Source: Pontibacter populi
GTDB lineage: Bacteria; Bacteroidota; Bacteroidia; Cytophagales; Hymenobacteraceae
Assembly (NCBI RefSeq): GCF_019336435.1
Contig: NZ_JAHWXQ010000001.1
Coordinates: 1,054,001-1,118,000, forward strand
Length of the DNA stretch: 64,000 bases
Direction of reading: 5' to 3'
Part shown: positions 1-64,000 of the stretch, in pieces
Layout of the letters: the number at the start of each line of letters is the position of its first letter
Numbering within the stretch: the first letter of the stretch is position 1
Made by a program: the position numbers and the translations under genes
Notes under the pieces: model-generated
Database searches by the model: none
Seen by the model: only the letters and a program-made list of their open reading frames with translations
Told to the model about the DNA's origin: nothing

Positions 1-441
1 GCGGTTGTCCAGTTCCCAGGCGTTATGGTGGTCCAGTTTCTCCTGCACTACACCCTGGCGGTCGATAAGCTTGTTCATCTCATCGTCGGTCATCTCCTCG
101 CCAAACTTCATGTTGATTTCGTCGAATTCCTTCAACAGGGCTACCACTTCGGCAACACCTTCTTCAACTACTTCGCGCACCGTTTTGGTAGGGTCCAGTT
201 GCGGTTCCTGCTCCAGGTAACCCACACTATAGCCTGGGCTCCAGACTACTTCGCCTTGTATCTGCTTATCTACACCTGCAATTATCTTCAGCAAGCTTGA
301 TTTACCGGAACCGTTAAGGCCCAGCACACCAATTTTAGCGCCGTAGAAAAAGGACAGGTAAATGTTTTTAAGTACTTGTTTTTGAGGAGGGTAAACTTTG
401 CTTACCCCAGCCATCGAGAAAATGATCGTTTCGTTGCTCAT
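1..441 (-). CDS. ettA: EttA, ABC-F translational throttle ATPase (N-terminal part)
   Basis: The gene runs off the left edge of the window, so only the first 147 codons are present. The ATG is at 441 on the minus strand. The protein begins with a short ABC-F leader and has a Walker A motif of the form GLNGSGKSS near residue 40. It continues into the charged stretch that precedes the EttA-specific arm. ABC-F proteins of this type have two ATPase domains and no membrane part. EttA binds the ribosomal E site and gates the first elongation step according to ATP/ADP level. The wording of the N-terminus is typical of EttA rather than Uup or antibiotic-resistance ABC-F proteins. The second ATPase domain lies outside the window and cannot be checked. 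Confidence 0.9.
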   Translation of the reverse strand, partial: MSNETIIFSMAGVSKVYPPQKQVLKNIYLSFFYGAKIGVLGLNGSGKSSLLKIIAGVDKQIQGEVVWSPGYSVGYLEQEPQLDPTKTVREVVEEGVAEVVALLKEFDEINMKFGEEMTDDEMNKLIDRQGVVQEKLDHHNAWELDNR

Positions 442-775
442 GCTATCGTTCTGTCAGGTTATACTATTCGAAAATACCAAAACTGCTTATACAACAATGC
501 TAAGCCATCGTTTCGGTTTTGTTGTTAATTACAAAGATCGTAAAAATTCATGCATTTACCCTTTAGTATATTGCCACGAAATCGTTAAACTTGTAAAATA
601 CTGTTGGGTTTAGTATACTTATACTTGCTTTGCAACAAGTATGCCTGTAAACTGTTTAATCTCTCCGCTTTTACGGATGTGCTCATTTAAACACGAAAGG
701 TAAAGCTGCGTATGCTAAAGTTAGTTTAAAAAGTGCCCTTACCCTATTTTTCGACGCAAAACCCGATCCAGTCAA
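442..775. other. Divergent intergenic spacer between ettA and DUF349 gene
   Basis: This AT-rich stretch of about 330 bases separates two divergently transcribed genes and should hold both promoters. I see a 7-bp inverted repeat (ATACTTG 621-627 with CAAGTAT 636-642) without a T-run. I see no convincing TAnnTTTG box in the right place for either gene. Short open frames here have no coding character. Confidence 0.5.
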
Positions 776-2095
776 ATGGAAAACAACGATCTATTGGAAG
801 AAGCCATGAAATATGGCTTTATTCAGGACCAGCAGGTGTGGCTGAAACCCTTCATGAGCTACCCGGCACGCCAGGTTGGCGAAGTAAAAGAATCTGAGAA
901 CGACTCCTTAGTGTACTTTGCGAGACGTTTTGAAATGTTCCGTGAAAAAGTAAACTCCCTGTTGGAGCGAATAGCGTCATCCGAGAACAAGGGGTCCTTT
1001 CTGATGAAAGTGCTTCATATGAAAGAGCAAGTAGGCAACTACGACGCACTTGGCGATTTTGAAGCTATTTACCATATCCTTAGCAAAGCCGAGGAAGATA
1101 TAAACGAAACTATAAAACAGAACCGGGAGAAAAACCTGGCTATTAAAATAGGCCTGATACAGGAAGCTGAAGCGCTGCAGGAAAGCATTGAGTGGAAAGA
1201 AGCATCGGACCAGTTAAAAGAACTGCGCTCTACCTGGATAAAGACCGGCCCTGTAGACAAAGACCTGACCGAAGAGATTGAAGAGCGCTTTAGAACTCCG
1301 ATTGAGGCGTTTTTTGAGCGTAAGAAGAATTTCTTTGAAGATAAGAAGCGCATGCAGAACTATGCCTACGATAAGTATAAAGATCTTATCAGGCAATCGA
1401 TAGCGCTGCAGAACTCTGACGACTGGGAAAATACCACAGCAAAGCTGAAGCAGCTGCAAAATCAGTGGAAAGACATAGACAGCAGCCTGCCGCGTAAAGT
1501 AACCAGCAAACTGTGGACAGATTTCAGGAAAGCGCACAATCACTTTTTCGAGCGCCTGAAAGTGAAGATCAACAGCGAGAAGAATGCATCGCGTGAGCAG
1601 TTTTATGATACCAACTACGAAAAGAAAAAGCAGCTGGTAGATGAGGCCAATGGTTTGTTGCAGCAGCACAGCCTCAACGATGCCGTACGTCGCGCGAAAG
1701 AACTACAGGCCGAATGGAAAAAAGTTGGCCCTGTGCACCCTACGGTCTCAGACCAGGTGTGGGAACAATTTATAAAAGCCTGCGACAGGATATTTGAAAC
1801 CAGCAGCCTGGAACATTATATCCGTAAGCGCCAGCAGGCCAGCAATGAGAAACTGAGTGAAGCAGATGGCCTGAACGCCCGCATTAACGCCCTGAAGGAT
1901 TTCATAAAATCTGATAAGAGCGAACTCGAAGTGCTGGAAGAAAACCTGGATAAGCTAAGCGACTCACCGAGCAACGACACGTTCAGAAGTATGCTGCAAG
2001 GTAAGATCCGAAACTTTAAGCGCAAGATCCATACAAAACAGCAACTGATAGAAGGCTTTAAGGAACAATTAGGAGCTTACAGCAACAACGCTTAA
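776..2095 (+). CDS. DUF349 domain-containing coiled-coil protein
   Basis: The 439-residue, highly charged, soluble protein has no signal peptide or membrane segment. Three related repeats lie at about residues 125-200, 205-275 and 285-345. Each carries the pattern of a Trp in a W-K-x-x-GPV or similar turn followed by a helix ending in FFERKK-like residues, which is the DUF349 signature. The last 80 residues are predicted coiled coil. Proteins of this kind are common in Bacteroidota and their biochemical role is not established. The ATG at 776 is the first in frame after a long upstream spacer, and a strong terminator follows the stop. It appears to be a single-gene transcription unit. Confidence 0.85.
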   Translation: MENNDLLEEAMKYGFIQDQQVWLKPFMSYPARQVGEVKESENDSLVYFARRFEMFREKVNSLLERIASSENKGSFLMKVLHMKEQVGNYDALGDFEAIYHILSKAEEDINETIKQNREKNLAIKIGLIQEAEALQESIEWKEASDQLKELRSTWIKTGPVDKDLTEEIEERFRTPIEAFFERKKNFFEDKKRMQNYAYDKYKDLIRQSIALQNSDDWENTTAKLKQLQNQWKDIDSSLPRKVTSKLWTDFRKAHNHFFERLKVKINSEKNASREQFYDTNYEKKKQLVDEANGLLQQHSLNDAVRRAKELQAEWKKVGPVHPTVSDQVWEQFIKACDRIFETSSLEHYIRKRQQASNEKLSEADGLNARINALKDFIKSDKSELEVLEENLDKLSDSPSNDTFRSMLQGKIRNFKRKIHTKQQLIEGFKEQLGAYSNNA

Positions 2096-2118
2096 CCAAG
2101 CCCGAATTTATATCTTAC

Positions 2119-2146
2119 AAAAGCCTGCCTTGTGCAGGCTTTTTGC
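2119..2146 (+). terminator. Rho-independent terminator of the DUF349 gene
   Basis: AAAGCCTGC (2120-2128) pairs with GCAGGCTTT (2134-2142) around a 5-base loop and is followed by T residues, 25 bases after the stop codon. Confidence 0.85.
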
Positions 2147-2295
2147 TTTAAAGTGCATTATAAGGCTATAGTACAGCTTTTGTTACAGATTTATAGTTGC
2201 TATTTAAAATTTAGCTACTCAATTTGAACATTTGGTATTTATTTGCGTTGTGTTGTTAAAAACAAAGAAAAAAGCAATTTTTCAAAGTATAAATT

Positions 2296-2323
2296 TTTGT
2301 TTTTATTTTTATTTATACTTTTG
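2296..2323 (+). promoter_or_regulatory. Candidate Bacteroidota-type promoter for the DUF2795 gene
   Basis: TACTTTTG (2316-2323) matches the -7 consensus TAnnTTTG. A TTTG at 2296-2299 could be the -33 element, although the 16-base spacing is shorter than the usual 19-21. The region is extremely AT-rich and lies 48 bases before the ATG. Confidence 0.4.
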
Positions 2324-2370
2324 CAAACCAATTTGAAAATAGCCAACAATTAGTTAAGGAGACACATACT

Positions 2371-2592
2371 ATGTACTGGACACTTGAATTAGCATCATAC
2401 CTGGAGGACGCACCCTGGCCTGCAACTAAAGATGAGTTAATTGATTACTCAATCCGCTCGGGAGCACCAATGGAGGTTGTAGAGAACCTGCAAGCCCTGG
2501 AAGACGACGGACAGCCTTACGAGAACATCGAAGAGATCTGGCCTGACTATCCTACCAAGGAAGATTTCATGTTTAACGAAGACGAGTACTAA
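2371..2592 (+). CDS. Small acidic DUF2795 protein
   Basis: The 73-residue acidic protein contains the DUF2795 pattern: an N-terminal YWTLELASYL strand-helix, a central GAPMEVVENLQAL helix and a C-terminal Trp-Pro-Asp-Tyr segment ending in acidic residues. The family is small, cytosolic and of unknown function. It is often encoded alone in Bacteroidota, as here. The start is well supported: a purine-rich AAGGAGA lies 8 bases before the ATG, one of the few clear Shine-Dalgarno-like sequences in this window. A Bacteroidota-type promoter lies about 50 bases upstream. High translation is plausible given these signals but is an inference. Confidence 0.85.
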   Translation: MYWTLELASYLEDAPWPATKDELIDYSIRSGAPMEVVENLQALEDDGQPYENIEEIWPDYPTKEDFMFNEDEY

Positions 2593-2595
2593 GGC

Positions 2596-2680
2596 TAATT
2601 AGAAATTATGAATTAGAAATTAGAAATTGCTCCTTGAGAGCCCTCACATTTCTAATTTTGAATTTCTAATTTTTAATTGA
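2596..2680. repeat. AT-rich low-complexity inverted tract (AATTAGAAAT words)
   Basis: Copies of ATTAGAAATTA-like words on the left (2597-2626) face TTTCTAATTTT-like words on the right (2648-2678). They could fold into a long AT hairpin between the DUF2795 stop and the TTG start of the next gene. Similar tracts precede the other non-ATG starts in this window. Confidence 0.6.
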
Positions 2681-2687
2681 TCTGACT

Positions 2688-3413
2688 TTGATCGTTGAAG
2701 TAAAAAATCTGGTTGCGGGTTATGAGGCACGTCCTCTTATCCGCAACCTTTCCTTTTCTATACCTGCCCCATCTTTTGTAGCTATCATAGGCCATAATGG
2801 TGCAGGCAAAACCACCTTTTTCAAAACCTTCCAGCAGAAGGTGGCATACCAGGGTAAGCTGCTTGTGCAGGGACACGACCTGAAAACACTGCCACACGCT
2901 ACCAAACAAGGCATTCTTTCTTATCTGCCACAGCGCAACACGGTTTCTTTCTCTATTAAAGTGCTAGACCTTGTCGTGATGGGCATGTTCCGGAAGAAAC
3001 GTTTTTTTGAGCATTATACCTCCCAGGATTACGAGATAGCTGCCACCGTGCTGGCTCAACTCCAACTCACCCACTTACAGGACCACGATTTTACTACTTT
3101 ATCGGGTGGGGAACAGCAATTGGTGTGGCTGGCGCAATTAATACTGCAGGATGCAGCTATAAACCTGCTGGACGAGCCTACTCAGCAATTGGATGTATAC
3201 TACAAGAACAAGGTATTTAAGCTGCTACAAAGCTGGGTAAACGATAAACACAAAACAGTGCTCTGCATCACCCACGACCTGCATAACCTGATCCTGATGG
3301 AAGGCTACCTGATCAATTTATCAAAGCCGGAACCTGAGTTGGAAGTTATCTCCAAAGAAACTGTTTTAGAGAACCAGAAATTTTTAGAAGCCGGGCGACA
3401 ACCAGTGTTATAG
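2688..3413 (+). CDS. ABC transporter ATP-binding protein, FecE/BtuD-like, orphan
   Basis: The 241-residue ATPase has Walker A GHNGAGKTT at 35-43, a Q-loop at Gln82, the signature LSGGEQQ at 138-144, Walker B with INLLDEP at 158-164 and an H-loop CITHD further on. The order and length match the ATPases of iron-siderophore and cobalamin importers. No permease or binding protein gene lies next to it, so its partner is unknown. The start is a TTG at 2688, because no ATG or GTG gives the conserved N-terminal strand IVEVKNLVAGY. It is preceded by a low-complexity AT tract and has no Shine-Dalgarno. The stop abuts the stop of convergent ispD with no spacer. Confidence 0.85.
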   Translation: MIVEVKNLVAGYEARPLIRNLSFSIPAPSFVAIIGHNGAGKTTFFKTFQQKVAYQGKLLVQGHDLKTLPHATKQGILSYLPQRNTVSFSIKVLDLVVMGMFRKKRFFEHYTSQDYEIAATVLAQLQLTHLQDHDFTTLSGGEQQLVWLAQLILQDAAINLLDEPTQQLDVYYKNKVFKLLQSWVNDKHKTVLCITHDLHNLILMEGYLINLSKPEPELEVISKETVLENQKFLEAGRQPVL

Positions 3414-4091
3414 TTATTCTTTTGCAAAGGCCTCGGCCAAAACAAGGTCTTCGGGAGTAGTTATTTTGATATTGCGGTAACTGCCTTCTACCAACGTTAT
3501 AGTTTCTCCAACGCTTTCTACAACAGAGGCATCATCCGTAAAATTTGCTTGTTCCGGTTGCTCGTATGCTTTTCTGATAATCCCGGCTTTAAATACCTGC
3601 GGCGTTTGTACCAGTTTATAGTTGGTGCGTGGTACAGCCTTACTCCCATCAGACGTCAATTCCCGGATGGAGTCTTTTGGTGAAATAGCTACTACCCCAC
3701 TTCCATAGTTTGCGGCAGCCTCAAAAGCAGCTTTTATAATTTCAGTTTCTACAAATGGGCGAACGCCATCGTGCACTGCAATTAACCCATCACCCATTAC
3801 AGCATCCAGGCCATTTTTTACAGAACCAAAGCGTGTTGTTCCACCCGGCACTGTCATATGGAAAAGTGTGAAACTATATTCTTTACACAGCTCGCGCCAG
3901 GTAGTTAACTGCTCCTTCGGCAGCACCACGATTAGCCGTATAGTTGGGTTATAGTTGTAAAACCGTTCTATGGTGTGCATCAGAATCGGCTTACCGGCTA
4001 CAGGTATAAACTGCTTGGGTACATCGTGCTGCATCCGGGTACCAGAGCCGCCGGCAACTATAATCGCATATTCAGGAAGGGGTTGCGCCAT
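3414..4091 (-). CDS. ispD: 2-C-methyl-D-erythritol 4-phosphate cytidylyltransferase
   Basis: The 225-residue protein catalyses CTP-dependent activation of methylerythritol 4-phosphate, the third step of the non-mevalonate isoprenoid pathway. Residues 14-20 hold the nucleotide-binding GGSGTRM loop, followed by the VPKQF lysine segment. A VHDGVRPFV segment near the middle matches the family signature, and a conserved FTDDASVVE region follows. Length is normal for IspD. It is convergent with the orphan ABC ATPase, with zero intervening bases, so transcripts from both strands must overlap at the ends. The acetyltransferase gene lies 52 bases upstream in the same direction and could be cotranscribed. 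Confidence 0.95.
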   Translation of the reverse strand: MAQPLPEYAIIVAGGSGTRMQHDVPKQFIPVAGKPILMHTIERFYNYNPTIRLIVVLPKEQLTTWRELCKEYSFTLFHMTVPGGTTRFGSVKNGLDAVMGDGLIAVHDGVRPFVETEIIKAAFEAAANYGSGVVAISPKDSIRELTSDGSKAVPRTNYKLVQTPQVFKAGIIRKAYEQPEQANFTDDASVVESVGETITLVEGSYRNIKITTPEDLVLAEAFAKE

Positions 4092-4143
4092 GGGGCAAAG
4101 TTAGAAAGTTTGGGTGTTAGAAAGTACAGAAGTTTACCAGCTC

Positions 4144-4785
4144 TTATTGGCACGCAGCCAGCGCTTCCACATCATCGGAGTTTATCAGGTGCAGGTTTCG
4201 GGTTATCTTTTCTGCATCCCAGTTCCACCAGGCTATCTGCTGCAGTTTTGCAATTGTGTCTTCCGAAAAGCGCATCTTCACCACCTGGGCGGGGTTGCCT
4301 GCTACAATACTGTAAGGTGGCACATCTTTGGTCACAACTGCTTTAGTTGCTACCACTGCGCCATCTCCTATCTTTACACCCGGCATTATTACCGCTTCGT
4401 GTCCTATCCACACATCGTTGCCAATCGTGGTATCTCCTTTTGTCGGGTACTTTTCCTTCAGGTCTATACCCTCTGTAATTTTCTCCCATCCATTTCCGAA
4501 AATAGCAAAAGGGTAAGTAGAAACCGGTTTTGTTTCGTGGTTGCCACCGTTCATAATAAACTTTGCACCCGAACCAATCGCACAGAATTTCCCGATAACC
4601 AGTTTGTCACCTAAAAAATCGAAATGGTAGAGGACATTCTTTTCGAAGTTGAAGGGGTCTTCCAGGTCATCATAGTAAGTATAATCGCCAACTATAATGT
4701 TAGGGTTTTGAATGATGTTTTTAAGAAAAACCAGCTTACGGTGATGCGCTAATGGAAAGGTAGTCTCTGGATCAGGTCCGGCCAT
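4144..4785 (-). CDS. CatB/Vat-family O-acetyltransferase (left-handed beta-helix)
   Basis: The 213-residue protein has hexapeptide repeats in its second half ([20 protein letters not shown] and following) and the closing motif [17 protein letters not shown]. An N-terminal YYDD segment and the GGNHET stretch supply the likely catalytic histidine. This arrangement is that of the xenobiotic acetyltransferases, which include chloramphenicol (CatB) and streptogramin A (Vat) acetyltransferases that use acetyl-CoA. Many chromosomal members act on sugars or unknown acceptors, so resistance should not be assumed. A low-complexity spacer lies upstream and ispD follows downstream. Confidence 0.85.
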
Positions 4786-4794
4786 AGTTTTACA

Positions 4795-4925
4795 GTTTGG
4801 GAGTTGAGGGGTTATAAAGTTAAGGAGTTAGAGCGTTTAAGAAAATACAGCGCAAATCCTGCTAATCCTTTTATCCTGAAAATCCTGATTCAGAAAATTT
4901 AACATCCAACAATTTAACCATCAGC
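4795..4925. repeat. Low-complexity spacer with the word ATCCTGAAAATCCTGATTCAG
   Basis: The spacer is built of short AT-rich words (TTAAGGAGTTAG, AACAATTTAACCATC) and contains at 4873-4893 an ATCCTGxAAATCCTGATTCAG unit. The same unit recurs at 63194-63214 and, inverted, near 48357-48381. It is an intergenic short repeat of unknown function. Confidence 0.5.
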
Positions 4926-4928
4926 AAT

Positions 4929-4960
4929 AAAAATGCCCCAACCTGAATGGCCGGGGCATC
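4929..4960 (-). terminator. Rho-independent terminator of queA
   Basis: On the minus strand GATGCCCC pairs with GGGGCAT around a 15-base loop and is followed by TTTTTATT. It lies 25 bases beyond the queA stop codon. Confidence 0.75.
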
Positions 4961-4984
4961 TGTTTTATAGTTAGTAATTTATAG

Positions 4985-6031
4985 TTACAAAATCAGCATT
5001 ACGTCGCCGTAGCTAAAGAAACGGTATTTCTCTTTTACTGCTTCTTCGTAGGCTTTCATTACCAGGTCATATCCACCAAAAGCAGCTGTCATCATTAGTA
5101 GCGTGCTCTCCGGCATATGGAAGTTGGTAACCAGGCTATTCGCGATTTTAAAATCGTATGGAGGGAAGATGAAACGGTCAGTCCATCCTTCGTTTGGCTT
5201 CAGACGGTTGCTTGCAGATACCGAAGACTCCAGGGCACGCATGGTGGTTGTACCGATAGCGCAAACTTTCTTCTTGTTATCTAGTGCCTTGTTTACCATA
5301 TCAGCTGTTTCTGCAGGAACGCTGAAGTTCTCAGAATCCATTTTGTGCTTGGTCAGGTCTTCCACATCAACCGGGCGGAAAGTACCAAGGCCAACGTGCA
5401 GTGTAAGCGGAGCCACATCCACACCTTTAATTTCCAGGCGTTTCAGTACTTCTCTTGTAAAGTGCAGGCCGGCAGTTGGCGCAGCTACAGCACCTACGTT
5501 TTTGGCATACACGGTCTGGTAACGCTCACGGTCTTCCGGCTCAGCTTCGCGCTTAATGTAACGCGGAAGCGGCGTTTCGCCCAGGTCGTTTATAGTTTTG
5601 TAGAATTCCTCGTCGGTGCCATCAAATAAAAACTTAATGGTACGGCCACGCGAAGTAGTGTTGTCGATAACTTCAGCTACCAGGTCGCTTTCGCCAAAGT
5701 ACAGTTTGTTACCAACACGTATTTTACGGGCCGGGTCAACTAGCACATCCCACAGGTGAATGTCCTTGTTCAGTTCGCGAAGCAGGAAAACCTCGATCTT
5801 GGCGCCGGTCTTCTCTTTGTTGCCATAAAGGCGGGCCGGAAACACCTTGGTATCATTTACCACCATGATGTCGCCATCATCAAAGTACTCTAAAATGTCT
5901 TTAAAGATGCGGTGCTCGATCTTGCCTGTATCGCGGTGCAACACCATCATGCGTGATTCGTCGCGGTTTTCGGATGGGTGTGTAGCCAGGAGTTCTTCCG
6001 GCAGATCGAACTTAAATTCTGATAATTTCAT
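4985..6031 (-). CDS. queA: tRNA preQ1(34) S-adenosylmethionine ribosyltransferase-isomerase
   Basis: The 348-residue enzyme transfers and isomerises the ribosyl moiety of S-adenosylmethionine onto preQ1 at position 34 of tRNA, giving epoxyqueuosine. The N-terminus [19 protein letters not shown], the [10 protein letters not shown] segment, the [10 protein letters not shown] segment and the C-terminal [12 protein letters not shown] motif are the family landmarks, and the length is standard. A dedicated terminator follows. No other queuosine gene is in the window. It is divergent from the MacB-like permease gene. Confidence 0.96.
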
Positions 6032-6216
6032 AGATCAAATATTACGGTATTTGGATTCCAAAGGGTAAAAAGGCTTTAAACTATAACTGGAAGTTGCCTT
6101 AAGGAGTTTCGGAAAATTAACCCGGCAATAAACAAAAAAACGAGCCGCAAATTTACTCAGTTTGACCGAAATATTGTTACTTTTAACAAAATTACTTTCC
6201 ATAACACAAAAACCAG

Positions 6217-7464
6217 ATGATATACCTGCGCCTGATTGCAGAAAGCATACGATTTGCCTGGCAGGCTTTGCGTGCCAATATGCTCCGTACTTTACTTTCC
6301 TTGCTCGGTGTAACTATAGGCATCTTCGCCATTATCTCAGTTTTTACGCTTGTTGATTCCCTGGAGCGGAACGTGCGCGATAGTATGAGCTTTATCGGCG
6401 ATAAGGTTTTGTATGTGCAGAAGTGGCCATGGAGTTTTGGTGGCAGTTACCCGTGGTGGAAGTATTTTCAGCGGCCCGAGGCAACTATGCGCGAGTTTAA
6501 ATTACTGGACCGTAACCTTATAAACGATGCCGGTGTGGCTATTTTTGCTGATAAAGGTGGCAGTACGTACAAATACCGCAGCAACAGTTTCTCTGATGGC
6601 AGGCTGATGGGTGTTACCTACGACTATAGCAAGGTGAGTGAAATTCCGATAGAGGAAGGCCGTTACTTTGTGCCGCAGGAAGTGGATGCATCCCGCAACG
6701 TGATCGTGATTGGTAAAGAAATCGCCGAAACACTTTTCCCGTATGGCAGCGCTGTTGGCCAGGAGCTTAAAGTTGGCGGACAGCGATTCCGGGTGATAGG
6801 TGTAGTAGAAAAGCAGGGCGAAAACATGTTTGGCGCCCCTAACTTCGACCAGATGGGCATCATTCCGTTCGGCTCCTTCAGTAAAATGTATGATACCGGA
6901 CCAGAAGGAGTTGGCACAACTATAGCCGTAAAAGGCCGCGATGAAGACGAGGGCTTGCAGGAACTGGAATACGAAGTGCGCGGCATGATGCGGAACATAC
7001 GCGGGTTGCGCCCCCGCGACGACGACAGTTTTGCCATTAACCGCCCCGAAATGGCCACACAGGCTGTAACCGGCTTTTTTGATGTAATTGGCCTTGCCGG
7101 CTGGGTAATTGGCGGCTTTGCCATACTGGTAGGCGGCTTTGGTATTGCCAACATTATGTTTGTGTCGGTAAAAGAGCGCACCAACATCATCGGGATACAA
7201 AAATCGCTCGGAGCTAAAAACTATTTTATCCTCTTCCAGTTCTTGTTTGAATCGGTGTTCCTGAGCCTGATAGGTGGCGGCATTGGCATCTTGCTTGTAT
7301 TCCTGATCACCATTATTCCGCAGGACATGATGAAGATAAGTCTGTCGGTAAGTAACATTGTACTGGGGCTTGGCGTATCCGCGGTGATTGGGATGCTCTC
7401 AGGTATAATTCCGGCCGTGCTGGCATCAAATCTTGATCCGGTTATTGCAATCCGCTCTAAATAA
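6217..7464 (+). CDS. MacB/FtsX-type ABC transporter permease
   Basis: The 415-residue membrane protein has one N-terminal transmembrane helix (about 20-42), a large extracytoplasmic domain of the MacB_PCD type (about 45-280) and three C-terminal helices (about 285-310, 335-360 and 375-405). The KERTNIIGIQKSLGAK loop is the coupling segment that contacts the ATPase. This is the type VII ABC architecture, in which the protein works as a mechanotransmitter or exporter of lipoproteins, peptides or antibiotics. No ATPase gene is adjacent, so the partner must lie elsewhere. The start codon is preceded by an A-rich leader without a Shine-Dalgarno. Confidence 0.85.
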   Translation: MIYLRLIAESIRFAWQALRANMLRTLLSLLGVTIGIFAIISVFTLVDSLERNVRDSMSFIGDKVLYVQKWPWSFGGSYPWWKYFQRPEATMREFKLLDRNLINDAGVAIFADKGGSTYKYRSNSFSDGRLMGVTYDYSKVSEIPIEEGRYFVPQEVDASRNVIVIGKEIAETLFPYGSAVGQELKVGGQRFRVIGVVEKQGENMFGAPNFDQMGIIPFGSFSKMYDTGPEGVGTTIAVKGRDEDEGLQELEYEVRGMMRNIRGLRPRDDDSFAINRPEMATQAVTGFFDVIGLAGWVIGGFAILVGGFGIANIMFVSVKERTNIIGIQKSLGAKNYFILFQFLFESVFLSLIGGGIGILLVFLITIIPQDMMKISLSVSNIVLGLGVSAVIGMLSGIIPAVLASNLDPVIAIRSK

Positions 7465-7604
7465 AGTAATTTACACCCCGCCCTTGTGCAGTGTTCACCT
7501 CACTGCCTGCATTCTGGCGGATTTAACTATTTTTTGATGATGAAAGGCGCAAGACAAAAGCGCCGCAGGGTAACGTTGCCCTGCTGATGAGATGATTAAT
7601 TATT

Positions 7605-8468
7605 ATGACAAAGCTTAGAAAGACAAGCAAAACGAAGTTACACGACGAGTCGCTTAACTCTGGTAGCGGGCGTACCATTTTAAACCCCGATGCAAACGAT
7701 AACAAGGCAAAATCTATTACCGACCTGCGCGAAGCCGGTGAAGTAATGGCCCCTCCTGCCTCCGAAGAAGATATCCGCATTCGTAAAGCATTTGTAGACA
7801 AAGACTGGAACGAGATAAAGATAGCCGACTCGTGGCAGATATTTAAAGTAATGGCTGAGTTCGTGGACGGCTTCGAGAAGTTGGCCAAGATTGGTCCCTG
7901 CGTTTCTGTTTTCGGATCGGCAAGAACCAAAGCCGACAATAAATACTACATAATGGCCGAGGAAATTGCTGCCAAGCTGGTGCGCCATGGGTATGGTGTA
8001 ATTACAGGCGGTGGCCCGGGCATTATGGAGGCTGGTAACAAGGGAGCGCACTCTGAGGGTGGCAAATCTGTAGGCCTTAACATTCACCTGCCGTTCGAGC
8101 AGTTCAACAACATCTACATCGACTCTGACAAGCTGATCAACTTTGACTACTTCTTTGTGCGAAAAGTTATGTTTGTGAAGTATGCACAGGGTTTTGTAGT
8201 GTTGCCAGGCGGTTTCGGTACGCTGGATGAGTTGTTTGAAGCGATCACGCTAATACAGACCAGAAAAATCGGAGCATTCCCGATCGTACTGGTAGGACGC
8301 GAATACTGGGGCGGACTGTTTAAGTGGGTAGAAGATGTGATGCTGAATATGGAAAGCAACATCAGCCGCGAAGACCTGGACCTGGTGCACATCGTAGACG
8401 ATCCATCAGAGGCAGTAAACATTATAGATGCATTCTACAGCAAGTACCTGCTTTCTCCAAACTTCTAA
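7605..8468 (+). CDS. LOG-family protein (TIGR00730 type)
   Basis: The 287-residue protein contains the Rossmann-like lysine decarboxylase fold of the LOG family. It shows GGGPGIMEAGNKGA, the nucleotide-binding motif, and PGGFGTLDELFEA, the second signature. Plant and bacterial LOG proteins hydrolyse cytokinin riboside 5'-monophosphate or other nucleoside monophosphates to base and ribose 5-phosphate. In most bacteria the natural substrate is uncertain. An extension of about 90 residues, hydrophilic and likely flexible, precedes the catalytic domain. A strong terminator follows within 25 bases of the stop, so the gene ends its own unit. Confidence 0.88.
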   Translation: MTKLRKTSKTKLHDESLNSGSGRTILNPDANDNKAKSITDLREAGEVMAPPASEEDIRIRKAFVDKDWNEIKIADSWQIFKVMAEFVDGFEKLAKIGPCVSVFGSARTKADNKYYIMAEEIAAKLVRHGYGVITGGGPGIMEAGNKGAHSEGGKSVGLNIHLPFEQFNNIYIDSDKLINFDYFFVRKVMFVKYAQGFVVLPGGFGTLDELFEAITLIQTRKIGAFPIVLVGREYWGGLFKWVEDVMLNMESNISREDLDLVHIVDDPSEAVNIIDAFYSKYLLSPNF

Positions 8469-8490
8469 GAGAAACAACTATAGTTTATAC

Positions 8491-8522
8491 AAAAGCCCGC
8501 TGCCAACACAGCGGGCTTTTTT
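8491..8522 (+). terminator. Rho-independent terminator of the LOG gene
   Basis: AAAAGCCCGCTG (8491-8502) pairs perfectly with CAGCGGGCTTTT (8509-8520) and is followed by more T residues. The preceding spacer carries a full AACTATAGTT palindrome at 8476-8485. Confidence 0.9.
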
Positions 8523-8587
8523 GTTTGCTTGCGCCCTACCTGCTATAGATGGTATACTCTTACCATATGCCACCGTATACTCCCTGT

Positions 8588-8995
8588 ATGAATTGGAGAG
8601 GCATACTAAACCCTAAAAGACGTAAAGAGCTTAAAAAAGACCTGAAAGTTCAGGAAAAGCAGAACCTAGAAGTACGCGACAGCCTGGCCATGCAACGTAC
8701 CAAAATGGCAAACGAACGCACACTTCTGGCTTACATGCGTACTGCTACAGCCATGATTCTGGCGGGGCTTACTTTTATTAAGCTGTTCGATGATCTGTTT
8801 TACATCGGCATAGGCTTGGTTTCTATTCCGGTGGGAGTAGTGGTAGCATATTTCGGCTACAGGCGGTATAACAAACAGAAACTGGACTTAGCCCGGAATG
8901 CCACTTTATACTCCCCTACCAGCCCTATACTGGCCGAAGTAGTTGCCCAGGAAAAAGCTGATCCCGATAGCGATACACCTAATACTATAGCTTAG
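8588..8995 (+). CDS. DUF202 (YidH-like) membrane protein 1
   Basis: The small inner-membrane protein has a charged N-terminal helix followed by the DUF202 signature LAMQRTKMANERTLLAYMRTATA and two transmembrane helices (about residues 47-65 and 72-92). Function is unknown for the family. I place the start at the ATG at 8588, which gives 135 residues. In-frame ATGs at 8549 and 8567 would add a run without family character. A paralogue follows 32 bases downstream and the pair is probably one operon. Confidence 0.75.
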   Translation: MNWRGILNPKRRKELKKDLKVQEKQNLEVRDSLAMQRTKMANERTLLAYMRTATAMILAGLTFIKLFDDLFYIGIGLVSIPVGVVVAYFGYRRYNKQKLDLARNATLYSPTSPILAEVVAQEKADPDSDTPNTIA

Positions 8996-9027
8996 CTTAT
9001 ACCTATCAACTATAAACCTGCTACACC

Positions 9028-9417
9028 ATGATGCTACCCGATCCGGAAAAGGAAGAAATAAAACGCCTGAAAAAGAAGCTGAAGCAGCAGGAGAAAAAGA
9101 ACGTAGAGATTCGAGATCAAATGGCGGTGCAGCGCACCATATTTGCCAACGAACGTACCCTGATGGCTTATCTGCGCACTTCCATTGCCCTGTTAGCCGG
9201 TGGTATCGCAGCTATTAAGCTATCGCAGCACAAGTATATGGGGATAATCGGCTTTTTATTACTGACTTTAGGTGGCGGACTGATTATCTATAGTTTTCAC
9301 CGGTACTTCAAGAAACAGAAGCTTATAAAGCGCCAGCAAAAGGAGTTCACCCAAACCAGCCACCACCACGCAGCCATCCACGAAAAAGAAGCATCGCGCT
9401 ACGGCAACTCTGACTGA
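9028..9417 (+). CDS. DUF202 (YidH-like) membrane protein 2
   Basis: The 129-residue paralogue of the preceding gene has the same layout: a lysine-rich coiled N-terminus, the signature QMAVQRTIFANERTLMAYLRTS, and two membrane helices. The C-terminal tail is rich in Lys, Gln and His. Two consecutive ATG codons (9028 and 9031) are both possible starts. Tandem DUF202 genes may form a heteromeric membrane complex, which is an inference from pairing alone. Confidence 0.8.
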   Translation: MMLPDPEKEEIKRLKKKLKQQEKKNVEIRDQMAVQRTIFANERTLMAYLRTSIALLAGGIAAIKLSQHKYMGIIGFLLLTLGGGLIIYSFHRYFKKQKLIKRQQKEFTQTSHHHAAIHEKEASRYGNSD

Positions 9418-9516
9418 GCTATAGCTACAGGAAAGTTACCAAATGCTAAACCAATTGCGCTGATTTGCTGTTAAGAAGGGTTGGAGTTTTACTGTCGTAA
9501 AGCGCTGGCAATTTTA

Positions 9517-9524
9517 TACCTTTG
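9517..9524 (+). promoter_or_regulatory. Candidate -7 element for uvrA
   Basis: TACCTTTG matches TAnnTTTG exactly and lies 25 bases before the uvrA ATG. I see no good TTTG at the -33 distance, so this is moderately supported. Confidence 0.35.
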
Positions 9525-9548
9525 CTATTTAAAATCAACGCATCCTGA

Positions 9549-12446
9549 ATGGCTTTAGAACAAAAGCAACCTACAGATACCGGCGTAGCTTCAGCAGCCT
9601 TCTCGCATAACGGCGAAACGCAGCAGATTGAAGTATATGGCGCCCGCGAACATAATCTCAAAAACATATCTATAACCCTGCCGCGCTACAAGCTGGTTGT
9701 CTTTACAGGCATCAGCGGGTCCGGCAAATCGTCGCTGGCTTTCGATACCATTTACGCCGAAGGGCAGCGCCGCTACATGGAGACCTTCTCGGCCTACGCC
9801 CGCTCGTTTATGGGTGGCCTGGAGCGACCCGATGTAGACAAGATCGAAGGCCTGTCGCCGGTAATATCTATTGAGCAGAAAACCACGAGCCGTAACCCGC
9901 GCTCTACCGTTGGTACCATTACCGAGATCTACGACTTTATGCGCCTGTTGTGGGCCCGTACCGCTGAGGCATTTAGTTATGTAACCGGCGAGAAAATGGT
10001 GCGCCAGAGCGATGACCAGATCGTAAACCACATCCTCGAGAACTTCGATGGCAAACGAATTGTGGTGTTGGCGCCGGTGGTAAAAGGCCGAAAAGGACAT
10101 TACCGCGAGCTTTTTCAGCAGATCCGAAAAATGGGTTTCATCCGCGCCCGCGTAGATGGTGAGTTGCTGGAGATCACGCCAAAGATGCAGGTAGACCGCT
10201 ATAAAATTCACGACATCGAGATCGTAATTGATAAGATCGTGGTGAAGGAAGAGGACCGTTTCCGTTTGTCGAGCTCCATACAAAATGCCCTGACGCATGG
10301 CAAAGGCACTGCCCTTATCCTGGATGTAGATACCGATAAGGCACACTTCTTCTCACGCCACCTCATGGACCCTGCTACCGGTATTGCCTACGACGATCCG
10401 GCTCCGAACTCTTTCTCCTTCAACTCGCCTTATGGTGCCTGCCCGGTTTGTAACGGCTTGGGTGAGATACAGGAAATTACAGAAGAATCAGTTATCCCGG
10501 ATAAAAGCCTGAGCATACGCCGTGGTGGCATTGCCCCGCTTGGTGAGTACCGCGATATCTGGATCTTTAAGCAGATAGAAGCCCTGTTCAAGCACTTTAA
10601 GGTTTCGGTATCTACGCCGCTGAAGGATTTGCCAGAAGATGTGATGAAGGTATTGTTATATGGCTTGGAAGAAGACCTGGAAGTGAATACCAAGAAAGGC
10701 AACTATGTAGTAGAGTTTGAAGGTATCATCAACTTCCTGAAAGGCCAGATGGAGTCTGATTCTGACAACATTCGTTCGTGGGTAGAAGACTTTACACAAA
10801 CAAATACCTGCCCGGAATGTCTTGGCTATCGACTGAAAAAAGAATCGCTGCACTTTAAGATTGCCGGCAAAAACATTGGTGAGCTTTCGGTGCTGGATAT
10901 AAACAAGCTTGCTGCCTGGTTCGAAGGTCTGGAAGACAGAATGAACGAGCGCCAGAATGTTATCGCCAGAGAACTGCTGAAGGAGATCCGGAAACGTATC
11001 GGCTTTTTGCTGGATGTTGGCCTAGATTACCTGAGCCTGCACCGCCCGGTTAAAACTTTATCCGGTGGCGAGAGTCAGCGTATCAGGTTGGCCACACAGA
11101 TCGGAACGCAGCTGGTTGGCGTGCTTTATATTATGGATGAACCTAGTATAGGCCTGCACCAGCGCGACAACGAACGCCTGATAAATGCCCTGAAAGACCT
11201 GCGCGATTTGGGCAACTCCATTATAGTGGTGGAGCATGACAAAGACATGATCATGCAGGCAGATTACGTAGTAGACATAGGGCCGGGCGCAGGTATACAT
11301 GGCGGCCAGGTGGTGACAGCGGGCACCCCGGAAGAAATGATGAATGCCGGAACGACCACTGCCGACTTCCTGAGTAACCGCCGCGGCATTGCTGTACCAC
11401 GTACCAAACGCCCGGGCAACGGCGAAACACTGAAACTGATTGGGGCTACCGGCAACAACCTGAAAAACGTAACCCTGGAGCTTCCATTAGGCAAAATGAT
11501 CTGCGTAACCGGCGTATCAGGGTCAGGCAAATCATCCTTGATTCACGACACGCTTTACCCGATTCTGAACACCTATTTCTTCAGGGCCAAGCGTGAACCG
11601 CTGCCTTATAAAAAGATTGAAGGGCTGGATAAAATAGACAAGGTTATTGAAGTAGACCAATCGCCGATTGGCCGTACGCCGCGCTCTAACCCTGCTACGT
11701 ATACCGGTGTGTTTACAGATATCAGAACACTGTTTGCACAACTACCGGAAGCAAAGATAAGAGGGTATAACCCGGGACGTTTCTCGTTTAACGTAAAAGG
11801 TGGCCGTTGCGAGGCCTGCGAAGGTGCCGGTATGCGAACAATAGAAATGAACTTTTTGCCGGATGTGTATGTGCCGTGCGAAGTGTGCAAAGGCAAGCGC
11901 TATAACCGCGAAACCCTGGAAGTGCGCTTTAAAGGCAAAAGCATTACCGACGTGCTGGACATGACCGTGGAGCAGGCCGTAGATTTCTTCGAGAGTCAGC
12001 CACGCATTCTGCGCAAGATTAAGACCCTGAACGAAGTTGGCTTAGGTTACATTACACTTGGCCAGCAGGCTACGACCCTATCAGGTGGTGAGGCACAACG
12101 TGTAAAACTGGCAACCGAACTATCGAAAAAAGATACCGGGCAGACGCTTTATATCCTGGATGAGCCTACAACCGGACTTCACTTCCAGGACATTGAGCAC
12201 CTTTCAGAAGTACTGCATAAACTAACCGACAAAGGCAATACGGTACTTATCATCGAGCACAACCTGGACCTGATCAAGATTGCAGACTGGATCATTGATA
12301 TTGGCCCCGAGGGTGGTGAAGGCGGCGGAACTATAGTTGCGAAAGGTACCCCGGAAGAAGTTGCCAAGGTAAAGAAAGGCTATACTTCCAGATTCCTGAA
12401 AGAGGAACTGGCAACCAGCCACTACCGCGAAGACGGGCAGGAATAG
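9549..12446 (+). CDS. uvrA: UvrABC excinuclease subunit A
   Basis: The 965-residue protein is the damage-recognition ATPase of nucleotide excision repair, working as a dimer with UvrB. Walker A of domain I is GISGSGKS at 54-61, and a second GVSGSGKSS lies in domain II. Zinc-binding CxxC pairs are visible at CPVCNGLG and CPECLGYR in the first half and at CEACEGAG and CEVCKGKR in the second. Two signature motifs, LSGGESQRIRLA and LSGGEAQRVKLA, are present. Everything expected for a full-length UvrA is there. It is convergent with the DUF4142 genes across a shared hairpin terminator. Confidence 0.98.
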   Translation: MALEQKQPTDTGVASAAFSHNGETQQIEVYGAREHNLKNISITLPRYKLVVFTGISGSGKSSLAFDTIYAEGQRRYMETFSAYARSFMGGLERPDVDKIEGLSPVISIEQKTTSRNPRSTVGTITEIYDFMRLLWARTAEAFSYVTGEKMVRQSDDQIVNHILENFDGKRIVVLAPVVKGRKGHYRELFQQIRKMGFIRARVDGELLEITPKMQVDRYKIHDIEIVIDKIVVKEEDRFRLSSSIQNALTHGKGTALILDVDTDKAHFFSRHLMDPATGIAYDDPAPNSFSFNSPYGACPVCNGLGEIQEITEESVIPDKSLSIRRGGIAPLGEYRDIWIFKQIEALFKHFKVSVSTPLKDLPEDVMKVLLYGLEEDLEVNTKKGNYVVEFEGIINFLKGQMESDSDNIRSWVEDFTQTNTCPECLGYRLKKESLHFKIAGKNIGELSVLDINKLAAWFEGLEDRMNERQNVIARELLKEIRKRIGFLLDVGLDYLSLHRPVKTLSGGESQRIRLATQIGTQLVGVLYIMDEPSIGLHQRDNERLINALKDLRDLGNSIIVVEHDKDMIMQADYVVDIGPGAGIHGGQVVTAGTPEEMMNAGTTTADFLSNRRGIAVPRTKRPGNGETLKLIGATGNNLKNVTLELPLGKMICVTGVSGSGKSSLIHDTLYPILNTYFFRAKREPLPYKKIEGLDKIDKVIEVDQSPIGRTPRSNPATYTGVFTDIRTLFAQLPEAKIRGYNPGRFSFNVKGGRCEACEGAGMRTIEMNFLPDVYVPCEVCKGKRYNRETLEVRFKGKSITDVLDMTVEQAVDFFESQPRILRKIKTLNEVGLGYITLGQQATTLSGGEAQRVKLATELSKKDTGQTLYILDEPTTGLHFQDIEHLSEVLHKLTDKGNTVLIIEHNLDLIKIADWIIDIGPEGGEGGGTIVAKGTPEEVAKVKKGYTSRFLKEELATSHYREDGQE

Positions 12447-12502
12447 CAGGTGATATCATAAAAAAGCCCTTGTTCGCATCCTGCAAGCAAGAGCAATTAA
12501 CC

Positions 12503-12537
12503 AAAAGCCGCAGCTATAGTTTATAGTTGCGGCTTTA
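12503..12537. terminator. Bidirectional terminator between uvrA and DUF4142 gene
   Basis: AAAGCCGCA (12504-12512) pairs with TGCGGCTTT (12528-12536). The loop carries a CTATAGTTTATAGTT run. Its position between convergent genes suggests it serves both. Confidence 0.75.
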
Positions 12538-12540
12538 TAG

Positions 12541-13107
12541 TTACTGTATCTTCTTTTCCAGCGCCTCGGCCTGCTCCAGATGTTGCCTTATAAGCGGTAG
12601 CTGCCGCGATGCATATTGCTTTACTTCCATCGAGACGCCATTCTCAGACATATCCTGGTAGCGGTCCAGCAACTCATCGTGCAGGTGCCTGACTTCCCTG
12701 ATGTAAGCCAGATCAAATGCAATACCTTCCTTGGAGGCTACTTCCTCGTAGATTTCCTTATGTGCATTGCCCAGGGTTTGCGGTAACACAAAATTAGCCC
12801 GACTGCTCAGTTCCTGTAGTTCTGTAAGCATCTGCTCGTGCTCTTCCTGCATTTGCTGCGCCATTGCCTTCACTTCGGGGCTTACGCCTCTGGTAATAGC
12901 TTCCTTGCTTAGCTGCAGATACAACATATCTGCGCTGGCGGCTTCAGCCACAAAAATGGCATCATTCTGCATGTTCTTTACACCGGCCTGTTCTAATTGC
13001 GCTACACTCTGCTTAGCGGCCGCTTTTATACTGTCGTCAGAGTTACAGCTTACCTGCGTAAAGAGCAACACCCCAAACAGCACACTATAGAATAAATATC
13101 TTTTCAT
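12541..13107 (-). CDS. DUF4142 lipoprotein 1
   Basis: The 188-residue protein begins with a lipoprotein signal ending in the lipobox-like VSC, so it is probably anchored by Cys after cleavage. The rest is all-helical with the DUF4142 pattern (EAASADMLYLQLSKEA, then VKAMAQQMQEEHEQM, and a long final helix). The fold is ferritin-like, and similar proteins are found in the periplasm or outer membrane with unknown role. I chose the ATG at 13107, which has AAGGA directly before it. The in-frame ATG at 13125 does not. A paralogue lies upstream in the same direction. Confidence 0.82.
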   Translation of the reverse strand: MKRYLFYSVLFGVLLFTQVSCNSDDSIKAAAKQSVAQLEQAGVKNMQNDAIFVAEAASADMLYLQLSKEAITRGVSPEVKAMAQQMQEEHEQMLTELQELSSRANFVLPQTLGNAHKEIYEEVASKEGIAFDLAYIREVRHLHDELLDRYQDMSENGVSMEVKQYASRQLPLIRQHLEQAEALEKKIQ

Positions 13108-13190
13108 AGTTCCTTGATTAAACAAAAAGCATCTGTTAAGTATAGTTACTTACAGATGCTTCTATATGTTTTAAAGATTTATGCGCCGGT

Positions 13191-13772
13191 TTATTTTTTC
13201 TGTTTATCCAGCATATCGTTTATCTGTTTGGCACGGTCAAGATGTTTGCGCAGGGTAACAACTGTTTTACTGGCAAAGGCTTTTACTTCCGGGTCCTGCA
13301 GGTTTTGTGCAGCTTCGTCAAATTCTTTTACATCATCCTCGTGGTCATCCACCATCAGGTCCATGTAGGCATTATCAAAGTCAGCACCAGTTTTATCACG
13401 CAGGTTGTTAATGTGATCCATGTGGTCTTTGCTCATGCTATCAGGCAAAATGATACTTTTGGTGCCTGCCAGTGCTTTTAGCTCATCGTTTGCCTTGGTA
13501 TGGTCGGTTACCATCATTTGTGCAAAGCTTTTCACATCGGCGTGCTGTGCTTTTTGCTGGGCTATTTTGCCAAGCTCTACCTCCATCATACCGCCGCTGG
13601 CTGCTTCGGTCATAAATTCTGAGACGTCATCTTTTGTCTCTTCCATAGGCGTATCTTCAAACGCCTGTTCGTTTGCTTCCTGTGCTTCCTCTACTGGTTC
13701 CTTTTTCTGATTACAGCTAAAGCCGAATAGCAAAGCACATGCAATTAATGTTGTTGATGTTAATTTTTTCAT
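13191..13772 (-). CDS. DUF4142 lipoprotein 2
   Basis: The 193-residue DUF4142 protein has signal peptide MKKLTSTTLIACALLFGFSC with a lipobox Cys, then an acidic linker rich in Glu, and a four-helix DUF4142 domain containing FAQMMVTDHTKANDELKAL. It resembles the downstream gene in layout and helix sequence, and the two are probably a duplication in one operon. The upstream in-frame ATGs (to 13871) would add non-family residues and spoil the signal peptide. TATAGTT half-sites are dense in its leader. Confidence 0.82.
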   Translation of the reverse strand: MKKLTSTTLIACALLFGFSCNQKKEPVEEAQEANEQAFEDTPMEETKDDVSEFMTEAASGGMMEVELGKIAQQKAQHADVKSFAQMMVTDHTKANDELKALAGTKSIILPDSMSKDHMDHINNLRDKTGADFDNAYMDLMVDDHEDDVKEFDEAAQNLQDPEVKAFASKTVVTLRKHLDRAKQINDMLDKQKK

Positions 13773-13987
13773 AGTTTTATAGTTTGTTAAGTTGTACATT
13801 ATCAAGTTGCAACATATTTTATACGCCCTAATAATCATCTGGTTATAACGTAAGTTGCTATAGCCAGCCACTAATGCTCAGGCTTTGTCTAATGCCATTC
13901 GTTTTTGCGTAAAGAGTATAGTTACTTTGCTGTTTGTTATTATAGTTTCAGGCTTAAACTATAGTTTTGCCTCTAAATCCCAGCTCT

Positions 13988-14704
13988 ATGAAAAAAGAAT
14001 TACACACGCTGTTTAAAGCATTTTTATTCCTGCTGTGCCTGCTATCCTTACAAGTAGCTTCGGCGCAGCGTGGGCAAGAGCAGGACCCGGACGCGCCAGA
14101 CATAAAAGAGATAGACAAAGCGCACGACCGTATCATAAAATTGCACCCGGTACAGTTAGGCGAAATATACCTGTCGCTGGAAAAGCTACGGACAGAGCGT
14201 GTAGCCAACGAATACGGGATCGGGTATATCTATAAAAGTTACCTGAAAGACGGGACAGAGGATTGGGAAGATTTTGAAGCGAAAGATGTGATGGGGGTAG
14301 CCGTACACATGAGCCAGCGCCACTACACTTCCAAAAAGAAAAGCGCTCCATTCGGTTTTTTTCATGGGCCGGTATTTGGCTATCGCTTTCTGCTCTTCGA
14401 CAAAGATGTTTTTGAATTGCCCGAGCAGGACCCCACCTCGCCCAACTACCGCTTTGTAGGCCGCCTGTACCAGCACTCGTTAGACCTTAGCTACCAGATT
14501 GGGTATCAGCACCTGTTAGGCAGGCATTTTACACTGGAACTTGCCGGTGCGCTGGGTGGCCGTGTAAAATATGCCAAAGCCAGCAGTGCTGACGAGTTAT
14601 TGCCTGAGCACATAATCGGCTACGAACTCATCCGCGACGAAAGTTCTTACATTGCAGCAACACCGCTCGGCAAACTTAAATTTTCTGTGGGTTATTCCTT
14701 TTGA
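13988..14704 (+). CDS. Secreted protein of unknown function
   Basis: The 238-residue protein has a clear N-terminal signal peptide ending in VASAQ. The mature part starts with a charged Arg/Asp-rich stretch and continues with strands containing many aromatic residues. It ends in Phe, as outer-membrane barrels often do (VGYSF). I do not recognise a family. A periplasmic or outer-membrane location is likely. The start at 13988 is chosen because it opens the signal peptide; the frame extends upstream to a TTG. A perfect long hairpin terminator follows. Confidence 0.65.
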   Translation: MKKELHTLFKAFLFLLCLLSLQVASAQRGQEQDPDAPDIKEIDKAHDRIIKLHPVQLGEIYLSLEKLRTERVANEYGIGYIYKSYLKDGTEDWEDFEAKDVMGVAVHMSQRHYTSKKKSAPFGFFHGPVFGYRFLLFDKDVFELPEQDPTSPNYRFVGRLYQHSLDLSYQIGYQHLLGRHFTLELAGALGGRVKYAKASSADELLPEHIIGYELIRDESSYIAATPLGKLKFSVGYSF

Positions 14705-14711
14705 CACCTTT

Positions 14712-14756
14712 ACAAGATAAAAGCCTGCTGCATAACGCAACAGGCTTTTATCTTGT
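14712..14756. terminator. Perfect 16-bp bidirectional terminator
   Basis: ACAAGATAAAAGCCTG (14712-14727) pairs without mismatch to 14741-14756 around a 13-base loop. It lies between two convergent genes, with A-runs and T-runs inside the stem, so it can terminate either strand. Confidence 0.9.
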
Positions 14757-14774
14757 AGACCTTAATAGCTATAG

Positions 14775-15503
14775 TTACTTTACAATTTTGTTTAGCACTG
14801 TGTAAGACTGCAGCTTCCCGTTTTTATAAGCTTCTGACCGTACCATACCAACTCCCGGCACAAAATATTCTACTGTCTGGAGGCGCGTTGCCGGCATGTT
14901 CATTCCCATTGCTCTGGTCTGCATTTCCATGTCCTGGTTTATTTTAAAAGCACTATAGGCGCCGGCTGGCACATGTATACTTTCCTTATCACCCACGGTA
15001 CGTTCCGTTATGTTCATAACAATAGAAGTTAACGCCTGGCCGCTTTGCTTATCCAGCACATCAATAGTAAAGGTACCATCGTCCAGTTTCTGCCCTGTTG
15101 TTAACATTAAAGGATAATTTAAATGGTCACCATGCATCTTCACATCCATATTCTGGTAAGCCGCAAACATTTCCGGATCCATCATAGATCGTATATCAAC
15201 CAGGATGCTTCCGTTCTGACAGGTAACAGTATAATCACTTTCGGTGGCGAGCTCCCCTTTTTCGTCGAAGACCTTACTATGCAGGGTAGCTTCCGTTTTT
15301 GTAGGACTGCTGTTAACAGATGTCACTTTGTACTGTACCCTGCCTGTCAGCTTATCTTTTTTATCATAGTTTGCCAGTTCATATTCGGCGTTGTTGTGGA
15401 GCATATAATACCCAGAACAATCCTGGGCCAATACCCGCACCGGCACTGAAACTATAGTTGCTACTATAAAAACAAACAGAAAGGAAAATATCTTATTCTT
15501 CAT
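14775..15503 (-). CDS. TapB/DUF3108-like periplasmic protein
   Basis: The 242-residue protein has a signal peptide ending at about residue 26 (VRVLAQ). The mature domain is beta-rich, with a CSGYYMLHNNAEYEL start and a C-terminal YFVPGVGMVRSEAYKNGK segment typical of the DUF3108/TapB-like group. Members are periplasmic proteins with a lipocalin-like or beta-sandwich fold and no known enzymatic role. The start at 15503 opens the signal peptide; an earlier ATG at 15575 would add 24 unrelated residues. The gene stands alone between terminators. Confidence 0.65.
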   Translation of the reverse strand: MKNKIFSFLFVFIVATIVSVPVRVLAQDCSGYYMLHNNAEYELANYDKKDKLTGRVQYKVTSVNSSPTKTEATLHSKVFDEKGELATESDYTVTCQNGSILVDIRSMMDPEMFAAYQNMDVKMHGDHLNYPLMLTTGQKLDDGTFTIDVLDKQSGQALTSIVMNITERTVGDKESIHVPAGAYSAFKINQDMEMQTRAMGMNMPATRLQTVEYFVPGVGMVRSEAYKNGKLQSYTVLNKIVK

Positions 15504-15621
15504 GTGTCTACAGATTTGGTTAAAGGATTTCAGGCAGGCAACTATAACATATGGTTGATCAGCACAACCCCACAAGCTATAAGTACGAACATAAAACGTA
15601 AACAGCTTTTAGTAACTATAA

Positions 15622-15648
15622 AAAAAGCCGGAGCATGGCCCCGGCTTC
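15622..15648 (-). terminator. Terminator of the enoyl-CoA isomerase gene
   Basis: On the minus strand AGAAGCCGG pairs with CCGGCTTTTTT across a short GC-rich loop, 28 bases beyond the stop codon. Confidence 0.75.
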
Positions 15649-15675
15649 TGATATCGTTTAAACTATAAGCTATAG

Positions 15676-16458
15676 TTATGCTCCTTTAAATTCGGGTTTC
15701 CGTTTCTCGTTAAAGGCTGTTACACCTTCTTTATAGTCAGCAGAATTACCGGCAATCTTCTGGCAATGAGCTTCATAATCCAGCATCTCATCCAGAGATG
15801 AATTGAAAGACTTGTTCAGCATTTTCTTCATCAGGCCGATGGCTTTGGTTGGCGCTACAGCATAGCGGGCCGCAAGTTCTGCTACTGCCGCATCCAGTTC
15901 TTCCGGTGCCACTACCTTGTTTACCATACCCAGCTGCAAAGCTTCTTCCGCAGATACTTTTGAGCCCAGCGTGCTCAGTTCAAATGCCTTAAGCGAGCCA
16001 ACGACACGCGGCAGGAAAAACGAGGAACCGGAATCCAGCACCAGTCCTACATTTACAAATACTTCTATCATACTAGCCGCCGTAGATGCTACTACCATAT
16101 CGCAAGCCAAGGCCAGCGAGCAACCCGCTCCTGCAGCTACCCCATTCAGCTTACAGATGATCGGCTTTGGTAAGTTGCGCATGGCACGTATAATCGGGTT
16201 ATAGCGTTTCTCCAGCGACTCTGAAAGATCACGTTTGCTGGCACTGGCAATGGCCTTCAGATCCTGACCGGAGCAGAAAGCTTTTCCAGCACCGGTCAAT
16301 ATTACTACACGCACATTATCATCGCGGGTTACCTGTTTCAGGGCATCCTGCAGATCGTAGCTTTGCTGGTCGTTAAAGGCATTAAATACATCTGGTCGGT
16401 TTAATGTGATGGTTGCCACACCATCCTGCACGTCATATAGTAAGCACTCGTAAGTCAT
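15676..16458 (-). CDS. Enoyl-CoA hydratase/isomerase family protein, PaaG-like
   Basis: The 260-residue crotonase-fold protein has the CoA and oxyanion segments FCSGQDL and NGVAAGAGCSLALACD. At the catalytic loop it reads VGLVLDSGSSFFLPR. The second acid is Asp, and the first Glu of classical hydratases is not evident. That pattern is the one of PaaG, the 1,2-epoxyphenylacetyl-CoA isomerase, and of related double-bond isomerases. No other phenylacetate gene lies nearby, so the substrate is not certain. A very good Bacteroidota promoter precedes it. Confidence 0.82.
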   Translation of the reverse strand: MTYECLLYDVQDGVATITLNRPDVFNAFNDQQSYDLQDALKQVTRDDNVRVVILTGAGKAFCSGQDLKAIASASKRDLSESLEKRYNPIIRAMRNLPKPIICKLNGVAAGAGCSLALACDMVVASTAASMIEVFVNVGLVLDSGSSFFLPRVVGSLKAFELSTLGSKVSAEEALQLGMVNKVVAPEELDAAVAELAARYAVAPTKAIGLMKKMLNKSFNSSLDEMLDYEAHCQKIAGNSADYKEGVTAFNEKRKPEFKGA

Positions 16459-16486
16459 AGTCTAATGGGTTTGTTTTGTAGTTATT

Positions 16487-16517
16487 CAAAGGTAATGAAG
16501 ATGGGGTTAAGTGCAAA
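16487..16517 (-). promoter_or_regulatory. Bacteroidota sigma-ABfr-type promoter for the isomerase gene
   Basis: On the minus strand TTTG (16514-16517) and TACCTTTG (16487-16494) are separated by exactly 19 bases, the consensus arrangement TTTG-N19-TAnnTTTG. The gene's ATG lies 28 bases downstream. It is the best promoter match I found in the window. Confidence 0.65.
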
Positions 16518-16599
16518 GTCAATGTGCTAAAGGCCAATTTGCTTTTGTAATTCTTACAATTTGAGAAAAGCTTGATCGTATGGTTTCTATTTTGCCATT

Positions 16600-17290
16600 T
16601 TGAGTATAAGCTAAGACCTAGCAGAGGGCGCAGCTCCTGCTAGCGTCTGAGCTATTGTTGATTTACTTCTCTTTTGTCATTTCGAACAAAGTGAGAAATC
16701 TATCTCAGCTTATAGTTGAGATTACTACTATTCGAACCAAGCCTTCCTTTCATAGCTGCTTCTAATCCTGGGAGCTTTACAAGCCTATAGTTTCAATTTA
16801 GCTTTGGTGCCCTCAGGGCCGGGAGGCCCCGTCTTCGGGCATCGCGCGGTGTACATTTCTTTTGTTCGTTCCTCACAATACCTTTGGTACCAGAAATCTA
16901 CAAGGCGCTCAACCCAAAGACTGAGATCTATCGATAGCTATAGTACTTTTATAGTTTGAACCGGTAAGCTTCGAGATTGATCGTGGTGAGAGTTTCGTAG
17001 GGCCAAGTAAACTTGGCCTGCTCATGGTCGGTAACTATAGAATTATAGCTTAGAAATTTGCAAAGCGGTAATTGTCCCCTCGAGGGGACTACAGGGGTGT
17101 TGAAACGGTAACTATAGAACTATAGCTCAAACTATTCCTACAACAAGAATTCCCCTCTCGGGAGGGGTAGGGGTGGGTTAAAAACAGCAACTATAAAACT
17201 TTAGCCACCAACTATAGCAGTAACCTAAAGCTCCCCGCCTTAGACAAGGAGGGGCTGGGGGTGGTTGGACTACGGCAACTATGAACCTAT
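16600..17290 (-). repeat. Composite hairpin repeat island, copy A
   Basis: This island has no credible gene. On the minus strand it carries, in order, the GGCGGGGAGC word (near 17230), CCCCTC/GAGGGG hairpins (near 17085 and 17155), an 8-bp hairpin GGCCAAGT/ACTTGGCC (17001-17018), the invariant core (16801-16930), the GAGCTCCCAGGAT-like unit (near 16770), an AGATAGATTTCTC unit (near 16700) and a CTAGCAG/CTGCTAG hairpin (16618-16643). The same units recur in the same order in copies B, C and D. Flanking genes are on the minus strand, so the island is codirectional with the gene upstream of it. Confidence 0.8.
16801..16930 (-). repeat. Invariant core of island A (putative structured RNA)
   Basis: The 130-base core holds a GC-rich block (16806-16855) nearly identical in all four copies, and a hairpin at 16876-16892. 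On the minus strand that hairpin is TGGTACC/GGTATTG with loop AAA. Copies B and C have GGTGCT/AGCATT at the same place, a compensated change. Confidence 0.6.
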
Positions 17291-17437
17291 AAACCGTATC
17301 TAAACAAAACCTGAAACCCTTCCTCTCAAAAGAACCAATGCTGGATTACAGCGAAAGTCTTTTAGTTATCAAAACGCTTAACACGATGATAATAGACAAG
17401 CGATCATCAACCGATCTGCAGCGGTGTAACATTACCT

Positions 17438-18025
17438 CTATTTCTGGCTGATGCAGAAGCTGAGGCTTGCCTGTACCGTTTGGTTGTATGCCTTAAAGTC
17501 TTTGTAGATGCTTGACAGGCCTACATGGTGGCGGACACCAAACGTAAGCTTGCTCTCGTTGCCAACCGAAAAGCCATAGGCAAAGCCAAAGTCATTTCCT
17601 TTTGCTTTGTTATCCGTCACGTCGATAGCCTCATATTCGTACTTAGCTTTTAAAAGGAGTGCTGCATAAGGGCCAGCCTGTATGCTAAAACTTGGGGCAG
17701 GGTAATATTTCAGCATGATCGGGATGGCTAAGTAATGCATCAAAAGGTGGCCACGCCCTTTCTCTCCCGCACCCTGCAGCGAATATTGTATCTCCGGCTG
17801 AATACCAAAATGCTCGCTCTCCATATACAATGCGTAAATGCCGGCGTTTGCCCCAAACTGCCTCTCCAGGTTCTGCATATCTCCCGAAAAAGTGGACAGG
17901 TTTGCCCCACCTTTAATGCCGGTATAACTTCTTTTGGCGAACTGTTCTTGCTGAGAGTTATCCTGCGCCATACTGCCGCTGCCCAGGCAGGTTAAAAAAA
18001 GCAATAGAAAGTAAAATTTGTTCAT
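17438..18025 (-). CDS. PorT-like outer-membrane beta-barrel protein
   Basis: The 195-residue protein has a signal peptide ending in SMAQ. It is followed by alternating hydrophobic strands beginning TGIKGGANLSTFSG, the usual first strand of the outer membrane beta-barrel/porin family of Bacteroidota, and a C-terminal strand ASLSFCISQK. Length fits a small 8-stranded barrel. Role is unknown; no secretion-system gene lies nearby. It lies downstream of asnS in the same direction but is separated by a hairpin, so it may have its own promoter. Confidence 0.75.
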   Translation of the reverse strand: MNKFYFLLLFLTCLGSGSMAQDNSQQEQFAKRSYTGIKGGANLSTFSGDMQNLERQFGANAGIYALYMESEHFGIQPEIQYSLQGAGEKGRGHLLMHYLAIPIMLKYYPAPSFSIQAGPYAALLLKAKYEYEAIDVTDNKAKGNDFGFAYGFSVGNESKLTFGVRHHVGLSSIYKDFKAYNQTVQASLSFCISQK

Positions 18026-18049
18026 ATGAAAAAGGTTGGGTTGAATGAT

Positions 18050-18080
18050 AAACGCCCGGCTAAATTATAGCCAGGCGTTT
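18050..18080 (-). terminator. Hairpin downstream of asnS
   Basis: AAACGCC (18050-18056) pairs with GGCGTTT (18074-18080), with an inner GGC/GCC extension. The U-run is short, so it may attenuate rather than stop transcription. A full AACTATAGTT lies next to it at 18091-18100. Confidence 0.55.
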
Positions 18081-18104
18081 GATAACTATAAACTATAGTT
18101 CAGT

Positions 18105-19544
18105 TTAAAACTCTGCGTTCTGCGGTGTTCTCGGGAAAGGAATTACGTCGCGGATGTTGCCCATGCCGGTAACGAACTGCACCATACGCTCGAAGCCCAG
18201 ACCAAAACCAGCATGCGGACAGCCACCGAAACGGCGTGTATCCAGGTACCACCACAGGTCTTCTTCGTGTATGCCTACGCCTTTCATGCGCTCCACTAGT
18301 ATATCCAGACGCTCTTCGCGTTGCGAACCGCCTACAATCTCGCCAATCCCCGGGGCAAGTATATCCATTGCCGCAACGGTTTTGCCGTCGTCGTTCAGGC
18401 GCATGTAGAATGCTTTAATGTCTTTCGGATAGTCGGTAACTATAACCGGCTTCTTGAAGTGCTTCTCTACCAGGTAGCGCTCGTGCTCACTTTGTAGGTC
18501 AATACCCCAGCTAACTTCGTACTGGAATTTCTTCTTTTTGTAGTGATTTGAGTTCAGCAGAATGTCGATCGCCTCGGTATAAGTTACGCGCTCAAAGTCG
18601 TTGTTTACTACAAACTCCAGCTTTTCGAGCAAGGTCATTTCCTGGCGTTCGTTCTGAGGCTTGGCTTTATCTTCTTCTGTTAAGCGCTGGCCTAAGAATT
18701 CAATATCCTCGCGGTTGTTTTCCAGTGCATAACGGATGATGTACTTGATAAATTCTTCGGCCAGGTCGGCGTTCATTTTCAGGTCGTAGAAAGCCATTTC
18801 CGGCTCTATCATCCAGAACTCCGCCAGGTGGCGTGTAGTGTTAGAGTTTTCAGCTCTGAACGTAGGTCCGAATGTATAAATATCACTGAACGCCATCGCT
18901 GCCAACTCACCTTCCAACTGACCAGAAACCGTCAGGTTAGTCGCTTTACCGAAGAAGTCTTCCGCATAGTTTACTGCACCGTCTTCTGTTTTAGGTGGAT
19001 TAATAGGATCCAGTGTAGTTACCCGGAACATCTCGCCAGCTCCTTCTGCATCCGAAGCGGTGATGATCGGCGTGTGCATGTAAACGAAGCCCTTTTCGTT
19101 AAAGAACCTGTGCACCGCAAATGCCAGCGTGTTGCGCACTCTGAAAACAGCCCCAAACGTATTGGTACGGAAACGCAGGTGTGCTATCTCACGCAAAAAC
19201 TCCAGCGAGTGTGCTTTCTTCTGTAATGGATATGCTTCCGGGTCAGCTTTACCCAGTACTTCTATGGATTTAGCCTGCACTTCAAACGCCTGTCCTTTGC
19301 CCTGCGATGCCACCAGCTCACCGGTAATAGAAACGGCAGCGCCGGTCGTAACGTCTTTCAGAGCTTCTTCGCTGAAATTATTGGCATCGGCTACAACCTG
19401 TATCGTATTTATAGTAGAGCCGTCGTTAACGGCAATAAAGTTCACATACTTATTTCCGCGCTTGGTGCGCACCCAGCCTTTCAGCAGAACCTCTTTGCCC
19501 GCTTCGGCGCCTGTCAGCAGGTCTTTAACTTTTGTGCGTTGCAT
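18105..19544 (-). CDS. asnS: Asparaginyl-tRNA synthetase
   Basis: The 479-residue class IIb synthetase charges tRNA-Asn with asparagine. It has an N-terminal OB-fold anticodon-binding domain (about 15-115) and a catalytic domain with motif 2 [21 protein letters not shown] and motif 3 [12 protein letters not shown] near the C-terminus. The [10 protein letters not shown] segment is also typical. Length and motifs are complete. A -7 box lies about 120 bases upstream. Confidence 0.97.
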
Positions 19545-19661
19545 GTAACGTTGCGTTTATGTAATTTAAATGTAGCCTGATGTTAAAGGTATAAAGAATT
19601 GACCGGAATTTTAACGGCCCTATGCATTTAACTATAGCCATAGTTTATACCCTTCAGCCTA

Positions 19662-19669
19662 CAAAGGTA
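19662..19669 (-). promoter_or_regulatory. Candidate -7 element for asnS
   Basis: On the minus strand this reads TACCTTTG, an exact TAnnTTTG match. A TTTA lies about 22 bases upstream at the -33 position. It would give a leader of roughly 115 bases. Confidence 0.35.
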
Positions 19670-19760
19670 AGCCAGAAACTATAAAAAGCGATAAACGCAC
19701 CTGAGTGGCTGGACGTTCTTAACAAAAAATGTGCTAAACACACGAATTTTCAACCTTTTG

Positions 19761-19792
19761 TTGATATTGCGAGTAAAATTATTCTAAATTTG
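19761..19792 (+). promoter_or_regulatory. Candidate promoter for rpoN
   Basis: TTG (19761-19763) and TAAATTTG (19785-19792) are separated by 21 bases, which fits the Bacteroidota housekeeping consensus. The rpoN ATG is 40 bases downstream. Confidence 0.5.
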
Positions 19793-19831
19793 AAATACGG
19801 GGAACCGTCACTGATAACCAATTCTTAACCC

Positions 19832-21283
19832 ATGCAGCGTCTCGACTTAAGACAACTTTTACAGCAGAAGCTATCGCCGCAGCAGATACAATTTATCAAG
19901 CTGTTGCAGATACCTACGGCCGAGCTGGAGATGCGCATTAAAGAAGAACTGGAAATAAACCCTGCCCTGGAAGAGGGCGCCGACCAGCCTGAAGACCAGT
20001 ACAACGACTCTGATTCGGAAGAATACGGTGATAACGACGATGACTACGGCAAAGATGATGTAGACATTAACGACTACCTGAACGATGATGAGATAAGCGG
20101 CTATAAGATGCAGGGCGACCGTGGCGGCGAAGACGAAGATGACCGTGAGATGCCGATTGCTGTAGCCTCGTCGCTTACCGATCAGTTGATGGACCAGCTG
20201 GGTTTCCTGGACCTGGATGACAAGCAGCACATTATTGGCATGCAACTTATAGGCAGTATCGATAATGATGGCTACATCCGCCGTGACCTGAGTGCTATTG
20301 CCAACGACCTGGCTTTTTCGCAGAACATTGAGACCAGTGAGGAGGAGATAGAAGAAGTGCTGCACATGATTCAGACCTTCGACCCGGCCGGTATTGCTGC
20401 GCGCGATTTGCCGGAGTGTCTGCTGCTGCAACTGCACCGCCGCGACCAGGACGAAACAATTATACTGGCCGAGCGCATTCTGGAAGATGCCTTTGATGAG
20501 TTTACCAAAAAGCATTACCAGAAAATACAGTCGAAGTTTGGCGTATCGGAAGATGAGTTGAAAAAAGCCATAGACATCATTACAAAGCTGAACCCGAAGC
20601 CAGGTGGCGCCGGAGCCGGCATGACGCGCATTCAGTACATCATCCCAGACTTTATACTTACTAACAATAACGGCCAACTGGAACTGTCGCTTAACTCGCG
20701 TAACGCTCCGGATTTACGTATCAGTCGCTCGTATGCCGATATGTTTGATGCCTATGACAAATCAGACAAGAAGGATAAAAAGCTGAAGGAGACCGTGACG
20801 TTTGTGAAGCAGAAACTGGATGCAGCCAAGTGGTTTATAGATGCCATACGCCAGCGCCAGAACACGTTGCTGCGGACTATGGAATCCATCATCAAGTATC
20901 AGCATAACTTCTTTTTAGAGGGTGATGAAAGCGAACTCCGCCCGATGATCCTGAAAGACATTGCCGAAGATATTGGCATGGACATCAGTACGGTAAGCCG
21001 TGTGGCCAACAGCAAAGCCGTGCAGACTGAATTTGGCATTTACCCGCTCAAATATTTCTTCTCAGAAGGTATCGCAACCGACTCTGGCGAAGATGCCAGC
21101 AGCCGTGAAGTAAAGCATATTCTGAAAGAAATTATAGATGGTGAAAGCAAACGCAAACCACTGTCGGACGAAAAAATAGAGCAGATACTGAACGAGAAAG
21201 GCTACAACATTGCCCGCCGTACCGTCGCCAAATACCGTGAGCAGCTAAATATACCTGTAGCCCGCCTGCGCAAAGAGCTTTAA
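19832..21283 (+). CDS. rpoN: RNA polymerase sigma-54 factor
   Basis: The 483-residue sigma-54 has all regions. Region I is Gln- and Leu-rich (LRQLLQQKLSPQQIQFIKLLQ). Region II, about residues 48-110, is strongly acidic and longer than in many homologues. The core-binding domain follows, then the helix-turn-helix LKDIAEDIGMDISTVSRV with the FPLKYFF-type segment, and finally the RpoN box ARRTVAKYRE that reads the -24 promoter element. It directs transcription that needs an AAA+ activator. No activator gene or convincing -24/-12 site was found in the window. Confidence 0.97.
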   Translation: MQRLDLRQLLQQKLSPQQIQFIKLLQIPTAELEMRIKEELEINPALEEGADQPEDQYNDSDSEEYGDNDDDYGKDDVDINDYLNDDEISGYKMQGDRGGEDEDDREMPIAVASSLTDQLMDQLGFLDLDDKQHIIGMQLIGSIDNDGYIRRDLSAIANDLAFSQNIETSEEEIEEVLHMIQTFDPAGIAARDLPECLLLQLHRRDQDETIILAERILEDAFDEFTKKHYQKIQSKFGVSEDELKKAIDIITKLNPKPGGAGAGMTRIQYIIPDFILTNNNGQLELSLNSRNAPDLRISRSYADMFDAYDKSDKKDKKLKETVTFVKQKLDAAKWFIDAIRQRQNTLLRTMESIIKYQHNFFLEGDESELRPMILKDIAEDIGMDISTVSRVANSKAVQTEFGIYPLKYFFSEGIATDSGEDASSREVKHILKEIIDGESKRKPLSDEKIEQILNEKGYNIARRTVAKYREQLNIPVARLRKEL

Positions 21284-21366
21284 TTGTTGATTGCTAATTG
21301 TTAATTGCTGGATTTCGGGAAGTATAACTTTCTAACTTTTTAACTCTCTAACTTTCTAACTTTCCT
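21284..21366 (+). repeat. Low-complexity AACTTTCTAAC tract before a GTG start
   Basis: Five close repeats of a TAACTTTC-like word run directly into the GTG start at 21367. There is no Shine-Dalgarno. A nearly identical tract precedes the TTG start of ribD. Confidence 0.65.
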
Positions 21367-21987
21367 GTGAATCGTTCGCTCGCGAAAGCCCTGTCTGTAG
21401 TGTTACACCCGCTGTTGCTGCCAACATACCTTTTTGCGTTTATACTTTATTACTTGCCCGCTCCGGCGCTTTCGCTTCCTATGCAAAGCCGCTGGATTGT
21501 GCTGGGGATGATCTTTTTCACCACTTTTATTATTCCCGGTTTAGGTGCTTACACCATGGTGCGCTCCGGCCAGCTAGACTCTATGGAAATGGAGCGTCGT
21601 GAGCAACGCCGCCTGCCATTACTTTTCACCAGCCTGTGTTATGGCATCACCACTTACCTGCTCTACCGCGAGCCCGCCTTCGATGAGATCTTTTATTTTA
21701 TCATGGCAATTATCACCGCATCAGTACTGCTGACCTATGGCATTTCACTGTTCTGGAAAGTAAGTGCGCACAGTGTAGGTGTTGGTGGAGCTTTAGGCTT
21801 GCTTTTGCTGTTGAGCAGACTGGTGCCGGATGTGCCGATGCTTTTACCGATCTCCCTAAGTATAGTTTTAACCGGTGCGGTTCTATCTGCTCGTTTAGCA
21901 TTACACGCACATTCTCCTGCAGAAGTATATACTGGCTTCGGAAGCGGCCTTTTGCTTGCACTTACTGCCGGGATGTTTGCATTGTAA
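21367..21987 (+). CDS. PAP2-like integral membrane protein
   Basis: The 206-residue protein has six predicted membrane helices and resembles the PAP2 phosphatase superfamily (undecaprenyl or phosphatidate phosphatases). The second PAP2 motif, normally SGH, reads SAH (in KVSAHSVGVGG). The third, normally SRxxxxxHxxxD, reads ARLALHAHSPAEV, so Arg and His are kept while Asp is replaced by Glu. The first motif is not obvious. It may be a diverged or inactive member. The start is a GTG, because the conserved hydrophobic N-terminus begins there and no ATG precedes it. Confidence 0.65.
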   Translation: MNRSLAKALSVVLHPLLLPTYLFAFILYYLPAPALSLPMQSRWIVLGMIFFTTFIIPGLGAYTMVRSGQLDSMEMERREQRRLPLLFTSLCYGITTYLLYREPAFDEIFYFIMAIITASVLLTYGISLFWKVSAHSVGVGGALGLLLLLSRLVPDVPMLLPISLSIVLTGAVLSARLALHAHSPAEVYTGFGSGLLLALTAGMFAL

Positions 21988-22059
21988 AATCTGAATGACT
22001 AATTCAGGGTGATTGATTTTAAGGTTCTGTGGTTTTGCTATAGTTGTGATTATAGTTCT

Positions 22060-22785
22060 ATAGTTAGCCATTTTGCTGGCGAGAGCGTCCTCGCTCGTGA
22101 CTTGCTATGGTGTTGAGTCTCCTGACTCAACTGGCCCGGTAGGGACGGGGAAAAGTAGTAGCGTTGGCTATAGTTTTATAGTTGTGGTTTTAACCCACCC
22201 CTGCCCCTCCCAAGAGGGAATTACGGCTACAGTTGTAGTTTGATTTATCGTTTTATAGTTGCTGTTTGTCATCCCCTACCCCCTTTAAAGGGGGACTTTC
22301 TGCTGTACTAATTCACAAACTATAGTTCTATTTCTACTTACCATGAGCAGGACAGGTGTACCTGTCCCTTCGGAATTATGATCCCGATCAAACTCGAAGC
22401 TTGCCAGTTAAAACTATAGACAAGCTATAGCTATGCGAAACTTCGCAGTCTTTGGGTGGAGCGCCTTGTAGATTTCTGGTGCTGAAAGCATTGTGAGGGA
22501 CGAACAAAAGAAATGTACACCGCGCGATGCCCGAAGACGGGGCCTCCCGGCCGTGAGGGCACCAAAGCCAACTATAGAACTGTAAATGAGTAGAGCTCCC
22601 AGGATGAAAGGAAATTTGAAAGGATAGCTTAGTTCGGATAGTAGAGTAGCAAGCTATAGCATTGTAGCTTCTCAAACTATAAGCTGGGATAGATTTCTCA
22701 CTCCGTTCGAAATGACAAAAGAGAAGTAAATTAACTAGAATCCAGACACTAGCAGGAGCTGCGCACGCTGCTAGGTCTTACTACT
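22060..22785 (+). repeat. Composite hairpin repeat island, copy B
   Basis: The island fills most of a 940-base spacer with no gene. It starts with GAGCG/CGCTC and a perfect 8-bp hairpin GTTGAGTC/GACTCAAC (22112-22131). CCCTCCCAAGAGGG and CCCCCTTTAAAGGGGG elements follow. Next are GGACAGGT/ACCTGTCC (22350-22367), the invariant core (22434-22571), the AGAGCTCCCAGGAT unit, the AGATAGATTTCTC unit and CTAGCAG/CTGCTAG (about 22747-22773). It lies downstream of the PAP2-like gene in the same orientation. AACTATAGTT occurs at 22318-22327. Confidence 0.8.
22434..22571 (+). repeat. Invariant core of island B (putative structured RNA)
   Basis: A small hairpin GCGAA/TTCGC (about 22435-22446) comes first. 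In copy C it is GAGAA/TTCTC, a compensated pair change. The main hairpin TGGTGCT/AGCATTG (22477-22493, loop GAA) follows, then the GC-rich block with GATGCCC, GGCCTCCCGGCC and GAGGGCACC, which can fold onto itself. Confidence 0.6.
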
Positions 22786-22928
22786 CCTGTTAATCCCAAT
22801 TCAGCCACTGTTAGTCATACTATCAAATCCATTAAAACAACTTTAAAAAATAACTTTACCTCCCTCTAAAATCATAACTTCTGGCTGGAAATTTGCTAGT
22901 TATACCTCGTAAATCGTATATTAACACT

Positions 22929-24467
22929 ATGCATAAATTCATCCTAACCCTGCTCCTGTTTATGGGCTTTGCGCAAATGGCTAGTGCCCAGCGCGAGTTT
23001 GCCAATCTGGAGCTGCCACTTCGCCAACCAGAAGACCTGGTTTCTGTGGCCGACGATAACGGGAATGTTTGCTTGTATTTTTATCAGAATAATAAGCTGC
23101 ATTTCACGCTTGTATCTCCTACAGGAGAAGTACTGGCACAGCACGAGATTCCTTACCGCTGGAACCGGGACCCGCAGGTGTTGGGTACACGTGTAACCGA
23201 CACAGATTTTATTTTTTACAGCCGCTACGAGAATGGTCGCCGTGATTATGTGCGTCCGTTTGCCATTAACCGTAAAACCGGAGCTTTCAGAAGCTTGCAG
23301 GATGTAGAGCTCGACAAAGAACGTAACACTTATTTTGTTGGTGGCTTTGGCGACGACGAGCACTTTTACATGCTGTATACCGACCGGAAAGACCGCCTGC
23401 ACCTGTATCGTAGCAGCGATTCGCCGGAAGGCTTAGCAAAAATGGAGCGCCAGATATTTGAGCCTAACCTGCCTGATACCCGGACTAAAGATACCCGCCT
23501 GATGGACCTGGTGTATGTGCATCCGGACATGGAGCAGACTGTAGTAGCCGGTTACCATAGTGGCAAGATCTATAGTCGTGATGGCAACATTTACATTATT
23601 TTTGATGGCCAGTCGCTGAAAGACCTTAACCGAAAAGAAGCGACAACAGAAATACTGGCTTTGAACTGGGACACCGGTAAAACAACTTACCGCACGTTGC
23701 CGGCACTGGAACAACGCAATGACCCTTCGTTTAACTCTTTCCTGTTCCGCGATACACTGTTCAGGCTGCAGCTCGACCGCGACAAGCTGAACCTTACAGC
23801 TTATAATTTCAACACGCTGGAGCCTGTAAAAACCTACACCTTTAGCGGCGATCAGGACATAGCCATTAAGTCTACGCCGGTTTATCAGCGTGGCATGCGT
23901 GGCTTATTTGCTTCTGATGTAGATACCGTGAAGCAGACATCGAAAGTAATGAAGAAACTGGCGGAAGGCTTGCCTGCCATTACAGTAAATGCTTTTACGG
24001 ATAGCACAATACAGTTAACGATAGGCTCTTACGATCCGCCGGGAGAGCGAAACACATCTTCAGATATGTCGCGCATGGTGCGTACTCCAGACCAGTACTA
24101 CCGAACTTCGCGCGGCCTGATGATGATACCTGGCCGTTGGGTGCCGGCTTATAACATACCAAACTATTACCTTAACTCGCCCTATTACAGCCGCTACTTT
24201 TACGACCCCTACGGGCAAGGTGGCAGCCGTCCTTCCGGACCAGGTATAAGCACTTATTTCAGGGCTGTGCTGGATGATAACACCTTGGCAAAAACTGATA
24301 ACGGCACGAAGGAGTTGGTGCAGGACAAAGTAGACAAGTTTGAGCAGGAGCTGAAATCGGAGCCGGACTATAAAACGGTGTACCGCTACGGCAACAAACT
24401 GCATTATGGCTACTACGACCGCAAATCAAAAACCTTCCGGATTATGGAGTTCGCCCCGGGAAACTAA
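22929..24467 (+). CDS. Large secreted protein of unknown function
   Basis: The 512-residue protein has a signal peptide ending in ASAQ. The mature part is rich in beta strands with repeated DR/YFYQN-type turns, and could be a beta-propeller (for example VLGTRVTDTDFIFYSRYENG and VGGFGDDEHFYMLYTD). Near the C-terminus a Tyr/Pro/Gly-rich stretch (YYLNSPYYSRYFYDPYGQGG) is followed by a Lys-rich helix. I do not recognise a family. The start at 22929 opens the signal peptide; the frame is open 12 codons further upstream. A terminator follows immediately. Confidence 0.6.
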   Translation: MHKFILTLLLFMGFAQMASAQREFANLELPLRQPEDLVSVADDNGNVCLYFYQNNKLHFTLVSPTGEVLAQHEIPYRWNRDPQVLGTRVTDTDFIFYSRYENGRRDYVRPFAINRKTGAFRSLQDVELDKERNTYFVGGFGDDEHFYMLYTDRKDRLHLYRSSDSPEGLAKMERQIFEPNLPDTRTKDTRLMDLVYVHPDMEQTVVAGYHSGKIYSRDGNIYIIFDGQSLKDLNRKEATTEILALNWDTGKTTYRTLPALEQRNDPSFNSFLFRDTLFRLQLDRDKLNLTAYNFNTLEPVKTYTFSGDQDIAIKSTPVYQRGMRGLFASDVDTVKQTSKVMKKLAEGLPAITVNAFTDSTIQLTIGSYDPPGERNTSSDMSRMVRTPDQYYRTSRGLMMIPGRWVPAYNIPNYYLNSPYYSRYFYDPYGQGGSRPSGPGISTYFRAVLDDNTLAKTDNGTKELVQDKVDKFEQELKSEPDYKTVYRYGNKLHYGYYDRKSKTFRIMEFAPGN

Positions 24468-24488
24468 AGACATGAGAATACAAATGAA

Positions 24489-24520
24489 AAACGCTGCCCC
24501 TTTTAGGAGCAGCGTTTTTT
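24489..24520 (+). terminator. Rho-independent terminator
   Basis: AAAAACGCTGC pairs with GCAGCGTTTTTT around an 11-base loop, 22 bases beyond the stop of the secreted protein gene. Confidence 0.9.
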
Positions 24521-24535
24521 TATAGGTTAGACCTT

Positions 24536-25069
24536 CTACTTCTGACCCATTAATTGCTGCACTTTGGCCTGCATGGCCGGATCCTGCTTAACGGCAAGCA
24601 TTATCTGCTCATACTTTTCTACTGTCATTCCATCCTTTACAATAGCCTTTTCCATATCCTGTTCCATTGTTGGCTGCATTTCCATCATGCGCTGTGCCGC
24701 CTTGTTAAATGCAGCAAACTCTTCAGCCGTGGCATTAACTTCGCTCATTTTCTGCTGCTGATGCGCTTTCGCCATCTCACTGAATTTCTCCACACTCAGT
24801 TTCTCTTCCGCCAAAATAGCAAGCATCGCTTTCTCCCCTTCCTGTTGTATAACCATCAGGCGGTTATTGGCATCGGCAAACTGCTTTAGATCTGCATCGG
24901 TGAAGTTAGTGACTGGGGTAGTTTGCGGAGTAGTCTGTTCTGTTTTAGGCTGAACCGGCGGCGTCTGTTGCTTTTTCTTCTGTGCAAAAGCTGTATTGGT
25001 GACAGTACCTGCTCCAACTATAAGTACAGCCACAGCAAGTCCCTTCAGTTTATTATTGATCATGTTCAT
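24536..25069 (-). CDS. DUF4168-like secreted helical protein
   Basis: The 177-residue protein has a signal peptide (cleavage near AFAQ), a linker rich in Lys, Gln, Pro and Thr, and a helical domain. Its pattern FTDADLKQFADANNRLMVIQQEGE, the TVEKYEQIMLAVKQDP segment and the final QQLM correspond to DUF4168. These proteins are presumed periplasmic and lack a known function. An ATG at 25063 is an equally possible start. It is convergent with the secreted protein gene, sharing the hairpin between them. Confidence 0.7.
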   Translation of the reverse strand: MNMINNKLKGLAVAVLIVGAGTVTNTAFAQKKKQQTPPVQPKTEQTTPQTTPVTNFTDADLKQFADANNRLMVIQQEGEKAMLAILAEEKLSVEKFSEMAKAHQQQKMSEVNATAEEFAAFNKAAQRMMEMQPTMEQDMEKAIVKDGMTVEKYEQIMLAVKQDPAMQAKVQQLMGQK

Positions 25070-25250
25070 AAGAATCCTGGTTAGATATGATAAAATGGAT
25101 GAGTTAAAGGCCTTTCTAGCAGCCGTAAACCAGTAGTATACTCCATTTTTGTAAGTTTTGTTTGAGCCCCAGCTCCAGTAGTAGTAGTTGGTTTGTTAAT
25201 TCTTGAATATCAACTATATTAGCGTTGTGCTATATTATAACTGCTAATTC

Positions 25251-26543
25251 ATGAAAACAAGCTTACTCCTGCCCCTTATTTACGTTATCCTTTTATTGTT
25301 TACTAAACCTGTTGTTGCACAATCCGATTTCAGGGAAGGCTATGTAGTACTGGCTAAAGGTGATACATTGCAAGGCCTCGTAAGTTATCGCTCGGGTATC
25401 CTGAGTGGCAATACCTGTGCATTTAAGCAAACCGAACAAGCAACTGAAGTTAACTATACACCTCACGAGGTAGTAAGCTATGGTTTCTTAAATGATAAAA
25501 ACTACCAGTCTAAATACCTCGACCACGCCGATACGCTGGCTGCCGAACAGGTATTTATGGAAGAGCTTTTACGTGGAACTATAAGCCTTTACAACTATAA
25601 GGGCACCTTCTTTGTACAGAAAAAACACGACCCGAAAGTTTATAAGCTTTATTACACCAATCAGTCTTATTACAAATACGGGAACGGTGAAGACCCTGCA
25701 GCAAGCAATGGTACGCTTGCTGTGAGGCGTATAAACCACCATGTGGTAGTACTAAACACTCTGATGCAGGATTGTTATAAGCTGCTTCCTAAAATAGAGA
25801 ATGTTTACTTAAGACAGAAAAGCCTGGTAGCACTTGTGCAGGAGTATAATCGTTGTGCCGGCGATACAGAGCAGGTTGTTTTTAAAGAATCCAAACCCTG
25901 GCTGGCGGTACGCGCCGGTATAACTGCAGGGGTAAACTATACAACGCTAAATTTCTCTGCTGAGAGCGAGGCTTATCTGCATCTTAAAAACGCAGACTTC
26001 AATAAAGAAATTTATCCATCATTCGGGTTGGTAGCCAACGTCAACTCCCCACGGCTAATCGAGCACCTGTCTCTGCAAACGGAAGTACATTATTTTCGCT
26101 ATAAGTTTGAGGCAACTTCAAGTTACCAGTGGTTCGGAACTTATTACGACAACGATATGGCTTTCAACTTGTCGTCTATAAAAGGGAGTGCTTTACTACG
26201 TTATAATTTTGCTGGAAAAACAATTCAGCCTTTTATAAATGTTGGCAGCTTTATGAATTTCTTTCAAACCCGCGATTACAAACACCGTCAGTATGTGAGA
26301 CAAACAAGCACCAGCACACCTGAGGAACGGATAAATGACGATCCACACTATGTTGCTAAGCGCCAGCAGGGTTTATTGAGCGGAGCCGGTACTTATATAC
26401 ATATCAAAAATCAGAAAATATCTCTTGAAGCACGCTACGAGTTTGGTTTTGACATACAAGAACATAGAACTATCGACAAGATGAGTGATGCTGTTGATTC
26501 AAACACCAAAACTATAGCTTTCCTGATAGGTTATTATTTTTAA
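25251..26543 (+). CDS. Outer-membrane beta-barrel protein of unknown role
   Basis: The 430-residue protein has a signal peptide ending in VVAQ. An N-terminal domain of about 180 residues contains GYVVLAKGDTLQGLVSYR, a pattern seen in Bacteroidota envelope proteins annotated only as hypothetical. The second half (from about residue 220) shows barrel strands such as VRAGITAGVNYTTLNFS and ends in IAFLIGYYF, with a terminal Phe. An outer-membrane location is therefore likely. Its stop codon shares bases with the stop of the convergent ACMSD-like gene. Confidence 0.65.
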   Translation: MKTSLLLPLIYVILLLFTKPVVAQSDFREGYVVLAKGDTLQGLVSYRSGILSGNTCAFKQTEQATEVNYTPHEVVSYGFLNDKNYQSKYLDHADTLAAEQVFMEELLRGTISLYNYKGTFFVQKKHDPKVYKLYYTNQSYYKYGNGEDPAASNGTLAVRRINHHVVVLNTLMQDCYKLLPKIENVYLRQKSLVALVQEYNRCAGDTEQVVFKESKPWLAVRAGITAGVNYTTLNFSAESEAYLHLKNADFNKEIYPSFGLVANVNSPRLIEHLSLQTEVHYFRYKFEATSSYQWFGTYYDNDMAFNLSSIKGSALLRYNFAGKTIQPFINVGSFMNFFQTRDYKHRQYVRQTSTSTPEERINDDPHYVAKRQQGLLSGAGTYIHIKNQKISLEARYEFGFDIQEHRTIDKMSDAVDSNTKTIAFLIGYYF

Positions 26544-27634
26544 TCAGCTAGTATTGACCCCGGCTTCATAGTTGGTGCTTTCACAAACTGTTCCTTTTTC
26601 AAATTCAGCCACTCCAGGGCAGTGCCGCTCAGCATGCGTTCTATAGTTGCCAGGTCGTACGGCATGGATTCTATAAGTTTACCAGGCTCCAGTTCGCCCA
26701 ATGGGAACGGGTAATCTGTTCCTAAAGCAATCTTATCAGCACCTACCAAGTTCACCAGGTATTCCAGCATCAACGGGTCGTGCACCAGCGAATCGAAGTA
26801 GAATTTGCCCAGATACTCGCGAGGATTAACAGGATTATCGATAGCGCAAAGGTCTGGGCGCACTTCAAAACCATGGGCAATACGGCCTATAGTTGATGGG
26901 AAGGAACCACCGCCATGTGCAAAGGCTACTCGCAATTTTGGCAAACGTTCAAACACTCCACCGAATATCATCGAGCAGATGGCAACCGTAGTTTCGGCGG
27001 GCATACCTACCAGCCACGGCATCCAGTAATTACCCGTGCGGTCTTTGCCCAGCATATCCCAGGGATGTACAAAAACAGCAGCACCAAGGTCCTGTGCGGC
27101 CTCAAATATCGGGAAGAGCTCTGCCGCATCCAGGTTTTTGCCATTTATGTTAGAGCCAATCTGTATGCCGGGCATGCCCAGTTCCTTAACGCAACGTTCC
27201 AGCTCTTTTATAGACAGGTCGGCATCCTGCATCGGCAGCGTTCCCAATCCGATAAAGCGGTCCGGATAATCAGCTACGATGCCGGCAATGTGGTCGTTCA
27301 GGAATTTACTTAGGTCGTAGGTGTGTTCCGGCTTGGCCCAGTAGTTAAACATAACCGGTACCGTGCTGAGCACCTGCACGCCTACTTTATGCTGGCTGCA
27401 CTCGTGCATGCGCACCTTTGGGTCCCAGCAATTATCCTGAATTTCGCGGAAGAACTTGTCGTCCATCATCATGCGGGCACAGCAGGGCTTGTGATGTTCC
27501 AGCCGTATAAAGCCGCCGTACCCGTACCGTTCGCGCAGGTTAGGCCAGGTAGCCGGCAAAATATGCGTGTGTATATCGATCTTCAGCAGACCCGAGTCTG
27601 TTAGTACAGGATGTGTAAGCGTTTGTTTGTGCAT
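26540..27634 (-). CDS. ACMSD-like amidohydrolase (2-amino-3-carboxymuconate semialdehyde decarboxylase)
   Basis: The 364-residue metal-dependent amidohydrolase has the metal site DIHTH at 20-24. Further ligand regions are VFVHPWD, AFAHGGGSFPS and LGTDYPFPLGE (Asp). These fit ACMSD, which decarboxylates 2-amino-3-carboxymuconate 6-semialdehyde to 2-aminomuconate 6-semialdehyde. The assignment is strengthened by kynU, kmo, the 3-hydroxyanthranilate dioxygenase and an aldehyde dehydrogenase in the same 11 kb. The protein is about 30 residues longer than typical ACMSD, with the extra residues at both ends. The gene ends in TTAA, whose bases also form the stop of the opposite gene. It is divergent from kynU. 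Confidence 0.85.
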   Translation of the reverse strand: MHKQTLTHPVLTDSGLLKIDIHTHILPATWPNLRERYGYGGFIRLEHHKPCCARMMMDDKFFREIQDNCWDPKVRMHECSQHKVGVQVLSTVPVMFNYWAKPEHTYDLSKFLNDHIAGIVADYPDRFIGLGTLPMQDADLSIKELERCVKELGMPGIQIGSNINGKNLDAAELFPIFEAAQDLGAAVFVHPWDMLGKDRTGNYWMPWLVGMPAETTVAICSMIFGGVFERLPKLRVAFAHGGGSFPSTIGRIAHGFEVRPDLCAIDNPVNPREYLGKFYFDSLVHDPLMLEYLVNLVGADKIALGTDYPFPLGELEPGKLIESMPYDLATIERMLSGTALEWLNLKKEQFVKAPTMKPGSILAD

Positions 27635-27902
27635 GATGTAAAAGGGCGAAATGCCGGATTTATCGCTATAATAGTGTCAGGCAATCCAACAAGATAAAAC
27701 TTTTATACTTAAATACGCAGGCCAACCCACAAAAGCTTTTCTGATTTTATAGTTACCATTCAGACTTAAACTATAAACGATTGCCAGTGCCCTAAACATA
27801 CCTGAAGCGCAAAAGCAAACCGGCACAAATTAGTATATTCGCAGACCTTAACGAACCATAGCTACCCCGGGTAGCACAAACTATAACTGATCTGCATTTA
27901 CA

Positions 27903-29180
27903 ATGAACTATCAGAATACCCTCGCCTTTGCGCAGCAACAAGACCAGAACGACCCGTTACATCATTTCAGAGATAAATTTTACTTCCCGCAGGTAAACAA
28001 GCAGGATGCTATTTACTTCTGTGGCAACTCGCTGGGGCTGCAGCCAAAATCAGCACAGATGTACATTGATAACGAAATGTATAAATGGGCCAACCTGGCG
28101 GTAGAAGGACATTTTAAAGGCGAGGAACCCTGGTTTAACTACCACGAATTATTAGCTGCCGGTGCGGCCCGCGTGGTAGGTGCTAAAGAAAGCGAAGTGG
28201 TGATCATGAACCAGCTGACCGTGAACCTGCACCTGATGCTGGTATCGTTTTACAGACCGGAAGGCAAGCGTTTCAAGATCATTACCGAAGCCGGTGCGTT
28301 CCCGTCAGACCAATACGCGTTAGAGACCCAGACCCGTTTCCATGGCTATAACCCAGATGAAGCTGTAGTTGAACTATACCCGCGCGAAGGCGAGTTTACA
28401 CTCCGTACCGAAGATATTCTGCAGGCCATAAAAGACAATGCCGATGAGCTGGCGCTGGTGATGATGGGCGGTATAAACTACTATACCGGACAGGTGTTCG
28501 ATATGGAAGCTATTACCAAAGCAGGCCACGAGGCGGGTGCTATAGTTGGGTTTGACCTGGCGCATGCTGCCGGTAACATCCCTGTTAAACTGCACGACTG
28601 GGACGTGGACTTTGCCGTGTGGTGTACTTATAAATACCTGAACTCAGGTCCGGGCGGCACGTCTGGCGTGTTTGTGCACGAGCGCCACGCCAACAACCCT
28701 GACTTGCCGCGTTTTGCCGGCTGGTGGGGCCACGATGCCAGCTCACGTTTCCAGATGAAGAAAGGCTTTATACCGATGCCGGGAGCTGCTGGCTGGCAGC
28801 TAAGCAATGCCCAGATCTTACCTTTGGCCGTGCACCGCGCATCTTTAGAGTTGTTTGATGAAGCCGGAATGGATAACATGCGCACCAAAAGCGAAAAACT
28901 GACCGGTTACCTGGAGTACCTGATAAACGATGTGCATGTGGGCAAGGATGTGCTGGAAATGATCACCCCAACTGACCCAAAGGCCCGTGGCTGCCAGATA
29001 TCCATCCTTGTAAAGAAGAATGCGCGCGAGCTGTTTAATAAATTAATGGAAGCCGGCATTATAGTCGATTACCGCGAGCCGAACGTTATTCGTGTAGCCC
29101 CAACCCCACTTTACAACAGCTTCGAAGAGGTATTCCTTTTCTCCGAAATTTTGCATAAAACACTGGAAGAGCACCAGTAA
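27903..29180 (+). CDS. kynU: Kynureninase
   Basis: The 425-residue PLP enzyme cleaves kynurenine or 3-hydroxykynurenine to anthranilate or 3-hydroxyanthranilate plus alanine. The segment VWCTYKYLNSGPGG holds the PLP lysine near residue 244. IYFCGNSLGLQPKS near the N-terminus, FPSDQYA and FDLAHAAGN (with the Asp that contacts the PLP ring nitrogen) are also family motifs. It is the first gene to the right of the divergent ACMSD-like gene. A strong terminator follows its stop. TDO and formamidase, needed to make kynurenine from tryptophan, are not in the window. Confidence 0.96.
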   Translation: MNYQNTLAFAQQQDQNDPLHHFRDKFYFPQVNKQDAIYFCGNSLGLQPKSAQMYIDNEMYKWANLAVEGHFKGEEPWFNYHELLAAGAARVVGAKESEVVIMNQLTVNLHLMLVSFYRPEGKRFKIITEAGAFPSDQYALETQTRFHGYNPDEAVVELYPREGEFTLRTEDILQAIKDNADELALVMMGGINYYTGQVFDMEAITKAGHEAGAIVGFDLAHAAGNIPVKLHDWDVDFAVWCTYKYLNSGPGGTSGVFVHERHANNPDLPRFAGWWGHDASSRFQMKKGFIPMPGAAGWQLSNAQILPLAVHRASLELFDEAGMDNMRTKSEKLTGYLEYLINDVHVGKDVLEMITPTDPKARGCQISILVKKNARELFNKLMEAGIIVDYREPNVIRVAPTPLYNSFEEVFLFSEILHKTLEEHQ

Positions 29181-29203
29181 GCTCTAAATTTTATAACTAT
29201 AGC

Positions 29204-29239
29204 AATGGCCTGTTTTTCAAGAGAACAGGCCATTTTTTT
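29204..29239 (+). terminator. Rho-independent terminator of kynU
   Basis: AATGGCCTGTT (29204-29214) pairs perfectly with AACAGGCCATT (29224-29234) and is followed by seven T residues. Confidence 0.92.
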
Positions 29240-29314
29240 GCTTAAGCATCCTCAATATCAAAACTTTAAGCTGTTTTCAAGTATAAAGAGCATCTATAGT
29301 TACCAGACCAACGG

Positions 29315-30784
29315 ATGAATCTTTCGATCGAGAATATTTTACTGGGTGCCTCTATCCTGTTACTGATAAGCATTTTGCTCAGTAAGAGCCTCGGGAAATA
29401 CGGTATTCCGGCGCTGATCCTTTTTCTTCTGGTAGGTATGCTGGCAGGCTCCGAAGGTATTGGGAACATCCATTTCGATGATCCCGGTTCGGCGCAGTCT
29501 GTGGGTATTGTTGCCCTTACTATAATTCTTTTTTCCGGTGGCCTGGACACGCGCTGGGAAACAACCAAACCAATTCTCTGGCGGGGCGTAAGCTTATCCA
29601 CCCTTGGGGTATTTATAACGGCTTTACTGCTGGGGCTGTTTATATGGCGTATTACTGACTTTACTTTCCTGGAGGCAATGCTGCTAGCCTCTATCGTTTC
29701 CTCTACCGATGCAGCGGCCGTGTTCTCTATTCTGCGTTCTAAAAACATCGGGCTTAAACATAACTTGCGCCCCACCCTGGAACTGGAATCCGGCAGCAAC
29801 GACCCGATGGCTTATTTCCTGACCATAAGTTTTACGTACCTGGTAATGAACGAAGGGGAAGCCAGCATCTGGCAGCTGGTGCCTATGTTTTTTCTGCAGA
29901 TGAGCATTGGTGCTGTTATGGGTATTGCCATGGGGCGCCTAATGGCATGGGCCATTAACCGGATAAAATTACTCCAGGATGGCCTTTACCCGGCACTCTC
30001 GCTGGGCATGCTCATTTTTACTTTTGCGTTTACCACCGTCATCAATGGCAACGGTTTTCTGGCAGTATACATTGCCGGGGTGATGATGGGCAACCGTAAT
30101 TTTATACACAAAGGCAGCTTAACCAAGTTTTACGATGGCCTGGCCTGGCTGATGCAAATCGTAATATTCCTGACGCTTGGTTTACTGGTGTTTCCGTCTC
30201 AGATGATTCCGGTGCTGGGTACCGGGGTGTTTATCTCGCTTTTCCTGATGTTTGTGGCCCGCCCTATAAGTGTTTTTATTAGCCTAATTCCTTTCCGTAG
30301 CACTTTATGGGATAAACTATACATTTCGTGGGTAGGTTTGCGCGGCGCGGTGCCTATTGTGTTTGCTACTTACCCTTTGCTGGCCGGCGTCGGGAAAGCG
30401 GACATGATGTTTAACATTGTGTTCTTTATTGTACTTACGTCGGTTATGCTGCAGGGCACTACGCTTACAGTAGTAGCCCGGTGGCTGGGCCTCTCCCGCC
30501 GCGACAGGTCTCCAAAACGTTTCCAGCTGGGTGAAGAAATGGGCCTGGATATGAAGAATGCGCTGGTAGAGCTCGACCTAACAAAGGAAAGTATGGCAGT
30601 AGGCAGATCTATAGTTGAATTACAGTTTCCGAAAACAGCGCTGATCGTGCTTATAAACCGTGGCGGCAAGTACGTTACACCAAATGGCGCTACGGTGCTC
30701 GAAGAAAGCGACAAGCTCCTGGTCATGATCGACAATGACGGTGAACTCGAAAAAGTAAACCAGGCGCTGGGTATTACTGCCTGA
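29315..30784 (+). CDS. Potassium/proton antiporter, CPA1 family with RCK_C domain
   Basis: The 489-residue protein has about 12 membrane helices of the Na+/H+ exchanger type, including SSTDAAAVFSILR and the ELESGSNDPMAYFLT segment that carries the ion-binding Asp. From about residue 400 a soluble TrkA_C/RCK_C domain follows (LVELDLTKESMAVGRSIVELQFP up to ESDKLLVMIDND). This layout is the one of NhaP2/CvrA-type K+/H+ antiporters, which export potassium in exchange for protons and sense cytosolic ligands by the C-terminal domain. It lies between kynU and kmo but has its own spacing and terminator context, so functional linkage is uncertain. Confidence 0.87.
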   Translation: MNLSIENILLGASILLLISILLSKSLGKYGIPALILFLLVGMLAGSEGIGNIHFDDPGSAQSVGIVALTIILFSGGLDTRWETTKPILWRGVSLSTLGVFITALLLGLFIWRITDFTFLEAMLLASIVSSTDAAAVFSILRSKNIGLKHNLRPTLELESGSNDPMAYFLTISFTYLVMNEGEASIWQLVPMFFLQMSIGAVMGIAMGRLMAWAINRIKLLQDGLYPALSLGMLIFTFAFTTVINGNGFLAVYIAGVMMGNRNFIHKGSLTKFYDGLAWLMQIVIFLTLGLLVFPSQMIPVLGTGVFISLFLMFVARPISVFISLIPFRSTLWDKLYISWVGLRGAVPIVFATYPLLAGVGKADMMFNIVFFIVLTSVMLQGTTLTVVARWLGLSRRDRSPKRFQLGEEMGLDMKNALVELDLTKESMAVGRSIVELQFPKTALIVLINRGGKYVTPNGATVLEESDKLLVMIDNDGELEKVNQALGITA

Positions 30785-30860
30785 AGTGGATTATAATGTC
30801 ACTGAACTATACATGGCAACTATAGTTGGGAAATTGCCACTTATAGTTCAGCTGAACAAG

Positions 30861-32246
30861 TTAAGCCTCCTGTGGTTGGTAAGTTTTTAGTTTCGCTTTC
30901 CGGATGAGCTGTTTTTCGAGGAGTTGCTGCACTTCCGGTTTGTTATAGTCTTCTATCGTCTGGATGTGCTTCATCACTTTCTTCATGATCTTATCCTGCT
31001 GCTGTCCGGTTTCGAGGGCGTAGGAATAAGGCAGATCAGAGAATGTAACCATACTATAGAGCGTGTTCCATTTGCCCGGGTATTGTTCGCTTATTTTAGC
31101 TTCTACTTTTTTGCGCAGCAGGAAACGTGGATCGGCTACCTTGTCGCGCATTTCTACAAAGTTCATCACGGCCAGGTCGGCAATGGCATCGGCATCCGGC
31201 TTGCGTTTGCGCTCAAAGGCTTTAAACAAGCTTTGCCAGTCACCATCAAAATTATCCAGCATCTTGTCCAGCACGGTAATATCTTCAAAGCCGGCGTTCA
31301 TGCCTTGCCCGTAAAACGGCACTACCGCATGGCAGGCATCGCCTATCAGCAACACCTTATCTTCATAACTCCACGGAAAGCATTTTATAGTTACCAGCGA
31401 GCCGGTCGGGTTGCAGAAATAGTCCTGGGCCAGGTCCGGCATCAGCGGCACCGCATCCGGAAACACTTCCAGGAAAAAGTTAAGCAGGTCTGTATCGTTT
31501 TTGATGGCTGCAAAAGAGCGCTCGCCTTCGTAAGGGAAAAACAGCGTGCAGGTAAAGCTACCGTCTGTGTTCGGTAACGCGATCATCATATAATTACCGC
31601 GCGGCCAGATGTGCAGGGCATTCTTTTCGAGCAGCCAACCGCCACCTTCAGCAGGGGGTATCGTTAGCTCCTTGTAACCGTACTCTAAATAGCTTTGCTG
31701 GTAGTTAAACCGTTCTGTTTTCTGCAGGGCACCGCGCACCATCGAGAAAGCCCCATCTGCCCCGAAAATCAGGTCCGGTGTTATAGTTTCGTCGATAACA
31801 TCATCGTGGTTGCGGAGGGTAACTTCGTTGGTTTTCAGGTTTACATCCTGTACCTGGCGGTTAAAGTGGTAGTTTATGTCCGGGTTTGGCTCCGACACAT
31901 TCATTAATGCCATATTCAGCCCGGCCCGCGATACAGAGTAAATGGCCTGCCCTTCTTTGCCGTATGGCTGGTAGGTCAGGTTGCCCTGCTCGTCGTGCAT
32001 TACACGGCCGTACATGGGTATTGCCACCTGCCGCACTTCGTCTTCTATGCCGATGCCACGCAGTGCCTTCCAGCCCCTGTCGCTTAGGGCAAGGTTTATC
32101 GAACGACCGCCATCCAGGGTACTAACACGCATATCGGGCCTGCGCTCGTACAAATCTACTTTGTAGCCGCGCTTGGCCAGGTATAACGATAGCAGCGAGC
32201 CTACCAATCCGGCTCCCATAATGGCGATGTTCTTCTTCTCGGTCAT
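30861..32246 (-). CDS. kmo: Kynurenine 3-monooxygenase
   Basis: The 461-residue FAD monooxygenase hydroxylates kynurenine to 3-hydroxykynurenine with NADPH and O2. The FAD-binding GAGLVG lies at 11-16 with YERRPD at the end of the second strand. The later motif GDACHAVVPFYGQGMNAGFED is the FAD-ribityl GD motif with the PYGQG-type KMO signature. The C-terminal region is soluble, without the mitochondrial anchor of eukaryotic enzymes. The product feeds kynU and then the dioxygenase encoded 2.2 kb upstream. The minus-strand leader contains TATACTTTA very close to the ATG. Confidence 0.95.
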   Translation of the reverse strand: MTEKKNIAIMGAGLVGSLLSLYLAKRGYKVDLYERRPDMRVSTLDGGRSINLALSDRGWKALRGIGIEDEVRQVAIPMYGRVMHDEQGNLTYQPYGKEGQAIYSVSRAGLNMALMNVSEPNPDINYHFNRQVQDVNLKTNEVTLRNHDDVIDETITPDLIFGADGAFSMVRGALQKTERFNYQQSYLEYGYKELTIPPAEGGGWLLEKNALHIWPRGNYMMIALPNTDGSFTCTLFFPYEGERSFAAIKNDTDLLNFFLEVFPDAVPLMPDLAQDYFCNPTGSLVTIKCFPWSYEDKVLLIGDACHAVVPFYGQGMNAGFEDITVLDKMLDNFDGDWQSLFKAFERKRKPDADAIADLAVMNFVEMRDKVADPRFLLRKKVEAKISEQYPGKWNTLYSMVTFSDLPYSYALETGQQQDKIMKKVMKHIQTIEDYNKPEVQQLLEKQLIRKAKLKTYQPQEA

Positions 32247-32333
32247 AGCGTAAAGTATAGGGCAATACCACTGTTGCTGTAAAGTAACGGTTTCCTTTCT
32301 TTTTTCACAATGATTGTTGCAAGCCGTACTTGT

Positions 32334-32936
32334 TTAGCTTACAATGTTACGGAAAGTAAGGTTGATGCGGTTACCTGTGGGCTTTGCTGTTTTGGGAATA
32401 GCGTGCTGCCAGTTATGCTGCGTGGGCCCCTGCATCAGCAGCAGGCTGCCGTGGGTTATGGGCAGGTAAAAGTTCTTTTGTGCTTTGTTGTGCCGGTGTT
32501 TAAAACCAAACCTGCGTTCTGCCCCAAAACTAACCGAGGCTATAGTTGGCTCAGGACCCAGTTCAGGCTCATCGTCGGAGTGCCAGCCCATGCTATTCTG
32601 CCCGTTCTGGTACAGGTTTAACAACACGCTGTTGTAACTATGTCCGGTGGCAGCTTCTATCTTTTCTTTTATCTGCAGCAATACAGACAGCCAGGGTTGC
32701 GGGTGGTTTTGCAGGCCGGAGTAGGTATAGGCTTTATCGCCGTACCAGGCGGTGAGGCGCGGCATCGGCAATTCCTTACCGAACATCCGTATCTTTTCCT
32801 GCTTCCAGCTTACCTGCTCCAGTAGTTGCTCAAAGTATAGTTTGCTTTCCTGTTCGGTAAAGAAATCAGGCACAAAATATACTTCCGCATCAGGTAAAGG
32901 CAGTTTTGCTGCAGTGTCTATTTTAAACTTGCTCAT
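32334..32936 (-). CDS. AlkB-like 2-oxoglutarate/Fe(II) dioxygenase
   Basis: The 200-residue protein has the double-stranded beta-helix motifs of AlkB/ALKBH2-type demethylases. WHSDDEPELG supplies the HxD iron ligands, HNWQHAIPKT the distal His, and RINLTFR the 2-oxoglutarate arginine. The substrate-side segment PRLTAWYGD is also typical. It should repair N-alkylated bases by oxidative demethylation. It overlaps the end of the antiporter gene by 14 bases, so it is probably translated from the same mRNA. The two activities have no evident link. Confidence 0.9.
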   Translation of the reverse strand: MSKFKIDTAAKLPLPDAEVYFVPDFFTEQESKLYFEQLLEQVSWKQEKIRMFGKELPMPRLTAWYGDKAYTYSGLQNHPQPWLSVLLQIKEKIEAATGHSYNSVLLNLYQNGQNSMGWHSDDEPELGPEPTIASVSFGAERRFGFKHRHNKAQKNFYLPITHGSLLLMQGPTQHNWQHAIPKTAKPTGNRINLTFRNIVS

Positions 32937-34218
32937 CTCTGTATGACTTTCCTGTGCTCCCGGAAGCTAACCGTCTTTTATTTCTTCTCTCCCTTCGTCG
33001 ACTCATGTCAAGATAATCCATCACCCTGGATGCTGTTACACCGTGCAGCACAATAGATACCATCACTATAAAGCCAACTATAGACCACAATCCATCTGCA
33101 TCATCAAAATTTGCCTCATTAAATGCAAAAGCCAGGTAAAAGAAAGACCCGATACCACGTATCCCGAAAAAGCTTATCGCTACCTTTTCTCTGGTACTAC
33201 AATGGTCCTTATAAATAGCAATATAAGCAGTAAGCGGTCTGATAATGAATAAGAAAGCCAGCCCCAGCAATGCGCCGCTCCATGTTAAATGATCTAACAG
33301 GCCGGTAACTAAACTTCCTCCAAACAACATAAGCAATATCACCATTAAGATACGCTCTATCTGCGTTACAAAGTCATGCATTTCGGTATGATACTCGTGC
33401 CCTTCTTCATAACTGCTCATGGTGAGCGCAGCTACAAATACGGCTACAAAGCCATATCCGTGAGCCATTTCTGTCAGGCCATAGGTAACCAACGTAGCTG
33501 ATAAGGCAACAAAGCCATCGCGTGTTTCCGGGAAAGCAGTGCCCTTGGGAAGGTAAAAAATAATATACGCCAGCCCCCGGCCTAGTCCGTACCCTATGGC
33601 AACGCCCATTATAACTTTATAAACCAGATCCCACAATACCCACTCTGTAAACCATCCTTCTCCTGTACTTGCACCTACTGCCATTGCTATAGCCAGCCAC
33701 ACAAACGGGAAAGCGCTCCCATCGTTAAAACCGGCTTCGGCAGTCAGCGAAAAGCGCACATCATCTTCTTCTGCATCATCAGGCGGACCAACCTGCACCT
33801 GCTCGGCCAGCACCGGATCTGTAGGGGCCATAACTGCTCCGAGTAGCACGGCAGCCGCGGGGGCCAGCCCCAGCCACCACCAACCCAAAAAAGCGAGTAT
33901 ACCTATAGACAGCAACATGGTTACAGAAACCAACTGAAGCGGAATTTTCCAGTTTTTCCAGCTAAACCTGCGCCTGATCTTAAGGCCTGTTGCCATCAGC
34001 GAAACTATAACGCTTAATTCAGTAAGGTGTACTGCATAGTCTTCGTGCCACAAAGGATCCGGGAAAGGCAACTCAAGAGGTAGAGAGTAGATGATAACAC
34101 CGATCAGCAAGTAAATAATGGGGTAAGAGAGAAAACTCTTTTCTATCATAGCAGGCACCCAGGCCATAGATAGCGCAGCCAATCCGATTATGGTAATAAC
34201 AACTATGTAAGAATCCAT
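32923..34218 (-). CDS. Cation:proton antiporter (CPA1/NhaP family)
   Basis: The 431-residue membrane protein has around 12 helices. It contains GAVMAPTDPVLAEQVQ and FSLTAEAGFNDGSAFPFVWLA, the segments that carry the conserved Asp and ND pair of CPA1 exchangers, and FFGIRGIGSFFYLAFAF near the end. It lacks the RCK_C domain of the other antiporter. The C-terminus is rich in Arg and Lys. Its coding end overlaps alkB. The 3-hydroxyanthranilate dioxygenase upstream has its own terminator before this gene. Confidence 0.85.
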   Translation of the reverse strand: MDSYIVVITIIGLAALSMAWVPAMIEKSFLSYPIIYLLIGVIIYSLPLELPFPDPLWHEDYAVHLTELSVIVSLMATGLKIRRRFSWKNWKIPLQLVSVTMLLSIGILAFLGWWWLGLAPAAAVLLGAVMAPTDPVLAEQVQVGPPDDAEEDDVRFSLTAEAGFNDGSAFPFVWLAIAMAVGASTGEGWFTEWVLWDLVYKVIMGVAIGYGLGRGLAYIIFYLPKGTAFPETRDGFVALSATLVTYGLTEMAHGYGFVAVFVAALTMSSYEEGHEYHTEMHDFVTQIERILMVILLMLFGGSLVTGLLDHLTWSGALLGLAFLFIIRPLTAYIAIYKDHCSTREKVAISFFGIRGIGSFFYLAFAFNEANFDDADGLWSIVGFIVMVSIVLHGVTASRVMDYLDMSRRRERRNKRRLASGSTGKSYRDEQV

Positions 34219-34436
34219 AAGGAGGACGGGTAGGTGCTGTTTTTTGATTTTATTTAGCGGGTTGTACGAAAATCATACTTGTTTAGCTATTTTAAAGTCA
34301 ATTCAGCTACCTGATAACCATAGCCTTTTGGAGCAGAGATGTTTTTGAGGGACTGGAGTTGCTACTATTTATAGCTTACAGTTATTATCAGGGAATCAGG
34401 TTACATGTAACATGCACTCCCCCAAGTATAAAATAA

Positions 34437-34470
34437 AAAAGCACAGCAAGTTATCGCTTGCTGTGCTTTT
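34437..34470 (-). terminator. Perfect 14-bp terminator of the 3-HAO gene
   Basis: AAAAGCACAGCAAG pairs with CTTGCTGTGCTTTT around TTATCG, with further T residues on the minus strand. It lies 22 bases beyond the stop codon. Confidence 0.92.
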
Positions 34471-34492
34471 CAGGCATGAAAATACCTATAGT

Positions 34493-35032
34493 TTAGTTTG
34501 CTGCTTCGGCTGGTTTAACCGGTGGCTGTAACACCTCGCCACACTTGTTGCAGGTGCGCTTCTGTTCATCATCCCAGAAATTGCCCATAATGACTGGCAA
34601 CTGTTTAACTATATCAGTTACTTCGGTAAAATCTTCGTAAAGTTTATTGCCACAGTTTTCGCAGAACCACATAAAACCATCTTTTTCGCCATCGCGGCGA
34701 TAGCGCTCTATTACCAACCCAACCGTATTAGCAGGGCGCTGCGGCGAGTGGGGCACACGTGGCGGTAACAGAAATATCTCTCCTTCTTTAATTTCGATAT
34801 CAACCGGCTTACCATCGTCAATTATTTTTACGGTGATGTCACCTTCCAACTGGTAGAAAAACTCCTCTCCTTCGTCGTAATGGTAATCTTTGCGGGCATT
34901 TGGTCCGCCTACTACCATCACTATAAAATCGTCGTTGCCTTTAAACACCTGTTGGTTGCCAACGGGTGGTTTAAGCAGGTGGCGGTTTTCATCAATCCAT
35001 TTTTTAAAGTTGAAAGGTTTTGCTACAGCCAT
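34493..35032 (-). CDS. nbaC: 3-hydroxyanthranilate 3,4-dioxygenase, rubredoxin-site type
   Basis: The 179-residue cupin opens the ring of 3-hydroxyanthranilate to 2-amino-3-carboxymuconate semialdehyde. Iron ligands His51, Glu57 and His95 are all in place, and Arg47 and Arg99 fit the substrate-binding positions. The C-terminus has a second metal site, CENC (124-127) and CNKC (161-164), the rubredoxin-like iron site of bacterial homodimeric enzymes. The start at 35032 is used because the conserved domain begins MAVAKPFNFKKW. An upstream ATG at 35080 would add 16 residues. It is divergent from the SDR gene. The symbol follows the Pseudomonas nitrobenzoate-pathway name; haaO is also used. Confidence 0.95.
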   Translation of the reverse strand: MAVAKPFNFKKWIDENRHLLKPPVGNQQVFKGNDDFIVMVVGGPNARKDYHYDEGEEFFYQLEGDITVKIIDDGKPVDIEIKEGEIFLLPPRVPHSPQRPANTVGLVIERYRRDGEKDGFMWFCENCGNKLYEDFTEVTDIVKQLPVIMGNFWDDEQKRTCNKCGEVLQPPVKPAEAAN

Positions 35033-35153
35033 AGTTTTAGTTGTTAGGTTGATAAATTGAAGGTACGCAAAAGCTGGCAAAAATGGTAATGCAACTGTAA
35101 GAGGCTTGTACTATAGCGATGCAAGTTTAAAGGCTTTTACGTACTTTTATACT

Positions 35154-35942
35154 ATGAACCTGAACCTACAGAACAAACGCGCTATAGTTTGCGGCAGCAC
35201 ACAAGGCATTGGAAAAGCCATAGCCGTAGAACTGGCACAACTGGGAGCTAACGTAACTTTAGCCGCCCGCAACGAAGACAAACTACGAACTGCGCTGGAA
35301 GACCTGGACACCACCATGGGCCAGCAGCACGACTATATAGTTGCCGATTTTACAGACCCTTATAACCTGAACATACAGGTGCAGGGCTACCTGGCCCAAC
35401 AGCCAACCGTACATATACTGGTAAACAACACCGGTGGCCCGGCCGGCGGACCAATTACCGAAGCCATTTCAGATGAGTTTATGGATGCCTTCAACCAGCA
35501 TCTGATCGCGAACCACCTGCTGGCAAAAGCGGTGATTCCGGGAATGAAGGCAGCTAACTATGGCCGTATCATCAACATCATCAGCACCTCGGTAAAGCAG
35601 CCGTTGCACGGTTTGGGTGTATCGAATACGATACGCGGAGCCGTAGCAAGCTGGGCTAAAACCATGGCAAACGAACTGGGGCAGTTCGGGATAACTGTTA
35701 ACAACGTGCTGCCCGGCGCAACCCGTACCGGTCGCCTGGAATCCATCATCGAAAACAAAGCCAGGAAAACTACTACCGAAGTGGGAACTATAGAAGAAGA
35801 GATGATGAAAGAGATACCAGCCCGTCGCTTTGCAGAACCTGAAGAAGTTGCCGCTGCAGCTGCGTTTTTAGCGACTCCTGCTGCTGCTTATATTAATGGC
35901 ATAAACGTGCCGGTTGATGGTGGCAGAACGGGGTGTCTTTAA
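35154..35942 (+). CDS. SDR-fold protein lacking the catalytic Tyr and Lys
   Basis: The 262-residue protein has the SDR fold with an N-terminal nucleotide loop VCGSTQGIGKAIA (instead of TGxxxGIG) and NNTGGPAGG after the fourth strand. Where classical SDRs have S and YxxxK it reads ISTSVKQPLHGLGVSNTIRGAVA. The Tyr position holds Ser and the Lys position Arg. This matches the BKR-like SDR-like group, which departs from the normal motifs. The C-terminus with INGINVPVDGGRTG is typical SDR. It sits next to the 3-HAO gene and upstream of an aldehyde dehydrogenase, so a role in the kynurenine branch is possible but unproven. Confidence 0.78.
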   Translation: MNLNLQNKRAIVCGSTQGIGKAIAVELAQLGANVTLAARNEDKLRTALEDLDTTMGQQHDYIVADFTDPYNLNIQVQGYLAQQPTVHILVNNTGGPAGGPITEAISDEFMDAFNQHLIANHLLAKAVIPGMKAANYGRIINIISTSVKQPLHGLGVSNTIRGAVASWAKTMANELGQFGITVNNVLPGATRTGRLESIIENKARKTTTEVGTIEEEMMKEIPARRFAEPEEVAAAAAFLATPAAAYINGINVPVDGGRTGCL

Positions 35943-36056
35943 TTGCTAAATGGCTGGATTGTTGAATGGTTGACTTGCTTTTTTGTGTACAGAATTAGCC
36001 TATAGCAATTTAGCCATTTAACAATTCATTACTCATTCTTAATTTCTAATTCATAA
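35943..36056 (+). repeat. Low-complexity tract before a TTG start
   Basis: The spacer consists of words such as TTAGCCATTTAACAATTC and TTAATTTCTAATTCATAATTG and leads straight into the TTG start of the aldehyde dehydrogenase. No Shine-Dalgarno is present. Confidence 0.6.
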
Positions 36057-37514
36057 TTGCGAAGCACCGTGCAGCACATACATAACTACATAAATGGCCA
36101 GTTAGTAATGCCTGTGGCAGGGCAGTACATCGACAACTATAATCCGGCGCTTGGCGAAGTATATTCTCTTATTCCGGATTCGGATGAGCAGGATGTGGAG
36201 CAGGCGGTGCAGGCGGCGTTGGCAGCTTTCCCGGGGTGGTCTAAAACACCAGCCGAAAAGCGCGGCCAGATTTTGATGCGCATCGCCGATCTGATCGATA
36301 AAAACCTGGACCAACTAGCCGAGGCTGAATCTGTAGACAATGGCAAGCCTTTGAAACTGGCAAAGTCTGTGGATATACCGCGCGCAAGCAGCAACATGCG
36401 CTTTTATGGTACTGCCATTCAGCATTTCGCTTCGGAAGCGCATTACATGGAGGGCACCGATGCCATCAACTATACGGTGCGTCATCCGCATGGCGTAGTG
36501 GGCTGTATCTCTCCCTGGAATTTGCCCTTGTACCTGTTCACCTGGAAAATTGCTCCTGCCCTGGCTGCCGGAAACTGTGTGGTTGCCAAGCCATCCGAAG
36601 CTACACCTATGACGGCCTATTTGCTGTCTGAGATATGTATTGAAGCGGGCTTACCTGCCGGCGTACTGAACATTGTGCATGGCTACGGGCATAAAGTGGG
36701 CGCTTCCATGACGGCCCACCCGAAAGTGCCGGTTATCTCGTTTACAGGCGGCACTGCTACCGGACGAACTATAGCTGCCACAGCTGCTCCCATGTTCAAG
36801 AAACTGTCCTTAGAGTTAGGTGGCAAAAACCCGAACATCATCTTCGCTGACTGCGACTTTAACAACGCGCTGCATACCACTATACACTCATCGTTTGCCA
36901 ACCAGGGACAGATCTGTTTGTGCGGCTCCCGCATCTTTATTGAGCGCCCGATCTATGAGAAGTTTAGAGATGCTTTTGTGGAGAAAGTAAAAGCCATGAA
37001 AGTAGGTGACCCGATGGAAGAAGGTTCTAAGTTAGGCGCAGTGGTATCGGAGCAACACATGCAGAAAGTGCTTTCTTACATAGAATTAGCTAAACAGGAA
37101 GGCGGAACTATACTTACCGGCGGACACCAGGTACAGGTAGAAGGTCGCTGCAAAAATGGCTGGTTTATAGCCCCAACTATAGTTGAAGGCCTGCCCTACA
37201 ACTGCCGCACCAACACCGAAGAGATCTTCGGCCCAGTCGTTACGCTTATGCCTTTCGACTCGGAAGAAGAAGTGATCCAATACGCCAACTGTACCGACTA
37301 CGGTCTTGCCGCCACTATCTGGACAAACAATTTACAACGGGCACACCGCGTAGCACACCAGGTACATTCCGGCATCATCTGGATAAACACCTGGCTCCTA
37401 CGCGACCTGCGCACCCCATTCGGCGGCATGAAAAACTCCGGTGTTGGTCGTGAAGGTGGTTTTGAAGCGCTACGCTTCTTTACCGAGCCGCAGAATATTT
37501 GTGTGAAGTTGTAA
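36057..37514 (+). CDS. Aldehyde dehydrogenase, 2-aminomuconate semialdehyde type
   Basis: The 485-residue NAD(P)-dependent dehydrogenase has the general-base Glu in LELGGKNP (about residue 254) and the catalytic Cys in NQGQICLCGSR (about residue 287). It also has the SPWNLPLYLF segment of the family. The ICLCGSR variant is the one of the ALDH8A1/aminomuconate-semialdehyde group. Together with ACMSD and 3-HAO it would oxidise 2-aminomuconate semialdehyde to 2-aminomuconate. The start is uncertain. TTG 36057 gives the listed length, and GTG 36069 would shorten the protein by four residues. I found no deaminase for the next step here. Confidence 0.85.
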   Translation: MRSTVQHIHNYINGQLVMPVAGQYIDNYNPALGEVYSLIPDSDEQDVEQAVQAALAAFPGWSKTPAEKRGQILMRIADLIDKNLDQLAEAESVDNGKPLKLAKSVDIPRASSNMRFYGTAIQHFASEAHYMEGTDAINYTVRHPHGVVGCISPWNLPLYLFTWKIAPALAAGNCVVAKPSEATPMTAYLLSEICIEAGLPAGVLNIVHGYGHKVGASMTAHPKVPVISFTGGTATGRTIAATAAPMFKKLSLELGGKNPNIIFADCDFNNALHTTIHSSFANQGQICLCGSRIFIERPIYEKFRDAFVEKVKAMKVGDPMEEGSKLGAVVSEQHMQKVLSYIELAKQEGGTILTGGHQVQVEGRCKNGWFIAPTIVEGLPYNCRTNTEEIFGPVVTLMPFDSEEEVIQYANCTDYGLAATIWTNNLQRAHRVAHQVHSGIIWINTWLLRDLRTPFGGMKNSGVGREGGFEALRFFTEPQNICVKL

Positions 37515-37532
37515 AAACTTTTTGAGCCAAAT

Positions 37533-38030
37533 ATGGAAATAGAAAAGCTAAATAGCTTTGAAAAGAGCAGGATCAACCTTGAGATAAAACAAGCTCTGCT
37601 CAGCTCTTTAGCTTTAGGAGTCATAGCGATTATAGTTGCATCTTCATTGACTATTTTCTTCCTAAGAAGTGATAACCTTCATCTAGAAAAAGGCCTTGCG
37701 ATTACATTTGTAGTTTTTGTAGCAGCTACGGGTCTGTTGAGTTACTTCTACCTTTCGATCAAAGACTATTTGGCAGATTTAAGGAGCGGATCAAAGAACA
37801 CATATGTTGGGCAGATAACCGGGAAATCTGTGAATACTAACTGGGGCTGGCACGGTAACACTGCAGCTGATGCCATATCTCAACCAAAACTTGATGAATA
37901 TTTTATAGTTGTAGGACCTCAAAAAATATTTATCTCTAAAGAGGATTTCGATAGATTAAATATTGGAGATATAGTAAAAGCCAGTACTTCAATTAAAAGC
38001 AACATCTTCTTAGGAGTAATAAAGGAATAA
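37533..38030 (+). CDS. Small membrane protein of unknown function
   Basis: The 165-residue protein has a short charged N-terminus, two membrane helices (about 22-46 and 55-80), and a soluble C-terminal part of some 80 residues. That part is rich in strands and contains GQITGKSVNTNWGWHGN and FIVVGPQKIFISKEDFDRLNIGD. The soluble portion looks like a small beta-barrel domain. It follows the aldehyde dehydrogenase by 18 bases and could share its transcript. I do not recognise a family. Confidence 0.65.
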   Translation: MEIEKLNSFEKSRINLEIKQALLSSLALGVIAIIVASSLTIFFLRSDNLHLEKGLAITFVVFVAATGLLSYFYLSIKDYLADLRSGSKNTYVGQITGKSVNTNWGWHGNTAADAISQPKLDEYFIVVGPQKIFISKEDFDRLNIGDIVKASTSIKSNIFLGVIKE

Positions 38031-38040
38031 ACAGATTATG

Positions 38041-38124
38041 CGCTGGCGCGAGCTTGTAGCTCGTGTCTGTTTAGCAATTCAAAGTCAGAAAGTATAAAGC
38101 ACGAGCTACAAGCTCGCGCCAGCG
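38041..38124. repeat. Perfect 25-bp inverted repeat
   Basis: Bases 38041-38065 and 38100-38124 are exact reverse complements with a 34-base loop. The arm contains GCTGGCGCGAGC and GTAGCTCGTG. The first word also opens repeat island C (about 48416) and appears altered in island B. Each arm is itself partly palindromic (GAGCTTGTAGCTC), so cruciform or hairpin folding is likely. There is no T-run, so it is not a typical terminator. Confidence 0.85.
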
Positions 38125-38166
38125 ATAGAAACCTCACCCGATTACACTTCAAAATCCAACTTTCGC

Positions 38167-38198
38167 TTTACCCCCGCTTAAATTTCTGCGTACCTTTG
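38167..38198 (+). promoter_or_regulatory. Candidate promoter abutting the ClC start codon
   Basis: TACCTTTG (38191-38198) is an exact -7 match, with TTTA (38167-38170) 20 bases upstream as a near -33 element. The ATG follows after four bases, so the transcript would start at or next to the initiation codon. Confidence 0.45.
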
Positions 38199-38202
38199 CG
38201 GC

Positions 38203-39486
38203 ATGAAGTATAAAAAAGCAAAACGGTTCCTTTTGTTACGGGACCGGCTAAACTACCCGCTTCGGTTTAACCCGTTCGTGTTTAGCAAATTGTTCTTTCT
38301 GTGGGTGGCAGTAGGAGTAATTGGTGGTGTTATCGCCGGCTCTTACTGGATCGTACTCGAACAACTGCTGCATTTCATGGGTCAGTTTCAGGGGCTTATG
38401 GTTATACCATTAATGGCTACAGCTGGTTTACTGGCTGGTATCATCATCCATAAACTCGGCGACCCCGGTGAAATGGACCTGATCGTGAACAACATCCGTT
38501 TTAAGGGTGGCAAGCTGGAGCCGAAGAATAACCCGTCCATGATCCTTTCGTCGTTGCTGTGTATTGCAAGCGGGGGAAGTGCCGGACCCGAAGCGCCGCT
38601 GGTACAGGTTACCGGCTCTACCGGCTCCTGGATTGCACGCAAACTTAAGTTTAAAGGCGAAGACCTGCGCTCGCTAACTATAGCCGGGATGGCATCAGGG
38701 TTTACGGCCCTTTTTGGTGCGCCGCTGGGTGGTAGCTTGTTCTCTCTGGAAATTCTGCATCACCGCCACGTGGTAGAATATTACCAGGCACTTATTCCTG
38801 CTTTTGTTGCCAGCTGCTCCAGTTTCGTCATTTTTATCCTGATCACGCACATCGGTATTGGCCCTACCTGGAATTTCCCGGTGTATACTACGCCGCAACT
38901 AAACGATTTCTTTTACGCGATGCTGTATGCCCTGGCAGGTACGGCAGTTGGATGGCTTTTTATTTTTACGGTTCGCCAGAGCAAATATATTTTCAGCCTG
39001 GTACGGATGCCTATTTATGTACGTATGGCGATCGGTGGCCTGCTGGTTGGAACTATAGCTTATTACATGCCGCTTACCCGCTATTTCAGCCACGACGAAC
39101 TATCAGTACTGTTACAGGAAAGCTTTTCGGTGGAGTTTCTGCTGACGTTACTTATTGCTAAAATATTTGCCATCAGCTTTACCGTTACTTCAGGCTGGCG
39201 TGGTGGATTTATTATTCCGCTGTTCTTTGTTGGAGCTACTACTGGTCTTATCATCAACTCAGTTTTCCCGGGCCAGAATTTGCCGCTGATACTGGTTAGC
39301 TGTATGGCTGCTATTAATGCCTGTGTTACGCGCACGCCCATTAGCACTATTATCCTGCTTTCCACCTTAACGGGCTTTAATCAGTTTATCCCTATTATGT
39401 TTGCCAGCCTAACAGGTTTTTTCCTGGCACCTAAAACGCCATTAATAAACGCGCAGCTTGGCGTGAAGAGTAAAGAAGAGGAATAG
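38203..39486 (+). CDS. ClC-type chloride channel or Cl-/H+ antiporter
   Basis: The 427-residue membrane protein has about 10-12 helices. It contains the selectivity-filter segments GSGGSAGPEAPLVQ and GWRGGFIIPLFFVGATTG. The gating glutamate in GPEAP is present, which is compatible with either channel or antiporter activity. The carboxy-terminal CBS domains of eukaryotic ClC proteins are absent. A promoter-like box lies directly at the start codon. A perfect inverted repeat lies further upstream. Confidence 0.88.
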   Translation: MKYKKAKRFLLLRDRLNYPLRFNPFVFSKLFFLWVAVGVIGGVIAGSYWIVLEQLLHFMGQFQGLMVIPLMATAGLLAGIIIHKLGDPGEMDLIVNNIRFKGGKLEPKNNPSMILSSLLCIASGGSAGPEAPLVQVTGSTGSWIARKLKFKGEDLRSLTIAGMASGFTALFGAPLGGSLFSLEILHHRHVVEYYQALIPAFVASCSSFVIFILITHIGIGPTWNFPVYTTPQLNDFFYAMLYALAGTAVGWLFIFTVRQSKYIFSLVRMPIYVRMAIGGLLVGTIAYYMPLTRYFSHDELSVLLQESFSVEFLLTLLIAKIFAISFTVTSGWRGGFIIPLFFVGATTGLIINSVFPGQNLPLILVSCMAAINACVTRTPISTIILLSTLTGFNQFIPIMFASLTGFFLAPKTPLINAQLGVKSKEEE

Positions 39487-39561
39487 ATTGTTCCGGGAGC
39501 ATAAGCCTTTCTTTATCAGGAGCGTACTTTACTATAGTACCATTACATTCCTGATTGAAAG

Positions 39562-40422
39562 ATGGCAAAGCGCGCACCAACTGCAGTTCTCCCATTTATA
39601 CTTTCTGAGCTGAACGAGAGCGAGGAAAGCCTGCGGGCACAAGGCATAGAGGCAGAAGCATTGCTTGCCATCTATAACGACTATATTTGCCGCTTAGATG
39701 AGCTCAGAACTATAGCCGCGTTTGTAACAGATACCGTAGCCCGTCATGAAGATGTGCACGCGGCGCGTTACAGAGTAAAGGAGCCGTTACACCTGCTAAA
39801 AAAGATCCTCCGCAAAAAGAAAGAGTACCCCGACCGCCATTTAAATGCAGCTAACTATACGGCTTACATAAACGACCTGGCCGGTGTACGTATACTGCAC
39901 CTCTCCAAACAATCATGCCACCACATAGCCAACTATATACAGCAAAACTGGGAGCTGAAACGGGAACCGTATGCTTATGTAAAAGAAGGCGACACTTCAG
40001 AAGCAAAGGAATTTGGAGCCTTCAACTACAGGGTAATGATGAATGACCGTGGATATAAAGCGCAGCATTACATTATCAAAGTACAGGCCACCCGGCAACT
40101 ATATTTTATCGAGGTTCAGGTAAAAACGTTGTTTGAGGAAGGCTGGAGCGAGATAGATCACTGCATCCGGTACCCGGACCATAAGCCGAACGAGCTCCTG
40201 AATAGATTGCTATGGCTATTGAACCAGGCCACTTCTAACGCCGACTTGCTGGCAACTCAGATACAGGCACTCGCTAACGAACTGCACAACTATAAGCAAG
40301 GCCATAAAGCAGGAATAACAGTCTCGCAGTTGCACAGCCACATCGATGACCTACCCGTTGACCAACAGGAAAAACAGTATTTGTATGCCTGCCTGGCTAA
40401 GCTGACTAATAGCGAACTATAG
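39562..40422 (+). CDS. Stand-alone RelA/SpoT-type nucleotide synthetase (small alarmone synthetase-like)
   Basis: The 286-residue protein has a single RelA/SpoT synthetase domain at about residues 60-230, with no HD hydrolase, TGS or ACT domain. Motifs are the YRVKEPLHLLKKIL substrate segment, DLAGVRIL, a G-loop-like DRGYKAQHYIIK and FIEVQVKTLFEEGWSEIDH, which includes the synthetase Glu and Trp-Asp-His ends. Typical members form (p)ppGpp from ATP and GDP or GTP, while some toxic relatives modify tRNA or make other alarmones. The N- and C-terminal helices are family-typical. The ClC gene lies upstream and an unrelated secreted protein is convergent five bases after its stop. Confidence 0.82.
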   Translation: MAKRAPTAVLPFILSELNESEESLRAQGIEAEALLAIYNDYICRLDELRTIAAFVTDTVARHEDVHAARYRVKEPLHLLKKILRKKKEYPDRHLNAANYTAYINDLAGVRILHLSKQSCHHIANYIQQNWELKREPYAYVKEGDTSEAKEFGAFNYRVMMNDRGYKAQHYIIKVQATRQLYFIEVQVKTLFEEGWSEIDHCIRYPDHKPNELLNRLLWLLNQATSNADLLATQIQALANELHNYKQGHKAGITVSQLHSHIDDLPVDQQEKQYLYACLAKLTNSEL

Positions 40423-40426
40423 GTTT

Positions 40427-41218
40427 CTACTTTTTATCAGGCACCAGGTTATGGGCTACCAGTTTCCATTTTCCGTCCAGCATTTTCCAGACTTTAAGGT
40501 AGTGCCCCGTTGTCTCACCCTGCATATAGCTCCCATAGGTATACCCCATATCTGCAGAAGGCGAAAGCTCATGCCCAAGCGTAGTGTAAACTATAGTTGC
40601 GGCTGGCTCTATGGGTGTGTTTTTGTATCTGTAAGGATATTCACCGTGCCGGTAAATCAGTGTTTCATCATAATAAGGCTGTACTTTCTGCACATCGCTG
40701 GCTAGCAAATCCTTTTCTGAGCCTTTACCTGTAGTTTCTTTTATAGCTGGAGCCGGCTGGTATGTTTCCGGTTTTATCAGATCCGCTGAAAATGAATTGC
40801 CCATATCAACAGCCACTTTCCATTGCCCGTTTGGTTGTTTGCGCCAAACCGATAAGTAGAACCCGGCACCGGCAGGCTTTTCATCTTCGGGATTGGCCTT
40901 AAATTCATAAGGGCCTGTTGTGTAACCCCAGTCTAGTGAAGCAGAAATGTCGGCGTAAGCGGGATACCAGGTGAGCAAGGCTTTACTTTCAGGTGCTTCG
41001 GAGTGCAGCTTTTTACCGTTTGTTAGTGTTGGTGCAAACACAATTCCGTCGTCGGCCATGTTCTCTGCAAAAGCCTTATGAAATCCTTTTTTAGCTGAGG
41101 TGGCGGCAAAGTTGCGTTCGGCAGTGGCGAGGCTTTCAAGCGCTTTATCGCGGGTAGTATTGGCAGTCTGCAAAGCGCACAGCAAAACTGCAAACGTAAG
41201 TAACAAGGTAATCTTCAT
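40427..41218 (-). CDS. Secreted NTF2/SnoaL-like protein with two similar halves
   Basis: The 263-residue protein has a signal peptide (cleavage near residue 20). It has two parts that both end in GHYLKVWKMLDGKWKLVAHNLV-like or FYLSVWRKQPNGQWKVAVDMGN strands, a pattern of DUF4440/SnoaL-type NTF2-fold domains. Each half also has a DWGYTTG or DMGYTYG element. The two halves probably arose by internal duplication. No catalytic residues can be inferred. Its stop lies four bases from the stop of the convergent synthetase. Confidence 0.7.
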   Translation of the reverse strand: MKITLLLTFAVLLCALQTANTTRDKALESLATAERNFAATSAKKGFHKAFAENMADDGIVFAPTLTNGKKLHSEAPESKALLTWYPAYADISASLDWGYTTGPYEFKANPEDEKPAGAGFYLSVWRKQPNGQWKVAVDMGNSFSADLIKPETYQPAPAIKETTGKGSEKDLLASDVQKVQPYYDETLIYRHGEYPYRYKNTPIEPAATIVYTTLGHELSPSADMGYTYGSYMQGETTGHYLKVWKMLDGKWKLVAHNLVPDKK

Positions 41219-41348
41219 AGTTCTATAGTTTAAGTGCGGAAAGAGTGGTTAAATATAGTTGTAATTTCGAAAACCACACACCATCAACTAACTAAATTAC
41301 AACCACTTATCTACATTAATCAACTATAAAAATAAGTCACAGAAGTAA

Positions 41349-41376
41349 AAAAGGCCCACCGTTACCGGCAGGCCTT
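41349..41376 (-). terminator. Terminator of the DPP-IV-like peptidase gene
   Basis: On the minus strand AAGGCC pairs with GGCCTT with an inner CCG/CGG stem, and TTTTTT follows. An AACTATAGTT palindrome lies alongside at 41379-41388. Confidence 0.75.
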
Positions 41377-41398
41377 CTAACTATAGTTTATAGGTTAC

Positions 41399-43636
41399 TT
41401 ACTGGTTTTGCTTCTCATCAGATGAGTTGATAAGCTTGCGCTCCAGGAAGTCTGTCATCATTGTAAAGCGGTGCAGCGAAGTAATACCACCACCTACACC
41501 GTGGTTACGGTTCGGGTAGTAGAAGCTTTCGAATTGCTTGTTGGCGCTGATCAAGGCATCCTGCATCGCTACTGCATTCTGGAAATGTACGTTATCATCT
41601 CCTGTACCGTGGATCAGCAACAGCTCGCCCTGTAGTTTATCTGCAAAGAACAGTGGTGAGTTATCGTCGTAACCGGCAGCATTCTCCTGTGGTGTTTTCA
41701 GGAAGCGCTCAGTGTAAATAGTATCATAGTACCTCCAGTTAGTAACAGGCGCTACTGAAATACCGGCTGCAAACACGCCATTGCCTTTGGTTAAGCCCAG
41801 CAACGTCATATAACCACCATAACTATGGCCCCAGATACCAATGCGGTTCTTGTCTACATAGTTCTGGTTGCCCAGCCACTTGGCCGCTTCAATTTGGTCT
41901 TCTATTTCGTACTTTCCTAAGTTAGCGTAAGTGGTTTTCTTAAATTCAGCACCACGGGCACCAGTACCACGGTTATCCACACTTACCACAATCATTCCTT
42001 TGCTTGCCAACACCTGGTACCACAGGTAGTTTGTGCCACCCCAGCTATTCGTTACTGTTTGTGAGCCCGGACCACCATACACAAACATCAGCACTGGGTA
42101 CTTTTTGTTCGGGTCAAAATCAGTTGGTTTTATCATCCAGCCGTTCAGTTGTGTGCCATCAGCAGTTTTCATAGTAAAGAACTCCTGCTTAGCAATGTTG
42201 AACTGGTCCAGTGTGTTTTTCAGCTTCTGGTTATCTTCCAGCGTTTTTATCAGCTTGCCATCTTTAGCTGTCTGCAGCGCAACAACAGGCACCTGGTTGG
42301 CAGCAGAACTATAATCGAGGAAGTATTTAAAGTCGTTGCTCAGGTTTACGCGGTGCGTACCGGCAGTAGTAGTCAGGCGCTTTTTGTTTTTGCCTTTGCT
42401 GCTGATGCTGTACAGGTGGCGCTCCAGCGGCGATACTTCTGTAGACATGTAATACAGGCGGTCGTTTTTCTCATCGTAACCTTCGTAGCTGCTTACTTCC
42501 CAGTTGCCGTTTGTGATCTGGCGCACCAGCTTACCGTTCATGTTGTACAGGTACAGGTGGTTAAAGCCTTTCACTTCTGAACTATGGATAAAGTGCTTGC
42601 CATCTTTCAGGTAAGTCAGGTCGTCGGTAATGTCGATGTAAGCTTTATCGGTTTCTTTCAGAACTACATCGGCCTTACCGGTTGTAGCGTTGGCGTGCAG
42701 AATCTCCAGGGTGTTCTGCAGGCGGTTCATTTTCTGGATAGACAACAGGTTAGGATTGTTTGTCCATTTAATGCGCGGGATATAGATATCGGCTTCGTTG
42801 CCTGTATCCATTTTTACAGTTTTAGCGCTGGCCACATCATACACCGACACCTTTACTTTTGAGTTAGCCTCACCTGGTTTCGGGTATTTAAATTTATTAT
42901 CCTGCGGGTATAGTTCGCCCCACATCTGCATGTTAAACTCGGGTACGTTAGTTTCATCAAATGTGTAAAAAGCAATCTTTTTACCATCCGGCGACCAGTG
43001 GAAGCCCTGCGCAAACGAGAATTCCTCTTCGTAAACCCAGTCAGCAGATCCGTTAATGATAGAATTGAATTTACCATCCGTAGTGATCTGCGTTTCCTTC
43101 ATGTTGCTCAGGTCAGTCACAAACATGTTGTTGTCGCGGGCAAAGGCAACACGCTTGGCATCTGGTGAGAAAGTTGCATATAGTTGCTTACCACCGTTGC
43201 TTAGCTTGGTTAGTTTTTTAGACGCAAGGTCGTAGATATAAAACTCAGCTTTGGAAGAACGACGGTAGATCTGCTCGGTACCAGTAGAGAATAATACTTT
43301 CTGCTCGTCTGAAGAGAAGGTATAGTTATCGAACTGAATTGGTGTGTTGCTTCCTTCTGGCTTCAGGTTTTCACCTTCAATAATAGTGCTTACTGGTTTG
43401 CCTGTGGTTACATCATATTTTACAATGTCGGCCACTTTGTTCTTCTCGTCAGCTACGGTAGAACTATAGTACTGGCCGTCTTTCATCCAGTTTACACCAT
43501 ACACCGACTGGGCTCTGAATGTACCTTTGCGGTAAATATCTTCCAGGGTGATGTCTTTTTTCTGCTGCGCCTGCGCCACAAAAGCGAAGCAAAGCAACAT
43601 AGCAGCCAAAAGGTTTGATCTGAGTTTGATATGCAT
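41399..43636 (-). CDS. S9 family peptidase, dipeptidyl-peptidase IV-like
   Basis: The 745-residue protein has a signal peptide ending in AQAQQ, an N-terminal DPP-IV beta-propeller (about 40-480) and a C-terminal alpha/beta hydrolase. The catalytic Ser is in WGHSYGGYM, the Asp in GTGDDNVHFQ and the His in NRNHGV. Asn/Tyr in VYGGPGSQT is the oxyanion region. The propeller contains DWVYEEEFSF, the double-Glu motif that binds the peptide amino terminus, so it should release X-Pro or X-Ala dipeptides. It acts in the periplasm. A strong terminator follows and the gene stands alone. Confidence 0.93.
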   Translation of the reverse strand: MHIKLRSNLLAAMLLCFAFVAQAQQKKDITLEDIYRKGTFRAQSVYGVNWMKDGQYYSSTVADEKNKVADIVKYDVTTGKPVSTIIEGENLKPEGSNTPIQFDNYTFSSDEQKVLFSTGTEQIYRRSSKAEFYIYDLASKKLTKLSNGGKQLYATFSPDAKRVAFARDNNMFVTDLSNMKETQITTDGKFNSIINGSADWVYEEEFSFAQGFHWSPDGKKIAFYTFDETNVPEFNMQMWGELYPQDNKFKYPKPGEANSKVKVSVYDVASAKTVKMDTGNEADIYIPRIKWTNNPNLLSIQKMNRLQNTLEILHANATTGKADVVLKETDKAYIDITDDLTYLKDGKHFIHSSEVKGFNHLYLYNMNGKLVRQITNGNWEVSSYEGYDEKNDRLYYMSTEVSPLERHLYSISSKGKNKKRLTTTAGTHRVNLSNDFKYFLDYSSAANQVPVVALQTAKDGKLIKTLEDNQKLKNTLDQFNIAKQEFFTMKTADGTQLNGWMIKPTDFDPNKKYPVLMFVYGGPGSQTVTNSWGGTNYLWYQVLASKGMIVVSVDNRGTGARGAEFKKTTYANLGKYEIEDQIEAAKWLGNQNYVDKNRIGIWGHSYGGYMTLLGLTKGNGVFAAGISVAPVTNWRYYDTIYTERFLKTPQENAAGYDDNSPLFFADKLQGELLLIHGTGDDNVHFQNAVAMQDALISANKQFESFYYPNRNHGVGGGITSLHRFTMMTDFLERKLINSSDEKQNQ

Positions 43637-43756
43637 GCGATTAGTTAATTGTTAGTTTAGCTCCCCTAATTTAAGCGATTAATATTGTTCTGCCATACTT
43701 TACAGTTAAAACCATGCCTGTAACCCATCCAAAGTATAACTATGGCTTGTAAAAGC

Positions 43757-43789
43757 AAAAAGCGCCCGGCCATAAGCCCTGCGCTTTTT
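43757..43789 (-). terminator. Terminator of the FadL-type porin gene
   Basis: On the minus strand AAAAAGCGC pairs with GCGCTTTTT with an inner GGC/GCC stem, 20 bases beyond the stop codon. Confidence 0.8.
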
Positions 43790-43810
43790 AAACTGGAAGT
43801 ATCGTTCTAA

Positions 43811-45331
43811 TTAGAAATTTAATCCAACTGTAAACATCACGTTGCTCTGCTTATTCTCCATATCCACAACAGGGTCCTGCGAGGCATCTTCAAACGTATA
43901 TGGCGAATAGCGGCTGTTACCATTTGATCGGGCATAGGCGATATCGGCATAATAGTTTTGCAGGCGCACACCGGCACCAAGCGTAAAGGTGTTTACTTTG
44001 GCATCAAATGAGCTGTTTTTGTAAGGGCTGCCTGAAATAGCATAACCAGCACGTAACCTGAACACTTCATAGCGGCCTTCAGCCCCAACTCTATAGTTCA
44101 TTGCTGATTTGTAAGTATCGTTTATGCTGCTGTTCACGCCACTGAAATAGCCACTGAAGTTACTGTTCTCATCGTCTTCTTTAAAACGCATGCTGCTGTA
44201 ATCTACATACTCAGCATCGGCGGTTATAAAGCCATACTTACCCACAAAAACCGCAACACCGGTATTGGCCCTGAAAGGTGTCGTTAGCTGGTACGAAAAT
44301 TCGCCCGGCATCTCAATGGCACTATAGTTCTCCCTTCCGGCAGTTCCGTTGAAAGTAGAGTACATCGAGCGGTCGTAAGTTTCTGTAAAGGTATAGGCAG
44401 TCGGGGTCTGTACACTTAAGCCAAAACGCAACGCATCTATCGGCCTAACTATAACGCCGAGCTTCAGGTTTACGCCGGCGCCTTCTGTGGTAAACTGATC
44501 GCGAAGCTCCAGGCTTTCAAAGTCAGAGTCGGTATCCGATTCAGTTTCGCGATAAATGCGCTCCTGCGTAAATTTTGAGTTTACAATTCCTAATGATGCG
44601 CCCAGATATATCTTATCGCGGAAGCTGGTACCAAAAGCAAAATCAAACTGACTTTGTGATCCCCGGCGAACCAGCTCTTCCTGTATGTTTAATGCGCCAA
44701 AGCGATCTACCGGCAAATAATAAGCGCCCTGATCATCTTCCAACTCATCAAAAAGATAGGTACCATACGCTAAGCCCGGCAACGTAAAATACCCATTATT
44801 AAACTCATCTGCGAGGTCATCTACAGTAACTCCGTCTGCCAGCGCCTGCTCGTAAATGTATTCAACTATACCCGGTGCAGTTTCGGAAGTGACGCCGTTA
44901 TAAGTAGTGCGGTTATTAAAGTTGTTGATCCTGGACATACTTATACCAAAGGTAGATCCGCGCCAGTCACTGCTTTCGCTATCGTCTTTGCGGTTACTGA
45001 ACACCACACCAGCCTGCGGAATGTTGATGGTAGAACGTTCATCAGGTGTGTTGCGCCCCATAAACAGGGAATTGGTGCTGTTGTTGGTAAAGCCAAGGCT
45101 TAGGTTTGCCTCTGACCTACGGAACATACCCAGTCCAGCCGGGTTTACAGAAATTGTTGAAATATCGGCGCCAAGTGCTGTTTGCGCACCGCCAATACCT
45201 TGTATACGTGCAGAACCCTGAAGACCAAGACGGGTGTAACGCAGGGCGTCTTCTCCATTCTGAGCCAAAGCAGTTCCGCTCCAGCCCAGTAGTATCGCCA
45301 GGCTGGCAGAAAATAGCTTATTCATTTTCAT
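43811..45331 (-). CDS. OmpP1/FadL-type outer-membrane transporter
   Basis: The 506-residue protein has a signal peptide ending in ALAQ, then DALRYTRLGLQGSARIQGIGGAQTALGADISTISVNPAG. That is the N-terminal hatch pattern of FadL/OmpP1 porins, which take up hydrophobic compounds such as long-chain fatty acids. The rest shows 14 or so barrel strands and ends in VMFTVGLNF with terminal Phe. An ATG two codons downstream (45325) is an alternative start. The next gene upstream is a Tyr-rich lipoprotein 22 bases away, likely cotranscribed. Confidence 0.85.
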   Translation of the reverse strand: MKMNKLFSASLAILLGWSGTALAQNGEDALRYTRLGLQGSARIQGIGGAQTALGADISTISVNPAGLGMFRRSEANLSLGFTNNSTNSLFMGRNTPDERSTINIPQAGVVFSNRKDDSESSDWRGSTFGISMSRINNFNNRTTYNGVTSETAPGIVEYIYEQALADGVTVDDLADEFNNGYFTLPGLAYGTYLFDELEDDQGAYYLPVDRFGALNIQEELVRRGSQSQFDFAFGTSFRDKIYLGASLGIVNSKFTQERIYRETESDTDSDFESLELRDQFTTEGAGVNLKLGVIVRPIDALRFGLSVQTPTAYTFTETYDRSMYSTFNGTAGRENYSAIEMPGEFSYQLTTPFRANTGVAVFVGKYGFITADAEYVDYSSMRFKEDDENSNFSGYFSGVNSSINDTYKSAMNYRVGAEGRYEVFRLRAGYAISGSPYKNSSFDAKVNTFTLGAGVRLQNYYADIAYARSNGNSRYSPYTFEDASQDPVVDMENKQSNVMFTVGLNF

Positions 45332-45353
45332 GTGATTCGTTTACTGAAAAGGG

Positions 45354-46610
45354 TTAGTTACCTCTTGGCGGCCGTCCGCCACTGTTACTGCCGGAACTAC
45401 TTCCACTGCTGCTTCCGGAACTGCCGCTGCTGCGTGTAGGTGCCGGTTCTGACCTGCGTACCTCGCGCTGCTCGTACGAGCGTGTTGTTTCGCGTGGGCG
45501 GGTAGTTTCGGTGCGTTGTATTACAGCAGGACGTGCTTCGGTGCTGCGCTGCTGCTGGCGATATTCACGGCGCGGAGTTTCGCGGGTAGTGCGCTGCTCC
45601 GGCTGGCGTGTTGCTGGTTCAGTCCGGCGTGTGCGTGGTTCTACTTCACGGGTTGCAGGTTGTGCGTCATTATTAAACTGCTGTTGCCTTGTAGTGCGCT
45701 CCTCACGTGTCGGGCGGTTTACGTCGCTGTTGCGAGGTCTTGTAGTTTCCCGGCCCGGGCGTGTAGTTATTACGTCTTTGCTTGTTTCAGTAGTCTGCGG
45801 ACGAGCACGGTCTGTTGTTCTGGCCGGACGGCCCTGCTCTGCGCGCTGCTCCCTGCTTTCTGTTAAGGTACCTCTTTCTATTCTGCCTTCACGTTGTGTA
45901 CGATCTGTTACCACACCGCCACGTTCGCCACGCGGGCCATACTGTACTTTGCGCGGGTTGTTATAACCAGGATAATCATACACATACTGGCGGCCATAGT
46001 ACCCTCCGTAATAGTTGTTATAGTATGGGTTCCAGGAGTTATAATAGCGGCCATAACCGTAATAAGGGTTGTAACGGCCATAATAGCCACCGCCCCAGCC
46101 ATAGTTATAGCTTATTGATATCGACAGGCCACTTCCCCAGTAAGGTCTGTAAGCAAAAGGATCATAGAAGAACGGGTCGTAATAGAAGGGGTCATAAAAA
46201 GGATCAGCGTAACGATGACGATAGGCTCTGTTATAACTATAGCTATCGTAATAGCTCGGGTACGGATCGTAAGCCCAGGAAGGGTCTACAAATGAGTAGC
46301 TCGGACGATACCAGTTATCGCGCTGATCATATTCACGGCCATCATAATACTCGTCCCCGTAATAGTTATCGGTAGCAGCACTGCTTTTTTCCGAGTATTC
46401 CGGGTTCGTTATACCTTCTTCAGTGCCATCCTCTGTTTGCTGCTCTGCGTCTGCATAGGTTTGCTGGGCTGGCTGTACGTATTCGGTTCTGTCTGCAGTG
46501 CTATAGTACATATCATCGTACTCCGTAGACTGCATAGCGTTAGGGCTGCTGCAACCAACTGCAAACAGAGCAAGCGCCGGGGCTATCGTTAAGATTGTAA
46601 ACTTTTTCAT
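45354..46610 (-). CDS. Tyrosine-rich and Arg/Thr-rich lipoprotein of unknown function
   Basis: The 418-residue protein has a lipoprotein signal (ALFAVGC). After an acidic, Tyr-containing linker (residues 22-95) there are many Tyr-, Asp-, Pro- and Gly-rich short repeats (about 95-240), such as YADPFYDPFYYDPFFYDPF and YNPYYGYGRYY. The next 150 residues are rich in Arg, Thr, Glu and Gln (TTRPRETTRSYEQREVRR), and the tail is GSSGSSSG. Such low-complexity domains suggest surface adhesion, cross-linking or flexible spacing, which is inference only. I chose the ATG at 46610 because it opens the lipobox signal; the frame is open upstream to 46664. Confidence 0.7.
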   Translation of the reverse strand: MKKFTILTIAPALALFAVGCSSPNAMQSTEYDDMYYSTADRTEYVQPAQQTYADAEQQTEDGTEEGITNPEYSEKSSAATDNYYGDEYYDGREYDQRDNWYRPSYSFVDPSWAYDPYPSYYDSYSYNRAYRHRYADPFYDPFYYDPFFYDPFAYRPYWGSGLSISISYNYGWGGGYYGRYNPYYGYGRYYNSWNPYYNNYYGGYYGRQYVYDYPGYNNPRKVQYGPRGERGGVVTDRTQREGRIERGTLTESREQRAEQGRPARTTDRARPQTTETSKDVITTRPGRETTRPRNSDVNRPTREERTTRQQQFNNDAQPATREVEPRTRRTEPATRQPEQRTTRETPRREYRQQQRSTEARPAVIQRTETTRPRETTRSYEQREVRRSEPAPTRSSGSSGSSSGSSSGSNSGGRPPRGN

Positions 46611-46794
46611 GACCTGCTGATGTAAAACTCCTTCTATATCAAAGATATAAACACAATGGCGCAAAACCTTATCAATAGTATAATATATTAACGTAATTTT
46701 GAGCTGTATTGATGTCTAAATTGTAATTGAAACTATAGCAATTATTATTCCAAAAACATCTACAATTAAGAATATACTATAAATTATTTTAAAA

Positions 46795-48273
46795 ATGAGC
46801 AAAGGGCTACCAAAAAGAAGCGAAGATTACTCCTTATGGTATAACGAACTGGTGAAAAAAGCAGGGCTTGCCGAGAACTCCGCTGTGCGTGGTTGTATGG
46901 TTATAAAGCCTTACGGTTATGCTATCTGGGAGAAAATGCAGCGTCAGCTGGACGATATGTTTAAGGCTACCGGCCACCAGAATGCATACTTCCCGCTATT
47001 TGTGCCCAAAAGCTTGTTCGAGGCCGAAGAGCAGAATGCTGAAGGTTTTGCCAAAGAGTGTGCTGTAGTTACCCATTACCGCCTGCAAAACGACCCTGAT
47101 AAACCAGGAAAACTGCGCGTAGACCCAAATGCTAAACTCGAAGAAGAGCTAATTGTTCGACCAACTTCAGAAGCTGTTATCTGGAACACCTACAAAGGCT
47201 GGATACAAAGCTACCGCGACCTGCCTCTGCTTATAAACCAGTGGGCTAACGTGGTGCGTTGGGAAATGCGTACGCGTTTGTTTTTAAGAACTGCTGAGTT
47301 CTTGTGGCAGGAAGGACACACGGCCCACGCTACTGCCGAAGAAGCCATTGCCGAAACAGAGCAGATGCTGGAAGTGTATGCTACGTTTGCCGAGCAGTAT
47401 ATTGCCCTGCCGGTTATCAGAGGTATAAAAACACCGAATGAGCGTTTCGCCGGTGCCCTGGAAACTTATTGTATCGAGGGTATGATGCAGGATGGCAAAG
47501 CTTTACAAGCTGGTACATCACACTTCCTGGGCCAGAACTTTGCCAAGGCCTTTGATGTGAAATTCGCTACCAAAGACGGAGGTCTGGAATATGTTTGGGG
47601 AACATCGTGGGGTGTAAGTACCCGTTTGATGGGGGCGCTGGTAATGGCCCACTCTGACGACGAGGGTTTAGTACTGCCTCCAAAGCTGGCTCCGATCCAG
47701 GTTGTAATCGTTCCGATCTATAAAGGTGAAGAGCAACTTGCCCAGATCAGTGAGAAAGTGTTGAAGCTTAAGAAAGAACTGGAAGCAAAAGGCATCAGCG
47801 TGAAGTTTGACGATCGCGACAATGAGCGCCCAGGCTTTAAGTTTGCTGAGTGGGAACTGAAAGGTGTACCTGTACGCCTTGCCATCGGAGCACGAGACCT
47901 GGAAAATGGTACCGCCGAAATCGTTCGCCGCGACACCAAAGTGAAAAGCTCGCAACAATTCGACAGCCTGGCAACTTATATTCCTGCTTTGCTTGACGAG
48001 ATACAGGAAAGCATCTATAACAAAGCGCTAAACTATAGAGAAGAGCATACTACCAAAGTAGATAGCTACGAAGAGTTTAAAGAAGTGCTGGAAACCAAAG
48101 GTGGTTTTGTGTTAGCTCATTGGGATGGCACTCCGGAAACGGAAGAACGCATTAAGGAAGAAACCAAAGCAACCATACGCTGCATTGCCCTTAATACGCC
48201 TGATGAAGACGGTGTTGATATGATAACTGGTAAGCCGAGCAAGCGTCGTGTTTACTTTGCCAAGGCTTATTAA
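46795..48273 (+). CDS. proS: Prolyl-tRNA synthetase, eukaryote/archaeon-like type
   Basis: The 492-residue class II synthetase lacks the editing insertion of the long bacterial form and has the compact architecture of the eukaryotic and archaeal type that Bacteroidota commonly use. Visible features are the RPTSEAVIW motif 2 region, the [16 protein letters not shown] segment, [16 protein letters not shown] and [24 protein letters not shown] (motif 3). The anticodon-binding domain follows with VPIYKGEEQ, and the C-terminal zinc-like domain ends in [10 protein letters not shown]. Length is normal. The spacer upstream is AT-rich. A terminator and then repeat island C follow. Confidence 0.96.
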
Positions 48274-48317
48274 TTGAAAATTGCTGATTATTGAATCAGC
48301 AGTTTTCAATTAAACAT

Positions 48318-48352
48318 ACCGCCACTTTCCTTCTCAGGAGTGGCGGTTTTGT
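48318..48352 (+). terminator. Terminator of proS
   Basis: ACCGCCACT (48318-48326) pairs with AGTGGCGGT (48339-48347) around a 12-base loop, and T residues follow. It lies just before repeat island C, which would therefore not be read from proS unless the terminator leaks. Confidence 0.88.
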
Positions 48353-48356
48353 TTTT

Positions 48357-48381
48357 GTCTGAACCAGGATTTTCAGGATTA
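48357..48381 (-). repeat. Short repeat with the ATCCTGAAAATCCTG word (inverted copy)
   Basis: The minus strand reads ATTAATCCTGAAAATCCTGG. Related copies are at 4873-4893 and 63194-63214. It is a dispersed intergenic word. Confidence 0.5.
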
Positions 48382-48404
48382 ATGGATGAACGGGATTTTA
48401 AGTG

Positions 48405-49185
48405 GGCGCCCTACGCTGGCGCGAGCGTCCTCGCTCGTGACTTAATATGGTGTTGAGTCTCCTGACTCAACTGGCCCGGAAGGGACAGGAATTAGAAGTA
48501 GCTGGATCAAGAATTTTATAGTTGGCGTAGTCCAACCGCCCCAACCCCTCAGAGCTACGCTCGCTAGTTTCGAACTCCCGTTCTCACTAGTCCAAGGCGG
48601 GGAGCTTTTAGGCAACTATAATTTAAGGTGTAGTTTTATAATTGCTGCTTTAATCCACCTCTGCCCCTCCCGAGAGGGGAATTTCTGCTTTTGCCATAGT
48701 TGGCTTTACAATTCTATAGCTACAGGTATAGCACGGACAGGTTTACCTGACCCCACGAAACTACCACCACGATCAATCTCGAAGCGAGCAGGTTCAAACT
48801 ATAGCTCAACAGTAGCTATGAGAAACTTCTCAGTCTTTGGGTTGAGCGCCTTGTAGATTTGCGGTGCTGAAAGCATTGCGACGAAGGAGCAAAGCAAATG
48901 TACACCGCGCGATGCCCGAAGACGGGGCCTCCCGGCCGTGAGGGCACCAAAGCCAACTATGACAACTATAGGTGAGTAGAGCTCCCAGGATTATTTATAG
49001 AAAGCTATGGAAGAATAGCTCGGTTCGGGTTCTAGAGGATCAAACTAGAGAACTATAGCTTCTCTAACTTTAAGCTGAAATAGATTTCTCCCTACGATCG
49101 AAATGACAAAAAGAGAGTAAATTAAAAACATATAAGGACCCTCGGCTTTGCTCGGGAGGACAAAGAAAGGAAATACCACCTATAA
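48405..49185 (+). repeat. Composite hairpin repeat island, copy C
   Basis: The island fills the spacer between the proS terminator and nfeD, with no gene. It contains the GCTGGCGCGAGCG word, the perfect hairpin GTTGAGTC/GACTCAAC (48452-48471), the GGCGGGGAGC word (48596 onward) and the CCCCTCCCGAGAGGGG hairpin. Next come GGACAGGT/ACCTGACC (48735-48752, one mismatch), the core (48818-48956), the AGAGCTCCCAGGAT unit and the ATAGATTTCTC unit. It is codirectional with proS and in the same orientation as copy D, so nfeD-floA is flanked by direct repeats. Confidence 0.8.
48818..48956 (+). repeat. Invariant core of island C (putative structured RNA)
   Basis: A hairpin GAGAA/TTCTC (48820-48831) is followed by GGTGCT/AGCATT (48863-48877, loop GAA, closed by C48862-G48878) and the GC-rich block ending GAGGGCACC. 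The first hairpin differs from B by a compensated C-G to A-T pair. Confidence 0.6.
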
Positions 49186-49270
49186 ACTCACGATAACACC
49201 ACATAATCAACCTACAACAATTCGCAGTTTGATCTAAAAATCACTATATTTACCTAACAAGCCACCTCCT

Positions 49271-49744
49271 ATGCTACTAGACTGGGTAACTGTAATCTTA
49301 CTTATCACGATCGGGCTGGTCCTGATCATTGTGGAACTGGTGTTTATTCCGGGTACGACTCTTATTGGTATACTTGGTTTTGTACTGGCAGGCATCGGCA
49401 TCTGGATCGGGTATGCGGCCTTAGGCACAACTATAGGGCATATAATACTTGGCTCAACAGTGCTTATAGCGGGCGTGGCATTTTTTTATAGTTTCCGGAC
49501 AGACGCCTGGTCCAGGTTTGCGCTGAACGACCAGATGAAAAACAGGGTGAATGACGAACATCCGCATACACTTCAGATAGGCGAAACCGGCGTAACCGTA
49601 TCGGCATTGCGCCCCCAGGGAACAGGCCTTTTTAATGATCAGCAACATGAGGTGCAAACCAAAGGAGAGTTTCTGGCGCCCAATACTCAAATCCGCATTA
49701 TCAGTCTTAATCATAATAAAATAACAGTAGAAGAAGTTAGCTAA
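49271..49744 (+). CDS. NfeD-family membrane protein
   Basis: The 157-residue protein has two to three membrane helices (about 5-25, 33-52 and 55-76) and a C-terminal OB-fold domain (about 95-157). The domain has [40 protein letters not shown], the core of the NfeD family. NfeD proteins work with flotillins of the FloA/YqfA type in organising membrane microdomains. The gene overlaps no other and is separated from floA by 10 bases. The two form one operon in the usual order. Confidence 0.88.
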
Positions 49745-49754
49745 CCCTTTACAA

Positions 49755-50747
49755 ATGGAAAACCTATCCGTAATTTTTTTAATAGCAGGCGGCATTATAC
49801 TGCTCCTGATCTTTTTATACTTTTTCCCGATAAGCCTCTGGATTACAGCACTATTCTCTGGTGTTAGAATCAGCTTACTGGAGCTTGTATTTATGCGCAT
49901 TCGTAAAGTGCCGCCAAGCCTGATTGTAAACTCTATGATCAACTCAAGCAAAGCAGGCATTGACATTACAAGCACCGAGCTCGAAACCCATTACCTGGCA
50001 GGCGGAAATGTACCTACAGTTATCAAAGCCCTTATTTCTGCTGATAAAGCAAATATTCCGTTGTCGTTTAAGCAGGCAACTGCTATAGATCTGGCAGGCC
50101 GTAACGTGTTTGAGGCAGTAACAACATCCGTAAACCCTAAAGTGATCAATACGCCAAACGTGGCTGCTGTCGCACAGGACGGTATTCAGCTTGTTGCCAA
50201 GGCGCGTGTAACAGTTCGGGCCAACATTATGCGACTGGTAGGTGGTGCCGGCGAAGAAACTATACTTGCCCGTGTTGGCGAAGGTATCGTTACTTCTATC
50301 GGTTCGTCTATCTCTCATAAAAGCGTGCTCGAAAATCCTGACATGATCTCGAAACTTGTACTGCAGAAGGGTCTGGATGCCGGAACTGCTTATGAGATTC
50401 TCTCCATTGATATTGCTGACATTGATGTGGGCGAGAACATTGGCGCCAAGCTACAGATAGACCAGGCAAATGCCGACTTAAAAGTAGCCGAAGCAAAAGC
50501 TGAAGAACGCCGTGCGATGGCGATTGCCGTTGAGCAGGAAATGAAAGCTAAAGCACAGGAAGCCCGTGCATCGGTAATTGCAGCTGAAGTAGAGATTCCG
50601 CAGGCCATCGCAGCTGCTTTCCGTAGCGGTAACCTGGGCATTATGGATTACTATAAAATGCAGAACATCCAGTCCGACACAGACATGCGCAATTCTATCG
50701 CCAGTCCTGACCAAACCTCAGGTACACCAAATAAGCCAAAGGAGTAA
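49755..50747 (+). CDS. floA: Flotillin-like protein FloA
   Basis: The 330-residue membrane protein has an N-terminal hydrophobic segment and an SPFH-like domain. The typical sequence is [26 protein letters not shown], then [14 protein letters not shown] before it and a long Ala/Glu helix ([30 protein letters not shown]). It organises membrane rafts together with NfeD. The N-terminal segment is a hairpin-like membrane anchor. The terminator 24 bases after the stop closes the operon. Repeat island D follows. Confidence 0.93.
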
Positions 50748-50770
50748 TTTATAATTAACTATAGATGAGT

Positions 50771-50804
50771 AAAAAGCCGGAGCAGTAATATGTTCCGGCT
50801 TTTT
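50771..50804 (+). terminator. Terminator of nfeD-floA
   Basis: AAAAAGCCGGA (50771-50781) pairs perfectly with TCCGGCTTTTT (50794-50804) around a 12-base loop. Confidence 0.9.
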
Positions 50805-50809
50805 ATTTC

Positions 50810-51480
50810 ACCTCATCCCAGCCCACTCCTTTGCTAAGGCGAGGAGCTTTTATTGCCATTGCTATAGTTAAGGTTATAGTTTTATAGTTGCCACTTTAAC
50901 TCACCCCTACCCCTCCCGAGAGGGGAATTCCTGCTGTAGCTATAATTTCAAGTTTAGTTCTATAGTTCGCGTTTTGTCATCCCCCTACCCCCTTCAAAGG
51001 GGGACTTTCTGCTACTACTACTCTAATTGTCATTTCAACGAAGGAGAAATCTGGGTTTGCGATAGTTACACACCACGAGCAGGACAGGTTCACCTGTCCC
51101 TTCGAAACTATAGCCACGATAAATCTCGAAGCTTATCTTTTCAATCTATAGACAAACTATAGCTATCGAACTGATCACAGTCTTTGGGTTGAGCGCCTTG
51201 TGAATATCTGGTACCGAAGGTATTGCGACGCAGGAGCAAAGCAAATGTACACCGCGCGATGCCCGAAGACGGGGCCTCCCGGCCGTGAGGGCACCAAAGC
51301 TAACTATAGAACTAAAAGTGAGTAAAGCTCCCAGGATTTGAAGTAGCTATGAAAGAAAGGCTTGGTTCAAGTAGTAGAGTAGCCAACTATAAGCTGAGAT
51401 AGATTTCTCTCTTTGTTCGAAATGACAGAAGAGGAAATATAGCTAAAATAGATTTCTCTGAGTCTCATTATGGTCAGGAA
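50810..51480 (+). repeat. Composite hairpin repeat island, copy D
   Basis: The island lies between the floA terminator and the terminator of the convergent lipoprotein gene. It lacks the GTTGAGTC hairpin. It carries the GGCGAGGAGC-like word, the CCCCTCCCGAGAGGGG hairpin, CCCCCTTCAAAGGGGG, the hairpin GGACAGGT/ACCTGTCC (51082-51099), the core (51165-51300), AAGCTCCCAGGAT and the AGATAGATTTCTC unit. The order matches A, B and C. It is codirectional with floA. Confidence 0.8.
51165..51300 (+). repeat. Invariant core of island D (putative structured RNA)
   Basis: The core has the hairpin GGTACC/GGTATT (51210-51224, loop GAA) in place of GGTGCT/AGCATT of copies B and C. The GC-rich block GATGCCCGAAGACGGGGC and GGCCGTGAGGGCACC that follows is identical to B and C. 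The first small hairpin of B and C is not conserved here. Confidence 0.6.
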
Positions 51481-51523
51481 GAAACTGTAAGAACTACAAT
51501 AACATCAAATCCCTATAAAACAG

Positions 51524-51555
51524 AGAAGGCCGGTGCTACTTACAGCACCGGCCTT
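51524..51555 (-). terminator. Terminator of the convergent lipoprotein gene
   Basis: AAGGCCGGTGCT (51526-51537) pairs perfectly with AGCACCGGCCTT (51544-51555). It is 24 bases past the stop on the minus strand. Confidence 0.8.
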
Positions 51556-51579
51556 TCTCGTTATCCGAAGTGATACTTC

Positions 51580-52422
51580 TTAACTTTCTTTCAGCGTGAT
51601 TTTACGCTCTACTGTATTGTACGGACCAGGCAGTACATTGCCATTGTTGTCCAGTAGCTCCAGTTTTATAGTTGTTTCGCCCATTGGCAGGCCTTCTATA
51701 ATGTATGGTAACCAGCGGTCCAGCATAAACTCAGTACCGTTTATAGTTGCACGTACCTTGTTACCAGTTGGTGATAAGTCAGTGTTTACCAGATAAAAAT
51801 CCAGCATGATCTTTTCTGTATCAGTACCAACATACTCTCCTTTAGGACGGCTATAGAACATGTGCGGCGCTTTCAGGTCGAAGTTCATGCGCTCGGCTGG
51901 CTTACCGGCTGTAACCATACGCAGGTCGTAAGCACCTTTGTGCTTTAAGCTTTCGTGGTAAGAACGAGAAAGGAACGACAGAATTACGTGGTCGCCTTCT
52001 TTCAGGTCTTTTGTGAACGTAGTTTCGTAATGCGCCGTATATGGTTCATTATCAACTATGTTATGAATGTGCTGCCCCTGCTGTGAGTTCGCCATATGCT
52101 CTGCATTAGAGTGCGGCGTCATGCGGGTAAGCTGGTAATTCGACAGGCTGTAGTTAAATTCTACAGGCCCCGGCTCTACAAGGCCACCTGCTGGTGGTGT
52201 GTTCAGGCGCAGCGCCGATTCAGGGTATTGCTGCGAGTCATCGAACGCGTAAACGCGCAGGCCGTTTTTGCTCATAATTGCCCCGGCAGGAGTTGGTCCG
52301 CTGGTGGTGGTTGTGGTAACTACAGGCGTCTGGTTCTCAGCATCCTGTGTCTGTCGTGCTGTATCGCACGCTGTAACACCCAGCAAAAGGGCGGCTGCCA
52401 GGCCAAGGTAGGTTTTTTTCAT
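51580..52422 (-). CDS. Lipoprotein of unknown function
   Basis: The 280-residue protein has a lipoprotein signal ending in VTAC. After a Thr-rich linker there is a domain of strands with RVYAFDDSQQYPESALRLN, then a His-rich segment HSNAEHMANSQQGQHIHNIVDN that could bind metal, and a C-terminal domain with TTIKLELLDNNGNVLPGPYN of Ig-like type. I do not recognise a named family. It should be anchored in the outer or inner membrane. The gene is closed by a strong terminator. Confidence 0.65.
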   Translation of the reverse strand: MKKTYLGLAAALLLGVTACDTARQTQDAENQTPVVTTTTTSGPTPAGAIMSKNGLRVYAFDDSQQYPESALRLNTPPAGGLVEPGPVEFNYSLSNYQLTRMTPHSNAEHMANSQQGQHIHNIVDNEPYTAHYETTFTKDLKEGDHVILSFLSRSYHESLKHKGAYDLRMVTAGKPAERMNFDLKAPHMFYSRPKGEYVGTDTEKIMLDFYLVNTDLSPTGNKVRATINGTEFMLDRWLPYIIEGLPMGETTIKLELLDNNGNVLPGPYNTVERKITLKES

Positions 52423-52524
52423 CTGTAAGAGATTAGGTTAGCAATTGAGCTAAGTTAGTGAATTTATTTTTTTCGTATATTGCGAACTACGTGAACAACA
52501 CAAAAAAGTATACAGCAAAATAAT

Positions 52525-53508
52525 ATGAGTGAAATTTTGTTCGACGAAATTCCGTCTCTGGACTTAGCGGATTTTACGTCAGGTGACGCTGAAAGAAGGG
52601 CTCGATTTGTGAAGAAATTGGGTGATGCGTATCAGAATATAGGATTTATTGCCCTCCGTAACCATGGCCTGAGCGATGAGCTGACTGAAAGGCTGTATGC
52701 TGCTACTAAAAAGTTTTTTGCTTTACCTGATGAAGAAAAGCAGAAATATGAAATACCAGGATTAGCCGGGCAGCGTGGCTACGTAGGTAAGTTTAAAGAA
52801 AAAGCAAAAGGCTTTAACACCGGCGACTTAAAAGAGTTTTATCACGTTGGCCAGGAGCTAAGCGATATCCCGGACAACGACCCGATCAAAGAAGAATATC
52901 CTGAAAACGTTTTCCCAACGGAAGTACCGGAATTTAAAGACGCAACCTTAGAAGCTTACCGTAAACTGGAAACTGCCGGTAAAGAGGTGCTGCGTGCTAT
53001 TGCTATCCACCTGGGCCTGGAAGAGAATTACTTTGATGAGAAAGTGAAGTTCGGCAACAGCATTTTGCGTCCGATCCATTACTTCCCGATCGAGGACCCG
53101 GACAGCGTACCAGCCGATGCTGTACGTGCTGCTGAGCATGGCGACATTAACCTGATCACATTGCTGATGGGTGCCAGCGCCGATGGTCTGCAGGTACTAC
53201 GCCGCGATGGCCAGTGGATTCCGATTACGGCCCTGCCTGAGCAGGTAATTGTGAACGTTGGTGATATGTTAGCACGCCTAACCAATAATAAGCTGAAGTC
53301 TACCATTCACCGTGTGGTTAACCCGCCGCGCGAGCTGATGCATACTTCACGTTTCTCTATTCCGTTCTTTATGCACCCACGTTCCGAAATGGACCTTACC
53401 TGCCTGGAGAGCTGTATAGACGAGCAGAACCCGAAAGCGTACCCGGATGCCACAGCAGGTGAGTACCTGACCGAGCGTTTGATAGAACTTGGCCTTAAGA
53501 AAGCTTAA
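52525..53508 (+). CDS. Isopenicillin N synthase-family 2-oxoglutarate/Fe(II) oxygenase
   Basis: The 327-residue protein has the DIOX_N domain followed by the iron-binding motif HGDINLITLL, the distal His in KSTIHRVVNP, and the 2-oxoglutarate-type RFSIPFF motif. These are the landmarks of the IPNS/flavone synthase/GA-oxidase superfamily. Length and layout fit ordinary bacterial members annotated as isopenicillin N synthase-like oxygenases, whose substrates are mostly unknown. There is no nearby peptide synthetase, so a beta-lactam role is not indicated. Its spacing to chrA is short and includes a weak terminator. Confidence 0.85.
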   Translation: MSEILFDEIPSLDLADFTSGDAERRARFVKKLGDAYQNIGFIALRNHGLSDELTERLYAATKKFFALPDEEKQKYEIPGLAGQRGYVGKFKEKAKGFNTGDLKEFYHVGQELSDIPDNDPIKEEYPENVFPTEVPEFKDATLEAYRKLETAGKEVLRAIAIHLGLEENYFDEKVKFGNSILRPIHYFPIEDPDSVPADAVRAAEHGDINLITLLMGASADGLQVLRRDGQWIPITALPEQVIVNVGDMLARLTNNKLKSTIHRVVNPPRELMHTSRFSIPFFMHPRSEMDLTCLESCIDEQNPKAYPDATAGEYLTERLIELGLKKA

Positions 53509-53531
53509 GTATCAATATTTTGAAATATTTA

Positions 53532-53567
53532 AAAGAGAGATAGTTACAAGCTGTCTCTCTTTTTTTA
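53532..53567 (+). terminator. Terminator between the 2OG oxygenase and chrA
   Basis: AAAGAGAGA (53532-53540) pairs with TCTCTCTTT (53554-53562), and additional T residues follow. The loop contains ATAGTT. Confidence 0.7.
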
Positions 53568-53579
53568 TTTTTACCCCAT

Positions 53580-54749
53580 ATGAGCCTGCGCTACTACATC
53601 TTCCTGAAAGACGTGTTACTTCTTGCCCTTACTTCGTTTGGTGGGCCGCAGGCGCATATCGCGTTAATGTTTAAACTGCTTGTTGAAAAGCGCCGCTACC
53701 TCACCGATCAGGAACTGATAGAACTGAACGCCCTTTGCCAGATCCTGCCCGGTCCAACCTCCACACAAACTATAACAGCCATCGGCTTCCGGATCGGTGG
53801 CCCCAACCTGGCATACCTGACACTGCTCGTCTGGATAATGCCTGCCGCCACCATAATGGCACTTGCAGCCTTTGTTATTTCATACCTGCAGGAGAACAAC
53901 ATTTCGCTTCATTTCCTTCGAATCATCCTGCCTATGGCGGTTGGTTTTGTGGCCTATGCCGCCTGGAAGATAAGTGCAAAAGTGGTAAACACGAAAGTTG
54001 CGATTATGCTGATGGTAGTTTCGGCAGTCTTGTCGTATTTTTTCCGGTCGCCGTGGGTATACCCGTTGCTTTTAATTGCCGGTGGCGCCGTAACAGCCCT
54101 TCGCTTTAAACAGCATCCACAGGAGAAAGACAAACGCCTGCACATACAATGGGCTAACTTCATTCTGTATGTAGGTGTGTTTATTCTGGCTGCGGCGCTG
54201 GGTGGGGCCACCTCCTCGTTACCAGTCAGGTTGTTTGAGAACTTCTACCGTAACGGCAGCATGGTTTTTGGCGGCGGGCAGGTGCTGGTACCACTTATGT
54301 ACACGGAGTTTGTACAGTTTAAAGGCTACCTTACCGGTGAAGAGTTTCTGTCGGGTTACGCTATTGCACAGGCGCTGCCAGGGCCAACTTTCTCCTTCAC
54401 TGCTTTTGTAGGCAATCTGGCTATGCGCGAGTATGGCATAGCCGGCCAATTCTTAGGCTCGTTTGTAGCTACAGTAGGCATCTTTTTACCAGGCACTTTC
54501 CTTATCTTCTTTGTTATCCGTTTCTGGGAAGAGCTTAAAAAGTATAGAGTAGTGCGGGCATCTCTGGAAGGTATAAGTGCTGTTAGTTCCGGCATGGTAG
54601 TAGCCGCAGCTATTATGCTTTACCACCCTATCGATAATACCCTCCTTAACTTTGGTATAGTAGTAGCTACGTTTGCACTGCTGATGTTTACCAAGATTCC
54701 GGCTCCTGTTCTTATTCTTACGGGGTTATTACTGGGGTTTGTGTTGTAG
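53580..54749 (+). CDS. chrA: Chromate transporter (CHR family, two-domain form)
   Basis: The 389-residue membrane protein has two homologous halves, each with about five to six helices. The first half has LTSFGGPQAHIALM and CQILPGPTSTQTITAIGFRIGGP. The second has MVFGGGQVLVPLM and AQALPGPTFSFTAFVGNLA. These are the CHR duplicated motifs, and members export chromate or related anions. Chromate resistance is the known role, while many chromosomal members may serve other anions. The ATG follows the previous gene's terminator by 12 bases. Convergent with the four-gene operon downstream. Confidence 0.9.
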   Translation: MSLRYYIFLKDVLLLALTSFGGPQAHIALMFKLLVEKRRYLTDQELIELNALCQILPGPTSTQTITAIGFRIGGPNLAYLTLLVWIMPAATIMALAAFVISYLQENNISLHFLRIILPMAVGFVAYAAWKISAKVVNTKVAIMLMVVSAVLSYFFRSPWVYPLLLIAGGAVTALRFKQHPQEKDKRLHIQWANFILYVGVFILAAALGGATSSLPVRLFENFYRNGSMVFGGGQVLVPLMYTEFVQFKGYLTGEEFLSGYAIAQALPGPTFSFTAFVGNLAMREYGIAGQFLGSFVATVGIFLPGTFLIFFVIRFWEELKKYRVVRASLEGISAVSSGMVVAAAIMLYHPIDNTLLNFGIVVATFALLMFTKIPAPVLILTGLLLGFVL

Positions 54750-54767
54750 GGGCTTTCAGCGGTTTGG

Positions 54768-55163
54768 TTAGTTAAAATAAGCTGTCAGGAATGCAACACT
54801 CAAGTATGACCATAAGCAAGAGAACAGGACATGTACTATAGTTTCAAATCTTTTCCCCTCCCATAGTTCCGCCGAGTATCCAAAAAACTGAAAGTATAGC
54901 CTGATCATCCAAAACACAGCGAACCCCAACGATATTTTCTTTCCTAAGTCTGTTACGATAAGCTCATTGGCAGATGTAAGGCAAAGCAATCCCATTAAGA
55001 ATACAGTCAAAGCAATAAAGAATGTATGGGTAGTCATCATCTGCCTGTTTATCAGGCTTAATGGTTTAAGCTCTTCTACCCAATTAAAATACCGTGGAAA
55101 GATAATGTGCACCAACGCTAAGACAATCAGGATAGCACCAATAACTTTAAAGTGTAGCTCCAT
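54768..55163 (-). CDS. Four-helix membrane protein of unknown function
   Basis: The 131-residue protein has four membrane helices. It begins FKVIGAILIVLALVHIIFP and contains INRQMMTTHTFFIALTVFLMGLLCL. The His residues in helices 1 and 2 and a Gly in helix 4 could be functional. I do not recognise a family. It is the last of four genes whose ends overlap by 13-17 bases, so it is probably translated with the methyltransferase. Confidence 0.65.
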   Translation of the reverse strand: MELHFKVIGAILIVLALVHIIFPRYFNWVEELKPLSLINRQMMTTHTFFIALTVFLMGLLCLTSANELIVTDLGKKISLGFAVFWMIRLYFQFFGYSAELWEGKRFETIVHVLFSCLWSYLSVAFLTAYFN

Positions 55164-55908
55164 TTTTTCGTAGTTTGAATGTGGATATAAAGGGGGTGAT
55201 TTTTATTTCTCTATCAAGCAGCAAGCTTGCATTGCTAAATATGCGTGACCAGGATGCTTTTGAGTAAAAGTGGAGAAAGCCTATGTTGTAAGCAAAAAGG
55301 TTCGGAATATCCCGTAAATGTTCTGTTATATATATTTTACCAGTAGGCTTAAGAACCCTATGCAGCTCTTGAAAGAAATTAAGCCTCTCGGTTGTATCCC
55401 GAATCTCATGGGCAGCCATAAAAACAAAAATCATATCAGCAGAGTTATTCGACAAAGGCAGCTGACTTGTAACTATTTGCATGGCGCCATCAACTGGCAA
55501 ATAAGCTTTCCTGGCACGTTTGATAGATACTTCCGTGTGCCTGGCAGGATCATAGAAATCCATAACTATAAAGTCTGAATTAGGATACCTATTTTTTAGA
55601 TTGGCACTTGTTTCATCAAATCCTGCATGTATGTTTACAACAAGGCCCTCATCTTCTAGCCCGGCTTCCGCCCAAGTCAGATCATAAAGGCCGGATAAAT
55701 CATAGACATATAGGGAGACTAACAGCGATACTGAAGTTGAAACAGTGGTGGCACCCGCAGTAATGTAGCTAAGCATTGAAAGCGGCTGTTCTGCAAAACC
55801 AGCAATTAGAAGCAATAACAATACAACCCCAGTAGCTACCACATAAAAGTGCCAGTTGAAGCGAATGATGTTAGTAACGCCCTGTAAGGGTTTCCTTACT
55901 CTTCCCAT
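55147..55908 (-). CDS. Membrane-anchored class I methyltransferase-like protein
   Basis: The 253-residue protein starts with two membrane helices (about 20-40 and 45-70), followed by a soluble Rossmann-type methyltransferase domain. The later motifs are clear: SADMIFVFMAAHEIRD, the FFQELHRVLKPTGKIYITEH segment and a final strand-helix. Motif I, normally with a GxGxG loop, reads VVNIHAGFDETSANL, which lacks the Gly pattern. SAM binding is thus uncertain. Both ends overlap neighbouring genes. Inferred substrate would be membrane-near, but that is speculation. Confidence 0.7.
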   Translation of the reverse strand: MGRVRKPLQGVTNIIRFNWHFYVVATGVVLLLLLIAGFAEQPLSMLSYITAGATTVSTSVSLLVSLYVYDLSGLYDLTWAEAGLEDEGLVVNIHAGFDETSANLKNRYPNSDFIVMDFYDPARHTEVSIKRARKAYLPVDGAMQIVTSQLPLSNNSADMIFVFMAAHEIRDTTERLNFFQELHRVLKPTGKIYITEHLRDIPNLFAYNIGFLHFYSKASWSRIFSNASLLLDREIKITPFISTFKLRKNGATL

Positions 55909-56636
55909 TTTTCTATTCTGCCCTTCTTCCAGTAGTATGGAATGTTATGAATGATAAATGCATTTGCCAGCACCTTATTTTTAAACTCCGGTGTGTTCAG
56001 AAAAGAGAAACTATAGTCTATAATATTTAATGGTTGGGGCACCCAGTTCTGTCTGACTCCCTCAATTATAAGGACATCTTTTGTTGCAGAGTTATAGGTA
56101 AATGTAAAAGGTAAGGGCCCTGCAAAACGTCTTGCTTCTTTCCAGTCGGCAAACGGTGAAGTTGCAGGCAGAGAAGCGGCCTCATCTTCACCAGTAAACA
56201 GTATTCTGAAACCCGAGCCGCGTGAACTAATCTCCTTTGTGTTTTCATGCTTGGTACTGTTGACATCAGTAGTTGTATAGTTGTAATGTGTAAAGAGATC
56301 ACCCATTATTTCCATTTTCTTTTTATCGGTTTCAGACTTAAGAATATAGAGTCCGCGAAGCCGACGGCCACTTTTATTGGTGTATCTCACAAAGACTCTG
56401 TAGCCGATCAGGAAAAAATCATTCCCTAAGAACGCTGGAAATCCTTTTGGGCGCAGGTTCTTTGTCTGCACCATAGCCACTGCAACAAATGCCCACTTAT
56501 CATTAAAAGTATCTAATTGAAGGCATTCAGGAATAAGGCCTTGTAATTGCTCTTTAGGAATAGCAAAAGTCAGCACCATAGAACTTTTAAAAAATGCTTC
56601 TACAGCAAAAGGGTGATTTTTAAGTGATGAGAGCAT
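55896..56636 (-). CDS. DUF2071/YqjF-like protein
   Basis: The 246-residue soluble protein has the pattern of the DUF2071 (YqjF) family, related in fold to acetoacetate decarboxylase. It shows LVLTFAIPKEQLQGLIPECLQLDTFNDKWAFVAVAMVQT near the start, and ends in the conserved NIDYSFSFLNTPEFKNKVL-like segment. No catalytic lysine can be assigned confidently. The gene overlaps the DoxX-like gene upstream by 17 bases and the methyltransferase-like gene downstream by 13 bases. Confidence 0.7.
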   Translation of the reverse strand: MLSSLKNHPFAVEAFFKSSMVLTFAIPKEQLQGLIPECLQLDTFNDKWAFVAVAMVQTKNLRPKGFPAFLGNDFFLIGYRVFVRYTNKSGRRLRGLYILKSETDKKKMEIMGDLFTHYNYTTTDVNSTKHENTKEISSRGSGFRILFTGEDEAASLPATSPFADWKEARRFAGPLPFTFTYNSATKDVLIIEGVRQNWVPQPLNIIDYSFSFLNTPEFKNKVLANAFIIHNIPYYWKKGRIEKWEE

Positions 56637-57027
56637 TTTTTGTTTGTAAAATCTGCCTTCTGTTCAGAATAAATTCATTGTAGTAGATAACAACTATAAA
56701 TAATAAGGCAAAGAGGATGTTAAGTCTGCCCCATAGCAACAGCTCAGGAACCAGGGAAAACTCAAGAATATTCATTGTTGCCACTACTGCAATTTGTAAA
56801 ACAGCATTCAACCTCGCTCTTATACCGCTTAGCACCCAAACAGCCATTCCAACTTCAGCAAATCCGATCAGTAAAATCAGCTGTCGGGAAAAGTCACTCC
56901 CTAAAATCTCTGCTACAATTTGCTCATGCCTGTTTACCATATCCAGCACTTTACAAAACAGGCCATTAATCAGCCAGACTGTTGCAATAGCAAAGTTTAA
57001 TGTCGTATGGATGTATCGGTAATTCAT
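56620..57027 (-). CDS. DoxX-like membrane protein
   Basis: The 135-residue protein has four membrane helices. MNYRYIHTTLNFAIATVWLINGLFCKVL and the second half (RQLILLIGFAEVGMAVWVLSGIR) match DoxX-like small membrane proteins. These are sometimes linked to thiosulfate oxidation or redox work, but no such gene lies near. I place the start at 57027. The frame is open to an ATG at 57060 and both lack a Shine-Dalgarno. It is the first gene of the four-gene overlapping operon. Confidence 0.65.
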   Translation of the reverse strand: MNYRYIHTTLNFAIATVWLINGLFCKVLDMVNRHEQIVAEILGSDFSRQLILLIGFAEVGMAVWVLSGIRARLNAVLQIAVVATMNILEFSLVPELLLWGRLNILFALLFIVVIYYNEFILNRRQILQTKNALIT

Positions 57028-57117
57028 CAGAGGCTTTTGCGGAAAACAATATATAATCATTCAGCTATTACAATATAGTAAGTTGAGATCGTTTTGCCTA
57101 AACTCTAACTTACAAAA

Positions 57118-57142
57118 AAAGGCCACTTTTAAAGTGGCCTTT
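57118..57142 (-). terminator. Terminator of rfbA
   Basis: AAAGGCCACTTT (57118-57129) pairs with AAAGTGGCCTTT (57131-57142), a nearly perfect palindrome with minimal loop, seven bases beyond the rfbA stop. Confidence 0.75.
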
Positions 57143-57149
57143 CTATCGT

Positions 57150-58019
57150 TTAACGCTTCTCTTTCAACATCCGGAGCAGGTAGTCCCCATAGCCGCTTTT
57201 GCGCAGTGGTTCGGCAACCTGCTGCAGCTGCTCGTCTGAGATAAAGCCCATGCGCCAGGCTACTTCTTCGATGCAGCCGATCTTCAGGCCTTGCCGCTCT
57301 TCTATGACCTGTACAAAGGTAGCAGCCTGCATCAGCGACTGAATGGTGCCCGTATCCAGCCAGGCGGTCCCGCGATCCAGGATGCCTACTTTTAACTTCC
57401 CACGACGCAGGTATTCTTTGTTCACATCGGTTATCTCGTACTCCCCACGCGGGCTTGGCTTCAGGCTTTTGGCGATTTCCACTACCTCGTTGTCGTAAAA
57501 GTACAGGCCAGGCACGGCGTAGTTGCTTTTTGGCTGCTGCGGCTTTTCTTCTATCGAGATAACGTTATTATCACCGTCAAACGCTACCACCCCATAGCGC
57601 TCCGGGTCGTGCACGTGGTAGGCGTATACCACACCGCCATCGGGGTTGTTGTTGGCCTGCAGTTGCTTGCTCATACCCGAGCCGTAAAATATGTTATCGC
57701 CCAGCACCAGCGCCACTTTGTCGCTGCCGATAAACTCCTCTCCTATCACAAAGGCCTGCGCCAGTCCGTTTGGTACTTGTTGTACCTTATAGCTAAACTT
57801 ACAGCCAATCTGTGAGCCATCTCCTAAAAGACGCTCAAACATTGGCAGGTCGTGTGGGGTGGAGATGATCAGGATTTCACGGATACCGGCCAGCATCAGC
57901 GTCGAGAGCGGATAATAGATCATCGGCTTGTCATACACCGGCATCAGCTGCTTGCTCACAGCCAGGGTAAGCGGGTGAAGTCTGGTTCCGGAGCCCCCGG
58001 CAAGTATAATTCCTTTCAT
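57150..58019 (-). CDS. rfbA: Glucose-1-phosphate thymidylyltransferase
   Basis: The 289-residue enzyme forms dTDP-glucose from dTTP and glucose 1-phosphate. It begins [18 protein letters not shown], the nucleotide loop, and contains [13 protein letters not shown] and the [12 protein letters not shown] segment. Length is standard. It is transcribed in the same direction as rfbB and galE, with rfbB about 105 bases upstream. It lies between a low-complexity spacer and a strong terminator. Confidence 0.97.
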
Positions 58020-58023
58020 GTGT

Positions 58024-58120
58024 TTAATGGCTTAATTTCTACATGGTTAAATTGTTAAATAGCTATTCGTTTCTACTTCCGCAGATCAACAATTAAGCAA
58101 TCAAACAATTTAACAATTGC
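58024..58120. repeat. Low-complexity spacer between rfbB and rfbA
   Basis: The spacer contains words like ACATGGTTAAATTGTTAAATAGC, GATCAACAATTAAGCAATC and AACAATTTAACAATTGC. These resemble those before the TTG-started aldehyde dehydrogenase and near 4905. The rfbA gene starts with ATG. Confidence 0.55.
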
Positions 58121-58124
58121 CGCT

Positions 58125-59174
58125 TTAGCGGCGCTCGTACTGTTCCTGATAGTAGTGTGTATAGTTGCCGCTGGTTACATGTTCGAGCCACTCGGTGTTT
58201 TCAAGGTACCAGTCCACGGTTTTGCTCAGGCCTTCTTCAAAAGTAACGGATGGTTTCCAGCCCAGTTCATTTACCAGTTTGCTGGAATCAATCGCGTAGC
58301 GCAGATCATGGCCGGCACGGTCTTTTACAAACGTTATCAGCTTGCGAGAGTGGCCATTTTCCCGGCCTAGCTTCTCGTCCATCACATCGCACAGCAGCTC
58401 TATCAGGTCCAGGTTCTTCCATTCGTTTATGCCGCCGATATTATAAGTATCACCTACCTTGCCTTCGTGGAAGATCACGTCAATGGCACGGGCATGGTCC
58501 AGCACATAAAGCCAGTCGCGCACGTTTTCGCCTTTGCCGTATACGGGCACCGGGCGCTCATTTTTGATGTTGTTGATGGCCAGCGGGATCAGCTTCTCAG
58601 GAAAGTGATTGGGGCCATAGTTGTTGGAGCAGTTCGAGATTTTAATAGGCAAGCCATAGGTGTGGTACCAGGCTCTGACAAAATGATCGGAACTGGCTTT
58701 GGAGGCTGAATAAGGTGAGCGCGGATCATACGGTGTTTCTTCCGTGAACAACCCATCTTCGCCAAGCGAGCCATAAACTTCGTCGGTGGAGATGTGGTAG
58801 AACAGGTGCTTGTCCAGATCATCTGCCCAATGCTTTTTAGCTGCATGCAGCAGGTTTACGGTGCCGATTACATTGGTCTGCACAAAAGCAAGCGGGTCGG
58901 CAATCGAGCGGTCTACGTGCGATTCGGCTGCCAGGTGAATGACGGCATCAAACTTATAGTCAGAAAAAATCTCTTCCAGGTACGCCGCATCGGTAATGTC
59001 GCCTTTCAGGAAGGTATAGTTCTCAAACTCTTCAACATCCGACAGATTTTCCAGGTTGCCCGCGTACGTGAGCTTATCCAGGTTGTAGATCTGGTAATTG
59101 GGGTACTTGGTGACAAACAACCGCACCACATGCGAGCCAATAAAACCTGCTCCCCCTGTTATTAATAGCCTCAT
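58125..59174 (-). CDS. rfbB: dTDP-glucose 4,6-dehydratase
   Basis: The 349-residue SDR enzyme has the NAD loop TGGAGFIGSHVVR near the N-terminus, the HLAAESHVDRS motif and the STDEVYG and YSASKA(SSDH) segments of the extended SDR catalytic site. It converts dTDP-glucose to dTDP-4-keto-6-deoxyglucose. The start at 59174 is adopted because the conserved domain begins MRLLITGGAG; an ATG at 59225 would overlap galE. The galE stop lies one base before this start, so the two are tightly coupled. No rfbC or rfbD is in the window. Confidence 0.96.
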   Translation of the reverse strand: MRLLITGGAGFIGSHVVRLFVTKYPNYQIYNLDKLTYAGNLENLSDVEEFENYTFLKGDITDAAYLEEIFSDYKFDAVIHLAAESHVDRSIADPLAFVQTNVIGTVNLLHAAKKHWADDLDKHLFYHISTDEVYGSLGEDGLFTEETPYDPRSPYSASKASSDHFVRAWYHTYGLPIKISNCSNNYGPNHFPEKLIPLAINNIKNERPVPVYGKGENVRDWLYVLDHARAIDVIFHEGKVGDTYNIGGINEWKNLDLIELLCDVMDEKLGRENGHSRKLITFVKDRAGHDLRYAIDSSKLVNELGWKPSVTFEEGLSKTVDWYLENTEWLEHVTSGNYTHYYQEQYERR

Positions 59175-59175
59175 A

Positions 59176-60210
59176 TTATAAGTTTGCTTTAGTGTTCTGT
59201 AAATGTAGTTGCCAGTCCCAGGCACTTTTCATAGCTTGTTCCAGGGTACTGTTGGTTTTAAATCCTAATTCTTCCGTGGCCTTGGTTACATCAGCATATA
59301 TTTTAGGTATATCGCCTGGGCGTCGCGGGCCAATTTTATAGTTTAGTTTTACACCGGTAGCACGCTCAAAAGCATGTATAGCTTCCAGAACTGTATTGCC
59401 TTGGCCGGTGCCCACATTGAACAACTCAATAGCATCGGCTTTATTTTGCAGAAGTCGCTCAATGGCTACCACATGGGCTTTTGCTAGGTCTACTACATAC
59501 ACGTAGTCCCTAATGCAGGTTCCGTCCGGAGTATCATAATCATCCCCGAAAACAGTGATCTGCTCACGTATGCCGGCAGCGGTTTGCGTAATAAAGGGCA
59601 CCAGGTTGTTTGGGACGCCTAAAGGCAGTTCGCCGATTTGGGCAGATGGGTGCGCGCCGATCGGGTTGAAGTAGCGCAGCGCTATGCTTTTAATGTTGCT
59701 GTTTCCGCTGTTTGCCAGATCCGTTAGAATCTCTTCGCAAACTTTTTTGCTGTTGCCGTAAGGCGAGTTAGCTTTCTGCACAGGCGTTTGCTCGGTTACC
59801 GGCAATTGCTCCGGTATGCCATACACCGTGCACGACGAAGAAAATACCAGCTTTTGTACATCAAACTCCTTCATTACCTGCAACAGCGTTACCAGGGAGC
59901 CCACGTTGTTGTGGTAGTACATCAACGGCTTCTCTACCGATTCTCCTACGGCCTTGTAAGCTGCAAAATGAATAACGCCTACTATGTTCTGCTCCTGCTC
60001 AAACACGTTGCCTAGCGCTGCGGCATCAGTACAGTCAATACGGTGGCATTTAACCTCTTGTCCGAGTATGGCTTTTATGCCCTCCAGCGAGCGCTCTTCC
60101 GAGTTCGAAAAATTATCAACTATAACCGGATCGTACCCTGCCTGCTGCAACTCCACTACTGTATGTGAGCCTATGTAGCCGGCCCCACCTGTCACTAAGA
60201 TCTTCTGCAT
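59176..60210 (-). CDS. galE: UDP-glucose 4-epimerase
   Basis: The 344-residue enzyme interconverts UDP-glucose and UDP-galactose. It has the NAD loop GGAGYIGSHTV, HFAAYKAVGESVEKPL, SSSCTVYG and the YGNSKK catalytic motif. The C-terminal region with RRPGDIPKIYADVTKA is typical of GalE. It is the first gene of an apparent galE-rfbB-rfbA operon for surface polysaccharide sugar nucleotides. Confidence 0.95.
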   Translation of the reverse strand: MQKILVTGGAGYIGSHTVVELQQAGYDPVIVDNFSNSEERSLEGIKAILGQEVKCHRIDCTDAAALGNVFEQEQNIVGVIHFAAYKAVGESVEKPLMYYHNNVGSLVTLLQVMKEFDVQKLVFSSSCTVYGIPEQLPVTEQTPVQKANSPYGNSKKVCEEILTDLANSGNSNIKSIALRYFNPIGAHPSAQIGELPLGVPNNLVPFITQTAAGIREQITVFGDDYDTPDGTCIRDYVYVVDLAKAHVVAIERLLQNKADAIELFNVGTGQGNTVLEAIHAFERATGVKLNYKIGPRRPGDIPKIYADVTKATEELGFKTNSTLEQAMKSAWDWQLHLQNTKANL

Positions 60211-60290
60211 ATTTATATCTGATCAACTCCAAGGCTGACGTTTATACTTATGTTGGGTTATACTTTGTAAAGTTACAATATTCTTCCTAA

Positions 60291-61145
60291 TCATCTAACA
60301 GCGCGTACCATACGGTCTTTCCCAAACAGGTCCTGTACTACCTTCGCTTCCGCAAAACTGGCTTTCAACAACACGGCACAGGTTTCAGGCCCATAACGTT
60401 CGTTTATCTCGAAGTATAGTTTGCCGCCTGGCTTCAGTAAACTATAGCCAACTATAGCAATGCGCTTGTAGAACTTTAAAGGGTCAGTGTCAGGCACAAA
60501 AAGGGCGAGGTGTGGTTCGTAATCCAGCACGTTGGCGCGCATTAGTTCCTGTTCTTCTTCCAGCACATATGGCGGATTGCTGGTGATAATGTCCAGCGAG
60601 GCGGGAGCTATAGTTTGTACATCGTCAAAAATATCCTGGTGCAGCCAATGTATAGTTTGGTTATAGTTTGCGGCATTAACCTTAGCCACTTCCAGCGCAC
60701 CTTCCGATACTTCTAGTCCATAAACTGCCTCGGTTTTCAGGTTTTCAGCTAACGCAATAGGTATACAGCCGCTGCCGGTGCAGATATCCAGTATCTTTAA
60801 ATCCTGCTGATTCCGATGTTCTTTTATCACCAGATCAACCAACTCTTCGGTTTCAGGACGCGGAATAAGTACGTTTTGGTTTACCTGCAGCTCCAATCCG
60901 AAGAAGTGCGCTACGCCCAGCACATACTGCAGCGGCTCATGCAGTAGGAGGCGGTCAACTATAGTTTGCAGTTGTTGCTGCTGCTCTATAGTTATTTCCT
61001 GCTGCTGGTTTAAGCTCAGCTGCACGCGGTTTTGTTGAAGCACATGCTCCAATACCTGTTGTGCCATGGCTCCTGCTTCCTGCTCAGGGTAAACCCCGGA
61101 AAGCTGCTGTTTTATAGTTTGCGATATCTGCTGAATAATGGCCAC
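60291..61145 (-). CDS. prmC: Peptide chain release factor N5-glutamine methyltransferase
   Basis: The 284-residue enzyme methylates the Gln of the GGQ motif in release factors RF1 and RF2. The SAM-binding segment DICTGSGC lies at 120-127, the catalytic NPPY at 190-193, and the N-terminal part has PLQYVLG and the RPETEEL motif. An N-terminal Gln-rich helical region precedes it. Length is standard. The next genes are unrelated. It is divergent from ribD. Confidence 0.96.
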   Translation of the reverse strand: MAIIQQISQTIKQQLSGVYPEQEAGAMAQQVLEHVLQQNRVQLSLNQQQEITIEQQQQLQTIVDRLLLHEPLQYVLGVAHFFGLELQVNQNVLIPRPETEELVDLVIKEHRNQQDLKILDICTGSGCIPIALAENLKTEAVYGLEVSEGALEVAKVNAANYNQTIHWLHQDIFDDVQTIAPASLDIITSNPPYVLEEEQELMRANVLDYEPHLALFVPDTDPLKFYKRIAIVGYSLLKPGGKLYFEINERYGPETCAVLLKASFAEAKVVQDLFGKDRMVRAVR

Positions 61146-61166
61146 GGCTTTTTCTGTTGATTTAGG

Positions 61167-61174
61167 TATCTTTG
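61167..61174 (+). promoter_or_regulatory. Candidate -7 element for ribD
   Basis: TATCTTTG matches TAnnTTTG exactly. A TTTTT run is upstream, but no TTTG at proper distance. It lies 130 bases before the TTG start of ribD. Confidence 0.3.
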
Positions 61175-61260
61175 CAAAAATAAGGTTTAAGATTTGAAGA
61201 AGTAGAAATCTGGAGATGTGCAGATGAATTTATCTCCTAACTCAAGACGCAAAAGATGGC

Positions 61261-61303
61261 GTCTCTACAACTTTCTAACCTTCTAATTTTTTAACTTTCT
61301 AAC
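61261..61303 (+). repeat. Low-complexity AACTTTCTAAC tract before a TTG start
   Basis: ACAACTTTCTAACCTTC and TTTAACTTTCTAAC units run into the TTG start of ribD. They resemble the tract at 21326-21366. Confidence 0.65.
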
Positions 61304-62332
61304 TTGAACGACAAGCACTACATGCGGCGTGCGCTGGAGCTGGCAAAGCTGGGCAGCGGTTATACGGCTCCTAACCCGATGGTTGGCTGCGTGATAGAGC
61401 ATAACGGGCAGATAATTGGTGAAGGCTGGCACCGCAACTATGGCGGCCCGCACGCCGAAGTAAATGCCATTGCCAGCGTGCCCGATAAAAGCCTGCTCCC
61501 AGAGAGCCGCGTGTATGTAACCCTGGAGCCCTGCTCGCATTTCGGTAAAACGCCGCCCTGCGCCGATCTGTTAATAAACAGCAGCGTGCGCGATGTAGTG
61601 ATCTGTAACCTGGATCCGAACCCTTTAGTAGCCGGGCGTGGTGTGCAAAAGCTGCTGGATGCCGGTATAAAGGTAGAAGCCGGCTTGCTGGAGCAGGAAG
61701 GATGGGAGCTGAACAAGCGTTTCTTTACAAGCCATAGTTTAAAACGCCCTTATATTACTCTGAAATGGGCTGAAACGGCCGATGGTTTTGTAGCCGGACC
61801 GGATTGCCAGCCGCTACACATCAGCGGGGCATTGGCAAAGCGTTTTGTGCACAAGCTACGCGCCGAAGAACAGGCTATTATGGTAGGCACCCGAACTGCC
61901 CTGCACGATAATCCCCGCCTGAACACCCGCCACTGGAGTGGCAGAGATCCCATCCGTATAGTGATAGATCGCCAACTGACTTTACCTCGAACTCTAAACT
62001 TGTTTGACGGCAGCCAACCAACTATAGTTTACAACTATAAAAAACAGGAAGAGCGGGAGAATTTACACTTCGTGCAGTTGCAGGAGCAAGAGCCATTATT
62101 ACCACAGGTTATGGCAGATCTTTATAAACGCAATGTGATTTCTGTTTTAGTTGAAGGCGGCACTTACTTACTCCAAAGCTTGCTACAAGAGAACCTGTGG
62201 GATGAAGCTTTTGTCCTTAAAAACACAACTCTAACTATAGCAAATGGTATCAAAGCGCCAACTATGGTATATGGCAATTTAGTGGAACAACAAACATTAG
62301 GAACCGACGAACTGTTGCACTACCGACTATAG
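61304..62332 (+). CDS. ribD: Bifunctional riboflavin deaminase/reductase
   Basis: The 342-residue protein has an N-terminal pyrimidine deaminase with zinc motifs HAE (50-52) and Cys77 and Cys86 of PCSHFGKTPPC, and a C-terminal reductase with the EGGTYLLQS segment. It carries out two consecutive steps in riboflavin synthesis. The start is a TTG at 61304, giving MNDKHYMRRALELAKLG. An internal ATG at 61322 (residue 7) would remove the conserved first residues. The coding region contains AACTATAGTT at 62030-62039 read as Thr-Ile-Val. Confidence 0.93.
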   Translation: MNDKHYMRRALELAKLGSGYTAPNPMVGCVIEHNGQIIGEGWHRNYGGPHAEVNAIASVPDKSLLPESRVYVTLEPCSHFGKTPPCADLLINSSVRDVVICNLDPNPLVAGRGVQKLLDAGIKVEAGLLEQEGWELNKRFFTSHSLKRPYITLKWAETADGFVAGPDCQPLHISGALAKRFVHKLRAEEQAIMVGTRTALHDNPRLNTRHWSGRDPIRIVIDRQLTLPRTLNLFDGSQPTIVYNYKKQEERENLHFVQLQEQEPLLPQVMADLYKRNVISVLVEGGTYLLQSLLQENLWDEAFVLKNTTLTIANGIKAPTMVYGNLVEQQTLGTDELLHYRL

Positions 62333-62448
62333 TTAGTTATTCGTCGCTGGTTATTCGTTGTTAGAAAACACCAGCACATTATCACATTAAATAAATTAAC
62401 ACATTACATATTCAGTCATTCACTCAATCACTTATTCAAAATTAACTT
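62333..62448. repeat. Low-complexity spacer between ribD and msrC
   Basis: It is a run of short words such as CACATTATCACATTAAAT, AACACATTACATATTC and CATTCACTCAATCAC. No signal was recognised. Confidence 0.5.
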
Positions 62449-62931
62449 ATGGCCGAATCGCTTATAATTGATCAGACCCTTAGCAAAGAAGAAAAATATA
62501 AAGCTCTGTTGCCGCAGATCGAAGCCTTAACAACCGGCGAAACAGATCTGATAGCCAACATCTCGAACTTAGTAGCTGCCTTAAAACAAGGATTCGGCTT
62601 TTTCTGGGTGGGCGTTTATTTTAATAAAGAAGGTCAATTGGTACTTGGTCCTTTTCAGGGGCCGATTGCCTGCACCCGCATCCCATATCACAAAGGCGTT
62701 TGTGGTGCCTGCTACACCCGCCAGGAAACGATACTGGTACCAGACGTGGAAGCTTTTCCGGGCCATATAGCCTGTGCCAGCGAATCAAAATCAGAAATTG
62801 TAGTGCCGGTAATAAAAGACGGAGAAGTAAAACTGGTGCTGGACGTAGATAGCGACAAGCTAAATGACTTCGACGAAGTAGACCAAAAGTACCTGGAGCA
62901 ATTAATGAAGCTGGTAGAAAGCTGGTATTAA
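62449..62931 (+). CDS. msrC: Free methionine-(R)-sulfoxide reductase (GAF domain)
   Basis: The 160-residue GAF-domain enzyme reduces free methionine-R-sulfoxide. Cys75, Cys85 and Cys109 match the spacing (10 and 24) of the three redox cysteines in the E. coli enzyme. The segment GPFQGPIACTRIPYHKGVCG is typical. It is a small cytosolic protein. The start is the ATG at 62449, preceded by a low-complexity spacer. Confidence 0.9.
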   Translation: MAESLIIDQTLSKEEKYKALLPQIEALTTGETDLIANISNLVAALKQGFGFFWVGVYFNKEGQLVLGPFQGPIACTRIPYHKGVCGACYTRQETILVPDVEAFPGHIACASESKSEIVVPVIKDGEVKLVLDVDSDKLNDFDEVDQKYLEQLMKLVESWY

Positions 62932-63216
62932 TTTTTGGACAAAGGATTTTTTTGACAATAGACAAAGGACCTCATGCTGCAAGTTTAGCGTTAGCGTAAC
63001 TTGTGGCTGAGTTTGGTGCCAGTTTGTAACTGGCCTTCTGCGGAGCAGGAAAGTAATTATAGCAAGTGGAGCTATAGTTTATAGTTAAGGCTATAGTTGT
63101 TGCTGCAGAAAAGTAAACCAACCCCACCCCTCCGAGGAGGGGAATTCGGAGAATGCGATTTACAGCGTTTCGACAAATCCGGCCAACCTTTTAATCCTGT
63201 AAATCCTGATTCAGAC
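62932..63216. repeat. Small repeat-rich spacer between msrC and psd
   Basis: There is no gene in this spacer. It carries CAAGTT/AACTTG (about 62980-63002), a perfect GCCAGTT/AACTGGC hairpin with a 3-base loop (63018-63034), a CCCCTCC/GGAGGGG hairpin (63127-63142) related to the CCCCTC/GAGGGG hairpins of islands A-D, and the TCCTGTAAATCCTGATTCAG word at 63195-63214. TATAGTT half-sites cluster near 63070-63100. Confidence 0.6.
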
Positions 63217-63257
63217 AAAAAAGGGCCGCTGCAACTATAATTGCGGCGGCCCTTTTT
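63217..63257 (-). terminator. Terminator of psd
   Basis: AAAAAAGGGCCGC (63217-63229) pairs with GCGGCCC (63246-63252) and T residues. It lies 43 bases past the stop codon on the minus strand. Confidence 0.78.
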
Positions 63258-63299
63258 ATGATCTTTTGTCTTTTGTCAAAGATTCTTTTGTCAGAATAA

Positions 63300-63983
63300 C
63301 TATCCGAACAGCGTTGGCGGTGGCGTTTTAAGCTGGGCTATTACCGTCTGGCCGCCTTTGGTTTTCTGGCCAAGCTCTACTTTAATCTCTGTATCAAGCG
63401 GCACAAAAACGTCTACGCGCGAGCCAAATTTAATAAAACCGAACTCTTCACCCTGGCTAACTTCATCCCCCTCTTTTACATACCAAACTATACGGCGCGC
63501 CATGGCTCCGGCAATCTGACGGAAAAGCACTTCAGGGCCGGCAGTAGACTCTACTACCACGGTAGTACGCTCGTTCTGTGTGCTCGATTTTGGATGCCAG
63601 GCTACAAAGTAGTTACCCGGGTGATATTTAAAATACTTTACGATGCCTGAAACCGGGTTACGTGTTATGTGCACGTTTATCGGCGACATGAAAATAGAGA
63701 TTTGCTTGCGCTTATCCTTAAAATATTCCGGCTCTTCTACTTCCTCAATTACCACTACTTTACCATCAGCCGGCGCTATCAGCAGGTCTTCATGCAATAG
63801 CAGGTTGCGATACGGGCTACGGAAAAACTGAAGTATAAGCAGAAACAACACTGCAGATACACCAGAGAAAATCTTGTTGAAGGTATTGTTTTCGGCGTTG
63901 AAGTTGTAGAGCAACAGGTTGATTGCTACTAAACCTAGCAATGTAAAAAACAGAATCTTTCGTCCTTCTTTATGAATCTTCAT
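63300..63983 (-). CDS. psd: Phosphatidylserine decarboxylase, short form
   Basis: The 227-residue protein forms phosphatidylethanolamine from phosphatidylserine. Its N-terminal 40 residues hold two membrane helices. The enzyme domain contains APADGKVVVIEE, SIFMSPINVHITRNPVSG, YHPGNYFVAWHPKSSTQNER and the self-cleavage segment FGS near residue 195 (IKFGSRVD), where Ser becomes the pyruvoyl group. The short form is the usual one in Bacteroidota. A strong terminator follows. Confidence 0.92.
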   Translation of the reverse strand: MKIHKEGRKILFFTLLGLVAINLLLYNFNAENNTFNKIFSGVSAVLFLLILQFFRSPYRNLLLHEDLLIAPADGKVVVIEEVEEPEYFKDKRKQISIFMSPINVHITRNPVSGIVKYFKYHPGNYFVAWHPKSSTQNERTTVVVESTAGPEVLFRQIAGAMARRIVWYVKEGDEVSQGEEFGFIKFGSRVDVFVPLDTEIKVELGQKTKGGQTVIAQLKTPPPTLFG

Positions 63984-64000
63984 TAGTGTGTTGTGAAATT

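Follow-up and report, generated by a model that had tools for sequence, protein, structure and literature searches.

Four minus-strand genes packed into 2.3 kb (positions 54768-57027) form a compact cassette in the 64,000-nucleotide stretch of the Pontibacter populi genome analysed here, referred to as the window. They encode, in order, a DoxX-like membrane protein, a DUF2071 protein, a methyltransferase and a four-helix protein, and successive genes overlap by 17, 13 and 17 bases (Table 1). Re-reading of the DNA bore out the gene types, order, strand and overlaps given in the first-pass annotation, and hydropathy agrees with its view that three of the four products are membrane-bound or anchored: the DoxX-like protein, the four-helix protein and the methyltransferase, the last through residues 21-39, are membrane proteins by this measure, and DUF2071 has no such segment. 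The first gene has a possible longer start at an in-frame ATG at position 57060; in most relatives the alignment begins at about the 57027 start. The cassette is flanked by a chrA-like and an rmlA-like gene, which are convergent, and the hairpin on its rmlA side is terminator-like in either direction. Tight overlap was also said to be rare elsewhere in the window, which holds: outside the cassette, two pairs overlap among the 35 same-strand neighbour pairs of the window (ORFs of at least 120 aa), by 14 bases and, if the longest start is used, by 50 bases.

Table 1. Features of the cassette and its surroundings; positions are those of the window unless a related locus is named.
Feature	Position	Strand	Remarks
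Gene 1, DoxX-like (PF13781) membrane protein	56620..57027	-	135 aa
Gene 2, DUF2071 protein	55896..56636	-	246 aa, no membrane segment
Gene 3, class I methyltransferase	55147..55908	-	253 aa, N-terminal helical hairpin, unusual motif I
Gene 4, four-helix membrane protein	54768..55163	-	131 aa, no Pfam family; invariant H19, H46, R88, H111
Methyltransferase motif I region	55612..55635	-	NIHAGFDE, residues 92-99, in place of GxGxG
Hairpin with A and T runs on either side	57121..57139	.	separates rmlA from the cassette; read directly
chrA-like transporter gene	53580..54749	+	one flank of the insertion site, convergent with the cassette; named by eye
rmlA-like gene	57150..58019	-	other flank of the insertion site; named by eye
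Isochorismate synthase gene	L160:6169-7446		same strand as the cassette, ends a few bases before DoxX; TIGR00543 226.4 bits vs 224.75
Rhodopsin, lycopene cyclase and beta-carotene dioxygenase genes	L023:1780-4642		directly upstream of the cassette, same strand

GC content, codon use and word use were compared within the 64,000 nucleotides of the window. The cassette has a GC content of 39.7%, against 46.4% for the window, a value that puts it in the bottom 0.2% of stretches of its size. When 56 window ORFs are ranked by codon use, three of its four genes are among the five most atypical. The word TATAGTT, which had been described as sparser here, occurs 5 times where 6.5 are expected and is not notably depleted. 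The suggestion of a different origin thus draws support from GC content, and from the sporadic distribution and empty sites described below, and none from the use of this word.

Relatives of the locus were found from the methyltransferase, and 52 of them were read: 49 from Bacteroidota (L014-L035, L151-L177) and three (L036-L038) from the six Streptomyces plasmid records; counts out of 53 include the window. The four-helix gene directly follows the methyltransferase in all 52 relatives, DUF2071 lies ahead of it in 51, and DoxX is found upstream in 47 (46 of the 49 Bacteroidota loci and one of the three from Streptomyces), missing from L034, at a contig edge, and from L167, L177, L037 and L038. 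Scattering of the four genes among relatives, for which the loci were checked, is not what was found: none of the 53 loci shows a reversed order or strand, with some members absent or apart. Gaps of more than 150 bases are confined to L021, where DoxX and DUF2071 are 3.7 kb apart with two other ORFs between them, L023, and L036, where a BtaA-like gene intervenes after DoxX, inside the cassette. One genuine split of the set, two genes and two, is seen in the genome that holds L167 (G915), where the DoxX-DUF2071 pair is on another contig. A further irregularity is the in-frame stop at residue 168 of DUF2071 in L016 (5264-5998, Elizabethkingia occulta), where the three remaining genes are open; elsewhere the gene is intact. 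The stop at residue 251 of 261 in the L169 methyltransferase is a natural end overrun by the alignment, as are those of DoxX in L025 and L151. Overlap lengths, for which starts were picked by script (L017 lacks a start codon at the assumed place), are preserved over large distances: the methyltransferase and four-helix genes share 17 bases in 18 of 26 loci, and DUF2071 and the methyltransferase gene share 13 or 10 in 22 of the 26.

The linkage also holds when approached from the partner genes. Among 296 genomes drawn from the phylum, the window's included, the methyltransferase is detected at E 1e-10 in ten; four-helix matches stronger than 1e-40 and DUF2071 matches stronger than 1e-70 fall in the identical ten, and seven more genomes, none with a methyltransferase match, contain weaker relatives of each protein. 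Within the genus, four-helix matches are limited to the same four of 50 genomes as the methyltransferase, and DUF2071 gives strong matches in those four and weak ones in nine. No flanking family recurs in more than three of the 53 loci (BLASTP clustering). The conservation of the four genes as one unit is therefore well shown; for its enzyme activity and substrate, discussed below, we can only infer.

The distribution of the cassette is sporadic. At E 1e-10 the methyltransferase is present in four of 50 genomes of the genus and in 33 of the 395 class-draw genomes (the window's genome counted in both), with ten loci in genome_contigs, and at E 1e-8 in the six Streptomyces plasmid records. The rmlA gene, by comparison, is present in 48 of the 50 genus genomes. 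Among 30 rmlA loci that were read, 19 lack the cassette and have chrA nearby, within 150 bases in 15 and within about 900 in four; nine have neither, and in two, those of the window and of G032 (whose far flank is seen in L026), the cassette adjoins rmlA. Two of the genomes with an empty chrA-rmlA site carry a cassette at another place (G004, L117 and L024; G024, L109 and L025). Between the window and G032, the amino-acid identity of the cassette proteins is 57-75%, against 86-91% for four neighbours, and in all four genes identity is 79-89% at the second codon position and 41-45% at the third, a pattern indicative of purifying selection. A horizontally mobile module is the best reading of these data, and the occurrence in Streptomyces suggests either spread between phyla or great age. 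Since the four genus cassettes cluster together (support 0.98), one arrival followed by relocation and loss is as possible as repeated arrival.

The methyltransferase matches Methyltransf_11 (PF08241) with 32.9 bits (cut-off 21.2) over residues 130-194, and PF01209 with 21.6 bits (cut-off 20.1). Its predicted structure (pLDDT 91.3) combines a helical hairpin (helices 19-38 and 43-71) with a Rossmann-like domain, and superimposes on its best solved match with Z 17.2 and an rmsd of 2.9 over 151 aligned residues, so that, as modelled, the protein keeps the class I fold. It resembles UbiE/COQ5 and other class I small-molecule methyltransferases in fold, in the motif II acid and in Pfam matches that are weak and above cut-off, but differs from them in the AGFDE sequence of motif I, the N-terminal membrane hairpin and the fixed partners. 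It lies far below the cut-offs of every NCBIfam model that it matches, including those for UbiE/MenG (NF001244, 25.0 bits vs 216; TIGR01934, 27.4 vs 158.35). A weak profile match to the phospholipid N-methyltransferase PmtA (8ys9; residues 126-199, E 0.00077) spans about 75 residues only, and an uncharacterised methyltransferase, 1xxl, outscores it in that search.

At E 1 the four-helix protein matches nothing in Pfam or NCBIfam, and even at this threshold each Pfam family picks up at most three of 26 aligned members. The model (pLDDT 89.9) places its helices at residues 2-25, 37-63, 72-95 and 105-130. Residues H19, H46, R88 and H111, invariant in 53 members, all lie near the same end of the bundle, at a distance of six to nine residues, and from these helix boundaries they should cluster at about one depth, near one membrane face. 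A fold search of the PDB with the model gave nothing under E 0.001; the best VIA-align match, to a designed helical bundle (Z 9.0, rmsd 3.5, 113 residues), reflects a shared helix arrangement only. Kinship with the DoxX-like partner was considered and set aside, the profile comparison giving a probability of 0.7% and so showing no sequence kinship. Searches with the four-helix and DoxX profiles gave no solved relatives at E 1, and structural matches to viral DoxX/MauE proteins were not significant. Distant four-helix relatives (24-35% identity) do occur, in differing gene contexts, in seven phylum-draw genomes that lack the cassette (L090-L096).

The other two partners belong to described families. 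Gene 1 passes the gathering cut-off of DoxX_3 (PF13781) with 51.0 bits against 25; it has the domain in common with that family and differs in its tie to the cassette, and K26 and E58 are invariant in 48 members. Gene 2 likewise passes the gathering cut-off of PF09844 (54.5 bits against 27), a family that an excerpt of PMC4520260 describes as having an acetoacetate-decarboxylase-like fold in which the catalytic Schiff-base lysine is not conserved. None of the positions conserved in at least 95% of 52 cassette members is a lysine, so that the conserved Schiff-base lysine of the enzyme acetoacetate decarboxylase has no counterpart here. Within DUF2071 the cassette proteins form a separate subfamily: in L171 and L173 the cassette is followed by DUF2071 paralogues, whose scores are 172 and 181 bits. 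A search of solved structures with the cassette profile gave only a chance-like match (E 0.024).

On these grounds we favour, with a probability of about one half, a transferable operon in which an anchored methyltransferase and its membrane partners would modify a substrate resembling a lipid or a quinone, possibly under redox or light stress. The four products may act jointly at the cytoplasmic membrane, with the helical hairpin holding the methyltransferase at the membrane face, where it would move a methyl or related group from SAM onto a lipophilic substrate; candidates are a phospholipid head group, a fatty acyl chain or a quinone. The four-helix protein would be a membrane-embedded partner whose three histidines and arginine could bind metal, haem or substrate, the DoxX-like protein may supply or sense redox state, and DUF2071 may bind or reshape an intermediate by a route other than Schiff-base chemistry. 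A functional module acting on a membrane lipid or quinone had been proposed for these genes at the outset; the module has stood, in that the linkage is kept, and the substrate is still a guess, whose only support comes from the fold, from anchoring in the membrane and from a minority of the neighbours. We put forward more tentatively a stronger version, in which the proteins would form one membrane complex carrying out an undescribed lipid or quinone modification, the four-helix protein being a new histidine-bearing enzyme or a metal or haem carrier and the methyltransferase having a rebuilt SAM loop (AGFDE), and in which the unit spreads, perhaps between phyla.

Neighbouring genes were chosen by eye on the same strand, and the following are raw counts without a background rate. 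A lipid enzyme lies beside or inside the cassette in 5 of the 52 loci. In L031 it is a fatty acid desaturase with a 4-base overlap, in L177 a fatty acid hydroxylase in the DoxX position, in L171 a CMAS-like methyltransferase and in L167 a lipid A acyltransferase; the BtaA-like gene of L036, already mentioned, is the fifth. BtaA (PF11899) is present in 4 of 25 genomes or records with the cassette and absent from the window's genome, which by this measure does not point to betaine-lipid synthesis (BtaA/BtaB) there. The only neighbour of quinone type (1 of 52) is the isochorismate synthase gene of L160, whose product catalyses a step towards menaquinone or siderophores. Light-type neighbours are found at two of the 52 loci, the rhodopsin and carotenoid genes of L023 and a photolyase upstream in L020. 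As most flanks are unrelated, they say little about the substrate, and the lipid, quinone and light genes are leads from a minority of loci. The record that holds L023 is labelled Thalassobius, and a draw made through it gave L023's own locus and nine of the ten matching loci from the draw of the window's phylum; it therefore lay in that phylum, and the label may be wrong.

Some of these surroundings would fit a cassette that makes or detoxifies a small diffusible molecule, such as a quinone or an electrophile, in redox or light stress, in place of acting on a membrane lipid. At L171 (5992-13234) and L173 (7415-12612, cassette on the plus strand) a MarR-type regulator is followed by the four genes and then by genes for a DCC1-like thiol-disulfide oxidoreductase, DUF2071 and SDR-like proteins, the SDR-like calls being weak matches made by eye. 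In the Streptomyces copies L037 and L038, on pSA3239-type plasmids, an ArsR-type regulator takes the place of DoxX ahead of DUF2071, the methyltransferase and the four-helix gene, and the genes upstream in L023 and L020 agree with light stress. Such redox and light neighbours are, however, a small minority, and three membrane-embedded products out of four, with the methyltransferase anchored, favour a membrane-resident substrate; we consider the diffusible molecule rather unlikely.

The DCC1-like, DUF2071 and SDR-like cluster is also found on its own, without the cassette, in genomes of the window's genus (L179:2830-5840 and L180:3177-5585), where DUF2071 scores 69-71 bits and the DCC1-like protein falls just above and just below its cut-off of 27.8 bits, at 28.3 and 27.6. 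A gene for a MarR/GbsR-like regulator precedes the cluster in L179, the regulator and the SDR being named by eye. Two of the 52 relatives (L171 and L173) carry the cassette ahead of such genes, whereas the window and the other loci read carry it without them.

An anchored, active methyltransferase has also to be weighed against the unlikely case of a methyltransferase-like protein that no longer binds SAM and serves as a lipid-binding scaffold, the cassette being devoted to transport or sensing. GxGxG is indeed absent from motif I, as the first reading of the sequence had it: the site is AGFDE in 49 of 53 aligned members, TGLDE in three and SGYTE in one, and the fixation of a replaced motif, like the restriction of the best Pfam match mainly to the C-terminal half, would suit a dead enzyme. 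The replacement is itself strongly conserved, however, within a consensus that is mostly NI(N/H)AGFDE: G96 and E99 are present in all 53 members and D98 in 52. The motif II acid D117, at the end of a predicted strand (112-117), is likewise kept in all 53, as are the polar residues H167, E168, R170, E196, R199, N203 and H213. Leucine carboxyl methyltransferases have a similar (L)GAGLDTR loop and do bind SAM, and by analogy activity without GxGxG is plausible in the cassette enzyme.

A role in anti-phage defence, by altering the cell surface or membrane upon infection, is in our view very improbable. Its attractions are the sporadic and mobile occurrence, the faster divergence than in neighbouring genes (57% identity between the methyltransferase and the same-site copy in G032, against 86-91% for the flanks) and a DNA cytosine methylase just upstream in L014. 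Against it, PADLOC matches are weak and partial and involve the methyltransferase only (the best, mads_2, at 15.7 bits and E 0.0013, in a scan confined to the cassette genes), and relatives of the methyltransferase were found neither in 50,697 phage records nor, at the sensitivity used, in viral contigs. Chance adjacency of four ordinary genes, suggested by the fact that the separate families are common, is refuted by the conserved order and co-occurrence and can for practical purposes be dismissed.

The component families are known, except the four-helix family, and no description of the unit as such was found in the literature searched, nor any paper pairing DUF2071 with DoxX, DoxX with BtaA, or DUF393 with DoxX; a paper that brings together a DoxX-like family, a methyltransferase and an operon concerns BLUF photoreceptors. 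The cassette brings to light a small membrane family that Pfam has no model for, together with an unusual variant of the SAM loop, and a compact transferable unit in Bacteroidota and Streptomyces offers an easy route to possibly new membrane chemistry. Its 2.3 kb size suits a comparison of lipids in the presence and absence of the cassette, as does the existence of sister species whose site is naturally empty. Across species of the genus, the interval between chrA and rmlA (54750-57149 in the window; L097-L126) is empty, holds the cassette or holds a small ORF resembling a secreted protein (L098), and with such varied content the site looks insertion-prone.
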